A stretch of DNA of 64,000 nucleotides, from NCBI GenBank assembly GCA_003024785.1, contig PUQB01000509.1:1-64000 (forward strand), read 5' to 3'. Made by a program: the position numbers and the translations under genes. The notes beneath the pieces were generated by a model, which saw only the letters and a list, made by a program, of their open reading frames with translations, made no database searches and had not been told where the DNA came from. Positions 1 to 64,000 of the stretch are shown here, piece by piece. The stretch comes from Selaginella tamariscina (lineage: Eukaryota; Streptophyta; Lycopodiopsida; Selaginellales; Selaginellaceae). Positions within the stretch are counted from its first letter, which is position 1. Every line of letters begins with the position of its first letter.

Positions 1-340
1 CGTCACTTCCAAGGAGTTATCAGATTCCTTGGTCCGAAAACCTGCCGCAAGCTCAAAGTATTGCCCGAGTTCACGTTCCGCAAACTAGTGGTTGAGGCCT
101 TGCTCCGGCCGCCTCAACCACGCCAAGCTAGGAACGACACCTAAACTCGGCTAGTCCGTGTATCCTGATTCACAAGGTGAGTCTCGTTCGTGGACTTAGT
201 CAGTTAGGGTTTGAGTTCCTAAGGCTTGGGTTCCTAATACGGGTTACTTTACCAGATTCCGTGGGGTTTCCAGAGAGGGGATTCCAGGGTTGGCACCTGG
301 CAAGCCGCCTTTGTGGCACCAGATAAAAACTCTGACACAC
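1..340 (+). mobile_element. LTR-like remnant (3' end of an LTR)
   Basis: The stretch ends in AAAACTCTGACACA, much like the TTAAAACTCTGACA that closes the LTRs at 33789 and 39200. It has the same layout as their second half: a line of short direct words, a phrase like 'gccacctttgtggcacc', then the terminal motif. The rest of the sequence is clearly diverged from those LTRs, so I take it as an older relative or a different family. The left boundary lies outside the window. No coding capacity is visible. Confidence 0.35.
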
Positions 341-2625
341 ATTGACAACCATAATGTTTATATTTAAATAATACAAGAAAATATATCTTTTCAACTTCCT
401 ATAATTGTGGAGGAGAACATAACATGAATCTTATACTCTAATAACACAAGGCAGTGAATAAAAATGTCCTTCTCCCATCTATTGCCAAGACATTACACAT
501 GAAGCAGTACATATGCATGTAGGAAGTGTATTCATAACTTGAAATGTCGAAGAAATAAACATTTCATAACTACATTTAAGATATTACGATATGGTGATTG
601 TGCATTTTTTTCCATTCTAACCTCTAGATATATAAGAAAAAACAATTGCTCCACAAGTGAAACAATAATAACAATATGTTCATCAAGAGTCACCTCTTAA
701 CATATGACTTTTCATGTTCTTATGGCTTCCTTTGCATCCTAACCTGACACCCTTCCCTATTTGTAGGGACATTCCAAAATAAAGGAAACATAAGAATGGG
801 TCAACCAATTTGACATCTAAGTTCAAACACAAGTGTGAATTTTGAAAGCACTAGGAAGGGATTAAGAACATTTGAGATACATTAGAAGCAATTATGTAAA
901 AATGCAAAATGTTTCCTGCAAAAAGGTTTAGGGTTGAGTTGAAAACAGATTGACTAAAGTGTGATGACTTAACAATAATTCATCCTCGCGTCAAGGACAA
1001 TGGACACTTGACTAGTGAAGCAAGTTTTACAAGAATACTCAATGCAATTGAAAGTTAATTTACCTGGGCAAGTATGACCAGTTGAGTGACTTTTTCATTT
1101 GCACTAATTTAAATAACACCAAAAACCAAGAATTAAAACGTTTTGCAGTCTAGGTGGACAAACTAAAAAATCGCATTTCTTTAACGAATTAGGATTAATT
1201 CCTTGAGAACTTGCTTTCTCAGTTTATCATCGTATAGACTAATCTTTGCCATGTATCAGTTCCTCCTTCACATGGTCAACCTTGTGAAAATTCAAATTTG
1301 AAGGTGTTACAATATTTTTTCCTTTCTTTGACCTCATGACACTATGTAGTATATGTAGTCTAATTTTTGTGAATCACTTGTTGATATCTAAGCCATATTT
1401 TCCTCTTGAGTCACTTTTGTTTATTTGTCGATTACTTATTTCTTAAGCTGAATGCCAACCCCATGAGAGGCTTCCTCGATTAGCAACACAACATCCCTAG
1501 TGAACATAGGGGTTTACTCATGTGTCTAGTAAAGAAGTCAGCTGATGATGGACCTGTACTCAAATGTCAACCTAAAGAAGCAACATACGCTTTTGCACAT
1601 TGCCTGAAAGCATTAGTGAATTTCAAGCTTAGTAGCATCTTCAATATCAAGTTTCTTTCCTCCTACGCTTGAATATTGCTTCCATCTTGAGTGTTATGAT
1701 TTCGCAAGGTTTACATTAGGCACAAGGAATTGTTGTTCCAAAGTTCCCTGTATTGGATATAGTTAGATTATAATTAATGATGTACTTACTTGTAAACTAT
1801 GTTAGTCCAATGATGTTTTCTCACCATCCATCGAGCAGCTATGTGTGGAATTTACATAAGTGTTTTTTGTTGCATTATTAAATGTCAAATCTTATAAGTT
1901 CCTCACATAGTCTATGTTGCTCCTTTGGACTCGTACTATTTGTTAATTTTTAACATAAGCACTAATGTTATTTACGTGCTTTCGAAATTATATATTTATT
2001 CGTTTGTTGACGACTTCTCTGTGTGTAATGGAAACAGTAACCACATTCATATACATCATCGTGACCAAGACTTTCCTCATATACAGAAAGATTTTTTTAT
2101 ACTATTACATGCATATTTATATGTGTGTGTGTGTGTTTATATACAGCGGCAGCCTCATCATTCATGAAACCACAGATTTGTGGTACTCTAAATCTTAAAT
2201 GCATGACAACACCAACAAGCTTGTTCCAACTTATTTTATGCATAGCAACATCCTGCAACCATTTTACTACTACAACCGTCTAAATGAAATTCAACAATAG
2301 AAGTGTTTAGAATAAATGCATTAATGATACTTATATGTGGTTGTAAATAAATATGTTCATAATAACCCATCAACAATTTTATGTATATGATCAAAATGCA
2401 AATACACATATTCTAGGTCAATCCCAAGACACATCCTATTTCATAAATGCAAGTTGAATTCATCCTCACAAAAGACATTTTGAAAACATGAGGAACCTCA
2501 TTTACATATTGACTAAGAAACGACTCTAGGTAAGGCCATCTCAAGGACCTTTTAAGTTCCAGTAGCTTGTTCAAACCCTCGCTTGTGAGTCTTGACTTCT
2601 TTTAAGTTAGATGCGAAAAGTTTTT
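341..2625. other. AT-rich intergenic DNA, no gene seen
   Basis: About 2.3 kb of AT-rich sequence with only short, composition-driven reading frames. A short (TG)n tract lies near 2121-2135. I see no domain, tRNA-like or repeat structure that I could support. Confidence 0.6.
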
Positions 2626-3704
2626 TGTCATAGTTCTAATTGACTACATGGGTAAAGATTGTAGGATATGTGGATAAAAAGACTCAAGCGTAACTAAGTC
2701 ATCATGACCAAGGGCCCTCTCATAAACACCAATTGGCCCTTTGCCTAGTTGGCATAAGGGGAGAGGGAAAGGTTGTGACATTTGGTATCGGAGCGGTTCC
2801 GAGTTTGAGAGAATGAACTTTGAGTAAAGCTCACGCCACTTATTGTACATCCAAGCGTGGGTAGAATACTCACGCCACTTGTGTACACCCAAGCGTGAGT
2901 AGAAACGCCTTTGGCTACACCTTCTGGAGGAAGGCATAGTAGCAACCACCACTTGTGTACAGCCAACATGAGTAGAAGTACACAAGCGTGGGTAGAATAC
3001 TCACGCCACTTGTGTATAGCCAAGCATGAGTAGAAACGCCTCTGGCTACACCTTATTGCCAAGCATGAGTAGAAACGCCTCTGGCTACACCTTCTGGAGG
3101 AAGGCATAGTAGCAACCACCACTTGTGTACAATCAAGCGTGAGTAGAAACGCCTCTGGCTGCACCTTCTGGAGGAAGGCATTGTGTACAGCCAAGCGTGA
3201 GTAGAAACGCCTCTGGCTGCACCTTCTGGGAGGCATTGTGTAAACCAAGTGTGAGTATAAACGCCTCTGGCTGCACCTTCTGGGAGGCATTGTGTACAGC
3301 CAAGCGTGAGTAGATGAGGGCATCCACTTTCTCAAATGGGTGAAGAGTGTCATAGTTCTAAAGATTGTGGGATATGTAGTCAAAGACTCAAGCGTAACTG
3401 AGGCATAGTAGCAACCACAGACTCATGGGCCTTTCTCCATAGTAGCAACTCTTGAGTTTGTGGATGAGGGCATCCACTTTCTCAAATGGGTGAGGAGTAT
3501 GGAGGAATCCTTGAGTCTATGGATGAGGGCATCCACTTTCTCAAATGGGTAGAGAGTGTCATAGTTCTAAAGATTATGAAATATGTAGGATATGTAGGCA
3601 AAAAGACTTAAGCGTAACTGAGTTATCATGACCAAGGGCCTTCTCATAAATACCAATTGGCCCTTTGCCTAGTTGGCATAAAGGGAGAGGGAAAGGTTGT
3701 GACA
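2626..3704 (+). mobile_element. TRIM-like miniature LTR element with internal tandem repeats
   Basis: Two direct repeats of about 150 bp (2626-2780 and 3557-3704) both begin TGTCATAGTTCTAA and end GGTTGTGACA, as LTRs do. Directly inside the left repeat lies TTGGTATCGGAGCGG (2782-2796), which resembles a primer-binding site for initiator-Met tRNA. The internal part is only about 780 bp, has no retroelement protein, and consists mostly of tandem copies of a CTCACGCCACTTGTGTAC / GGCTACACCTTCTGGAGG unit plus partial LTR pieces near 3347-3400. This size and layout fit a terminal-repeat retrotransposon in miniature, which depends on another element for its proteins. A clear target-site duplication was not found; both flanks are T-rich. 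Confidence 0.72.
2830..3330 (+). repeat. Tandem repeat array inside the TRIM element
   Basis: Units of roughly 50-75 bp recur here, each containing 'acagccaagcgtgagtag', 'aaacgcctctggctgcacc' and 'ttctggaggaaggcat' in the same order but with variable length. A second motif, 'ggatgagggcatccactttc', recurs near 3313, 3464 and 3522. The long minus-strand reading frames over this region are by-products of the repeat period. Confidence 0.75.
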
Positions 3705-4402
3705 TTTTAATCCTACAAAAGAAAAAATGTTGTTTGCAATATCTCCAACACACAATATATTAAATTATATTACAATCAACAAGTCCATTCTCAGTGCCAA
3801 GGATGGACTTCTTAAGTACTAAACCCATCATTGGCAATGAGGTTTTACCGTATTTAGGACGGTAAGAAATCACTTATTTTTTGATAATGTGGAAAGGCTT
3901 ATATCATAGGAAATTGATTAAGTCATTGTGTTTCTAATGAATATAAGAATATTGTTGATATATGTAATTAGTTTTCACAATTTAATCCTTCTTTAATCAC
4001 AATTATTTAAGTTAATTATTTTAATGGTTTATATATAAAGAGGATAAATTGAAACGACCTTCGGGATTAATGCATTACATCTATATACACGAGTTGGAAT
4101 ATATAAGTTTTCTTTAAATACATATTGTTTTTCTAAATTTTAATTTATTAATTAATTAAGGTTAATTATTTACCACTAATACAAAAGCGGGCTAAATTGT
4201 AAAAGCGTTCTTGTAATCTAATCAAGTAGGTCTTATAATCTATATAGAACATGGCATATGCATGCCAATGCCCATACTAGTAGTAATCTTAATATTGTAT
4301 GCATATAGTATAAATATAATACATATAAAATTAGTATTATATGAAATAAAAGAGGGAATATGCAGATTAACAATATGTTGATGCACACACACACAAACAC
4401 AA

Positions 4403-4434
<32 letters not shown>

Positions 4435-6540
4435 GATGTGATTTAAATGATTAATAACAAGAAAACCTATGTGCATATATATTTAGCTCACTAACACAGC
4501 CACATGTAAACACACATTCACTCACCTTTGCCTTATCCTTGTAATTTGCTCTTTAGCTCTTATTTTAACTGTCTTAACTAGATCTAAATCTTAGTAGTTC
4601 AAATTAATGATTAAAATTAAATATTTTTATTATACACCAGTGGATCATATTTAAATATTAATGGAACAATTACTAACTTTCATTCAGAAATAGGTTTTAA
4701 CAAATGAAATATGTTTTGAAATAAGTTGTTGAAACCCAATTTTCTTTCTAAAAGATGATTATAACAATTTATTTTGCCAAAACTAACATTACTCAGTTTC
4801 TAAACATGTTTTAATCAAATTATGGTATATCTTTAAACATATTTAACATACCCATTTTTACTAAAGCCTTTCTTATTTTTAAATAATGTTTACCATTAAA
4901 ATAAATTTAATTATTTTTGTTTCTAAACATAAGATATTATTAATATTTTTTAATTCTTTTACTTATTGAAATAAAATCTAACCATTCATTAAAACATTTT
5001 TAATATAGTTGATGTAAAGCCTTCCCTTAAACATAGCATATTATTATATTCTATTATTATGGCTCTAGTAATAATATATCTTTAACATATATTAAATTGT
5101 TGATATAAGATATTACTAATATCTTTTAACTTTTTTATAAATTATAATTTCCTTAAAATTGAAATCTATTCAACTTACATTTACCTTTTATATTTCAAAT
5201 TTTAAAATTAAATTAAAAATTAAATCATTTAGTAGGACATATTCTTAAAATATCTACATTTAAAATAATTTAATGTTAAATAAAAGCTAAACCATTTTAT
5301 TAAGGCATATATATATTAATTAATATAATTTTTTTATACTTAATGAAGTTTAAACCACATTATTAGTAAACAATATTTATTTTATATTTTAAATAGAATT
5401 AAGACTAAAATATTTAACTAAAACATATCTTTTATAATAAGTTTATTACATGTGTGTATTATCGCGATCCTAAATCGCACTCATCAATGGTTGTTTTAAA
5501 TTTATTCAATATCCATTGTGAATCCTATTTAATTATTTTAAATATTATTCAACAGTCATCTTAAATTTTATTTGATGGGTCGTATTAAATGGTTATCCTA
5601 AATTGTTCACCATTTTGAATTCATTTTGATAAATTAATTTAAATTATTTCCAATAGTGATCCTAGTGGTTATCATAAAGGGGCTAAAGTGGTAAAAAGTT
5701 CAATATATAGATAATGTTATTTAAATTATCCTTAATAATTAGGCTAAATGTTTAAATTCATTAATTGTTAGTCAACTTAAAAATAAATTCTCTAAGTTAA
5801 AGATAATAAATTCATTAAGTTAAAAATAATAATTAAGGGATAAACTTAGGATAATAATTAAATTAAGGGTCTAATTTAGAAATAAATTCACATATTAAGA
5901 ATAATAATTGAGTTAAAAGTAACTTAAGGATAATAAGTGAATTAATTAATAGTCATTAAATAATTAAGCTCAAACATGTAAATAAAGATTTAATTTAAAA
6001 ATAAATTTATCATTTTAAGAATAATAACTAGGTTATAGGTCTTTATATAGTTAAGCTCATAAGAACTTAAAAAAACTTATTATGTTAAAGTTAACAATTG
6101 AGTTAATATAAAACTCATGAAACAATTAAGTTAAGGAATAAACTTATTAATAGGTTTAAGGTGATTACACCAAATTAAGAATAATAACTGGGTTAAACAT
6201 GTGTAAATAAAAATCCAACTTAGGAATAAATTTAAAATAATAACTGAATTAATAGTTAAGCTTAAACATGTGAAGGAACCTTACAATACGAATTTTCAAA
6301 ATAAACTTATTGTGTTAAAAATAATAATTAAATTTAAAGTCTAGCTTAAGAATAAACTTATTAAATTAATAAAAATGTAATAACTGAATTAAAAATTCAT
6401 CTCATTCGTTAATTATTATCAAATAATTAAGCAGTTCTTCAATTAACTTTTAAACCCTTAAAATCTTTCACTCTCCAACAAATAACTACACGTAGCCACT
6501 GTGTCAATACGAATATCCAAGAGCATGGTTCCCTAGATTC
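3705..6540. other. AT-rich intergenic DNA with a degenerate repeat field
   Basis: No gene is visible in this stretch. A (CA)n tract with a few interruptions lies at about 4384-4425. From about 5700 to 6420 loosely similar units recur, built of 'aataataactgagttaa', 'gctcaaacatgtaaataaa' and 'aggaataaatttat' words, suggesting an old, decayed AT-rich tandem repeat. Period and copy number cannot be fixed by eye. Confidence 0.55.
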
Positions 6541-6555
6541 CTTAACCTGTGAAGC

Positions 6556-7595
6556 ATGTCTGAGGATGAGATCTCAGCAGCAGAGGAGGAGTCATTGAAC
6601 AAATTCAGGGCACGGATTTCAGAGGAGGAATTGCACTGCCAGGCCGTGATGACGATCAGCTGCTCCTCAGGTTCCTCAGAGCCAGGTTATTGGATCTCAA
6701 CAAGGCATCTCACATGTACAAGGAGTATATTCACTGGCGTCAACAAATTCTGTACAATCTGTTCTTCAGGTCAGCATAGTTTTATTCTCTCTCTGTATAT
6801 ATGGACATATTCTAACACAGGCATCCATAGGAATTCTCATATCCAGAACTTCATCCAGTCCTGAAAGCATGGCCTCAAGCATGGCATAAAGTTGACAAAC
6901 ATGGTCGTCCCGTCAATATTCAGCTTTGCTCAAGGTTCTACACACACGCACACCACACCAATCCATATTTAGTAGGTAGTGTCTCGCATGCATAGTTGCA
7001 CGAACACACACACACACTTGTATCAGAGAGGATGTTATATATATTTGCAACATGTAAATTTGATTGAGCTTGTACAGGCTAAATGTTGAAGCTCTGTTTA
7101 ATGCTACAAGTGAGGAACGTTTACTACGGCGTGGGATATGGGTATTAGAGGATCTTCACGAGCATAGGCTTCCTGCTTGTTCTAAAGCTGCTGGTCACTA
7201 CATAGGTCGTGCTACAATCATAATCGATCTCAATGACGTGGTACTTATAATCTACACACACATACACACACGCAGAGTTAAAAATGATAACGTTTCAGGG
7301 GATTTCTACATTTGCTAATGCAAAACTGAGGAGGACTTTATCCAATTTTGCCTACATTCTTGCGCAGTATTATCCAGAGTACCTTGGGAAGATGATTATT
7401 GTGAATGCTCCAGTTGCCTTCAAGGTGATATGGCAGATGCTTAGTCCATTTATTGATGAGAAAACAAGGAAGAAGATTAGCATCCATAAGAAAGATGGCT
7501 CTCAGGATCTATTGAGCTTTGTTGATGCTGATAACTTGCCTAGCTTCCTCGGAGGGAATTGTCTCTGTCATACTTGCCAGGAATTGAACGCATGA
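6556..7595 (+). CDS. SEC14-like phosphatidylinositol transfer protein (CRAL-TRIO domain)
   Basis: Four exons (6556-about 6770, 6831-6934, 7078-7237, 7299-7595) read as a complete short SEC14 protein. The CRAL-TRIO N domain appears as DDQLLLRFLRARLLDLNKA in exon 1. Exon 2 carries the HGRPVNIQLCSR strand. The lipid-binding core follows (PACSKAAGHYIGRATIIIDL, then YYPEYLGKMIIVNAP), and the protein ends near the family-typical DADNLPSFLGGNCLC. SEC14 proteins carry phosphatidylinositol or phosphatidylcholine between membranes. There is no GOLD or nodulin tail, so this is the short cytosolic type. The frame slips by one base near 6632 between the acidic N-terminus (EEESLNKFRARISEEEL) and the LPGRDDDQ stretch, with the protein pattern continuing on both sides. 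That suggests a sequencing indel, though a young pseudogene is possible. Confidence 0.85.
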
Positions 7596-8410
7596 TCTCC
7601 ACCTTTATATGAATTCAATAAGATTGTTTCAGCAATGTTCTTCCATCCATCTGACACCATCGATGTTAACAAAATCCTGTTGGCCTTCTCAAAACTCCAA
7701 TGAGGAATCTCCACAAGAATGGCAGCCGCATATTCCAACGCACTAACAATCTCACCTGCCATGTTGGAGTCCATGCACCACGCCTTGGCCGTACTAAATA
7801 CGGTAAAACCCCGGCAACCTCTAACTGTGGAATCTCCACGCCGGACACCGTTTGGATAGTTCTGAAAGATACCGAACACCTCCCCATTCACACGACACTG
7901 TCCTGGTTCTGGTTCTTTAACGCATCAACATTATGCTTAAGCCAATCTCCATGGGCTCTACATCCATGACTGAGTCGGATAAGACAGCGGTGAAAGATAC
8001 CTCTCCATATACTGACTGTAGTGAAGCGTGGGAAGTACTGCGAGCAGCGTGCCGACTCCGGTGTATACACATCTTCTGTGAGAGTTTGAGTTTGGAGCCA
8101 ACTTCTCTGTCTTATATTCTCGAAGATGCCGTAAGTGACCGCAAATATCTTCCACAGTTCCCATCTGCATAAATACAAACAATATATGATATTTTAAGGT
8201 GTTGAGACCGAGGACTAAGTCGTATCAGTGTGAAACATGGCATGTTTATAATATTAATTCACACGATATTAATATACATATGGTTATTATAATAATAAAA
8301 TAGCAATACCTGCACGTTCCATGCACTGTGATAAAAGCGGGTATAAGGATTTAGCATTGTCAACAGGCAACTCTAGATATCCTTCCCACTTCTCAGTAAA
8401 CCAGCCCTGC
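7568..8410 (-). CDS. Unrecognised minus-strand locus, possibly broken
   Basis: Reading frames on the minus strand cover this span without a single clean gene. One piece (about 8310-8407) reads GWFTEKWEGYLELPVDNAKS, looks like real coding sequence and is bounded by plausible splice sites. A larger block (7568-8180) is open in overlapping frames and includes AGEIVSALEYAAAILVEIP and ANRILLTSMVSDGWKN. I recognise no family. The locus is tail-to-tail with the SEC14 gene and overlaps its last 28 bases. It may be a real gene disrupted by indels, as its neighbours are, or a decayed one. Confidence 0.35.
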
Positions 8411-8417
8411 CAAGAAA

Positions 8418-8423
<6 letters not shown>

Positions 8424-8455
<32 letters not shown>
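8424..8455. repeat. (TA)n microsatellite
   Basis: About 14 TA dinucleotides in a row, inside or next to an intron of the unrecognised minus-strand locus. Confidence 0.9.
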
Positions 8456-8458
<3 letters not shown>

Positions 8459-9010
8459 CAGAAAACAAAGAATTTGTATGTATAAATGAATACTATATAC
8501 AGACGTGCGAAAACAGTGAGGATGAGTGTCCTTAGACGGTTTCTTCTAGATTATGTTGGCGAGTCTGAGTATGCTACTCAAGCTCATCTTCATAGTCATT
8601 TTCATATTCTTGCTATAATTTATAATTAATAGAGTTTGCAATGAAGTACCACATATAATCGAATAGATAACTTAATAGTATAACGTCTCAGTTTGTTTAG
8701 TACTAGTTGTTCTAATCAAGTTCCATAATCAAATTTACCGAGCTTGAAGACGCCATAATACTTATTTAACCACTCGGGTATATTCCTCATGTAAAGCTGT
8801 ACTATTTAGCAGTTAATTAAGAGTTAACGGACCCACTAAGCTCCACTAACCGAAGCATAAATGAGCATGATTAATCAGCCGTTGATATGGTAGTGATCTG
8901 AGCCATCCGATGGGCGCCGGGAATCGACGGTGATGCCTGTTTGCCGGCGGGCCTTATATTTAGGTTGCCGGAAATGTGTCACCGGACTACCGGCGATGTC
9001 CAGCTAGTGC

Positions 9011-9364
9011 GTGTATAGTTGTGTTCATTCTCTCTCTTTGTTCCTCATTTTCGGCAGAGGTTTTTCGGAGATGGCGATGGCGGCTCCCGAGATGGCGGCT
9101 ATGGCGACACGGAGTCGGATCTCGGACTGGCACCTCGGATCTGCCACGCGACAATGTGGAGCTCGGACTGTGACGGCGCTTCAATCGGGGCGGCATTCAT
9201 CGGCATTTCTTTGTAAGTTTTCCGAATCATCTCTAGAAGCACAGGGAAGCGATTCCGCAGCAGAAAAGAGAAATCTTTCCTTTCCAAGAATCCATTCGGC
9301 TTTCGAAATGCAGCAGCTGTATCACCGCATCTGTTGTAACGCACGGGAAATCGCTGCCGAGTGA
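9011..9364 (+). other. Probable 5' leader exon or unrecognised small ORF upstream of the At1g16860-like gene
   Basis: A GC-richer stretch open for 117 codons, in contrast to the AT-rich surroundings. Its in-frame start at 9071 gives MAMAAPEMAAMATRSRI, an Ala/Met/Arg-rich N-terminus somewhat like an organelle transit peptide. No domain follows and it ends 150 bp before the next gene's ATG. It could be the transcribed 5' leader of that gene or a separate small protein. Confidence 0.3.
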
Positions 9365-9511
9365 ACAGTTTCTTCCTTCCGTGAGTTTCAAGTCTGGCGG
9401 TTAGATCTAGAGCAAGAAAGGAGATGGATTTGAGGATTCTGAGCAATGTTGAATAGATCTAGTCAGGATTGAATGCAACAGGGGACATTTGGATAAAAGG
9501 GAGGATAAATC

Positions 9512-10748
9512 ATGACTAGCAACAACAGCTACAGTATACCGGCAACGAGTTTCCCGTCTCATCAGCTGAGCAATGGGCTCTATGTCTCCGGCCGGCCGGA
9601 TCCACACAAGGAGAGGCTGCCCACCATGAGCTCTACAGCAATGCCGTACACAGGAGGGGACATAAAGAAATCCGGTGAGCTGGGAAAAATGTTCGATATC
9701 CCGGTCGAGGCACCCAAATCGAAGAAATCTGGTCCGATTGGAAATGTACCACAGCCGAAGCAAGTGGGTGTCGTTCTGTCGCGGTCTCATTCCGGTCGCT
9801 CCCGTCCGGGGCTCCTCGGACAGCTTTTCCCGCTTCCGGACCGATCAACATGAGCAAGTCGTATTCGCAGAAATCGAATTCGGGGCCTCTTTCCGGAGCG
9901 GGATTCGCGGGTACACATGGGTCGAAATCTGGACCACTCACGGGACCACAGGTCACAGGATTGAAGACTTCAGGCCCTTTATCAGGTGGAGCTACACCAA
10001 ATGTTCTGAAGACTTCCGGCCCACTTGCACCGAATCTGCCTGCAACGGGACTTATTACGTCTGGACCGCTTTCATCAACTGGAGCTCCTCGTAAGGGATT
10101 CTCAGGCTCTTCTAGAACCCGGGGCATCTGGACGGTTTCCCAGAACCGCATCAATGCACGGCGGGGGCAGTAACAAACATGAGCCACGAACAGAACTCTT
10201 CTTTCAAGAGCAACTTTCCAAGAGTTATACTCTGGACTGTGATACCACTCTTCATCATGGGATTCATTGCCGGTGGATTCATTTTGGTTGCCGTCCACAA
10301 TCCCATACTGCTCATCGTGGTTGCTTCACTCTTCGTGGCATTGATGATGCTCCTCGTCTGGAATACTTGCTGGGGGACTAAGTCCGTTCTGGGTTTTATT
10401 GGCAACTTTCCGGATGCTCAGCTGAGCAATGCCAAGGACGGGCAGTACGTAAAAATTACCGGGGTAAGCTTGGTTGTGTGTGTGTGTGTGTGTGAATTTA
10501 TTGATCAATATGCTGAATTCCAGGTTGTAACGTGTGGAAGTGTTTCCTTTAGAGTCGTCCTATCAAAAGGTTAATCGGTGCATATATACGTCAACGTGCC
10601 TTCAAGAATACAGAGGAGTTGATTCAAAGCCAATCAATGAGAAGCAACGGAGGTTCACCTGGGCTATCAGGCATATGGATGTAAGTATAGTGCGCACTCG
10701 TGTGTGGCTTGTGCGTCTCTCTCTTCTCTCTCTCTCTCTCTCCTCTCT

Positions 10749-10809
<61 letters not shown>

Positions 10810-10815
10810 TATATA

Positions 10816-10851
<36 letters not shown>

Positions 10852-11994
10852 TGTAGAGGCATGTGGTGGATTTCTACATTTCCGATTTCCAATCTGGTTT
10901 AAGAGCACAAGTCAAAGTGGATATGGTGCAATATTACGCCATATGTTGAAGAGAACACGATAGTGGAAGTTGCGCCTACTACAAAGGAACTACCAAAGGA
11001 TTTCGTACGCTGGTTGTCCGAGAGAACCTTCCAGGGAGGATAGAATAATGCGACTCACAGAGGGGTACGTATGCTTAAATTCAATGTTTATGCTTTGAAG
11101 TAGTCGGCTATACACAAAGCGTATACCTTTATACATGTATATACTTATTTATGGATGTTTTTTATGCATACTGATACGTCATAGTATCCATATGCATACG
11201 TATGTCTACACACACATACAACGTCAAAGCAGCAGTAAGTATATTCACGTTCACAGTAAGTAAAAATGGTAAAGTACACATTTTGTCTCTGCTAGTGTAT
11301 GCATATGAATGATACGTTTTTGTATTGTATAAAAACATATACATGTCAGTTTCACAGGTATTGTTGTTGTGCAATATATTCTTACTTTAATATCACTCTC
11401 TTCTGTGTGCACCTTATGAACCACTCCGTATGTGTTTGTATGCGCATGCATTGTGTAGACAGACACATGTTAACGTCCAAAGTACTAAATCATTATCGCG
11501 TTTGACTTTGTGTTCCTTTATGTACTCTTCCACACGCAAACTCGTACACCCGCAGCCAACATTCGAATGATATTGCCGTTGATACCCACCCACACGCACT
11601 AAAGTATGATGCACTTTTATCTGCCTGTAGTTTATGCAGGCACACGCAAACTTATGCACAGACGCTCCCAGTCTCACATAATTCAGCCCCATGTTGTTTC
11701 TCGTGACTATAGGTGTATATGTGTATGGTGGACAAACCCATGATATACTTACACACACACAAATATGACATCGGTGTGTAGTTGAAACTCGTGATATACA
11801 GATACATCAAGGAAGGGAGCACGGTGACAGTGTTGGGAGTCGTCCAGAGGCACGAGAACGTACTGATGATAGTGCCACCACCGGAGCCAGTGTCAACAGG
11901 GTGTCAATGGCGGAAATGCTTACTACCAGCCAACTTAGACGGCCTCATCATAACATGTGATGAAATTTCCAAGGTCGATGGCATACCAGTTTGA
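9512..11994 (+). CDS. At1g16860-like plant membrane protein ('ubiquitin-specific protease C19-related' family)
   Basis: Four exons (9512-10463, 10524-10680, 10857-about 11064, 11802-11994) match this plant-specific family along its length. The N-terminus has FPSHQLSNGLYVSGRP and AMPYTGGDIKKSGELGKMFD, then a low-complexity stretch of repeated SGPLS motifs (TGLITSGPLSSTGAPRK). Two adjacent hydrophobic segments follow (VILWTVIPLFIMGFIAGGF and PILLIVVASLFVALMMLLVW). The C-terminal domain contains NRCIYTSTCLQEYRG, RHVVDFYISDFQSGLRA and YIKEGSTVTVLGVVQR, and it ends DGIPV, as in Arabidopsis. Despite its annotation the family shows no protease catalytic residues; its function is unknown. The frame slips about six times, including at GTTTCC near 10547 and again in exon 3, each time with the expected protein resuming in another frame. 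Intron 2 carries a long (CT)n(TA)n(TATG)n microsatellite. Confidence 0.88.
10717..10856 (+). repeat. Compound (CT)n-(TA)n-(TATG)n microsatellite
   Basis: About 80 bp of (CT)n with a few interruptions, then (TA)n, then nine or so GTAT units ending at the splice acceptor ATGTAG. It fills most of intron 2 of the At1g16860-like gene. The long 'RERERE' and 'SLSLSL' frames here are artefacts of this repeat. Confidence 0.92.
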
Positions 11995-11999
11995 GTAAG

Positions 12000-12153
12000 A
12001 GTTTCCTCTCCGCTTGTAAGTATGTGATTGCAAAGTGAAAAATTCTTTGTTTTTTTTTCTGCAAATCGAGTCATTATTTATATTGTTACCATCTCTTCTC
12101 CTCTTTTGTGTATGTGTCTATGGCTTCTCTAAGCATATGAGGTCTTTCACTTA

Positions 12154-12189
<36 letters not shown>

Positions 12190-13100
12190 TTATTGCACAT
12201 GCATGCTCGTAACTAGCTATGCCTTGTTACAGGCATTTATACACACTCTCAGTCTCTCTAGCTTTTTCCTTTTAAAAAGAAATCATTGTAATTAATATAT
12301 CATTGTTCATGTACACAGTATTTCAAAATTAACAGTGCTAATTTAAGTTAGTATATAAATCGTTTCTTTGTTCATTATACACACAAAAGATACAATCTTC
12401 TTCTATACGAGTTCAAACTTAAATTAGCGTTCTTTTATTAATACTATGTATAATCTTGTTTAAATTGATATTAATATAATAGTATTACCTATACATACGC
12501 GGCTAGTTTGCCGGTCAATACATTTTAAGAGAGATTTAAGATGTATATTATTATGACATAAGGAGGAATATTAAATAAAATATGAATAAATTTCGTTAAT
12601 GTTAATGCATTTTGAATTAATATGTTTTCTTATTGAATGTGTTTTTGTGCATGTTAATTAAAAGCTTAAAAAGAAATACCTACCAAAACCTTTGAAATTA
12701 TGGAAATATTAAATCGTTCGTTACTACGTGTATAAAAATTGAAGGGGAAATAAATTTTTGATACATGTGGTAATGAACGATTTAGATTATACTGGTATAT
12801 CCGTAGTATTAGATAAACTGTTCATGGATTGCTGATCTAATAATGTTATAATTGTTTTGAAAATATACCTTTGGATTAATTATTCATGATTTTTAATATA
12901 TATTTTAAGTTGACAAACCCTCAAAATTAAACATAACTTTCATAAATAAAGCTACATTGTTATTTATTATTATTGTTTTATATGTATATGGTTACTTTCT
13001 ATTGTTTTCTTCATCATTTTATGTAACCATATGTACTGATCAGCTTATATATAATTATATATAATATGATATCTAACCTATAGTTCTTTCTGCTTGCATG
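12000..13100. other. AT-rich intergenic DNA
   Basis: Downstream region of the At1g16860-like gene. A compound (CT)n(CA)n microsatellite lies at about 12154-12190. The remainder is AT-rich with no supported gene. Confidence 0.6.
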
Positions 13101-13105
13101 TGTAA

Positions 13106-13783
13106 CTAAGAACATAATGAAATCTCATATTGTAGCATAATACAATTAAACAGCAAAACGAGTACAAAATGACTTATATAATTCAGTTTAACAAAACAAG
13201 TTGGTAAGACACAAAACGAGTTGGTAAGAACTTCAGTTGTGGCTGGGATTAGGGCAGGGGGTGGAGTTGTGAAGAGGGTTGGGACCGTCGGAACCTCGTG
13301 GAGATCGTCGCCCCAGTTGTAGAACGGGTCAGGTCCAGAAGGAACTTCTCTCAACTCGGGCAACTCGTTGTGGACGGGACTCGGACCAGAGGGTGGCAGA
13401 TCCACTTTGGGCTTTAACACTTGGAACAATAAAGGAATATCGTGGTTGTACGGGACTGGGACCAGACGTTGGCAGATCCACTCTGGGCTTGGATACTTCA
13501 AACATCATAGGTACGTCGTGGTGTACGGGACTGGGACCAGATGGTGGACTAACCACTTTGGGCTTGGATACTTCAAACGTGCCTAGTTCATTATGTACAG
13601 GATTCGGACCGCCGGGTGGCAAATCGACTTTGGGCTTCGAGGCTTCGAAAGCGCCTACCATGTTACCGCCCGGACTCGGACCGCTGGGGCACCTGAATAA
13701 CATCCTGCTCCATGAGTATTCTCGCTTGCAACCGAATACAAATGCCGATAGGAGCAGCAAGCTCAAGACTATAAAGACGCCAT
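13106..13783 (-). CDS. Multi-domain CLE (CLAVATA3/ESR-related) peptide precursor
   Basis: The minus strand encodes a hydrophobic signal peptide (LSLLLLSAFVFGC after a likely ATG at 13783) and then a train of CLE-like dodecapeptides. In order these are RCPSGPSPGGN (13662-13694), DLPPGGPNPVHN (13590-13625), a SPPSGPSPVHH form (13518-13553), DLPTSGPSPV.. (about 13446-13480), DLPPSGPSPVHN (13367-13402), REVPSGPDPFYN (13316-13351) and a decayed HEVPTVPTLFTT (13265-13300). Known CLE ligands follow R-x-V-P-S-G-P-N/D-P-L/I-H/S-N, so REVPSGPDPFYN is close to the TDIF class. Spacers contain a conserved FEVSKPKV. CLE peptides are secreted, hydroxyprolinated ligands of LRR receptor kinases. There is one base slip inside the fourth unit (a run GGTTG where sister units have GGTG) and another just after the ATG. 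PIP/IDA-type peptides share SGPS but lack this HN ending together with VPSGPDP. The 3' limit is uncertain, because the tail after unit 7 looks like 3' UTR. Confidence 0.78.
13265..13694 (-). repeat. 72-bp then 51-bp in-frame tandem repeats of the CLE precursor
   Basis: Units 1 to 4 begin exactly 72 bp apart (13662, 13590, 13518, 13446), meaning 24 residues. Unit 5 follows after 79 bp and units 6 and 7 after 51 bp each (17 residues). The most conserved bases are those encoding SGPSPV and FEVSKPKV. The same repeat keeps the opposite strand open for 179 codons, which is a by-product. Confidence 0.85.
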
Positions 13784-13819
13784 CTCTAACAACTGACTAT
13801 GAGTTCTTTCCTAAGTAAC

Positions 13820-14179
13820 CACTGAATATATAAGAGGCTAGGGCGCCACGCATGGAGGGAGCCACGCCATAACCGGTCTCTACCTGTACCCGATTACTTA
13901 AAAAGGTGCGATTTTAGAGCAAAAATATGTACCCTAAATCTAGACAAAGGATAATAATACCCCCATCATCTATTATTTTTTAGAATATTCTAAGAATATG
14001 TGTATACGTACATTACTTACTTCCTTTTTTCAAAGTGGTATAATCTATCAAGTTTACCGTGAATTCAGTTCTACATCTAACGGTGTACAATTGAAATCAA
14101 TACACATCCAATATTTTGATATTTTGAGTCATATTTGATCTACGTGGATGTGTGTGTGTGTGTGACAGAGAGAGCATTA

Positions 14180-14214
<35 letters not shown>

Positions 14215-14300
14215 CACATATTATACAGATAGTTGAGTTATCGGGTTTGTTTAACTTTTCTCAGTTACATATGAATAAATTTCATTATGGGGAAGAATTT
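13820..14300. other. Intergenic DNA with compound microsatellite
   Basis: No gene seen. (TG)n at about 14149-14164 and (CT)n(CA)n at about 14180-14218 face each other around a short spacer. Confidence 0.6.
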
Positions 14301-14738
14301 CTAAGAGCGTCTTTGTAGAAGAAAGAGTTTAAAGAGCAGCACATACACAGCAGCCGATGACATGTTTCCCGCAGCAACAAGCATGGACTTTATAAGCACC
14401 AATATCATTTCCAAGTCTCTCTCTAGATCCCCACATTCTTCTTCTAAGAGCATCTCCAGATCGATCTCAATGCCGTCTTCACCGAAAATCAGAGGCTTTT
14501 CGTGCCAATTCAATACCATGTCCTGTTTGTACAGATGCGACAGGCTGCTATTTTCTTCATGGAAAAGCATGTCGTTCCTGTGACCGAAACTCGATTGATC
14601 TGAATTGGGTGGCTTGTAAAACGTTCTTGCAGTCGGTGTAGCGACCCATGAATCGGAATGCGAGCACACCGCTCTGGGACATCGCTTTCCTGCATAGAGT
14701 AGCCATGTATTCGATCGAAAAGCTTTGATTATACCCAC
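14301..14738 (-). CDS. Hypothetical 145-residue protein
   Basis: An uninterrupted 145-codon minus-strand frame in a locally GC-richer stretch. It begins MGIIKAFRSNTWLLYAGKRC, has an acidic middle (EDGIEIDLEMLLEEECGDLE) and ends in a hydrophobic segment (AAVYVLLFKLFLLQRR) that could be a C-terminal membrane anchor. An overlapping frame (14557-14760) offers an alternative N-terminus, MATLCRKAMSQSGVLAFRF, resembling a mitochondrial presequence, so the true start may lie there. I recognise no family. Confidence 0.4.
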   Translation of the reverse strand: MGIIKAFRSNTWLLYAGKRCPRAVCSHSDSWVATPTARTFYKPPNSDQSSFGHRNDMLFHEENSSLSHLYKQDMVLNWHEKPLIFGEDGIEIDLEMLLEEECGDLERDLEMILVLIKSMLVAAGNMSSAAVYVLLFKLFLLQRRS

Positions 14739-15044
14739 ATATAAAACTGCTGTGAATCAATCAAGATCACTGCAAAAGAGCTATAAATCGATCAAGCAGA
14801 CTACAAATCAATAAAATATATATGCTGAGAATCTACATATTTACGCTGCTTTTCCGCGTTTTTCAATGCAGTGACTTTCACGGTTGGCCACCAGAATTGA
14901 GCGTTGAACTTATTAGGGCATGCACATCACTTTCGTGCGTGATCCAACGGACAGAACTCATGCCGCTAGATCAGCCGTGGATTTTAGAGCGCATCTTCTG
15001 GAACAAATGTGTACGAGTTTTTCAACAACCCCGAGTTTTGAAGA

Positions 15045-15682
15045 ATGCTTCCTGGTGTTGAGCTCGCTCGTAGAAGGAGAATAAGCTACTCTGACAGATC
15101 TCGCTCCGCCGCTCGTACATCACGGGAAGTATGTATCATATTTGTAACAATTTCTCAGCTTTATAGATAATTCTTCATATATATTTCAATTGTAGACGCA
15201 ATTAGCGGTTGCTACTGCACTTGAAACTCTTCAGGCACGATATACATCCCAAAGAGAAGATCATGCAGCCAGGAAAGCAGCAGCAAATGAAGCACGAATC
15301 CGTCTTGAAGCCCGTCTTCGAGCAACTTCATTAAGGTAATAATATAAACTTACACGCGCACGCACGCACACATTTGATACTTGATCTTGTAGAGGCGTTA
15401 ATGGTGTTTCGGGGAGCTACAAGAAACGTGGAAGCGAGAAAGCTGATGCCAGTTAATGAGACGAGAAAGCCAATGTTGGTCACAGAAGAAGTGTACAAGA
15501 AAGGAAATGGAGGGGGTGAACTGGACGTGTCCGAGTGCCCGATATGCTTGGAGACGTTTTTGCACGGCCATGACATTGTGTTGAAACTTCCTTGTAGACA
15601 TAGTTTCCACAGGCAGTGTGTGACTAAGTGGGTCCAGACCAATGGCTCCTGTCCTTATTGCCGTTCTCATTTAACTGTATAA
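15045..15682 (+). CDS. RING-H2 finger protein (probable E3 ubiquitin ligase)
   Basis: Three exons (15045-15128, 15196-15335, about 15379-15682). Exon 1 starts MLPGVELARRRR and is Arg/Ser-rich, exon 2 is an Ala/Arg-rich helical stretch (ATALETLQARYTSQREDHAA), and exon 3 holds a C-terminal RING-H2. The zinc ligands are visible as CPICLE, CRHSFH, QC and CPYC, giving the C3H2C3 pattern, with the conserved Trp in KWVQ. RING-H2 proteins recruit E2 enzymes to ubiquitinate partners; the substrate here is unknown. No membrane segment is obvious. The frame slips at the GGGG run near 15411, after which the RING frame continues. The start at 15045 was chosen because it alone keeps exons 1 and 2 in phase across canonical GT-AG sites. 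Confidence 0.8.
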
Positions 15683-15811
15683 TATAAGTATATTGTGTGC
15701 GTGTGCGTGTACGTGTGCGTGTGTGTCTAAACTCAGTGGATAAGTATAATACAGTTCAGGAATACACATAAATGCAACATTGTGTGTGTTTTAGGTCTAA
15801 ATTTAAAAAAT

Positions 15812-16685
15812 ATGAGGTTTCTCCATCTCATTGTTTTAGTGGGCGCCTTGGTAGTGGGCTTTCAGCTGCGAAATGGTACTTACACCACAACACACAAACA
15901 CACACAAACACATGTATATATATACGTTTTATATGGTAATGATTTTAGGTTATATGCGAAGAATGGCGACAGTAGGACTGAGGCCCGTTCGAATCGCCGT
16001 CGTTGGGGATGTGGTAAGCATGGAGAATGATTATTTCATATATCAATTATGTGTTATTATCTTATTTTCTCAGCATGGAGAATGGAAACATGTAACAGAC
16101 CAAAAAGCTTTGCAACATATCCAGGTTAGAAATAATCTAATTAATTTAATACCACGCACACATATATAGAGACACGTGTGTATCTATCGTTCTATATATG
16201 TATGTTTTATGAAATTATTTATTTGTGCAGCCGGATCTGGTGCTGTTTACGGGTAAGTTTTTCTTCTTCTTTTTTATTATTAAGTTTTAAGTTTATATGA
16301 TACAAACATGTGTCTATATATATATATGTGTGTGTGTGTGTGTGCATACTTATAGGTACACACGGATTTAATTTGCTTTACCTTTTTAAGGGGATTTTGG
16401 TAACGAAGATGTTAACTTGGTGAAAGAAGTTGCTAAGCTTGACATGCCAAAAGCTATTATCTTAGGAAACCATGACTGCTGGTGGAGTGGTCTCAGGTAT
16501 AACATGTGTGTATGTGTGTGCACTATATATAACTTTATCATAATAATCATGAAACTATCTGCTTGGGCCACATATTGAGTTATTAAGTACATATTATTCA
16601 GGGAGAGGGGCTATAAAGTTCAAGAGCCACTGATCAAGCCAAATGCAGTACAGGAGCAAATATCAGAGTAATTTCTTTTTTATTT

Positions 16686-16728
<43 letters not shown>

Positions 16729-17472
16729 GAGGAGAGAGAGATACGAGATATGTATCTGATTTTTGTTAGACTTGGGAAGTTTCATGTAGGATTCAGACGT
16801 GTAGATTATCCCCTTCTTAAACTGAGTGTAGTGGGTGGAAGGCCATTCTCACTCGGTGGTTCTAAGATGTTTGGTCACAAACACCTTGCCTCATTGTAAG
16901 TGGTTTTCATACACACACAAAACACACATACACGGATATCTCTATGTTTTCCTGGTTGAGCTAATTAATCTCTCTTTTGTGCAACTAGTTATGGTGTTAC
17001 AGACTTCAACTCCAGTGCTCAAAGGATAACAGAGGCTGCACTTGGCGCTCCTGAAGACCATTCTATCATTTTTCTTGGCCACAATGGACCAACTGGTACA
17101 CACGCACGCACGCACGCACGCACGCACCGTAAAGTTGGGGAATTCTGAATACTTTATAACCAGGACTGGGCTCAAATGCGGATGATATATGTGGGAAAGA
17201 CTTTGAGAAAGGAGCTGGTGACCATGGTGATCCTGGTAAGCCGCCATAGTATTAAACCATTATACATGTATACATTATACGTTATATATCCACGTTTGTG
17301 TGTGCGCGCGATATCTTCTGTTTCATGTATATAGGAGAATATTGTTACATATAAAGAATAAGCAGACTCTGAAGTCCATACCCCTACTTATTTCTTGTTA
17401 CACGCACAGACACACAGGCACATACATGCTCGTCACTAGCTAAAGAAGCCTATTCCTTGTTACAGGCAGTCA

Positions 17473-17503
<31 letters not shown>

Positions 17504-17914
17504 CACACACACACACCAACACACACAGCTGCTTATAGATACAGGTGCACAGATCTGTGTTTTGTGTGTGTTACAAAACCATTTTCTGCGTTTGTTTTAT
17601 GTAGATTTTGAGGAGGATTGAAGTTTTGTGAAGGCAAACGAGGGATACCACTGGTAGTATTCGGTCACATGCACCACAAACTCTCGAAAAATCAAGGGTG
17701 GAGGAAGATGACTGCAGTTGGAGGCAAGGGAACAGTCTACTTAAATGCCGCAGTGGTTCCAAGAACACGAGATTCCGAGCGCGAGAGGGAGTTTGCTGTG
17801 GTGGAGATGGTGAATAACAAAGTGCACAACATTGTTGAGACGTGGGTGAGAGTCGAGGGTGAGGATGTGAGTACTGCACAAGAACGTGTTTTGTTTGATA
17901 GTTCTAAGGCTTAG
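15812..17914 (+). CDS. Calcineurin-like metallophosphoesterase (cyanobacterial/plastid-type, TIGR04168-like)
   Basis: Ten exons: 15812-15875, 15949-16013, 16074-16124, 16231-16252, 16391-16496, 16602-16667, 16770-16895, 16989-17095, 17164-17235 and 17605-17914, all with GT-AG borders. The metal-binding blocks of the superfamily appear in order: GDVHGEW (split by intron 2), LVLFTGDFGNED, ILGNHDCWW, FLGHNGPTG and VFGHMHHKL. This domain layout, with PFSLGGSKMFGHKH before GHNG, matches a family shared by cyanobacteria and plants. The first exon encodes a hydrophobic segment (LHLIVLVGALVVGF) that may be a signal anchor or part of an organelle presequence. The substrate is unknown. One base appears to be missing near 17616 in GAGGAGGATTG, after which the frame resumes LKFCEGKRG. 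Introns carry (CA)n, (TG)n and CGCA repeats. Confidence 0.87.
17460..17520 (+). repeat. Compound (CT)n(CA)n microsatellite
   Basis: About 12 CT units run straight into CA units inside the last intron of the metallophosphoesterase gene. Confidence 0.9.
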
Positions 17915-18220
17915 TACATACGGCCAATACACATGCATTTACACGTTGAAAGTGTGTGTTCTTTGTGTGTAATATGCTGTTGCTTAATGTGCTTAAAAAA
18001 AAATTTATTGAAATTTTTCAATCACACACACACACATACACCACAATCAGGCCCACGTGAAGTCCAGATGCAACATACTCTCGTACGAATACTTCCTCGT
18101 GTACCATCTCTCTCGCACACGCACACGCGCACACATACACACACACACACACAATCAAACTCACACACGCCAATCAAACACATGTCGAAGTGTTGTGTTT
18201 GACTACTGTAATTTGAGAGA

Positions 18221-19351
18221 ATGGCGGAAGCCGGAGAGAGCATGCAAGCATACAATCAGATCTGGAGCCTTACACTGGAATTCGCTGCACCATTCGCAGT
18301 GAATGCCGCACTCAAGCTGGGCATATTCGACATAATCTCCAAGTCGGAGTCCGAACAGGGAGCGACCTTGGAGGACATCAGTAAGCAGCTGGAGCTCCAC
18401 GGACATGTTCCACAAGGTGGGAAGCTGTACAGACTGTTGAGGTTCCTGGTGTTTAAGGATGTTTTAACCTTAAACACTGGTAATTCTCGCTATGGACTCA
18501 CTCCAATGTCCGAGATGCTTGTTCGCGGTGACAACAACCTCTTTGTGGCTCCCATTCTGTCGTTCTTTACATCGGAGGTAAACCAGCTCTGCTGGCAACA
18601 TATAGACAGTGCTATCAGTATGCCTGGAGATTCAAACCCATTCATAAGAGCCCACGGTATGGATCCGGGCAGTTACGTTAGATCACATCCCGAGTTCGGT
18701 GAATTCATTGAGATGTTCAGGGTGGCTGTGAAGGACGCCGAATTTACAGCTACTATGAGATGCTACCACGGCTTTGAAGGCATTAGAAGGCTTGTTGACG
18801 TCGGGGCGGCACGGGATCGTTCGTCGCTGAGATTGTCAAGGTTCATCCTCATATTGAAGCCTTCAACTTTGACCTTCCTCAGGCATTTGCGAATGCGCAA
18901 CCTTATCCAAGTAGTTTGCCATCCATTTTTTATTTGATTCATATTGTGTGCTCGATCAGGTGTGAAGAATGTCCCTGGGAATGCAATGGAGAGTATACCT
19001 TCTGCAGATGGAATTTTTATGAAGGTTAGTGACAAGAGTTGGAAGAAAATTGAAGATGAGATTTGATTTTGCAGAACTTCTTGCACATGTTTTCGGACTC
19101 GGACGCATTAAAGATACTTGCTAACTGTTACGAAGGCGCTTGAGAACAATGGCAAAGTTATAATAAGCGACATGGTAATGGACGAGAGTAAGGAGCTGCA
19201 CTTGCTGCTTGACATGCAGTTCCTTAATAACCAACGCTACGAACGCACCCGCGGAGAGTGGGAGTCGTTGCTTGCTTCCGGTGGGTTCGAGAGGATTAGT
19301 TTTTATGATATTGGTACACCTTTCTCAATTGTTGAGGCTATTAAAGCTTAA
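18221..19351 (+). CDS. Caffeic acid O-methyltransferase-like SAM-dependent methyltransferase
   Basis: Three exons (18221-18910, 18960-19024, 19075-19351). The N-terminal dimerisation domain reads SLTLEFAAPFAVNAALKLGIFDII and is followed by YRLLRFLVF. The SAM-binding motif I begins LVDVG near 18793, then AFNFDLPQA and VPGNAMESIPSADGIFMK, then the C-terminal NNGKVIISDMVMDE, WESLLASGGFERI and a final PFSIVEAIKA. The catalytic His lies in NFLHMFSDSDALKIL, the position used by plant phenolic O-methyltransferases. Typical substrates are phenylpropanoids or flavonoids; which one cannot be told. Two one-base slips occur, at GGGGCGGC near 18804 (inside the glycine loop) and at GAAGGCGC near 19132. Both lie in G runs with similarity continuing beyond. 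Confidence 0.87.
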
Positions 19352-19403
19352 TAATGTAGAATTTGAACTCTCTCTCTCACACACACGCGTACACACACAC
19401 CCA

Positions 19404-19409
19404 TGTATG

Positions 19410-19441
<32 letters not shown>
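19404..19441 (+). repeat. (TA)n microsatellite
   Basis: A GTAT/TA tract just downstream of the methyltransferase stop codon. Confidence 0.85.
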
Positions 19442-19444
<3 letters not shown>

Positions 19445-19473
19445 ACACTGTACCTATACATTTGTATATGAAT

Positions 19474-19650
19474 ACGGCCAGATCAACCGTTCTAATTTCG
19501 ACGGTCGTCATTTGCAATTAAAAGCTTGTCCTAAGCATATTCTTTAGGAACACTAATATATAGAGAAGGAATGCGGCCAGATCAACCGTTTGTAATTTCG
19601 ACGGTCGTCATTTGCCATTGAAAGCACATGTCCTAAGCATATTCTTTAGG
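19474..19650 (+). repeat. Direct repeat of an 80-bp element upstream of LSM4
   Basis: Two copies (19474-19548 and 19573-19650) share 'cggccagatcaaccgtt', 'taatttcgacggtcgtcatt' and 'tcctaagcatattctttagg' in the same order. Each copy contains CAACCGTT and, about 12 bp further, ACGGTCG, a near-inverted repeat. It ends about 50 bp before the LSM4 start codon, so it may be a duplicated promoter element. Confidence 0.7.
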
Positions 19651-19670
19651 GTTGGGTTAGGGTTGTTGAG
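19646..19670 (+). promoter_or_regulatory. Telo-box-like words before the LSM4 start
   Basis: TTTAGGGTTGGGTTAGGGTTG contains interrupted copies of the plant telo-box (AAACCCTAA on the other strand). Such boxes are known upstream of plant translation and RNA-processing genes. They lie 30-50 bp before the ATG. Confidence 0.5.
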
Positions 19671-19698
19671 GAGGGGAGAAGAGCGGAGGCTACTGAAA

Positions 19699-20745
19699 AT
19701 GGTGCGTGTGTCTCACCCGACAAATCCCATGAATTAATCGTTTTCTTGTTCAATTTCTACTCCTTTGCTTACTGATCTCTGTTTGTGTATGCAGCTTCCG
19801 CTTTCGCTTCTGAAGACAGCAACAGGACATCCCATGGTAAGCAAATTGCTGCTATTTCCCTTGTTTTTGTGATTCTAATCTTGTATACAGTTAGTAGAGC
19901 TTAAGAATGGAGAGACTTACAATGGGCACTTATTAAGTTGCGATAGTTGGATGAACATCCATTTACGGGAAGTGATCTGCACCTCCAAGGTAAATTTCCG
20001 ACTTGGGTCTTCTTGTTTTGTATCTAGAAATTAGTTTCTTGTTTAACTTTGCAGTGACTTGAGCTTCCGTTTGTAGGATGGAGACCGGTTCTGGAGGATG
20101 CCCGAATGCTACATCAGAGGCAATACTATTAAGTACCTCCGTGTTCCCGATGAGGTGACAAATCTCTCGTTTCCCATAAACACACACATGTATGCGTGCG
20201 TGTGTGTCTAGAGAGAGAGAGAGTTGTTTATCAATTTTAACTGCACTGACCTGTGTACATTTTGTGATCTAGGTGATTGATAAAGTACCAGACGAGACAA
20301 AACGTTCAGGTAATTTGACTTCTATATATGTATATGATATCATTTGCAAATAACATACTGACATATATACAATTATATATCTACACACCGTATAAAGGAA
20401 AGTTTTTAATCGTTTCCTGTACAGACCGGAAGCCTCCAATGGTGGGTCGCGGCCGAGGACGAGGAGAAGTTGGAGGAAGGGGTGGCAGAGGAGGTAGAGG
20501 TAAGCTCATTTTTAATAAGATATTGTGTTAATGAATGGTCATGTGTGTGTGTGTGTGTGCCGTCTATAAGACTTATATCTACAGGTGGTCCTCAAGAAGG
20601 AGGCCGTGGAGGCCGTGGAGCTCCGAGGGGTGGTCGAGGTAAGAGTCTTCACGCGTGAACGCACACACATGTTGTGTGTATATATACGGTCATACATATA
20701 CTGACATTGTTTTGTTGTGAAGCTGGAGGTAGGGGCCGTGTTTAA
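19699..20745 (+). CDS. LSM4: LSM4, U6 snRNP / mRNA-decay Sm-like protein
   Basis: Eight exons with canonical borders: 19699-19701 (the ATG alone), 19795-19836, 19891-19989, 20077-20154, 20273-20309, 20425-20499, 20585-20638 and 20723-20745. The product starts [15 protein letters not shown]. Sm motif 1 is [20 protein letters not shown] with MNIHLREV, and Sm motif 2 is [17 protein letters not shown]-terminal RGG tail ([17 protein letters not shown]...) follows and ends GGRGRV. LSM4 is a subunit of the nuclear LSM2-8 ring that binds the U6 3' end in splicing, and of the cytoplasmic LSM1-7 ring that promotes decapping. The RGG tail is typical of plant and animal LSM4. No frame break is seen; this is one of the few intact genes in the window. 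Confidence 0.95.
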
Positions 20746-20749
20746 GTGA

Positions 20750-21227
20750 AGAAATGGTGTGCGTGAAGTTTTGTAGCAATAGGTGCTGCTTAATCTGCTT
20801 CTTTATACTGGCCTCCTTTTTCTCTTTGAATCAGTTTTTTCTTTGTAACATTGTTGCGTGAATTTACACGGACTTCAGAGATCTGTGGTCTTCATTTTTA
20901 TTCGTTTATTAGTGTGAAAGAAGTTATTGTTTTAATAATCATTGAGTTATAAAATTAATATACATATAATATAACAATCTTCTTATGATTTCATTAAATA
21001 AAATCAATGGTTATAATACACAAAGGCAAAAGCAAATTACTTATAAAGCTCACTTATGAGTAGTGAGTGGTTATTTGGTCCTGATAAATTTAAACTGTCG
21101 TGTCATTAATAATAATTACCATTATGCGTCTGCATTATAGTAATTAATTGAATTAAAAAATAAATTGTTAAGGTGCAATTTTCATTTGCCCGTGGCTTTT
21201 ACATATACATAATACAACAAATAAATA
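20750..21227. other. LSM4 3' flank, AT-rich
   Basis: Likely 3' UTR of LSM4 followed by AT-rich DNA up to the left LTR of the gypsy element. No gene seen. Confidence 0.6.
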
Positions 21228-24200
21228 TGCACAGAATGTGATATTTTATTCATGTACAAAACCTGAAGACCTTTTGCCACATGGCACACATGCAACACAT
21301 GGGGGCAGATCACCACCCATGTTTCATTATGCATGTGTGTATATACACATACGTATATACAATATATAACATCTTACATTATCCTCCCCTTTGCAACTTG
21401 TAGATGGTGATGGATCTGATGCTCCTAGATCTGTGTGAGTTGGCTCATCTAAGGTATGATCGAATATACTCAATGGGTCTCGAACGACAAACTATTTCAT
21501 TCGAACTACGTGAATTATCTCAACCTCATGAGATGTAATAAGCCAGTTGCAAGCCCAGGTGTAGTCAGCTTAGGAAAATGTATCATGACTAAGTCACTAT
21601 TAGTAAAATTTGGTGAAATTTAATGTCATGTATTATAAAAAGATTACTGCCGTATTTGAACTTGACCAAGATGTTCAGCAAACTCTGCACATAAAAGAGG
21701 CAAAACAACATCCAAATGCTTGGCACGTGGCAGATTTGATGATAACCCCAATTCACTAAGCAACTTATGATCATATCCATACAATGCCTTGAATGGAGAT
21801 ATACCAATCGAACTCTGAATGTTTGTTACACAAGTAAATCTCAAGCATTGCAAATACTAATCCCAGTCAGTGTGATTGAAGTTCACATACTTCGAGATCA
21901 TACCCTTTGCGGCTTGTAGATGGTGATGGATCTGATGCTCCTAGATCTGTGTGAGTTGGCTCATCTAAGGTATGATCGAATATACTCAATGGGTCTCGAA
22001 CGACAAACTATTTCATTCGAACTACGTGAATTATCTCAACCTCATGAGATCCTACTAATTGTACTTAATACACCTGAGGACCAACCTTTTGAAGTACTCG
22101 GTAGGGACCAAGCCACTTATGTAATAAGCCAGTTGCAAGCCCAGGTGTAGTCAACTTAGGAAAATGTATCATGACTAAGTCACTATTAATAAAATTTGGT
22201 GGAATTTAATGTCAAAAGATTACTGCCGTATTTGAACTTGACCAAGATGTTCAGCAAACTCTGCACATAAAAGAGGCAAAACAACATCCAAATGCTTGGC
22301 ACGTGACAGATTTGATGAAACCCCAATTCACTAAGCAACTTATGGTCATATCCATACAATGCCTTGAATGGAGAGATACCAATCGAACTCTGAATGTTTG
22401 TTACATAAGCAAATCTCAAGCATCGCAAATACCAATCCCAGTCAGTGTGATTGAAGTTCACATACTTCGAGATCATACCCTTAAGGTCCGATTCAATCGC
22501 TCCACCAAACCATCAGTTTGTGGATAATATGGAAGGCAAATGAGTGTTTACCCCTAACCTCTCACACAACACTCGGAATACCTCTGCAATGAAAGCGGGG
22601 CCATTATCTGATAACATCCGTCTGAAAGAATGCTGCAAAACCACATTATCGAACAAAAACAAATGTTGACATGGCAGTTGCATCGGAAAGGCACCAACCT
22701 CCACCCAACGAGTTAAATAATCAAATACACAATGATGTACTGATTACCTTGAGAAGAACGTGGAAAAGGTCCCATTAAATCCACTGCAATTAACTCAAAA
22801 GGGCGAGAGACATGATGGATTCTAACACCCCATGGCCCGAGTCGTAAAGGAATTCCGAGTTTACAAATGGGACAGCTTTGATATACCTGATCACATCACC
22901 ACGCATGTTGGGCCAATAAAAGGATCGGTGAAGCTTTCCAACACTCGTTGGTGACCAAGATGACCTCCAACAATAGGTGAATCATGATATGCTCGAAGAA
23001 GGTGTGGAACATATGTAGAGGGTACAACCAAACGCCATCTGTCTTTTGGATTTGTCCCAATAAAATACAATAAACCATCATGAAGTCAAAACTGAGCATG
23101 ATATTGTCGAAACCGAGGTTCGGAAGATGGATTTGCAAACGTAGCATGTAATTGCCTTGTCATAGTTCATATTTTTGAGCATCTGTCACTGTTTAAGGAT
23201 GGTAAATCGGCATTAAATACTGAGGGGCTTGTATCAAACCGCATGCTGCAGCTACTTCATAGCAGGCAAAGTGGAGTCAAAAAGGGGTGCTCGAGAAAGT
23301 GCATCCGCATCCACCATTGTTCCCCAGCATGTGCACCACCTTAAAGTTATATACATGGAGATGTAATGCCCCACAACCCACTAAATTCTTCTGTTTTAAT
23401 AAGAAAGTGACTGCAGCATGATCACATTCCAAAAGTGTTTCACTCCCATGTAAGTAGGCATGAAGTCATTCAAAACCCCAAACAATAGCAAGGCATTCTT
23501 TTTCAGTAGTGGAATAATATTGCTCAGCAGGTCGAGTACTCAACTAATGTAAGCCACCGTGTGTCGAATTGAAGGATCTGCAGCATCGGTTTGCATCAAC
23601 ACACCAATACCAATATCAGAGGCATCTACTTGTAAAATGAACGGACGAGTAAAATCTGGGTATTGAAGTAATGGTGGAGTTGTCATAAACTCTTTTAACT
23701 GGTCAAATGCATGTTGACACCTATGAGTCCACTTGAAAGGTACTTGTGGACGAACTAATTCCCAAAGAGGGGTAGTTCGATCAGCAAGATGATCGATGAA
23801 TCAACTTAAGTACTACACCTTGCCAAGAAACGCTAGACTTCCTGTACCATACAGGGACGAGGGAACTCTCAAACAGCTCGCAACTTCGTTGGATCCACAT
23901 GTAAACCCTCTCAAGATATACGATAACCCAAGTAAGTGGTGTCGGTCGATCCAAACATACACTTCTCAAGTTTTAACTTCAAGCCGACTTTTAAAATCGA
24001 TCAAGAACTCGCTGTACATCATGAATGTGATCCTCTCAAAAACTAGACCCATGAATTAGCACATCATCAATGAAATCGACAGTGATATCGGGCATATCTG
24101 AAAAGAAGCTCATCCATCATGCGTTGAAAGATAAGGAAAGTGACGATTAAAATAATGATTATTAATATGAAATTTAAATAATTTAAACTTTGCTATTCCA

Positions 24201-26698
24201 ACAAATGTAAGTCATATCCTATAAGCATATCCTATATTGTGTATCGGATCGTGACACTAAAATGTTGAACCTCTTATCCTTACATAGACTCAGGAAGATG
24301 GCAAGGATCATCCTATCTATTATGCAAGTCGCAGGTTAACACCGGCAGAAAGGGAGCAGGAGTTGAAATCAATCCAAAGGGCATAACCAAAAACTTGTAA
24401 AGACCAAATGGTGTCCGAAAGGCCGTTTTGGAATATCCTCCTCAGCCATAGGAACTTGCCAATATCCTGATGCCAAATCTAACTTAGTAAACTATCGACT
24501 CTCACCTAAATAATGTAATAGATCAGCAGAGTTCAGAAGTGGTTTTATGGTAACATCGTTGAGAGGTCAGTAATCCACACAGAATCAGAGAGATCCATCA
24601 GGCTTGAGAACCAAATGAGGTTCACATGCCCATGGACTCCATGATAGACGACACACTCGCTTACCAATCATATTGATAACAGTTGTTCGCATGGCTGATA
24701 ACTTTTTTGATGACCTACGTTGAACCGAGACTTTGAAAGGCTTTGCATTGTCGGTGGGTATAGTGTCGAGTCTTCACACGTACACCTTGGGACAGATAAA
24801 TTTGAACAAACTTGCATACTGCTATTTAAGTTGTTTGATGTGTGTGCTTGATACTCAGGTGACAGATCCGGCATTTGAACCTGTTGAGATGAACACCACC
24901 CCAAGACCAGAATCAAAGGAGCTGTATGCGTGATACAAATAGCAACAAGCTTCTCTGGACGTAAAGGAACAGACTGTAAAGACACAGACTCCAAGAGTAA
25001 TACAGGAGGAGAGAGTAAAAATCACATACCTTTCGATGCTTTAACCAATCACATCCCAAATAATGTCAAAGACATGGGAAGGGACAACCCTAAGAGACCC
25101 AGAAGGAAACTTACAGTTAGCACCCATAACTAGTGTAATCGAAGTGGTGTACTGTGATACTGCACGAGACTGCCCATTACCATATAAAATGTGCAAAACC
25201 TTATCTGCACGTCTCAAGGGTAATGAGCACTGATGCACCAGAGAAGTAGTTATGGAAGACATACTAGATCATGTATCCACAAGCACTGTGACTAAAACAT
25301 CATTCACTCGTGTAGAAAATGTGAAAACTGGATGATTTGGTGGAACTTGCAACCCTTGATATGCATAACAGAAAAAGCATGGAGATGGAGTTTCCATCTC
25401 ACGGGATCCCTCCATCACCTGTACGATTACTGATTTTCCACAACAAATCCACCCAAGAGAGGCGTCGTCATCTAAAAGCTCATCATCAGACATAATGACC
25501 ACCACAAGTACACACCATCTAGAACATATGGTCACTAGCTTGATGTGGTGGAGGCTAATCAAGATACACATCACATGCCCGCCAAGTATGTCCAGGTGCC
25601 CAACAATGAACTTGATTGGGTCGACATGCATTGTTCCGATTCCTCTTGTCACGAATTTGTGGATTTTGACCACCACATTCATGAACTGGAGCAAGTGCAG
25701 GACGATTTTGTGGAGGTGGTCCACGGGGTGGGCCCCGAGGTTACCACGAAGGCTTGTCGTGCGGGCACATATGCAGCAGCGTCAACCTCCATTAGGAGTA
25801 GGTAACCCAAGGGGACCACGGCCCTCACCAGGCATCAACTCAAATCATTGAGCTAGTGCAAAAGCTTCTTCCAATGTGGTAGAATGAAGAGCCCGAATGA
25901 ATCGAACGAGTTCGGGTCACATAGTCGGCCATAAGATACCAAGCTTAATGGGCTCAGGCATGTTAGGATATGCACGTCGAGCTAAATCCCTGAACCTAAT
26001 ATTAAACTGCATAACAGACTCATTAGGATATTGTTGTATCGCATGCAGTTGTTGGAAAGCATCATCTGAATCCTCAACTTTACCGAACGTACATTTGAGG
26101 CATTTCGTCAACCAATTATTATTGGCTTAAATCTTCGTAGCCAATCCATTATACCACTTGAGCACAGGGCCTTCCAAACATGTAAGAAATTCTCTGAGAG
26201 CATGGGCCTCATCCAACCATGGTAACGAACAATAACTTGGAAATGATCAAACCAGTGGTATACATCATCTCCCAGATCACCACAAAAAGATCAGGGTCGA
26301 ACTCTCAAATTTGTGGCATGTGAAGAAGACGAATGAGTATTAGAAGCAGATCCCCGACAGGAGGCTCAGGCGGGAAGAGGAGGACGGACCCTCAACAAAG
26401 CACTCCAACAACTTAGCTTGTGCATTAATAACAGTAGCAATAATGTTAAAAGCCGTCTCCATATTCATTATTATGGAAACAAGAAAATGAAGAGGTGGAA
26501 AAAAGGGATACCCAACTTCTCCACCAATGAAAGAATAGATAAATATGCATAGAATGTGATACTTTATTTTTTTATTCATGTACAAAACCTTGCTTATATA
26601 CAGAAGACCTTCTACCATGTGGCACTAACACCATGTGGCCAGATCACCACCCATGCATGTATATACACATGCGTATATAGAGTATACAACATCTTACA
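21228..26698 (-). mobile_element. Decayed Ty3/gypsy LTR retrotransposon with short LTRs
   Basis: Direct repeats of about 150 bp (21228-21378 and 26546-26698) close the element and differ considerably, including by indels, so it is old. Next to the left LTR lies a purine tract on the minus strand (AAAGGGGAGGATAA), which places the 3' end on the left. Reading leftward there are traces of Gag (about 25900-26500), a protease-like region (about 25270-25500), reverse transcriptase and RNase H (about 23400-24700) and integrase (about 21650-23150; QSSIGISPFKALYG). Integrase after RNase H is the Ty3/gypsy order. The coding part is broken many times, well over ten. It also contains an internal tandem duplication near the 3' end. 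A target-site duplication was not identified. Confidence 0.85.
21397..22480 (-). repeat. Tandem duplication of about 0.5 kb within the gypsy element
   Basis: The block beginning 'cttgtagatggtgatgg' at about 21397 is repeated at about 21916. The sequence following each copy, through the integrase C-terminal region, is also repeated almost letter for letter (21655-21900 and 22222-22480). The two copies are more alike than the two LTRs are, so the duplication looks younger than the insertion. Confidence 0.8.
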
Positions 26699-27163
26699 AG
26701 TGCACCTATTCAATATCTTTAATTAAAAAGATATATTAAAACTTTATCTTTCTAGTGACTTCATTATTAGTTCTTGACATAAGGTGATGTATAACATAGA
26801 CAATTATGTCCAAAGGTATAAGGCTCCTCTAGTTGCCCAGGGATACTTGCCATGCAATATGAGTTCAAGGCTAGAGAATGGTTCTTGGACACTCGTTTTC
26901 TTGCATTTGTGCTAAGAGATTTTTCAGGTGTTACATACTTTATGTATATATATAATATAATATATATAATTTATTTATTCTGATTGTTTATTGATTATAC
27001 TTATAAGGAAATCTCTTCTCTTTCTTATAAATATGTAAATTTATACATACACACACACATATATATATATATAAATTAATGTTATACATGTGTATGTTAT
27101 AATCAATCTCTTACAAAATCATGTTATTTTTAATTTAAATACGTGATGAGTGAACGAAATAGC

Positions 27164-27206
<43 letters not shown>

Positions 27207-28262
27207 AGATATATGTGTGTTATATACAAAAGACTTCAAAAGACCATGCATATTAATCCATATCTATATATAATATAATATTTATATGTAAATGATTGAC
27301 ATTTTAGTTAATCTTCCACTTGCTTTCTATTTTTAAGTCCTAAATTTTTATTGTTTATCCATTTTTTTAATTAACTTTTGTTTTAGAAGTAAAAAGAAAA
27401 AAAAGACCCTAATTAATCAATCTTGTACATGTATTATTAATTTTATACTCGATAACCTGATTATTTGGCTAACATCTAAAAATTAAATGACACATAGATG
27501 TCATATAGTGCTATTTAAATTATAAATAATAATAGTCAGTAAGTGAAAAAATAAACCTATTATAAAATAAATAATTTATTTTAATTATATTAGTGTAGAC
27601 AATTAATCGAAAAGTGACATAAGTTTTAGTTTTTTCATGTGAATTTAAGATAATGTTTTTATGAAGTTTATTCATAAATATTTATATATTTAAAAGAATT
27701 TTTATATTTTATACTGAAATTAAGGCAAAACTAGACATAATAATTTATTATTGAAATTCAAACAAAATAAATTAAATAAATTGATTATGGAAAGAGCTAA
27801 AATAAAATCAACAGCAATTTATTTTTAAAAATCAACACCAACAAATTCATATTATTATTAATTTAAAATTTAAATTGTAAGTTTATGAATTTTTTATTTT
27901 AATTTTAATGTTTGAGTAAGTGAGATTTATGTTTGTAGATAAAGATCAGTATATGATTTAATATATTTAGTTTATAATATGTATAATTATATAACCATAT
28001 GTTATATATATAGTAATTATATAATATGTATAATTATTACTGACACTATCCTTAAATTTAAAAAAGATTATTTATATATAAAGTATTAAAGTGGCATTTA
28101 TCATTTGGGAGTATCTTAATTAAGCCACATAAGAAAATTTTTAAATCCGATAAGAATAAGCCGGACAAAACGATAATAAATATAGAAATACAGTTATTTT
28201 AGTGAAATTTTTTTGAATATCTTATATCAGGAAAATCGTATCTTTTACTAGTTTTTTATTCA
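26699..28262. other. AT-rich intergenic DNA
   Basis: No gene seen. A (TA)n tract of about 18 units lies at 27165-27202, with several shorter ones nearby. Confidence 0.6.
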
Positions 28263-28807
28263 TCATTTAAGACTACATATTTTTGCAGCCAAGAAGATAA
28301 ACCTTGCAGAACAAACACCATAACCTTTGTCAAGGACTTCATGAAGAAAGATCATCATACAATTAACTCCCACCAGTTGGCCAACAACACAAAGTGACTT
28401 GATAAACCCCACTATATTATACTTGCCCAACAAACATACAGAATTGACACGCCAAAGGCTATGATCAAGCTTAATAGCCTCTGGAAGCTTTTACATTGTT
28501 CCGTATTAAAATTCACGACATTTCCACTTAATCGCATGATGACGCTCGAGATTATAATTGGTGTCATTCCAAGATCCATTATAGTTCCTTGTTTCGTTTG
28601 TGAGTACGATTCGTTGGAGTCGATTTCAATTCCGTAAAGCGGGATCCTGCTACAGATTAAGTAAGCTGCAACTATGAATCCTGTATATAAAAGCTTCTTT
28701 GGTAGAGGCATAAAGCGCGTTGGAGCTTTAATTAATTCAAAGTTGAAAGAATCACCTAGTTTCCTACATATGGTGTTTATACATCCACACGCAGAATTAT
28801 TCCTCAT
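28263..28807 (-). pseudogene. Truncated, intronless SEC61-alpha (protein translocon) copy
   Basis: A 131-codon open frame (28412-28807) aligns with the N-terminal part of the ER translocon channel SEC61-alpha. It has the amphipathic start (ELIKAPTRFMPLP), TM1 ending in ICSRIPLYGIE, and the plug-region sequence GTIMDLGMTPIIISS with a following helix. After one frame slip near 28415 the similarity continues with MMIFLHEVLDKGYGV and stops at 28263. The full protein is about 470 residues with ten membrane helices; only about the first 180 residues are present. Lack of introns over this span suggests a retrocopy or a fragment. It is more diverged from canonical SEC61-alpha than expected for a functional gene (SRIPLYGIE for SQLPLYGIH, FNTEQCKSFQR in the loop). 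The frame nevertheless stays open for 131 codons, so a small expressed protein cannot be excluded. Confidence 0.72.
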
Positions 28808-29274
28808 CTCTCTCCCTTAAGGTTTTTAGGGTTACTGCATGCTTATATACCCTTACTTTACATATCCCTTTACACGTGTTTATTTACATGTGTGTATAAT
28901 ATTTTTAAATAAAATTAAATTACAAGAAATAATAATAATGATATAAAACTTGATTCTAGGCATATACATTAAATACATAATTACATATAGTATAGTCACA
29001 TTATATAACATTGAAAATTTGTGTTATTTAAATACCTCACTTTAAATTTAGTGACAAATTAAATAAGTCACAAATGTTTAGTGGCATAATATTTTATTAC
29101 ACGTTAATTGCTAGATTTATTATTCTTATAACAAATATGACACATTAATAGGTACTAGGTAGGTAAAACATATAGCTCCACTAAATTATTAAATAGTTTC
29201 ACACTATTCATGTTAGTTAAATTTGTAACAAAATTAAATTAATTATGTGACAAATTTTTAGTTGCAATTATATA
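28808..29274. other. AT-rich intergenic DNA
   Basis: No gene seen. It probably holds the 5' flank of the SEC61-alpha copy; its right end meets an LTR fragment. Confidence 0.5.
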
Positions 29275-30834
29275 AGGGTTGACCTAATTAGAGTTGACCT
29301 AACCCTAGGGTTGCCCTAAAAACCCTATGTTTTAGGATTAGAGTTAATCTAAGTTAAACACTCTCTCATTAACTTAATAAGGGGCTAACTAAATTCGTGC
29401 CAGCCCACATACACATTCAAGAAGAGGAGGGGGGGCTCTGTCACATAAATAAAGTAGAGTATTTATGATAGGTGAATGGTGAGGTTAAATTATCATGTAC
29501 TTATTAAGAAATACTTCTCATGTGGTCTCTTAATAGTATGTATTAGTTCTTGATTTATCCAAATTTAGCATTGTGAATTTTCAATTGTTATATTTTGTCA
29601 TGTTAACCTATTCATTTCGGATTGACTTGAGAACTTATACTTGTGTCATGTAAACTACGTTGGATATTGACAAGAGTTTCATAAAATTGCTTGACTTTAT
29701 CAATCTGTATGCTTTTTAGTATTGTGAGTAATCAAATTGGTCAAATCGTATAATATGCTTGTTTGGGAAGTCTTGTCGAATTGCACGTTCCAAGAGGCAG
29801 AGATAAAAGGCTTGTCTCCAGCCTCCTCCTCCACGTCAAGCTAGGTGTAGCACTCACGGTCAAGCAAGGCACGTCTGTGTCCTTGCCCAACTGTGGGCGT
29901 GTGTTTAACAGGTTCATGTTACCTAGTTTCTGAGGGTTCACTGAGGGTTCTAGAGTTGACATTTAAGAGCCACGTTTGTGGCACTTGTGTAACTCTTGAA
30001 TTTAAGGGCTATGCCATGATAGCCCACATCGTGGAAGGCAATGTCACATGGAGATGTGACACTAAGCTAAACATCACGCGATATAATGCCCAAGGCATGC
30101 CCTTTGGGGTTGTGTCATGGGTTTGTGCCAAAAGTTAGATATTCTGACAAACAGGCATGCTTGTGCTCGCGCTAGGGTGCTAAGCCTTGGGCATTTACTC
30201 AAGGGAGGTTAAGTCTCATAACTAGGTGTGCTTAGGCACACTTGGTTAGGGGAGTCTTCTCCTTGGAATCCAAGATTGAACAACCTAAGTTTGTTAGCAA
30301 GAGCCTTTTCGTGAAGTACTCGTAAAGTCGTGTACTTAGGGTTATTCAAACCTAGCCTTAGGGAGTTTGCTTAATAGAACACTCGTGTCTTCACTAAGTA
30401 CTAGCCCTATGTCTAGGGTATGACTTGGCTACTCAAACCCTTAGGGGTTAGTCGTGGTTTAGGGTACCCCTTGTTGCCCTAAAGGGGTTTACTCCCGAAT
30501 GAGGGTGATTCCTCAAGGGGTAAGTGACGATGCCTTGGCTCTGTCATGGGGTATGTGTGAGACATATTTCCTTTGTAGGGTTAGGGCATGAGCATGTCTA
30601 GTCTACTGGGACAGGATCCTAAAGTCTACTCGAGTTATCCTCTAGGGTTCAGGGATGGTCATTATAGGGGACTTAGGGTGGGACTCTAAGTCTTCTGCCT
30701 AATTGGGCCTCTAAGTCAGACTCTTACGGTTATCTTGGAAGACTTAACATTGCTCACATAGGGTGATGACACCGGATGGCCACTTAACAACCACATGTTG
30801 CCACATGTTGGCCCTTCGGGTTAAAACTCTGACA
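29275..30834 (+). mobile_element. Partial or solo LTR related to the 32054-39200 element
   Basis: From 'gacctaaccctagggttgccctaa' to the closing TTAAAACTCTGACA (30821-30834) this matches the LTRs at 32054-33789 and 37475-39200, but it lacks their opening TGTCATAG and carries a different segment at about 29476-29750. It directly abuts Ty1/copia reverse transcriptase sequence on its right, so it was probably inserted into, or recombined with, that element. It is visibly more diverged than the other two LTRs are from each other, hence older. Confidence 0.75.
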
Positions 30835-32053
30835 ATGGCCTTCAAGGCCCGAATGGCTAATTTGTCTCCCTTGGTGATCAACAAGTCATCCACGTACAAG
30901 ACCATAACGAGCATAGCTTTTCCCTTGCCCTTCACATAAACATTCGAGTCGGTAGCAGCACCTTGTTTGCGTAAGGCTTCATCAAACTTTTGGTACCAAC
31001 ACATAACACTTGTTTTAAGCCATATAAAGCCTTGCGAAGCCTTCGTACTTTGCAACGATCTTTGTGACCAGAGAAACTAGAGACATTTAGTTTCTTCCCA
31101 AACCACACTTCCTTATGAGTTTTCCCTTTGGGTGCAATGGTACGCAAGCAATTTTGCACATGAAGTGCCATGGCAATTGCTTCTTGCAAAAATTCTTTAT
31201 TCAGTTTGATGCCAAGTAGCAGGTTGCGAACCACATTAACAAGTGTTCAATTCTTCCGTTTCACAATTCCATTTTACTGTGGAGTATAATGCACAATGAC
31301 TTTGTGCTAAATCCCATGTGCACGACAAAAATCATGAAGGACATTGAGGTACTTCTTGCCTCCATTAGTCCTCAATGTCTTAATTTTTAACTCGAGCTAG
31401 GTTTTGATGGAGGCCTTATTGTGTTTGAAGGCCTCAATGACTTCGTCCTTTCACTGCAGAAAAAGGACACGAGTTTTGCGATCTAAATCGTCAACGAGAG
31501 TCATGAAGTACTTTGTGCCAAAGTGACTAGGTACATTCATAGGGCCACACAAATTTGAGTGTATCAGCTCGAATGGTTTACTAGCCCAACGTTTAGACAA
31601 GACAAAGTTTTGATGATGTTATTTGCCCAACAAACAAGACTCGCAAAAACTCTACATAACGTTCTTTCAAGATCTAAGTATGCCACCATGTCATTTGCAA
31701 TAATCGCTTGCAATGCCTTGTAGTTTGCATGTCCAAAATGACAATGCCAAAGATAAGTTTTATCATCCTTGTTGAGTGCTCAACATTTGTACACTCACTG
31801 GACATAAGGTGACACCTCGTAAAGATTCCCTTGATGCTGCCCACGTAACAACGTCTTTTCAATCATTTTAAAATTGGTTTTGTCCTGAAAAGCACTTCAT
31901 CACCATCGAAGATGACAATTATATTATTGTCGCACACTTTGGTGACATACATTAAGTTTCATCACAAGTTAGGAACATGCATCGCATCTGAGAACGTAAT
32001 TTTGCTTCATCCTCGAGGATGAAGTGAAAGCTACAACTGCCTTGGACCTCGAG
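30835..32053 (-). mobile_element. Ty1/copia element, left part (integrase and reverse transcriptase)
   Basis: On the minus strand, moving leftward, there is a GAG-pre-integrase-like region (about 31690-31860), an integrase core region (about 31240-31640) and reverse transcriptase with VLYVDDLLITKGDKLAIRALKA (about 30840-30960). Integrase before reverse transcriptase is the Ty1/copia order. It is broken in several places and lacks RNase H and the 3' LTR on the left, where an LTR fragment of another element takes over. The right half continues at 39201 beyond a nested insertion. Confidence 0.85.
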
Positions 32054-33789
32054 TGTCATAGTTTTTACTATGACTCGACCCTTTACTTTGGACGTTGATT
32101 GTTGTTACCTACTGTACTATGTTGACAGACCTTAGATGTAGTGAGAAACAGCCCCGCTTAGTGCACTTATGTGTTTAGGGGTAGTCCGGCCGGCTATCTT
32201 TAGATTCGCGAGAAACTCTAAGCGAAGGTAGCACTTACCTTCTAGAAAACCCACCCCCGATTTTGACGTCCTAGTTAAGATGAGTTTGGCATGTTAAATA
32301 GGGTTAGGAACACCCCTAAGGTTGACCTAGCCCTAGAATTGCCCTAACCCACGCCCTAAAACCCCCACCCCCCTTGGTTAGGGTTTAGGGATAGGGGTTA
32401 GTGTCAAACTCATCTCATTAACTAAGGGGCTGGCATTTAGTGCCAACCCACTAACACATAACAGGAAAAGAGGGGGGGGGGCTCCGTCACATAAATAAGG
32501 TAGAGTATATGTAGGAGAGCTCCTGGGTTCATGAATGAGTTCGTTGCTCTTTTGCCGGTGCAAGCTTCAGCTTGTGTCGTTAAGGTACAACCCTCTGTTG
32601 TGCCGCCCTAACTTCCAGATGCCAGGGGTACGTCCCACCTTCGGGGTAGCTTACCCTTAACGTTGGCGAATCCATGCCTGGGAGGTCTTGTCGAATGCAC
32701 GTTCCAAGAGGCAGAGGTTGAGGCTTGTCTCCAGCCTCCTCCTCCACGTCAAGCTAGGTGTAGCACTCACGGCCAAGCAAGGCACATCCGTGTCCTTGTC
32801 CAACTGTGGGCGTGGGATCTTGTTTGACAGGTTCACGTTACCTGGTTCCTTGAGGGTTCATTGAGGGGTTCTAGAGTTGGCATTTAGGAGCCACGTTTGT
32901 GGCACTTGGTGCAACTCTTGAATCTAAGGGCTATGGCATGATAGCCCACATCGGGAAGGCAGTGTCACATGGAGATGTGACACTGGGCTAAACGTCACAT
33001 GGTACAACGCCCGAGGCACGCCCTTTGGGGTTATGTCATGGCTTGTTGCCAAGGGGTTGGATACTTAGCAAACAGACATGCTTGTGCTTGCACTAGGGTG
33101 CTAAGCCTTGGGCATCCGCTCAAGGGAGGTTAGGTCTCATAACTAGGTGTGCTTTGGCACACTTGGCTAGGGAGTGTTCTCCTTGGAATTCAAGGGTTGA
33201 ACAACCTAAGCGTGTTAGCAGGAGCCCTTTCGTGAGGCACTCGCAAGGTCATGTGCTTAGGGTTATCCCAAACCTAGCCTTAGGGAGTTTGCTTAGCAGA
33301 ACACTCATGTCCGCCTACGGCGCACACTCGTGTCCTCACTAAGTACTAGCCCTAGGTCTAGGGTATGACTTGGCCACTCAAACCCTTAGGGGTTAGTCGT
33401 GGTTCAGGGTACCCCTTGTCGCCCTAAAGGGGTTGTACTCCCGGATGAGGGTGATTCCTCAAGGGTAAGTGACGATGCCTTAGCTCTGTCAGGGGTATGT
33501 GTGGAACACACGTCTCCTTGATGGGGGTTAGGGCATGAGCCTGTCTAGGTCTTCTAGGGCAAGACCCTAAGTCAACTAGGGTTATCCCTCAAGGGTTTTG
33601 GGGTAGACATCTAGGGAGACTTAGGCTAAACCCTAAGTCTCTGTCCACTTGGGCATTAGAGTCTAACCCTAGGGGTCGTTGGGGTTGTTCTGGGAAACTT
33701 AGCGTTGCTCACACAGGGTGATGACGCCGAATGGCCACCTGGCAGCCACGTGTTGCCACGTGTTGGCCCTTTGGGTTAAAACTCTGACA
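32054..33789 (+). repeat. 5' LTR of the nested element
   Basis: Begins TGTCATAG after TCGAG and ends CTCTGACA before TTGGTATTC; about 1736 bp. It contains a G8 run near 32471 and repeated CCCTAA words around 32340-32390. Confidence 0.88.
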
Positions 33790-36700
33790 ATTGGTATTCT
33801 CTAGAGGTGTTTTAGGTTTAGTTAGTTCTAAATTCTTGAAGTACTCTATCACTTTCGGCTAATGTCTGAATTCTGCGTGGAGAGTTGGTCCTGAGATCTA
33901 TAACTCTTCAGAGTACACCTACTTCATAAGTGGGTGTGGGTTATGGACTTAATGAAGGTAGCACTTGGAAGGCAACTTCCAAGTTGTATGCCAGGTTATT
34001 TTACCTTATGGTTGTCCAGGTTACTTTACCATATACTTCCACAAGACATGGCGTGTTAGTTTGTTCTGGCTTACAAACTAAGTCTTGTGAAGTGGGTCTT
34101 GTGATATCCTAAGTCTACACATTATTGAAAATTTTTCTTTTTCTTTAAGGTGTTTGAATTTGGGATAACACATGATTTGGAAACAGACAGTGTCCATTGA
34201 GTTTTGGCTTAGGCAAGATTCAATATCGTCCAATGTGTTCAAACGGGGAAAGACTTATGTTCAGAAGTGCATCTTTGACTTCGGAGAAGGGGCATATTCA
34301 AACATAAGAGTGAACACTACATTTTGACATAAAGTGTAAAATAAGCTCTCATTATAGTGCATGTTTCCGAGAGTGTAACTCTAGAAGCAGACTATGGTGA
34401 TGAACTTATAATACAACGAATGTCAAATATTAACATATGATGAATATGTTAAGCAGTTGGTTCGAAGATCCAATGTAATCAAAGTATTGTCCGATGTTCG
34501 CAATATTTTGATGACGCTAGCTACAAGTAACATTAGGTGAAATAGTTTACTAAGTTCAAGTACCTAATTTGAACAAAGTACAACTTGAAACCTTAGTTAG
34601 TTGTAAGCGCGCACTTTGTATTCAAGTTAGCTAGCTCGACTAACTTGATTATGAAGTTATCTCATAAGAATGAGATAGAATAATAGATTTTGGCAGTAGA
34701 CGGATTTAATGTTGCATCCCTATCAATGCAGCTTTTGGATAGATGGCATGATCTATCAGAAAGAGTAATGTTGGAAACATACGTTTACATTTTTAGTTTA
34801 CTGAGTAATGAAGGACTTGCATAGTGAAGGCGTTCGGCGCACACTTGTGCATTTTCATTGTTAACTCTTTAATCTTGAAATCTGTAACGTTGTTTGCAAT
34901 GTGGGGATAAGCTCTTGAACAAGGGTGATTCCTTGGTTAAGAAGAGCATGATTTGGGATTCTCCACTTTGTTTATCGACTAAGTAAGGAAACTTGCTAAG
35001 TTTGATAACTTATGTTGAGAATTACCAATGAGCTAGTAAGTCGGATTTCCATTGGAGGTTTAAGTGCATGTACCTCCTCAGAGAGTCGGTGTTTCGATGA
35101 GAATTAAAAGTTGATATTGATTTTCAATATCAATTTCATTTTAGAGTCGAATACGATTATTCAAAAGACGGTTTCTTGACTTGCATCATGGTCGCAAATG
35201 TGGGCACTTAAAGAACATAAAGTAGTATCTTCAGTCTTTAGAATATTGAAAAATAGAACTATTCTTGACTCAAGGTTTGATTGTATTCCTTGGGTTAGTT
35301 TTAGTTCTATCTCAAGGTTTGATGGTGTTCCTTGAGTTGGTTCAATATTCTTGTAAAGTGAATAGCGGGATTAGCTCAAGAAGATGGTGTCCCTTCTTGA
35401 TGATTGTAGTCAATCAAGTATGTCCAATATCGGTTCAAATATGAGGTTTCCTATCACCTCATCTTGAGATATTTATATCTTAAACTTTGAAGAATTTGAC
35501 AATCTTTTAAGATTGATTATAAATGACTTGTCAAAGTATAGTATGGTATCTCTTCAATATTGAGTTTGGAGCGCTCAATATCAAACTTGGTTATGATCAC
35601 ATGAGGTGGCCATAATCATATAATATAAAGACTCAAGTGGATTTGAGTTGACACTTTGGTAAGGCACTACCTTAGTGTTATAACTTGAAACGTGTTTTCA
35701 AGTTAGTTGAGAAATGAGGCATTTCTCAATACATTGCTTGAGGGGCAATGTAGGATTTTAGGTGTCTAGAATGAATAATGTATCTTAGTTCAATCTGAAC
35801 TAGATATTTATTCATGTTTGGGGAGATCTATTGAATTATAAGGTATGACTAAACATGAAGTTGATATAACACTTCAGTGTTATGATAACATTTATGTGGA
35901 GGTTGATATCTTACTAAATCAATTAGATGAACCAGACACTAGTTCATGATTCCTCTTAGTCTCTGAACAAAGTTCCTCGAAATACTGTCATAACATTATA
36001 TTTCCGTCTCAAAATTGAAGTTCGGTTCATGTAAACTAAGACCATATCTATAATGTAGTTGTAGCATTTTATAAATTGATATGATTGTAAGTTTATATAC
36101 TAGTATAACAACTAGTTGATAAGCTTAGGATTTGAACGTTAAAAATCATTATCCATTCGAAGTATCAATATCGAAATTGCGACTATTTATAGAATAAGGA
36201 TTAGTTTTAAAAGATGTTTATCAAAAACACTAGTTGCTTCAATTAGTGAAAATGCTATACTTCGGTATAGTGTTGAGAAACATTTACGAAATCAGTTTAA
36301 GAGTTGGAAATAAATATAATGGCGTGCAGTATTCTGAATTCAGAGAGACTCTTATCGTGGAAACTAAGTTTAAAATTTGGTATTTTGAACTTAGTGAGAT
36401 AAAGAGTTAGGAAGTATTGAATGGCATCTAGTATGATGTGCTCTTTGGGAATGAGTACAATGAGAGTACAAATTAAGAGACGTGTTATTAAGATTGTCGA
36501 TTGAGGCACTAGAGATGGGTTGAATTTCCTGGTTTCCACATTGGTTTGTAAGAAAGGTATGTTAGCTTATCTGGTCCCTGAACTGGTCGGTGTTATGAAA
36601 GAGTACAAAGTGGTTGCGAAGACGAATGGTAAGGCTATCACACTTGGTCACGGATTTGACTGAATTTGATTCCTATCGGGAATAAATTTATGTTAATAAC

Positions 36701-37474
36701 ACACCAAGTGATGGCAGTTGGTAGATTGGCAAGACCTTGTTGTATACATGTGTACAGCCATGCGCCTCTGTGATCGCCTCTGGCCAGATTGACATGTTTA
36801 CAAAGAACAGGGTTTTACGACTTGTACTCTTATATCGGAAAAGAGCTTGATTCCGATAAAAGTCTCATACTTAGTCTGGCGTAGCTATATACTAATGAGA
36901 GATAGGTATAGTAGCAGACCCTTATGAAAAGGGGTAATGAGAAACACCGAGGGATGCAGAGATGTAAGCTATAATATCGTAACATGTGGAGATGTGGGAC
37001 CATTGGAAAATCAAAAAATGCGAAGGTGTTTGGTCAAGCATTTGAGAAGTGCTTGTTGTGTAGAGACAGAGGTCGTCAACAGCATTTAATATTAAGGAAT
37101 AAAGCAAGTCTTTATTTCTTATTAACCAAGGGGCCGGCAACAACACTAACTAGAGGCCTCCAATATAAATTCTAGTTAAGTAAAGAAATTAACCAGTGTT
37201 GTGTGCGTCGGGTGACAGACTTTGCAGACGTGCAAAAGGTCTCCAAGTGACTTCATGTCGCAGGTGGTGCCTCCGGCAGCTGGGTTTACGACTCAGTGAA
37301 CGACGGTTCTGAAGTACTTGGTTTCGCGTAATGCAAGGGGGGTAATAAAATTATGTGAACTTTTGGCTACTCCGCATAGAGTGATATGTTAGTTTTGGTT
37401 AGTTTTTTCTAACATTATCTAGTCTTGGAGTTGGACGTCAACGAGGACGTTGACATTTTCAAAGGCGGGGAGTG

Positions 37475-39200
37475 TGTCATAGTTTTTACTATGACTCGAC
37501 CCTTTACTTTGGACGTTGACTGTTGTTACCTACTGTACTATGTTGATGGACCCTAGATGTAGTAGAAACAGGCCCGCTTAGTGCACTTGGGTATCTGGTG
37601 ATGTCCGGCCGGGTGTCATTAGGTATTTGCAGAAACTCTAAGCGAAGCTAGAACTTACCTTCTAGAAACCCACCCCCGTTTTGACGTCCTAGGTTAATGA
37701 GTTTGGCGTGTTAAGTAGGGTTAGGAACACCCCTAGGGTTGACCTAACCCTAGGGTTGCCCTAACCCACGCCCTAAAACCCCCACCCCCTTGGGTAGGGT
37801 TTAGGGGTAGGAGTAAGGGTGAACTCATCTAATTTCTAAGGGGCTAATTCAGTGCCAGCCCACTAACACAAACAGGAAAAGAGGGGGGGGGGGGCTCCGT
37901 CACATAAATAAGGTAGAGTATACGTAGGAGAGCTCCTGGGTTCATGAATGAGTTCGTTGCTCTTCTGCCGGTGCAAGCTTCAGCTTGTGTCGTTAAGGTA
38001 CAACCCTCTGTTGTGCCGCCCTAACTTCCAGATGCCAGGGGTACGTCCCACCTTCGGGGTAGCTTACCCTTAACGTTGGCGAATCCATGCCTGGGAGGTC
38101 TTGTCGGATGCACGTTCCAAGAGGCAGAGGTTGAGGCTTGTCTCCAGCCTCCTCCTCCACGTCAAGCTAGGTGTAGCACTCACGGCCAAGCAAGGCACAT
38201 CCGTGTCCTTGTCCAACTGTGGGCGTGGGATCTTGTTTGACAGGTTCACGTTACCTGGTTCCTGAGGGTTCATTGAGGGGTTCTAGAGTTGGCATTTAGG
38301 AGCCACGTTTGTGGCTTGGTGCAACTCTTGAATCTAAGGGCTATGGCATGATAGCCCACATCGGAAGGCAGTGTCACATGGAGATGTGACACTGGGCTAA
38401 ACGTCACATGGTACAACGCCCGAGGCACGCCCTTTGGGGTTATGTCATGGGCTTGTCGCCAAGGGGTTGGATACTCTAGCAAACAGACATGCTTGTGCTT
38501 GCACTAGGGTGCTAAGCCTTGGGCATCCGCTCAAGGGAGGTTAGGTCTCATAACTAGGTGTGCTTTGGCACACTTGGCTAGGGGAGTGTTCTCCTTGGAA
38601 TCCAAGGGTTGAACAACCTAAGCTTTAGCAGAGCCCTTTCGTAGGCACTCGCAAGGTCATGTGCTTAGGGTTATCCCAAACCTAGCCTTAGGGAGTTTGC
38701 TTAGCAGAACACTCGTGTCCGCCTACGGCGCACACTCGTGTCCTCACTAAGTACTAGCCCTAGGTCTAGGGTATAACTTGGCCACTCAAACCCTTAGGGG
38801 TTAGTCGTGGTTCAGGGTACCCCTTGTCGCCCTAAAGGGGTTGTACTCCCGGATGAGGGTGATTCCTCAAGGGGTAAGTGACGATGCCTTAGCTCTGTCA
38901 GGGGTATGTGTGGAACACACGTCTCCTTGATGGGGGTTAGGGCATGAGCCTGTCTAGGTCTTCTAGGGCAAGACCCTAAGTCAACTAGGGTTATCCCTCA
39001 AGGGTTTTGGGGGTAGACACTCTAGGGAGACTTAGGCTAAACCCTAAGTCTCTTGTCCACTTGGGCATTAGAGTCTAACCCTAGGGGTCGTTGGGGTTGT
39101 TCTGGGAAACTTAGTGTTGCTCACACAGGGTGATGACGCCGAATGGCCACCTGGCACCACGTGTTGCCACGTGTTGGCCCTTTGGGTTAAAACTCTGACA
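37475..39200 (+). repeat. 3' LTR of the nested element
   Basis: Begins TGTCATAG after the purine tract and ends CTCTGACA before the second TCGAG; about 1726 bp, matching the 5' LTR throughout. Confidence 0.88.
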
Positions 39201-40433
39201 TCGAGGCGAGTGTCATCCCCTAAGACTACTTCTTTCAATCCCTTCATCAGTGTATATTACTCAAACATGAACTTATTCATAGTCATGAGGTTAGTACATC
39301 TAAAATCCAAGACCCATGGCTATCTACTCCGTACAATCTTTACATTGTGACTCTCTTCTTCAACCTTCTTATATGGTTCCTCATGTGGTTCACTTAGGTT
39401 TGTTATGGAAGTGTTGTCGCAATCTCGAGCCCAGTGCCCAATCTTCTAGCACAACTTGCATTAGTCATGGTGGATGCGCCTTGCATCCCCTCTTCCCATG
39501 CTCCAATTGTGTGTTGATTTCAAGTGAGCAATGGCACAACCTCCACCTCCCTAGTTCCCTTGACCAACTTGACTCTTGAGCATCATGTTATGCCCTCGTC
39601 CTTGGCATCCATTCCCTTTTGCTGAAGCCCTCACTGACTCTCTTTTGGCATACATGGTGAATGAACTTCATAAATTTGAGATCTAGGTGTCATTTACGTC
39701 CTTGAATAAGCCATTGAGTTTTAACACCACTTCTTTGAAGCCATTAATACCAAACTCCAATCAACCTAATTGGGACGTCAAAATTAGGGGTGGATTTTTA
39801 GAAGGTAAGTTACAACTTTTTAAACTGTTATCTTATTGTAATGAAATTCCATCATTTTATTATGTGAAATCAACAAACTATCCCATTCTCTTGGTAAGCT
39901 GAATCTTTTGCATTGAGTAAGGCACTTCATGCTCTTTTCCTTGTGCAACTAGGTTTGGAAAGAGCTTGTTCAACATTTGAGTGTGTACTTGTATATCCCC
40001 ACCATCCTTGTACATGCACACTGCAAGATGGGAGTGAATCTGCATTACTTCCATATCAAAATGCTTGTTGTACTCATTGTTGAGTCATTTCTAAAGCTTC
40101 ACAACATCATTAGTGTCGACCTTAAGTAAAATTCCATGGTTTAGGAAGGTACAAATATAGCCAACACCACGCTAGTTCATGAACTTTCAACCCTTCACAA
40201 TCTTTTGGGCCTCAAGCCCATTATTAAGCCTCTATGGCTTTGAATCATTGCCATCGAAAAATCCTATAGACACCTTAATACTTCATGTGTGTCTTTACTA
40301 ATTTCTTCTAAAGGCTAAAACTTTTTCCTACTAAGGGAAATGGATGAATGTCCATTTCAAGAGCAATGTTACTCTCTGCCATCTTATACATATTCTAGAT
40401 TACCTCATTCAAACCTAGATGATCTGATACCAT
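39201..40433 (-). mobile_element. Ty1/copia element, right part (Gag and primer site)
   Basis: This continues the minus-strand copia element. A zinc-knuckle-like stretch (CKLC then KIGHWARDC) lies near 39410-39460, typical of Gag. At 40421-40432 the minus strand reads TGGTATCAGATC, the usual initiator-Met tRNA primer site, so the 5' LTR should begin just to the right, at about 40434. The Gag region is broken in several places. The distal edge of that LTR could not be recognised. Confidence 0.75.
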
Positions 40434-41771
40434 GATAGAAAAGAGGCACTATCCTAATCAGCCGTGCCCGTTACATTACTGAAAATGCTAGCTTACTCCC
40501 AACATCTTTGAAGATTTTCCCAATTTGTGTATGGACCTTATTACTAATTTTATTTACAATAGACATTTTGTGTATGGTTGGCGAGCATTTTCATTGTAAT
40601 TGCTTTCTTAGATGCTATATAATGAATAATAATCCAACTTAGATATATTATATTCCCATGCTATAGTGCTAACACCATTTGTAACAACAACTATCAACTT
40701 TGATAGATTTAATTTTATATTGTTCATTTATTCTTCAAAATTATATAAAATACTTTTCACTTCTCTAAACTTTAGTAGTAATAACTTGGTAAGTACCCTT
40801 CCATCTTTAGTGTTCTACTCGTCAAATAACGATAGAAAGAAAAAGGCTTGTTTGAATATTTATGCATAAAATTGAATATCCAAAACTAATTTATCTATAA
40901 GAGAATTGTTAATAATATGTGATAACTACTATATTTCCTGGTTTTTGGTCTTGATAACCTTAATTATATATTCAATACATATTTATGTGTGTGTATAGAA
41001 CTTTTGTGTGTCTTTGTGTTAACTTAAAAGGAATGTTTACATGGTAATGTTAATTTTCAATAATATATAAATTACTGTAAAAACTCAGTGAGTTTGAATA
41101 TCAAATGCAATGGCAGCCAAACGAAATGGACACGAACGTGTTCAAACGTGGGAGACTTTGGTATGAACGGAGATATCATAAGAAAACCCTAAAGACACCT
41201 TAAATATATATGTAAAAGAAATAAATTTGAAACATTTATAGATTTTCACAACGTGGCATTGCTTGTAAACTGCATTGCAGATAGTGAATTGATCCCATAA
41301 GGAGTTTTGACTTTTCCCTGGACAATCAGAAGAGGTGGCTTGGTGAACCATTGCCTCCCGGAAATAATTGTAAAAGATTCTGGTTTAACTTAAAATATTA
41401 ACAAGGTTTTTACAAATCAAACGGATGACGGGTCATTCTTGAAAACAAAGTAAACACATGCTCATGATTTACTCATCATCCTTGTCAATTGTTGCAACTA
41501 GGACGTGTCTCCGCACACATACACACGCAATGTGCACTATATTAAAATATAATAATATATATATATTCAAACATTATGTTAAATGTGCTTATATTGATAC
41601 TGTATGATATATACAAATATAAGAATATGTTCAACTTTAGTTTTTGTTTTTATTTTAAGTGCACATAAAAGATACCCTTTGTTTGCAAATTCATTATTAA
41701 TTATGGTAATAACTATTCCAATGACACGTATTATGAATTTATTATATGCAAAGTACAGATCTATAGCATCT
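40434..41771. other. Copia 5' LTR remnant (probable) and AT-rich intergenic DNA
   Basis: The first few hundred bases should hold the copia 5' LTR, but without its partner the end cannot be set. The rest is AT-rich. A fragment near 41110-41160 opens with ATGGCAGCCAAACGAAATGG but closes after about 17 codons, so I do not call a gene. Confidence 0.4.
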
Positions 41772-42298
41772 CTATATGGATGGTCTTCTCCAATTCAGTA
41801 TTGAAGATGGCTGCCAATTGTTTGCTCCTGATATTGACTTCCTCAGGATGTTTGATGCCCTGCTCTTCCTCCTGTCTTCTCCATACGTTTGAGGTACCTC
41901 AAACATCTTTGAACCCGTCCCATCAAAGGAGAACTTCCCACCAGGACCAAACCACCGGTATCCTATGTATCGTACCTGACTCTTGCTGTTTAAAGCTCTC
42001 GAAACAGCCAATCTTCTTCGCCATGAAGTTGCGTTCCTCCTACGGAACAAGCGGACACATTGTCTGCCTTTTGGTGAACAACTATATCTGCCACCAGGAA
42101 CTTGTTGAATCTCAAGCACCCATGAGCTGTCTCTGGCATGCAAAAGAGGCAGCTTCACGATCCCGAACTGGAGCACGCGCAACACACACAATGATATGGC
42201 GGCAATCCAACAAAGGAAATGTACCATGTAAACAAGCAATCGGTATCATAACCAAGTCAAGTATTCCCGGGCAGCAGCAAACTCAGATGTGCTTGTAA
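41772..42298 (-). CDS. Uncertain ORF, possible membrane or secreted protein
   Basis: Both strands are open here: 155 codons on the minus strand (41772-42239) and 172 on the plus strand (41780-42298). I prefer the minus frame slightly. It starts with a hydrophobic signal-anchor-like segment (VHFLCWIAAISLCVLRVLQF) followed by a basic, Arg-rich middle and YIGYRWFGPGGKFSFDG. The plus frame is Ser/Cys/Thr-rich without recognisable pattern. Composition is less AT-rich than the flanks, which suggests that one strand is or was coding. No family recognised. Confidence 0.3.
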
Positions 42299-42612
42299 CT
42301 CTTCATGTTGAAACTTTGCCTTTTATCTTATGTAAACATTTACTCTCAAAATGCCCGTTCTGGGGATTTGCAGTGAATAACAAGTGCAAGAGTGAAATAC
42401 ACAAATATTTACATTGCTAGTAACAGAGTAGGTTTCACATAAACCTAGTTCATGGCTGGGGTTTAAGGTGCGCGGTTCTTCCCCAAGGTATGCTAGATTT
42501 TCATCATGCGAGAAACATATATATGCAGTAGAATCAGGATGTTCTACTATGGAATTCTAGCGACAGGCGCTTCTGTAACCTAGAATGCAGTAGAGAGTTT
42601 CAGAACAGGAAC

Positions 42613-45314
42613 ATGGCTGTCGTAAGAATAGGAATAGTATTTAGAAGACAGCCACACAGGCTCCACCCAAAGTCAGAGTATCTTTTCTGTTACACACGCT
42701 CATATCCAAAAACACCTCCAAAGCCAAAACCACAGCCCGCAATATCTCTTTGCCAAGAATGTAGAAGAAGTAGATTACTGCTCAAGGACATCAGCGGCTC
42801 GAACACGAACAACAAGTCTCATCTCCTACCTCTGGATGAGCAGCTACAGAACACCCGAGAAAACGTACCAGAACCTTGATAGGTTTCTCAAATCCATCGA
42901 TCTATGGCACTGTGCATACCAGCGAGCGTGTTACAACAATGGGTTATGGGCACCCACGAGCCGGGTTGAGGAAGAAAACTCTTGAAGACTTAGAGAATCT
43001 TAAGAATTCAGTGTGTGAAAACAGGTATGTTTGGGGTGGTAAAGAGCAGGTGTATGTTTTCCCACCAGAGAAACCCCGGTGTGACTCCAAGTTGCCCAAG
43101 AGAAAGCAAGAACTAAGACGGGACTTCCAAGATGAGATTGTACAGGTATGTGTGTAGCACACACATATACGTTATACTGAATGTGTATTATCAGGAGGTG
43201 CTGCTTTTTTTACTTGAGCCACTGTACGAAGTGAGGTTTTCTCAAAGGGCATTTGGGAATCGTCCAGGACGTGGAGCACAGTCTTGTCTTCGTTATGTAC
43301 AGGGCAACTTTGAAGGCCTTGTGTGGACAGTTAAAGGGGATTTAACAAAGCTTTACGATGATCCTCAACCGGAGCTCATGACTAGAGTCCTGAGTAGTGT
43401 TGTTCAAGATTCTCGGGTCACGAACCTGATCTTTAATGGTCTGAAGGAGCGTATCCGGCTTCAGGTACGTGTATAAAACACACACATACACACACCACAT
43501 GCGTGTGTGCTATACAAACACTTTTATGTCCACAGGTACCTATTCCACGTCCAGTGAGGATCTCGTACCGGAAACTGAGAGACTTAGATGAGACCAGAAG
43601 CCTAAGCGGTGTCCGTTCTGGCTAGACACGGTCCTTGGCTTTGCACCTGTAGAAGCACAGAAAGTCCCTAAGTGGGGACACTTACAGAAGCTTGGACCGC
43701 TCCTGGCAAATATATACTTCAATGAGTTTGATTCGTGGATGGAAACACAGATCCAAGAGTTTTTCAGACCACACGACCCGAACTTACCCCCAGAGCCGGA
43801 TGAACCTCCCCAAGGGGAGCGTCCAGATGCTTACCACAAGGTGCGTGAGCCGGACAGTAGTGATGATGAGGAGACATATCGGAATGTACCGTATATAGAG
43901 CGTAGACCGAATGAGGTATCCACAGACTCGGACTCGGACAGGGAAGAACAGAAAGAAAGCCGAGATGAGCAGCCGCCGAATCCTCGGCTTGAGGAGCAAA
44001 TGGCAGTGGTATCCGGCAAGGAGCTCATGTCAGACAACTCGAAACGGATGGAGTATGTTCGTTACTCAGGGCATTTCCTCATTTCTGTGCGTGGTACAAG
44101 ATATGATGCTCTGTGTGCGATGGAGAAATGCAAGAAGTTCTGTCGTGAGATGTTCTTTACGGATCCGGACTTTGATCCCCCAGTACATATTACCAGGAGA
44201 ACTTTTTTCTTGGGCATGAAATTTTCAGGCGGCGGCTTATCATCACCAGGAGGCAGCTCTTCTCGGACAACAGGTATCGGACTCTTAAGATACACAAGAC
44301 TGTACTCTGTGTCAAGGCTGACATGCAGTATTGCTTACACAGCTTCGGGAGGTAAGCACGATAAGGACATATCGTAAGCATGTGTACGTTGTGTTCAAGT
44401 CTTAGATATCGTCTATACATTTGCAATGCTCTCCCTCTCTCCCTCCCTCCCTCCCTCCCTCTCTCTCTATATATATATAGAGAGAGTGCATCTTTCCTCT
44501 CCTTCACACGCCATACACGTATACAATTGGAAATCACCACCTAAAGTGTATTCCTTAAAAGATTTTGTATAGCACGCGTGTAATGTTGAGACGTTTATAT
44601 ATTGGGAATAGACGGTATAGCTATAGATTACACACACACACACTTATGACCATGTAACATGGTTAATTACAACAGGTTGGCGTGCTCAAGGGAGACGACA
44701 GACCACTAGCTTGTATGCGTCTCTTCCACACGGAGCAAACACAGACAAATGCTCACATGAACAAGCTGCTACGCGCCCTTTCTGACTGGTACAAGTTTGC
44801 ATTCAACAGGAAGAAGGTGTGTGGGCTTATAGGATACGTATTCCGTTCCTCCCTTGCAAAGATGTATGCTGCAAAATACAAGCTGCGATCACAGGCTAAG
44901 GTGTATAAGACTGCGAGCTCGGACTTGAGTTACCAGCTTAAGGACAGGAAAGGGAGAACTCCACAGTATAGGCAAGCAGTTAGTTCAGGGATGAGTACAG
45001 GAATTGAACCGATAGAGTTTCGTTTCTTGGACCGTATTCCAGAGGCAGTGTTTGCCCCTTTGCCACGTGACTGGATGCCTCTGCACGAGAGGTTGCTGAG
45101 AGAGTTTGCGAGCTTGAAAAATCCAGAGACTATGCGGGTGGAGCTGGACAGCATGAAGGAGAAGGAGCCCGAGGCCGTCCGCACAAATATGTCGAACATT
45201 GTGTTGAATTTTTACCGGTCTGGGATGAGTAATCTCGAAGAGGACGTTCTCAAGAAGAAGCTTAGGCACTTCACACCACATTTGGCTGAGTATGATGCCG
45301 CTAAAACCGTATAA
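42613..45314 (+). CDS. Nuclear group II intron maturase (organelle-targeted, RT-degenerate)
   Basis: Four exons (42613-43145, 43195-43464, 43535-44351, 44675-45314). The N-terminus is basic and presequence-like (MAVVRIGIVFRRQPHRL). A reverse-transcriptase-like region follows, with RAFGNRPGRGAQSCLRYVQG, LGPLLANIYFNEFDSWME and YVRYSGHFLISVRG; the last corresponds to the RT active-site block, where YADD is replaced by YSGH. The C-terminus holds maturase domain X (LSDWYKFAFNRKKVCGLIGYV, then SLAKMYAAKYKLRSQAKVY), the RNA-binding splicing domain. Nuclear maturases (nMAT types, and matR where transferred) are imported into mitochondria to splice group II introns, and loss of RT activity is common among them. 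An acidic, Glu/Asp-rich insert lies between the RT blocks (about 43840-44000). Frame slips occur in exon 1 (about 42880-42985) and near 43590 (AGAAGCC). Confidence 0.82.
44427..44482 (+). repeat. (CCCT)n/(CT)n/(TA)n microsatellite
   Basis: Pure CCCT units followed by CT, TA and GA units form a near-palindromic low-complexity tract inside the last intron of the maturase gene. Confidence 0.88.
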
Positions 45315-45420
45315 AAGTTTTTCCCTGTAACGTGTGTGTGTATGTGTGTGTCCACGTGTGTGGTATCAAGCTGAGGAATATTATGGGAATTACAAGGTTA
45401 GATCAATATAACAATAGAAG

Positions 45421-45618
45421 TCAGACTTGATCCTGGTGGAGTTGATCTTCTCTCCTCATCATCTCCATCAGACTGTCAGAAACGGGAGCTTGATCCTCCC
45501 GACAACATATCTCTGCAGCCGAGCTTGCTGCTTCAAATCCATGCTTCACCTCTTCAACTTGATGCAGAGGCTCCTCACATATTTTTGCAATAGCTAACTG
45601 GAAAACAATTTAACTTAG

Positions 45619-45687
<69 letters not shown>

Positions 45688-46700
45688 ACACACACACACA
45701 TGCGTTTTATGGTGTGTTTTATAAAGTTAACCTTCTCTCCATCTGGCTGTTGAACTGCTCAATGATTTCTCTAGGATCACCAAAATTGAGATACTTATCT
45801 CCATCTGAAGTTGTTGATGGTTCAATATTGTTCTCCTCAATTTGGTCTCCTAATACAATTTGCATCCCCTACAAGCTTTCTTTTAGTATTACACACACAA
45901 TGAATGTGTTTCAAAAAACTGTGTATATATATATTGTGGTATGTATACACACACAAATGGAGTGATGATATATATACTCACAATGGGTTGTTGTAAGCGC
46001 TGTTGATCGGTGGGATTGGACAAGGGCGAAACTTGGAAAGTTGGCCAGTTTGCAATTATTTGTCCCTCATCATTTGCCATTGGCATTCTGGAAACTTTGA
46101 TCACCATGACCGCAACAAAAGTCTGCATTAAGGTAGCATGCGTGTGTATGTGTGCGCGCGCGGCGTGTGTGTTAGACCAACCTCGTAAGACAATAGAATG
46201 CTGTAAAGAACAAGAGGAACAGCACAGTGGTACTTCCCAAGGTTGCCTCTTCGCATATACCGCTAATGACAGCAGTGATAAGAGGATTTGCGCAGCTGAG
46301 TACTGCAGGAAAACAAACCAAACATCGGTTGCTAAGTAAATAATGTATCTCATACCAGTGATGGGATGTACCCACGGGAGCATATCAATGCAATAATCTC
46401 CATAGCTCTGTTGAGCATCATTGGATACAAGTGCCATGGAAAGTAGCTGGCGGTGAACAGCTGATAACACAAGACTCCAACAATTTCGATCTGTAACCGT
46501 AGTTACATACACACAAGCGCGCACACACGTGTGTGTATGTGTGCGTGAGCTTACCAGGCGACACAGACGAGGAATAGAAAGAGAGCAACAACGTATTTGT
46601 GTTTGAGGACAACGTGTTGCATCTGGGGTGGCGGATGGTGTTGGTGAACCGTGTTATTCCATGGCCTTCTGTTCCATAGTCGGATCCACAGTGAAGGCAT
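45421..46700 (-). CDS. Unknown multi-pass membrane protein
   Basis: Six minus-strand exons with splice sites: 46555-46700, 46356-46491, 46182-46302, 45982-46122, 45732-45868 and 45421-45597. The start at 46700 gives MPSLWIRLWNRRPW and runs into a first hydrophobic helix (KYVVALFLFLVCVAW). Further hydrophobic stretches are IEIVGVLCYQLFTASYF, AMEIIALICSR, ANPLITAVISG and STTVLFLLFFTAFYCL, giving about four or five membrane helices. The C-terminal third is soluble and acidic (IVLGDQIEENNIEPS, FGDPREIIEQFNSQMERR) with a likely short coiled coil, and ends REDQLHQDQV. I do not recognise the family. The reading frame slips at the TTTT run near 46440 and around the exon 1/2 junction. The order of exons and the helical pattern argue for a real gene. 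Confidence 0.6.
45618..45702 (+). repeat. Compound (CT)n(CA)n microsatellite
   Basis: About 15 CT units followed by about 24 CA units with CG interruptions, inside the last intron of the membrane-protein gene. Confidence 0.92.
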
Positions 46701-46916
46701 TGCAATAGACTGCTCATATTTTTCTCCTCCTCCTCACCATCTTGCATGCAGCTTAATTAAGCTGCTCTCTAATTAATTGGGAAATAAATATGAAGAATGG
46801 TGATGCACTTCCTTCTCCTCCCTGTCATCTAACAGTTAACTACCAGATACATCAGCCCTAATACCACGTGGAAATCCACGTGTCATACAAATGAATGTTT
46901 GAAATTTACAGTAGAA

Positions 46917-49900
46917 TTACAACACCGGACTGGTATCCATGATATCTTCTAGCCTCGTTACCACGTCTCTCATACACGGTCTTCTCACGGGAAGTCCTGT
47001 GTGCAGTCGAGTGCAAGCTTTATAAATTTCATCACATCGTCCCGACTGCCTGTCCTTGCTACCGACGGATCAATGAGCTTCTCAAAGTCTCCCTGCCTAC
47101 TGCACTCCGTTGCAAACTCCACTAGACTCCCATAGTTCTCTTTGGTGTTACTGTTGTTCATGTAATCCGACATCGGTCTCTTTCCAGATACCAACTCTAA
47201 CAACACCACGCCAAAAGCTGTACACGTCACCTTTCACAGTAGCTCTCCACGTTTGACAATACTCAGGTGGTACATACCCAGAGTGCCAGCAACAATGGTG
47301 CTGACGTGGGTCTCTTCCTGGGCAGCCAAAGCCCTGGCCAAACCGAAGTCCGTCAGACGTGGCCGGAATTGTCCGTCCAAGAGAATGTTACTGGCCTTCA
47401 TATCCCGGTGAATGATTGTTGGACAGCAGCTGTGGTGCAAAAACTTGAGCCCCTTGCTGTACCGATTGCCACCTCCAACCTCACCGGCCACTTCAATCCT
47501 CCATTGCGCGTATTCCCTTCTGGAGTCCCATACAACCAGTCTTCGAGGCTCCCGTTCTCCATATATTCATACACCAGAAGCCTCTGTGCACCGTAGGATG
47601 AGTATCCCATGAGCGGTACGAGATTCTCATGCAGAATGTGCCCCAAGGTGTGCATTTCCGCCTGAAACTCCCGCTCGGCAGCTGGTCCCTCCCGGATGAG
47701 CTTCTTAATGGCCACGTCGAACCATCCGAAAGACGCGCTCGGTACACAATGCCGAAACCCCCACAACCTATGACGTTTGACTTGTCAAAGTTCCCTGTTG
47801 CTTTGACCAAGTCGTTGAAAGTCAACCTCTTGGGTAGGTCCATGGTGAAAATGGAAACACTTACATGGTCTAGTGAGGGCTCCCTGCTGCTTAACTTCCC
47901 ACTGTAACTGTATTCCATCAAGTTCAAATCTGCTGGATCAGCTATGGATGATGTCGAAGGCTTTCTGTTCATCAAGCAGATTCCCACCAAACACATCACT
48001 ACCACACCAAGTGTACATGACAAACTGATACCCAGAATAGTGGAGACATGGATAGAACTCCGACGGCTTCTCCCATGGTCACCAGTAGCCTTGCCAGCGG
48101 TTTCCCCACAGAATGGGATGTTGCTCGACGGTTCTTTCGATCCTGTGGCACTTCGTACGTAACAAAGGTGGTAGTTCCCATAGTAAGATTCCTCCCCAAA
48201 CGTGGTAAACTGTTGCTGGAACGGTATCGGCCGCTAAGCATGGGGTTGTACGAGATATTGAACCGATTGAGGGAGGTGAGATTTGCAAGCGACGGCGGGA
48301 TCGTCCCGCTCAAGTTGTTGTTGGAGAGGTCCAAGCTTTGGAGGCACTGAAAGTCTCCAAACCGGTTGGGAATGGAACCTGTGAGTGCATTGTGAGAGAG
48401 GTTGAGCCCCGTGAGCTTGAGGTTGCTGAGCGATCCTGGATGGAACCTGTGAGGTTGTTCTGGTACAGGAACAACAGACTGATCCGCTCGATGTTGCCGA
48501 AGCTCTCTGGAATGCTGCCTGAGATTCGGTTGTTGGAGAGCTGTATAAAACCCATAGATTTCTCTATGGGAGTTGCACTGCAGACTGAGTACATGAACTT
48601 CCCTCTCAGGAGGAGGTTCCAGAACTGCTGACACCTGTCTCTGTCAAGCACCTTGTTGACAAGGCTGAACGGTGGATAGTCACTTGGCAGCCATCTCCTG
48701 AGTACAGCACACTCCCCAATCTCCTTTGGGATGAGCGGGAAATTCGCCAGATTATCATCAAATGTAGCCTTCACGTTCCTTCCCATCTCGTGCATTTCAG
48801 TCGGGAGCTCCCCGGTGATCAGGTTCCCAGCCGCATTCAACCAGAGCAGGCTCGAACAGTTGCCGAGCTCCGAGGGATGGGACCGTCCAGCCGATTCCCA
48901 GCAAGCATGAGCCAGAGAAGCTTCTGAAGCTTCCCAATCGAGGCTGGGATGGAACCTGTAAGCCTGTTGCTTGAAACATCCAGGAACTGAACCTCACGCA
49001 TCTCACCGAGACTCTCAGGAATGGAGCCCTCGAAGCGGTTTCCCGCCAGCAGAAGGAACTTCATGTCCCGGAAGCTGCCGTCGAATCCTGTCGGAATATT
49101 CCCAGTCAACCTGTTTGCCGCTCAGGTCCAAGTGCAGCAGCTGCTTGTGATTTTCCACAATCCATGCCGGAATGTTCCCTTCGAAGCCGTTGGTGTGCAG
49201 AACCAGGTAACGGAGACTCGTGAGCTTAGCTATGGAAGACGGAATGCTACCTGTGAACGAATTCTCGTTCAGAATGAGCACTTGCAGTTTGGAGCAATTC
49301 GTTATGGTGTCTGGTAGCCTTGACAGGTTGTTTCTCCCAAGAACAAGAAACTCTAGTGAGCTGAGCAATCCGATTTCTGTGGGGAGTTCTACAATCTTGT
49401 TCTGAGAGAGCGTCAGGTTCATGAGCTTGGAGCACGAACCCAAGGAAGACGGGATACCATCTGTGAGATTGTTGAGAGAAAGATCTATAGTTACCAGAGA
49501 TGATGTGAACAGACCGGCGGAATGGGTCCTGTGAGATGGTTGTTTGCCAGACTGAGGCTCTGGAGTGATGGCAGGCTCCATCTCGGGATTTCTTCAGAAA
49601 GTTCGTTGTTCTCGAACGTGAGCGTGGTCAGTCCAGCGCAGCTGCTGAGCTGATACGGAATCCGTCCATGTAGCCGGTTCGTGGAGAGATCGAGCAGTCT
49701 TAGCTGACGGCAGTTGGTGAAGATCTCACCGGGGATTGGTCCGGTGAGATTGTTAGTAGAAATGTTGAGGGTCCCCAAGGAGAGCTGCGAGAAGGACCTT
49801 GGAATTTCGCCATGGAGAGAGTTGTTGGAGAGATCTAGGGTTCTTAGAAAAGTGCAGTTGGAAATCTCCCTAGGAATGCTCCCGTTGAAGAAGTTGGCAG

Positions 49901-50245
49901 ACAGAACGAGGGAGTCAAGGCTCCATAGCCGGACTAGATTACGCCCAGGTATCGGACCTTTGAGGCGCTGATACGAGAGATTTATCTTGGAAACCTGGTT
50001 GTCGCTGCATTCAATTCCTTGCCAGGAACAAGGAGTTTTGTCACTGGATTTCCAAGTGGACAGCGCGCCATCCTCCGGATTGTGGCTGAGGATCGCCCTC
50101 TTGAAATCTAGTAGCGCTTGCATCTCTTCTTGGATTGAATCTGTATGCACAACAAGAGAATTAAGCAAATGCCTGGTGCAGGCATAGAATGCATACCTGT
50201 TTGAGCAAGCACGAGGTGGATTAGGAAGAAGATTAGCTTCAACAT
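46917..50245 (-). CDS. LRR receptor-like kinase, EMS1/PSKR/BRI1-related (subfamily X/XI)
   Basis: A first small exon (50197-50245) encodes the signal peptide MLKLIFFLIHLVLAQT. The large second exon (46917-50140) holds an N-terminal LRR cap (ALLDFKRAILS, PCSWQGIECSD) and some twenty LRRs of the xLxxNxLxGxIP type. A membrane segment follows (about LGVVVMCLVGICLMN), then a juxtamembrane TFNDLVKATGNF and a kinase domain. The kinase keeps its key residues: GCGGFGIVYRA glycine loop, [17 protein letters not shown] (RD-type), TDFGLA and KGDVY. It should be an active serine/threonine kinase that senses a peptide or steroid ligand at the plasma membrane. At least four one-base slips are seen, mostly in homopolymers (for example TTTT near 47210 and CAGG near 46993). 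The C-terminus reads RPCMRDVVTRLEDIM. Confidence 0.9.
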
Positions 50246-50279
50246 AGTGAATTCTCGGCTTCTGCTTGTCAGTTTCATT

Positions 50280-51643
50280 CTCCCCAGGTGCCCACCTGTA
50301 TGATCATCCGCCTGTAAGACGTGGCGTCGGATTTCCTGCTCATCCTTCTTGTTTTCCTCCCCCACTTTTCTTCTTTAATTGGATTTCCCTGCGATAATCG
50401 CAACTGGAAGGACAGGAAATGTAAAGAGAGCGACTAAGTGGTGTCACGAGAGACGGGCCGCACAACTACGAAGAATGCGATTTCTCTCTTTTAACTAGCC
50501 TTTCAAAACCAGTCAAACTCTGCCTGCGGGAAAACAAACATGAAACGTGGCTTATGTTTAATAAAACCTAAACCCTGTTAAAAAACACAACCACGCCGAT
50601 AGTAAGTTTGTAACAGATACAGTATGTAGAGACTGTACAACAGGTGACAGCGGGAAAGCAAATGAAAGCTTCTGGCATGCATGTTTCCCATGAAAGTGTG
50701 GTATTCATCTCTTCGATTTTGCTAAAGTATATATATATATATATATGGTTTAAATTTTAATTTGCCTACGTAATGCATGATATCCTGTATGGAACAGCAC
50801 GAGAATGTGTTTTATATAGATATAGCAGTCAATGGTAGTAGTATTGATTATGAGATGACACCAACATCATTTTCCACATTTGCACGCACACTATCTATTG
50901 GCTGGATGTGTTTCTTGTTATCTTATGGAGGGACTGTAGATTGGGACAACTATTATGTATGGGCGCCACGGTTTTGACTATTTATTATAAACGTGTGTAT
51001 GCACGTAACATATACGTCGCTTATGTCAGGTTAGCAAACTTACCAAACTAGTTGGACTTCCCAGGGATGATTCGTGAACAGATTCATGGTAGATTCTGAG
51101 ATATATGGTTTATTTGAATTCAAACTAAACCTGAATTCAAATGGGTTTCAAGTTTCAATGATTAGCAGCCAGACCGGCCAATTTATACGGAAACTATGAG
51201 GATTCCAAAGGACAAACGCTCCTTGGATTACCTGAAGAATCCATATATATATGTGTGTGTGTGTGTGTGGAGACTGTGTGCATTGGGATTCGGAGTTCAA
51301 TAATGATCGGATTGAGCAAGCAAAACAAGTTGGTTGTGTAGGCATTGACAGGAACAGTCCCGGACCGTAGTCGGTGCACATGCATAGTTGGTAGATTCAC
51401 AGCTTTGAGGAAATAAATAAGACATTGCCTATTAAAATAAACGTTTCTTCTTCACAGACATTTCTTGGCACTTAGAGAATGAACTATTTATTAAATAAAC
51501 TATTACAACTTGTTTCAACCGTTGATCTTGCCGGTTATCTAAACCTGGAGAGGCAAGCTTTTAAGGTGTACTCTACACACCAGCCGGGAACCAAGTAACC
51601 TTTATACAGTTGCTTTCATGGAGAAGCAATGACTGTAATATAA

Positions 51644-51675
<32 letters not shown>

Positions 51676-51903
51676 GCACGCACGCACGCACGCTGCTAAA
51701 GAGAGTGTTGAATTAGGAGAGTCTCCAAAGTCTTACTATTGACAAAAACTCATCAATGAATGGTAGTTGGTTGCACCAAAACTTAGGAATCTCGTGAGCA
51801 ACGAACATACCAATAAAAGAGCTGGCACACTGTAGCAACACATATAGTTAGTTGTCGCACGAATGATGAAACAAAAACATACCAAACCTCCCGTTCCTGC
51901 GGC
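50280..51903. other. Intergenic region between the two receptor kinases
   Basis: About 1.6 kb holding the promoter of the first kinase gene and the 3' flank of the second. Microsatellites: (TA)n near 50729, (TG)n near 51252 and (CT)n(CA)n(CGCA)n at about 51643-51692. No further gene is supported. Confidence 0.6.
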
Positions 51904-54756
51904 TCAAAAGGACCCGACAAGCTCCTCCGAGGCAGCAAAAAGCCGGTCTCAAATCCTTAAGCAGGCCAACCACCTGTTGCATTGTCGGCCTCTTGTTGGG
52001 GACTTCAGCAGTACACAAGAATGCCACCCTCAAAGTCTCAAGCATCTCGTTCATATCCTCGTCTCCCTTCATAACCTCATGTCCAGGGCCTTATACCCTC
52101 GCTTCTCCTTAACCAAACCCCTTGTCCATTGCACAAGACTGTGCACATTACTGCTCCATTGTAGTCATCCCCCACTGGTCTCTTCCCACTTATAAGCTCC
52201 AGCAGCACCACACCGTATGCATAAACATCACCCTTCTGTGAGCTTTCACGGTTGCTCGAAGCCATTGCAAACTCAGGAGCCACACAGCCAGGTTCCATAC
52301 CACCGATATCCACTAGCTGCGCCAACCCAGTCCCAGCCAACCGGGCCTCCAACCGAGCATCTAATAGGATATTACTGGCCTTGACATCACCATGCACCAC
52401 CGGCGGATACATCCGTGGTGAAGAAATGCAAGGGCCCGGGCTGCACCAAGTGCCACCTGTGCCGCACTGGCCATGGCATGCCAGTCCAATCCTCCTGGCT
52501 GTTGCCATGCTCCCATGTGTCTCTCGACCAGTCCTCTGTATTTCCTCACCCCTTCCGGTAGCTCATGAAGCCGGCTGTACACGTCACCTCCATCCTGTAC
52601 GTGTTCATATATCAGCAGCCGTTCCACTCCCACCATGCAGTAACCGAGCAACGGTACACGTTGGGGTGTTTCAATCGGCCGATTGCCTTCAGTTGCGCCT
52701 CCACGTCAGCCAAGGGTATCCCTTCCCCAAGCAGCTTCACATCTGCATGGACACCACCTGGCAGTACCGCCTCAAACACCGGTCCGCACCCCGCGCTATC
52801 TGGAAGTTGTACATCCTTATTGAAACTCCTAGTCGCCTGAAGAATGTCTGCGAAAGTTAGATTCAGCAGTGGCTTCTCAAACATGACCGCTGGAATGTTC
52901 TGTGGATCCCGCACACCAGCTGCCCAAACAGAGGGATCATCTCGGACGAAAACGGGCCCGACATCGAAATGTAGCGCTCCTCCTTGACGGACTCCGGTTC
53001 TTCCCGCAAACCTGCATGCTCCTGCAGTATAAAATTCCAGCAAGCAGACAAACGGCTCCTGCTAAGCATCCTGTGGCAATGCCCACTATAACAACAACTT
53101 TGAGGTGTTTACGCCCGCCGCCAGCGTGAGTTGATCTTGGTCTTGGACATGGAACATCGACCACACTCCCACACAATCCTTTGTTCCCAGACAACCCTGA
53201 AGGAGTCAGAAACGACCAGTCCGGAACGTTCCCAGTGAGCTCGTTATACGAGAAGTTCACACTCTGCAGAACTGTCAACTTCCCAGGGACTCTGGATTTG
53301 TCCTGAGAGATGATTATATGACATGTCCAGCAGCTCCAAGGACTTCAAGCTTGCTACGGAATCTGGTATTCTCCCAGACAAACTGTTATGTGAGACATCC
53401 ATCTGTTTCACGCCCTCAAGAGTCCCACATTATCTGGGACATTCCCAGCTAGCCGAGTTGCTGAGAGGTTGAGATACTCAAGGTGTCCGAGTCCGGCCAC
53501 GTTCGGAAACTGGCTGTCCGAGAATGGTTTGGGCCAGTCCGAGATGGGTCAGAGACGGCAATGCAGGCTTTTCCGGTAAACGTCCAGTCCTGATTCTCTG
53601 ACAATTCGAGAAAAACAAGTCTCTGGAACCCCCGCATGTCGGACGGGATTTGACCAGTGAATTCATTCTCCCGGAGGTTGAGCTCCTTCATTGCGGCACC
53701 GATATCTGGCATGATCCCCGACAAGTGCTTGTTTCCATCCAGACGTAGAATCTCCAGAGAGTTCATCTTCCAAGTATCACCCGAGACTGTCCCGGACAAG
53801 CTGTTCTGTCCCAGGTCGATCAAACTCAGGTTGCTCTGCAGCGATGGATCAGGCAGGCTACCAACGAACCCATTGTTCCTGGCTGAAAACGTCCTCAATG
53901 CTGGAACTCGAAATGCCCAACAGGGATTCGTCCAACAAGGAGGTTGTTCGAGATGTTGAGAAACTCGAGTTTACGGAGTCCATCCAGACGTGGGAACTGC
54001 CATTGAGCTGGTTCTCGGACAGATCTAAAGCAGTGAGGTAGTGTAGCCGGCTTATATCAGATGGAACAGTTCCCTGGAGGCCATTCTTGTTTAGTGAAAG
54101 AGACTGCAGCCGCGTCAAGTGGACGATTCCAGAGGAATCGGCCCGGAGAGATTGTTGTGTGAGAGATCTAGTGTCAAGAGTGAAGTGCAGTTGAGATTGA
54201 ATCCGGAATGGGGTCCTGGAGGCTGTTCCTGCTCAGATTCATTGCCAGGAGACTCTGAAGGAAGCCAATCTCGGTGGGAATCTGTCCTGAGAGTCGATTC
54301 TGTGAGAGGTCTAGGACCCTGAGACCCGAAGTAGATGCATTTCGGAGATGAACTGTGATTGAACCTGTGAGTCCATTCGCAGAGAGATTGAGAGTACTGA
54401 GCAATCTGAGCTCCCAGATATCAGATGGTACAGAACCAGAGATGGAGTTGTTAAAGAGATTGAGAGAAACTAATCCGGTCAGCTTCCCAAGGGTGCCATC
54501 CGGGATGGAGTTATGTAAACCGGTGCTTTGTAGATCAATCCTCTGAACACGAGAATCCGAGCAGGAGATTCCTGGCCACGAGCAAGGGGAGTCAGAAGAC
54601 AGATGTATGCTGATTTCCTTTCCAGAGGGAGTGTGTTCTCAAGGAAGATCTTGAGAGCTTCCCTGTCTGAATCTATTGAAGAAGTGGGTCTCTGCGCCTG
54701 AGCTCCAAAGACTGATCCAGGAAAAAAAGCAGCAGAATTCCTCTTGGGTCGCGCAT
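51904..54756 (-). CDS. LRR receptor-like pseudokinase of the At2g24230/At5g58150 type
   Basis: Apparently a single exon. The N-terminus (start at 54756, [12 protein letters not shown]) is a signal peptide with a likely cut after GAQA. A cap follows ([26 protein letters not shown]), then an LRR ectodomain of about 20 repeats, a membrane segment near 53050 ([12 protein letters not shown]) and a kinase-like domain. The latter reads [39 protein letters not shown] and ALAFLHHGC, close to the Arabidopsis family. Catalytic motifs are degenerate: the glycine loop is [14 protein letters not shown] is replaced by HGD ([13 protein letters not shown]) and DFG by GTG ([11 protein letters not shown]). It is therefore probably a pseudokinase acting as a co-receptor or scaffold. 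It ends [18 protein letters not shown]. Several one-base slips occur, such as at TTTTT near 51934 and the T run near 54723. It lies in tandem with the other LRR kinase but belongs to a different subfamily. Confidence 0.88.
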
Positions 54757-54759
54757 TAT

Positions 54760-56051
54760 CAATAGCTGGTCTGGAAGGGAAATCAAAATTTCTTCAAACT
54801 GATTCATCTGGACCTACCTGGTCAATTCTTCATTCTGGATGCTGTTCTTCTTCATCCCGGATTCGGGGAGAGCTCCGGATTCAAGCCATTTCCCGAGTCG
54901 AGCGGACATTCAATCGTTCAAACCCACAAAGCCCTAAACACTCATGGTAAAAGACAAAAGTGAAATTGTAAAGATAAAACCTCATTTTCCTCTGTTTTTG
55001 GGTTGGTAGATTTGGCGGCTGTAATTACCTCAAAATTAATTAAATAATTATCACATGATTAACAACGTTATCGCTGTACGTAATCTCATTAATTTTTTCT
55101 TCCAGTGGCGCCGAAAGTGACGGATAAGGATAGCTTTCAAATTCAAATTTTTAGGCTCATGTCCCTGTCTCTAGGGCAACCACGCGATGGTGGCTGGCTG
55201 TCCTCAATCACAATCACAACATTACCTAGCTGGCTGCTGAAGGTTAACACATATTCTACGCTGAAGATTAACACATTCTACGACTTTGATCTATAGTTCA
55301 TTAATATAGTTCATGGCGGCTGACTTCGTCGTACAGTCCATACGAATATTCCTTGAACACAAGTCAACATTCAATATTCACATCTTCTCGGGAGACCAAC
55401 TCTGTTAAGTTAAACATCTGGAGGAAAAGTTAGACCGAAGTACAAGCTTTTTTGAGAAGAAAACAGGCTGTCTGTGTTGGTTCGTTGTTTTGTTCATTCA
55501 CCGAAAGAAACAAAGGACGCTGACAATGACAACTACTATACACATATACGTTTTATATATACACATGATTTGTATATGTGTGTGTGTGTGTCTTAAGTTG
55601 TGTGTGTGGGTCTTGTCAAGAGATATGCCAAACCTTTCACAGTTATCACATGAGGCCGGCACAGTTTGCACAACATTCATGGCTGGCTCTTTTTTTCCTT
55701 TCTTCCCTCCGTGACAACCCAGCTTTTTAATCTGGTTGGTGGACACTGTCACTGCCAAATACACACACACCATTATGTGTGTGTATGATGTGTATTATCC
55801 TTATCTATATGTTTTTAAGCTGCTTTACATATAAAGCAATCAGGATAAGCAGACTTGACAAAGGCTGGAGGAACACATATGTGCGTCTGTGTGTGCTGTG
55901 TAATTAGTGATTTAAAGTGTTTCGTGTTTGGTAGGATGTAAAGGCGACTACCACTCACTCACTTTAATGGGTTTGGTATATCCTTTAAGGGACAGGCTCT
56001 CTCTATACACGCACACATACATATATGTATATTGTATAAATGGATTTGCCA
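54760..56051. other. Intergenic DNA
   Basis: Promoter side of the LRR pseudokinase gene and 3' flank of the aldose epimerase gene. It contains (TG)n near 55577 and other short dinucleotide tracts. The open frames here (for example 55105-55296) show no domain and I do not call genes. Confidence 0.55.
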
Positions 56052-57406
56052 TTATATATATAACTTAGCTGGTGGAAAACTTGAAGACATGAGATGTTTG
56101 TAGACTTCACCAGGGTTAACAAGAACACTTGGGAACCTAGGCTCGTTGATCGCATTTGGGAAGCCCTGGGTTTCTAAGCACAGTCCAGCGTGCTTCCTGT
56201 AAGTGTGACCGCCTTTCCCAGCAATTCCGTCTTAAAATTCCCGGAGTAGAACTGCACTCCCGGGGCATTTGTTAGTAGCTCCATAGTTCTACCACTTGCA
56301 GGGTCTCTTAGCTTAGCAGCAAAAATGTAAACTCTCCTTCCTGTGAACAGATTAACGAAATATCATACAGTGCCTGTGTGTGTGGGTGCGTGTGCGGATG
56401 TTTTAGTGATACATTAGTATGCATGTGTGTGGTGTGAGAGAGAGAGAGAGAGGTCATGTCCCCAATTACTATAGTCCAGACAAAGAAAATAGGTGAGTAT
56501 AGATATGCAGGAGGCATTTTCACATGCTTCTATACGTGTTAATAAATCGTATATGTGTAGGTGTGGTGTGCAGACAAAGTTGTAACACAGAGGTGTATGT
56601 ATCTGTGTGGTGTGTGTGAAACAAACGTTGTGGTTTGAACTAAACTACGTTGTAACACATTTCTAGATATGCTCACACAGACAGCATTGAGACATACACA
56701 TATAGACGTGTATAATACATACATACATATATATATATACACACTGTACCTTCTCAGAGGCATCCAAGACGTAGTTGTGGTCGTATCCTCCAGGAACCTC
56801 CGCAATCCTGGACCCAATAACAGCATCTTGTAGGAAATCAAATGGAGTTCCAGAAACAGGAAGAATTTCACCAGTTGGAATCTGAACGTCATCAACGGGA
56901 GTGTACTTAGAGGCTACTATGCGTATGGTGTGGTCGAGAATATTCCCAGAATTGTGACCGGCCAGGTTCCAATATGTATGTTGTGCCAAGCTCACTGGAG
57001 TTGGCTTGTTCTTCGGAGTTGCTTTCATCTCCACCTTCATCTCGTTCTCATACAGAATGTATGTGACAGAGATGTTCAAATCTCCTGGAAATCCTGAAAG
57101 GAAGACAGAAATGTATACAATCTGATGTATATATGTATAGCGATATATGTGTAGATAAAACTGTGTTGCATAAACACAACTACGTATGATGTATGTTGTA
57201 TGTGTATACATGATATGTACATTTATCGTAGTGTGTAATATGTAGAAAAGCATATTACCTTGCTCACCATCCGGGCTGTGGTAGTTCAATTGGACTGCTG
57301 GTGCTTCTGAGTCTTTAAGAACTTGAGACTGCCACAATACTACTTTGTCATATCCTACTTCCCCACCTTTGAAGAAATAAATAAAAGAGAATCATATATA
57401 ATATTC

Positions 57407-57442
<36 letters not shown>

Positions 57443-57927
57443 CAACACACACACACACACACACGTGATAATAATCATATGTACGTGTCTAGTCTAGTAT
57501 ACCATGAAGTGTATTCATGTTGTTGTTAGCAGGCAGCTCGTATGTCCTCCATTAACAGTGAAACTTGCATCTTTGATACGGTTTGCAACACGGCCAACTA
57601 TGCTCCCAAAATATGGGGAAGTACCGTCCTGCAAATATAAAACATACAATTATGATAAGTAAATAAAATGTAGAGCGTACCATGTATGGCTCAGGAGTGT
57701 CAAATCCCAGTACAACATCCACACTCTGTGCACCTGAAAAGAAGGAAGTTTGTATGTTTGTGTGAAATCTAAACCCTACCTGAGGAATCCAGCAGACAGT
57801 GACACAATTGTTGCACCCCAATTAGTATCTGCATAGTAATGCCTCCATTTGTGAGAGTGTAGAGCAAGATCCCCTGTTTACTTCCCCATGATTGCACATC
57901 TACATGCTTGCTGCTGCTGTCTTCCAT
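56052..57927 (-). CDS. Aldose 1-epimerase (galactose mutarotase)
   Basis: Six exons with canonical borders: 57780-57927, 57681-57733, 57503-57628, 57259-57366, 56750-57093 and 56052-56340. Starting [14 protein letters not shown], it runs through [58 protein letters not shown] and NTLHGG. The catalytic segment [19 protein letters not shown] supplies the acid histidine, and [16 protein letters not shown] supplies the catalytic glutamate. It interconverts alpha and beta anomers of galactose, glucose and related sugars. Length and motifs are those of the plant cytosolic enzyme, with no obvious signal peptide. One-base slips occur in exon 3 near GGAGGACATACG (about 57540) and in the last exon near the GGAAAGGCGG block (about 56218). 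It is divergent from the NOC1 gene, about 320 bp apart. Confidence 0.92.
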
Positions 57928-58247
57928 TTGCCGAATTCGCCTTTTTGGAAGAATGATAAACTTCAATGTATTTTGGTAAAATACGGATATCCCAGTATTG
58001 CTTTATTATCAACTATTATCTATAGTTTATGCAATGGATAATATATACCTATTTAAATACTTGTAATTCCTCAATCTATTACTTTAGCATTATTCATGTA
58101 TGAATCAATTATTATTTAAATAGTTTATTTATAATTTGTAAATTTAGCATTATTTATGTATTGTATAATGATATATTCATTTTATGCAACAATGAGTTAA
58201 CTAAAACCCTAAAACAGGGTTTAAGGGTTAGGGCTTAGGAGGAGGCG
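57928..58247. promoter_or_regulatory. Divergent promoter region between aldose epimerase and NOC1 genes
   Basis: About 320 bp of AT-rich DNA separates the two start codons. On the NOC1 side it ends in AAAACCCTAAAACAGGG and TTTAAGGGTTAGGGCTTAGG (58203-58240), a cluster of plant telo-box words on both strands. Such boxes are characteristic of ribosome-biogenesis gene promoters, fitting the downstream gene. Confidence 0.65.
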
Positions 58248-61200
58248 ATGGGGAGGAACATGGCGTCGCTGAAGGCGGATGTGGCGTCGTTTGCTGCGAC
58301 GATCGGGCTAGCGCCATCGCAAGAAGGATTCAATGATGTTGATTTCCGCAAGAAGCCTGTGAAAAGCAGAAATCTGCGAATGAGAAGGTAAGAACAGTCG
58401 GTTCGAGCAAGTCTAGGCAAGAAAATGTAGAGACTGTGAAGAATGCAAGAAATAGAAAGCAGAATGCTCCGGAAAAGAAGAAAACGATGCGTTTTGATGC
58501 GGAAACCAATGAAGCCGCGAATAATGCAGGTAATGGTTCCGGAAAGGAGCAGTCTTTTGAAACTCCCATGCGGAAGCCTGCGGAAAACAATGAATCCTCG
58601 GAAGCTGTGAAGGTATGTAGACAAATTACACAAATTGCTGTATTAATATAGATGTGATGTAACAACAACTTATTTTAATAAAATAGTCATCTTTTAGATA
58701 TATATGATAGATATATACAGATTCGAATTCATTGCTCCTCTAGAGGGATATACGACGCATACGATATTCATATACAGTATATGTGTATAGATTATGCATA
58801 CATGTGCATACTATAATGATAAAGATACGATGTATATGGTCGTTTAGATAATACACACATTTGATGTGCATCCTACATCTAGATTCCTATGCACATTTTC
58901 ATGTATATGCAGATTTTCTAGATATATAATGCATGTGCCCATCAACGTTCTCGATCAGCTATGTGTGTGTGTGCTGTACATAATTTATACATTTATAAAC
59001 TGTATAAGGATTCTATGTTATGAACACGAATATGTAAGAAAAAGTATCTGCTGATGTATGTATATATGTAGATATATATCGTTGTCTGCAGATTGTTCCT
59101 CCAGAGAAGATCAACATATTTGCAAAGGATGTAGTTTACACATTTGCTCGCTGGGGTGGAACGGGTGAGAAATGGTACGAAACCGCCGCTGGAATTGCAT
59201 CCAAGGTACAATTTCTGGATTCGGAGATAGCGGCAGGAAATCATGTGATCGATTCCAAGCGTTCTGAAGCAGAATCGCTATTGAGATTGGTTTCTGTGGA
59301 GTTTGAGAAATCCCGGAAAAACAACAGCGGATATGAGGATGATATTATCTGCACGTCGTTCAGGAACATCTGCAGACAAAGTAGCTGCTATGATGGTTTT
59401 GATACAGGAGAACCCTGTAGCAAATCTCCAAACTCTTGACAGCCTTCTCGGTATGTTCATGAGTGTGTGTGTGTGTTTGAGTTTGTGTTTGTGTGTGTAA
59501 TATGTCACTCCTTTGTAGGGATGGTTACTTCGAAAGGGGGCAAAAGACACGCTTTAAGCGGCATAGATGTGCTAAAAGAACTATTCACTACGAGGTAGCT
59601 TATCGCGTGTGGGTGTACATGTGTCTGTGTCTGTTCTGTATTGTAGTCTAATTAAGGTACTGGCAGCTTGTTGCCAGATAGAAAATTGAAGTATCTCAAT
59701 AGTCAACCGCTTCCAACCTTACCCAACACCAAGGAAGGTGTCTCGCTTCTTGTTTGGTGGTATTGGGAGGACTGCATCAAGGAAAGGTAAACTGATACTA
59801 CGTATACATTTTGTTTATGTATTAACTTTGCATTTTTTAATTTTTTTTTTCTTTTTTCGCACGTTCTCCTTTGTAGGTATGAAAAGTTCGTTAATGCTGT
59901 CATGGAAGGAGCAGGGATAAACTTCCTTACCTCAAACTGAAATCAATGAAGGTACGAGAGACGCATACATATGATATGTATGTCTGTGTGGGCAGTGAGA
60001 GTATTTACTAATTTTATTTTCTTTTCACATAGACACTATACGAGCTTTTGAAAGCGAAATCAGAACAGGAGAAGAAGCTGCTTGAATCTATCGTCAACAA
60101 GGTCAGCCTTTTTGCATGTCTGTGTATGTGTTTTATGTACATATATACAGATATTTGTGTGCATTTAGTATTTACGTTTTGCAGCTAGGTGATCCTGAGA
60201 GGAAGGCCGCTTCAAATGCAGCCTATTTTCTATCCTCTCTTTTGACAGAACATCCTAACATGAAGGTGAAGTAAAAACTCAATTCGAATAATTCATATTT
60301 TTATTGTTTTTTCTTCTTTGAATATGCAGAAAATAGTCTTGCGTGAAGTGGAGCTTTTTGTTTTCCGCCCAAACTTGGGAATGCGAGCCATTTATTATGC
60401 GGTAATCATTTATTTTTATATGTACGCATTGCGTGCGTGTACTTAACGCGGTTCTGTTGTAGTCCGTGTTTATGAACCAGGTGATGCTTGGTCACAAAGG
60501 CGATGGGCCGAGTGTTGCCAAACAGCTAATTGACATCTACTTTATGCTGTTTAAGGCAAGCTATTTTCGTTTTTGCATAAACTTGCAAATATTCTAATAG
60601 TTTCTTTAATTGCAGTTCATCACAAAGAGTAAACAAGAGCAAAATACTACCCGGACCGCAAGCATGAAGATAACGAGGACAAAAGCAGTTCTCCAGCCGC
60701 ATTAGATTCTCGACTATTGTCATCTCTTTTGACAGTAAGTTATACATAGCTATAATATCTTTATGAAATTATAGTAAATGAAGCTGTATTTTTTGAGCGG
60801 TGTTGAGGTGTTGTTTATAGGGAGTAAACAAGGCCTTCCGTTTCGTGACAGAGGACTCTGCTGATGCAATTATTGAAGAAACACACCAGCTCTTTTCCGT
60901 TTGGTGAGCTCTCATTATATAACGTAGCTTAATACGATTTAATCATATCATAGTAGGATGTAGTTATATATTTTGATATATACCTTCTTTCAAGATTCAT
61001 TCTTCAAATTTCAACGTTGGTGTGCAAGCTCTTCTTTTGTTGCATCAAATTCTGGCTAAGCACCAAGCGGTTAGTGATCGATTCTATCGCTCTTCTTTAC
61101 TCAGTTATGCTTTCACCTGCTTTGTCCAAATCTTCCAAGGTAAATACATATAGGCTGTTTTGCAATAGAGACACATTACCATATATACATCTAATCACAT

Positions 61201-64000
61201 AACTGCACGTATATGTTGCTCTAACGTAGAACTTTGCAGATTGAAATGTATCTGTCTCTAATATTCAAGGTCCTCAAATCGGATGTGAACTCAAGCCGTA
61301 CATGTGCTTTCATAAAACGACTCATGCAGGTATTTACATTATCTATTTTCTCATAAGTGTTATTGTATGCAACTCATGGACTACTCGTGTTTGTTTCTCA
61401 GGTTGCTATGCACCAGCCTCCAGAGCTTGGCTGTGCTTTCCTTGTACTATTATCCGAGGTTTTGAAGGCAAGACCTCTCCTATGGTAAGAAAGTTCAGCA
61501 CGCCCACATACAGTGTATATACATATATTTAACCGGACATGTATATAAATTTCTTTCTGTTTAAAGGACATTCATATTGGAGCCTGTGAACGAGGACAAC
61601 GACAATGAGCATTTCAAAGACATCGATAGTCCAGTGGAACAAGAGCACAAAGACAATCCGGTAGAAGATTCTCAGGATATTTTGAAGGAAGATTCTCGAG
61701 GATATCCGGAAGAAGAGAGCGATTCTGATATACATGTTGATGAAGAAATGGCTAAAGGACTTGGTGATGACGATGATAACAGCGATGAAGATGACAAAAG
61801 CATCAAGCAGAAAAAGAGAAGTAGCGAGAGGAGTACGGAAAGACAGAATACGAAAAACAGTGATCAGGGAAGGCTTCTGGTAAAGCTGAATCAAACGGTT
61901 CAGATAACTTGACCATGAACAGCTATAATCCTCGGCATCGTGATCCGCTCTTCTGGTATGTTTTACTCATCTCTCTCTCTCTCTACGTAACACACGCACG
62001 CACACGAACAAACTAGAGACGCAAACAACACCGACTCAATATCCTACTTCCCTTTTTTGTGATTTTTCCTGCCAACTATTATTATCATATGTTTTTGTTA
62101 TTTGAAGACGTAGGTAGTTAGCTAATTATGTAGCGACTCTAACTAGTTGGTGTTAGTAAGATTGTGTAGAGAATGGCATCGGTAGCTTAATTATAGATAA
62201 TCATGTAGGTGTTGTGTGATATAATCATATACGATCCTTGAGAGTGTAGCTATGTGAATTACCAGATTTGTTATGCTGATACGAAAACCAGTGATCAGTT
62301 ATGCTGATACTATATATCAACCATTTATTGAATATCTTCTGCAGTAAAGCGGATCAAACGTGTTGGTGGGAGCTGGCGGTACTAGCATCACATATACATC
62401 CATCCGTGTCGACAATGGCCAAGACATTACTCTCTAATGCAGTATTGTATTCAGGAATCCACTTCATGATCTTGCTTTAGCTGCCTTTCTTGATCGTTTT
62501 GCTGAGAAGAAACCTAAGCCTCGGAAAATAGCACTCGATGACGCTCTGAACAAGGTAATGTTCAAAATATTAAAAGCAGATTCATGCATGTGTACATACT
62601 CGAGCAATCTAGTTAAGTGGGCGTATATATGTACGTATTTTTTCTATGTATAATGTGCGTATTTGTGTGTCATTTATGTTAAAGCACTCCCTCCCTCCCT
62701 CCATACATACATACATAAGATATATATTCACTTATAAAGCTCTAATTAACGATCATGGTTCGACCTTCGTATCGAATGTTGATGCTACAAACACGTATTG
62801 TGTGTGTGCATTTTGGTACGTTGTATTACTAAACACACACAACACATGTAAACATTCAGTTATACACGGACTCCGTTTACACTCACATCCGGATATGTAC
62901 TGTATACCTATATATTTGGACATATCGACAGGCATATACATGCATAGATGCAGGCATACAAGTGCTCTATGCGTGTTGTATATGGATACAGTTATACGTA
63001 CTCGCGACTGTGTATACATGCTCCTTGTTTGTATGTCTTTGTTAACATGTGATGTTCTCTGTCTATAAAGACGTGTGAGAATGGGCATGTGTGTGTGTGC
63101 ATTTATAGAAAGAGATACCACGTGTATTAAGATTACAGGTAGGCTTACAGGAGGAGGCAGCAGTACGGTTGGAATGGAACTGGTATCCATGGGAGAGGAC
63201 GAGGTATCTCCGGCAGATTTGGTGTTTCATAGGTTTTTACTGTGCAAAAGCGGCTGCCAAAGGCAAGAAACAAAAGAAGAAAAGAAACAAAATGAGATGT
63301 TGCTGATGGCTTCATTGAGAGCGATGAAGAAGAAGGTATGCTTATACAACTATCAATTGTTCATATCTCATATTAATTTATAAAGATGAAGCTGATGGAG
63401 AAGACGAAGATACTGATGCTGACGATATAGATGATGTAGAAGAGGTTAACCAAACAGGTAAGAAACTAATAATCAAGTTCAAAAACTATAGCGTTGTGCA
63501 ATTGATCTGTATTAGCATGTGTGTTTTTGCGCGCATGCAAGGTTTTGTCGCATTGGGTATATATAGATACAGCATGGCATTAATTCTAAATATATCTATA
63601 TAAATCTCTCTCTGCGATTTTCATGTTTGGAGTATGTACATATGCACATACATTTAGATACTATATGTGTATATGTTTATATACCACAACATATGGATAT
63701 ATAAAACACATACATAGCCATTATAAACTTTTTTATTTGTAGATGAAGACATAAATGAAGATGTAGAGGATGAGAGAGATGAAGATATACAAGCTGATGA
63801 TGACAAGGAGGAAGATGTAGAGGAGGATAACTCAGAGGAGGAGATAGACAAATTCTTAGACGAGGAAATGGGGAGGGAGTTTAGCGATATGGACGAGGAC
63901 GATTCAGAGATCGATTCAGGGGATGAGGAAGGTTTTGAGTTTGCTGATAACTCACCACCGAAGGTTCGAACTTCATATTCCTATTACGTGTCTATGAAAT
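58248..64000 (+). CDS. SLOW WALKER 2 / NOC1 / MAK21 (CEBPZ) ribosome biogenesis factor, 5' part
   Basis: At least 18 exons; the gene continues past the window. The start at 58248 gives MGRNMASLKADVASFAATIGL. Then come a Lys-rich segment, KWYETAAGIASKVQFLDSEI (from 59092), RSGTSADKVAAMMVLIQENP, LLVWWYWEDCIKER, ERKAASNAAYFLSSLLTEHP, LREVELFVFRPNLG, MNQVMLGHKGDG and FRFVTEDSADAIIEETH. The CBF/Mak21 domain ends with YNPRHRDPLFC, CWWELAVLASHIHPSVSTMAKTLL (62345-62440) and AFLDRFAEKKPKPRK. Acidic Asp/Glu tracts follow (61577-61800 and 63390-63960). NOC1 pairs with NOC2 in the nucleolus for early 60S pre-ribosome assembly and transport; in Arabidopsis the homologue is needed in gametophytes. Single-base slips appear, for example at GTGAAAAGC near 58355 and GCAGGG near 59915. 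Introns are rich in (TG)n and (TA)n. Confidence 0.88.
63744..63962 (+). other. Acidic low-complexity exon of the NOC1 gene
   Basis: Nearly every codon is Asp, Glu or Ser (DEDINEDVEDERDEDIQADD and onward), a GA-rich coding repeat. It is typical of the C-terminal half of Noc1/CEBPZ proteins and precedes a GT donor after PPK. The long serine frame on the opposite strand is its shadow. Confidence 0.75.

Follow-up and report, generated by a model that had tools for sequence, protein, structure and literature searches.

A probable multi-CLE precursor gene with two classes of peptide unit in Selaginella tamariscina

We consider a window of 64,000 nucleotides from Selaginella tamariscina (GCA_003024785.1, contig PUQB01000509.1, positions 1 to 64,000), in which seven CLE-like dodecapeptides are encoded on the minus strand between positions 13697 and 13266. 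The coordinates of these units and of the features around them are collected in Table 1. Measured between unit starts (13697, 13625, 13553, 13478, 13402, 13351 and 13300), the spacing is 72, 72, 75, 76, 51 and 51 bp; an exact 72-bp period had been claimed for the first four units, and it holds for the first three, with the fourth at 75. Repeat finders recover part of the array, as four copies at 76, 75 and 72 and as a period of 76 over 13365-13578.

Table 1. Coordinates of the peptide-unit array and its flanking features in the window
Feature	Position	Strand	Remarks
Putative multi-CLE precursor gene, window haplotype	13233..13783	-	frame broken here; intact copy on C486
ATG and hydrophobic, signal-peptide-like N-terminus	13728..13783	-	MASF...FGC in C486; frame break inside in the window copy
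Unit 1, ends PSGPSPGGN	13662..13697	-	motif score and C486 ORF
Unit 2, DLPPGGPNPVHN	13590..13625	-	CLE score 23.9, IDA score 11.9
Unit 3, VSPPSGPSPVHH, PP-type	13518..13553	-	motif scores
Unit 4, DLPTSGPSPV.., PP-type	13443..13478	-	frame break at unit end in the window
Unit 5, DLPPSGPSPVHN, PP-type	13367..13402	-	CLE score 18.0, IDA score 21.7
Unit 6, REVPSGPDPFYN, canonical CLE	13316..13351	-	CLE score 26.3
Unit 7, HEVP..GPNPLHN, canonical CLE	13266..13300	-	internal frame break in the window
C-terminal tail, degenerate repeat-like stretch, TGA stop	13233..13265	-	
TATA-like sequence	13826..13832	-	43-49 bp upstream of the ATG

As assembled, the window copy cannot be read as a single protein or ORF. 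The frame that begins with the ATG at 13783 is four codons long, and the hydrophobic stretch lies in another frame, with no start codon before it in that frame. This stretch shares its frame with units 1-4; units 5 and 6 follow in another frame, and unit 7 has a part in each of the two. Upstream of the ATG, the TATA-like sequence is a putative promoter element; the stretch around it (window 13462-13857) is matched at 84-87% in eight of nine tandem relatives described below, while the match of the ninth ends at 13817. Elsewhere in the window we observe a dispersed repeat (~12516-12713), found at 69-81% identity on at least 26 other contigs when 40 of 330 candidates were scored, and minisatellites (2830-3314) with units of 38-54 bp and a common CAAGC(G/A)TGAGTAGAA core.

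Searching the assembly (300.7 Mb in 1,391 contigs, the window being part of contig C848), we find that contig C486 carries the window region in reverse orientation. Window positions 8652-18613 align with it at 97.0%, and the 10,063 alignment columns include 43 mismatches and 91 gap openings. A stretch that partly overlaps this one aligns at 98.7%, its 4,518 columns having 8 mismatches and 19 gap openings; one exon of the neighbouring LSM-domain gene is matched on C486 at 32 of 32 residues. Judged by these alignments, C486 looks like the other haplotype of the region. Its copy of the gene has an intact ORF of 193 aa, 184 of them from the ATG, with all seven units in one frame at residues 31, 55, 79, 104, 129, 146 and 163, and unit 7 reads HEVPTGPNPLHN. 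The protein starts with a hydrophobic MASFIVLSLLLLSAFVFGCQA/R (Kyte-Doolittle maximum 2.67 over 15 aa), followed by the unit array; this N-terminus precedes CQA/R in C486, and the corresponding position is APA/R in the relative on C581 and ASA/R in that on C646. It is thus the C486 copy, and not the window copy, that has at least two motifs with regular spacing and similar linkers in one ORF, the hallmarks of a multi-CLE gene. The original prediction of a seven-unit CLE-like precursor, with a signal-peptide-like start at the ATG at 13783, is rescued in substance by this intact ORF with its in-frame hydrophobic start. The units are where they were said to be, on the minus strand, but on the frame, as on the period, the prediction was wrong: in the window the hydrophobic start is out of frame with the ATG, and a single ORF exists only in C486.

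Are the frame breaks of the window copy real? Between C486 and the window, the coding region differs at five indel places and by two substitutions, neither of which is a stop. At the gap rate of the 10 kb alignment (one per 111 columns), 5.0 gaps would be expected across the 551 bp of the gene, which is therefore no more damaged than the sequence around it. Gaps outnumber mismatches two to one, an excess typical of uncorrected long reads, and this favours uncorrected assembly error over decay; a similar excess is found in the C581/C674 pair of relatives, where 3,117 columns contain 18 gap openings and 2 mismatches. From these comparisons the frame breaks are most likely assembly errors. It is unlikely, by contrast, that the window haplotype is a true pseudogene, a frame-lost allele beside which only the C486 allele works. 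The five indel places are what such a reading would build on, along with the broken frames of other genes in the window, one of them broken in both haplotypes; the gap rate of the gene, the gap pattern of the C581/C674 pair and the scarcity of substitutions all speak against it.

The other genes deserve a closer description. An LRR receptor kinase gene 34 kb away (window 47174-50123, minus strand) has nine frame changes in 2.95 kb, and a second one (~52080-54793, minus strand) is also split over several frames. An O-methyltransferase gene (18212-19348, plus strand), with dimerisation and Methyltransf_2 domains, has a frame change near 18799-18811 that is common to both haplotypes. It could be genuine damage to the gene, an assembly error made in both copies, or a splice that was not recognised. 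For the first kinase gene the assembly holds no second copy; besides itself it finds only a 69% partial match on C1381. At C486:105000-119000, its expected place if the two haplotypes are collinear, there is no BLAST match to the window, and the ORFs look retroelement-like by eye. As a control for the frame breaks this kinase gene is not decisive, since no allele was found. Nine frame changes in a gene without a second copy, together with the O-methyltransferase change in both haplotypes, make real decay in the region possible. We also considered a nematode origin of the multi-CLE gene; it is ruled out by the plant-named best PDB matches of the LRR receptor kinases and the O-methyltransferase in the window, as well as by the LSM-domain gene in the window and by rbcL in the assembly, whose two best PDB matches are 9chz and 1wdd, the latter a rice protein.

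To score the CLE signal of the units, a position matrix built from 50 poplar CLE motifs, 38 of them distinct (PMC4776436 Table 1), was run over all six frames of the window, in which 68,989 12-mers are free of stops. The eight best 12-mers all lie in the locus (26.3, 23.9, 18.0, 14.2, 12.4, 11.0, 8.1 and 6.6), some of them being offset readings near unit 7 and the tail, and the best 12-mer outside the locus reaches 6.0 against 26.3 for the top unit. Units 2, 6 and 7, the last scored at 37.2 in its C486 form, lie above the lowest leave-one-out score of the 38 poplar motifs (21.0), whereas units 1, 3, 4 and 5 lie below it, at 9.3-18.0. When the residues of units 1-6 were shuffled 20,000 times each, no shuffle equalled the real score for units 2 and 6, and two to three did so for units 1, 3 and 5. 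Five of the six tested units are thus almost never matched by their own composition; unit 4, tested in the broken form of the window, is matched by 157 of 20,000 and does not share this distinction.

These scores bear on the reading of the locus as a proline-rich cell-wall or structural protein that resembles CLE precursors by composition. It repeats proline-rich units of 24-25 aa, and Pfam assigns nothing to the three window ORFs tested or to the precursors of C486, C581 and C606; nor does the C486 precursor match any PDB entry by sequence. We regard such a protein as very improbable, given how seldom the shuffled units reach the CLE scores, and given that the terminal units are canonical CLE motifs, unit 6 and its flank agreeing with rice CLE76 at 12 of the 14 residues of ELPELREVPSGPDP.

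One may also ask whether the coding strand is the plus strand, where the longest ORF of the locus in the window runs antisense to the array (13273-13815, 181 aa). The codon differences among four aligned units are 19 silent to 21 non-silent in the sense frame and range from 2/38 to 17/22 in the other five, the 17/22 belonging to an antisense frame, so that the silent-difference test alone separates the sense frame from that one only weakly. In the relatives, however, the antisense ORF is lost: the longest one has 124 aa in C486 (sense ORF 193 aa), 71 aa in C581 (sense 159 aa) and 88 aa in one C606 copy (sense 127 aa). The window ORF has no Pfam match, and the CLE match lies on the minus strand instead. 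As a gene, the antisense ORF is largely refuted by being shorter than the sense ORF in the relatives, and we can hardly credit it.

The units fall into two classes when a second matrix is added, made from eight tomato IDA motifs after one misaligned row had been dropped and SlIDA11 moved out of the set. Canonical units score 25.8 to 39.4 for CLE and -2.9 to 13.5 for IDA, and PP-type units 8.1 to 18.0 and 8.9 to 21.7, respectively; two units stand apart, in that unit 2 of the window locus is CLE-like and the first one of C581, degenerate at -6.5, matches neither matrix. By this measure the PP-type units, such as DLPPSGPSPVHN and ETPPAGPSPIHN, are intermediate between CLE and IDA, and REVPSGPDPFYN and REAPSGPDPLHN are canonical CLE motifs. 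That the central set differs from the last unit, as had been noticed at the outset, is borne out by the scores and by the same order in the relatives. The further claim that the last full unit is close to the TDIF class is weaker than it was made: unit 7 has a TDIF-like start (HEVP) but ends in LHN, and unit 6 is nearer to rice CLE76 REVPSGPDPITS and to poplar RAVPSGPDPLNN, both at 9 of 12 positions, than to TDIF HEVPSGPNPISN (8 of 12).

Does the same arrangement exist at other loci? Protein searches of this assembly and the retrieved loci give, besides the window/C486 pair (group A), five further groups: B on C606 and C826, C on C581/C674, D on C646, E on C481 and F, partial, on C636. The precursors of group C have 153 (C581) and 148 (C674) aa and four PP-type units (ETPPAGPSPIQN, ETPPAGPSPIHN, DTPPAGPSPIHN and LSPPAGPSPIHN), with one degenerate unit besides, before the terminal REAPSGPDPLHN. 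Group E consists of two adjacent ORFs, the first with three PP-type units followed by RQVPSGRDPIHH, RQVPSGRNPIHH and HGVPSGPNPRHN, and the second with two further PP-type units; upstream of the first unit, the first ORF has no clear in-frame start or signal. Group D has units of the PPSGPNPGG type, then RDVPSGPNPIHN, with RQVPSGPDPVHN and RQVPSGPDPFHN in another frame. Common to groups A, C and E is the unit order, PP-type first and canonical CLE last. The GPxPGG(N/D) ending, as seen in unit 1 (PSGPSPGGN), recurs in groups B, D and E (L005-L013, L014 and L032), and a table of PMC8618561 lists a similar ending in the 16D10 peptide of root-knot nematodes. A separate ORF (L035, 664-1422, plus strand, on C104, and L036 on C491) combines a hydrophobic segment at the N-terminus with two APSGPNPGGN repeats and a DTPNPGPSKDHN stretch; the L035 ORF has no Pfam match.

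The conservation of the PP-type units was followed over 13 PP-type and related units of three loci, in which PP..GPSP..HN is mostly kept with varied codons (for the terminal units, one string of 13 was absent from the codon comparison, leaving 12 rows). By Nei-Gojobori counts, pN is 0.15 and pS 0.77 between loci; within loci the two values are 0.16 and 0.51 for the units of C486 and 0.07 and 0.34 for those of C481. Among the PP-type units of C581, pN is 0.04 and pS 0.64, a ratio of about 0.06, and on these counts the units of C581 are under purifying selection, with strong constraint. Two residues upstream of the 12-mer, 11 of the 13 units have a lysine or arginine, which may be a cleavage mark; the precursors contain 5-11% K+R and the repeat units are not independent, hence the count is given without a probability.

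A different picture emerges from the tandem cluster of group B. It occupies nine places on contigs C606 and C826, and some of these may pair up as the two haplotypes of a single place. In five of the nine copies (L005, L006, L007, L010 and L012) the ORF runs unbroken from MASF to its stop codon, L008 and L011 are open from unit 1 to the stop without the MASF start, and L009 and L013 are frame-broken. None of the nine has an intact PP-type unit ending in HN or HH. Every copy shows damage to the counterparts of units 2 and 5, and the eight in which the counterpart of units 3-4 is readable show it there too. The damaged forms GPNP-ELGT and SG-HNEL occur in all nine, SPP-PVHH in eight. No copy lacks unit 1 (PPSGPSPGGN), and the terminal REVPSGPNPLH is present in eight, with N as the next residue in six and I in L011; L009 was read up to this string. 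Aligned by hand, the length differences from C486 are all in frame before the tail (9, 87, 12 and 51 nt), and may reflect either residues lost in the cluster or residues gained in C486. Over the compared blocks L007 and C486 show six silent and seven replacement differences, with no replacement in the two terminal blocks. With 125-127 aa and a terminal unit that is intact, the C606 relatives approach the single-CLE form of 60-120 aa. Read in this way, the B lineage stands near a single-CLE gene, and group C keeps its PP-type units under strong constraint.

The damage in group B implies that the counterparts of units 2-5 are dispensable there, and it counts against a need for every unit. One may suppose that only one or a few units are active, above all the terminal canonical ones, with the PP-type units in decay or acting as a spacer. 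On this supposition it makes sense that five of the nine copies keep the ORF though these counterparts have lost residues in frame (9, 87 and 12 nt), and that the terminal unit stays readable in eight copies and unchanged in amino acids between C486 and L007. There are also precedents in print: the authors on wheat TaCLE26 guess at a single functional domain (PMC6747155), and for Medicago CLV3 only one of three motifs is said to be translated (PMC4526924). The near-silent divergence of the C581 units is hard to reconcile with decay or a spacer, as are the PP..GPSP..HN pattern kept with varied codons in three loci, the retained upstream basic residue and the survival of unit 1 throughout the cluster; in addition, what is taken for loss in the cluster may be gain in C486. 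We take the restriction to a few active units as a serious possibility, but not as the likely one.

We favour, with good though not full confidence, a plant gene for a secreted multi-CLE precursor that carries terminal CLE ligands and a diverged PP-type class, the breaks in the window being assembly error. CLE precursors in general enter the secretory pathway and are released by proteolysis, with hydroxylation of prolines, to bind LRR receptor kinases. By analogy, the hydrophobic N-terminus would direct the 184-aa precursor into the secretory pathway, where proteases would cut it into short peptides and prolines would be hydroxylated. For the terminal R/H-type units REVPSGPDPFYN and HEVPTGPNPLHN the most likely role would be that of conventional CLE ligands, recognised by LRR receptor kinases. 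The PP-type units, as a diverged IDA-like CLE class, would probably be released too, by cleavage beside the preceding lysine or arginine, and may bind a different or overlapping set of receptors. Against this reading stand the broken frame of the window copy, the damage in group B, the first C481 ORF without a clear start or signal, and the negative Pfam and PDB searches. The charge of the precursors counts against it as well: CLE precursors are mostly basic, to the point that a basic pI has been used as a filter (PMC2254619), and the whole precursors have a pI of 5.47 in C486 and 6.18 in C581.

CLE and IDA peptides are described as acting through different receptor kinases of one class, class XI (PMC5972575), and a common CLE-IDA ancestor has been proposed from motif clustering (PMC7552357). 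With both kinds of unit in one precursor, and in the same order in C486, C581/C674 and C481, the family offers a direct test of the activity and the receptor of an intermediate motif, and its members form a natural series from the full array over the damaged PP-type array to the near-single-unit form. A bolder idea is that one transcript would yield IDA-like PP-type and canonical CLE peptides in a fixed ratio for two receptor groups (HAESA-like and CLV1/BAM/PXY-like), the family being a living CLE-IDA intermediate; we hold this to be quite doubtful.

We turn to the known systems. The typical CLE precursor has 60-120 aa and a single motif near the C-terminus (PMC2254619), a form from which the present gene departs with 184 aa and seven units, its likeness to the multi-CLE form being unaffected. 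The original prediction took multi-CLE precursors to be known in only a few plants, but they are more widespread. Reports on cereals cover rice and wheat (PMC2254619), wheat TaCLE26 (PMC6747155) and wheat, rice and maize (PMC12677920). Those on legumes cover Medicago (PMC2254619), Medicago and Lotus, where a precursor has three to nine units (PMC5570945), and soybean, where it has six (PMC4526924). Further examples are radish, with eight units, and rapeseed (PMC11172632); nematodes have such precursors as well (PMC8618561). The motifs within one precursor are described as very similar, Medicago CLE68 excepted (PMC2254619).

The rice precursors CLE76 and CLE75 (PMC2254619 Table 2) resemble the present gene in having several regularly arrayed CLE motifs; EFPVLREVPSGPDP... 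of CLE76 is almost the sequence of unit 6 and its flank, and CLE75 shares GPNPVHNE with unit 2. In each of them the motifs listed are nearly alike, whereas two classes are mixed here; the first motif begins at residue 31 here, against 51 and 65 in rice, and the spacing is 17-25 aa against 25-36. Among the legumes, MtCLE14, LjCLE32/33/46/47 and GmCLE37a/b carry 3-9 units per prepropeptide, seven in several of them, with repeats of 24-35 aa in Medicago and Lotus (PMC5570945, PMC4526924); their unit sequences are published as figures, and mixtures of classes may occur among them as well. Radish RsCLEm1/2 and rapeseed BnCLEm also have tandem CLE units per precursor (PMC11172632); the five units of BnCLEm3 are nearly identical, and the available text of that source names no IDA-like class, against the two classes here.

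For units 1 and 3-5, the nearest reference motifs are the PVPP-type IDA-like CLE motif PVPPSGPSPCHN (PMC7552357) and SlIDA11 PVPPSGPSPIGN (PMC12903503), at 7-10 of 12 positions; the text available from these sources speaks of no array and of no canonical CLE unit accompanying them in one precursor, and position 1 is P in both but D, E, V, T, L or Q here. A proline at position 3, taken in the original prediction to be unusual, has published counterparts in the PVPP-, SVPP- and RIPP-type IDA-like CLE motifs (PMC7552357). IDA itself (PIPPSAPSKRHN) shares PP at positions 3-4, S at 8 and the HN end with the PP-type units, and has K9 and R10 where these have P9 and V/I10 (G10 in unit 1). Without K or R at positions 9-10, and arrayed rather than in a single C-terminal copy, the units differ from IDA proper; their best identity to the eight pure tomato IDA motifs is 8 of 12. 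In the texts consulted, which give the legume unit sequences as figures and include few subscription journals, IDA-like units are nowhere reported alongside canonical CLE units within a single precursor. The gene thus belongs to a known kind, the multi-CLE precursors, and what looks new in it is the mix of two unit classes in a fixed order.
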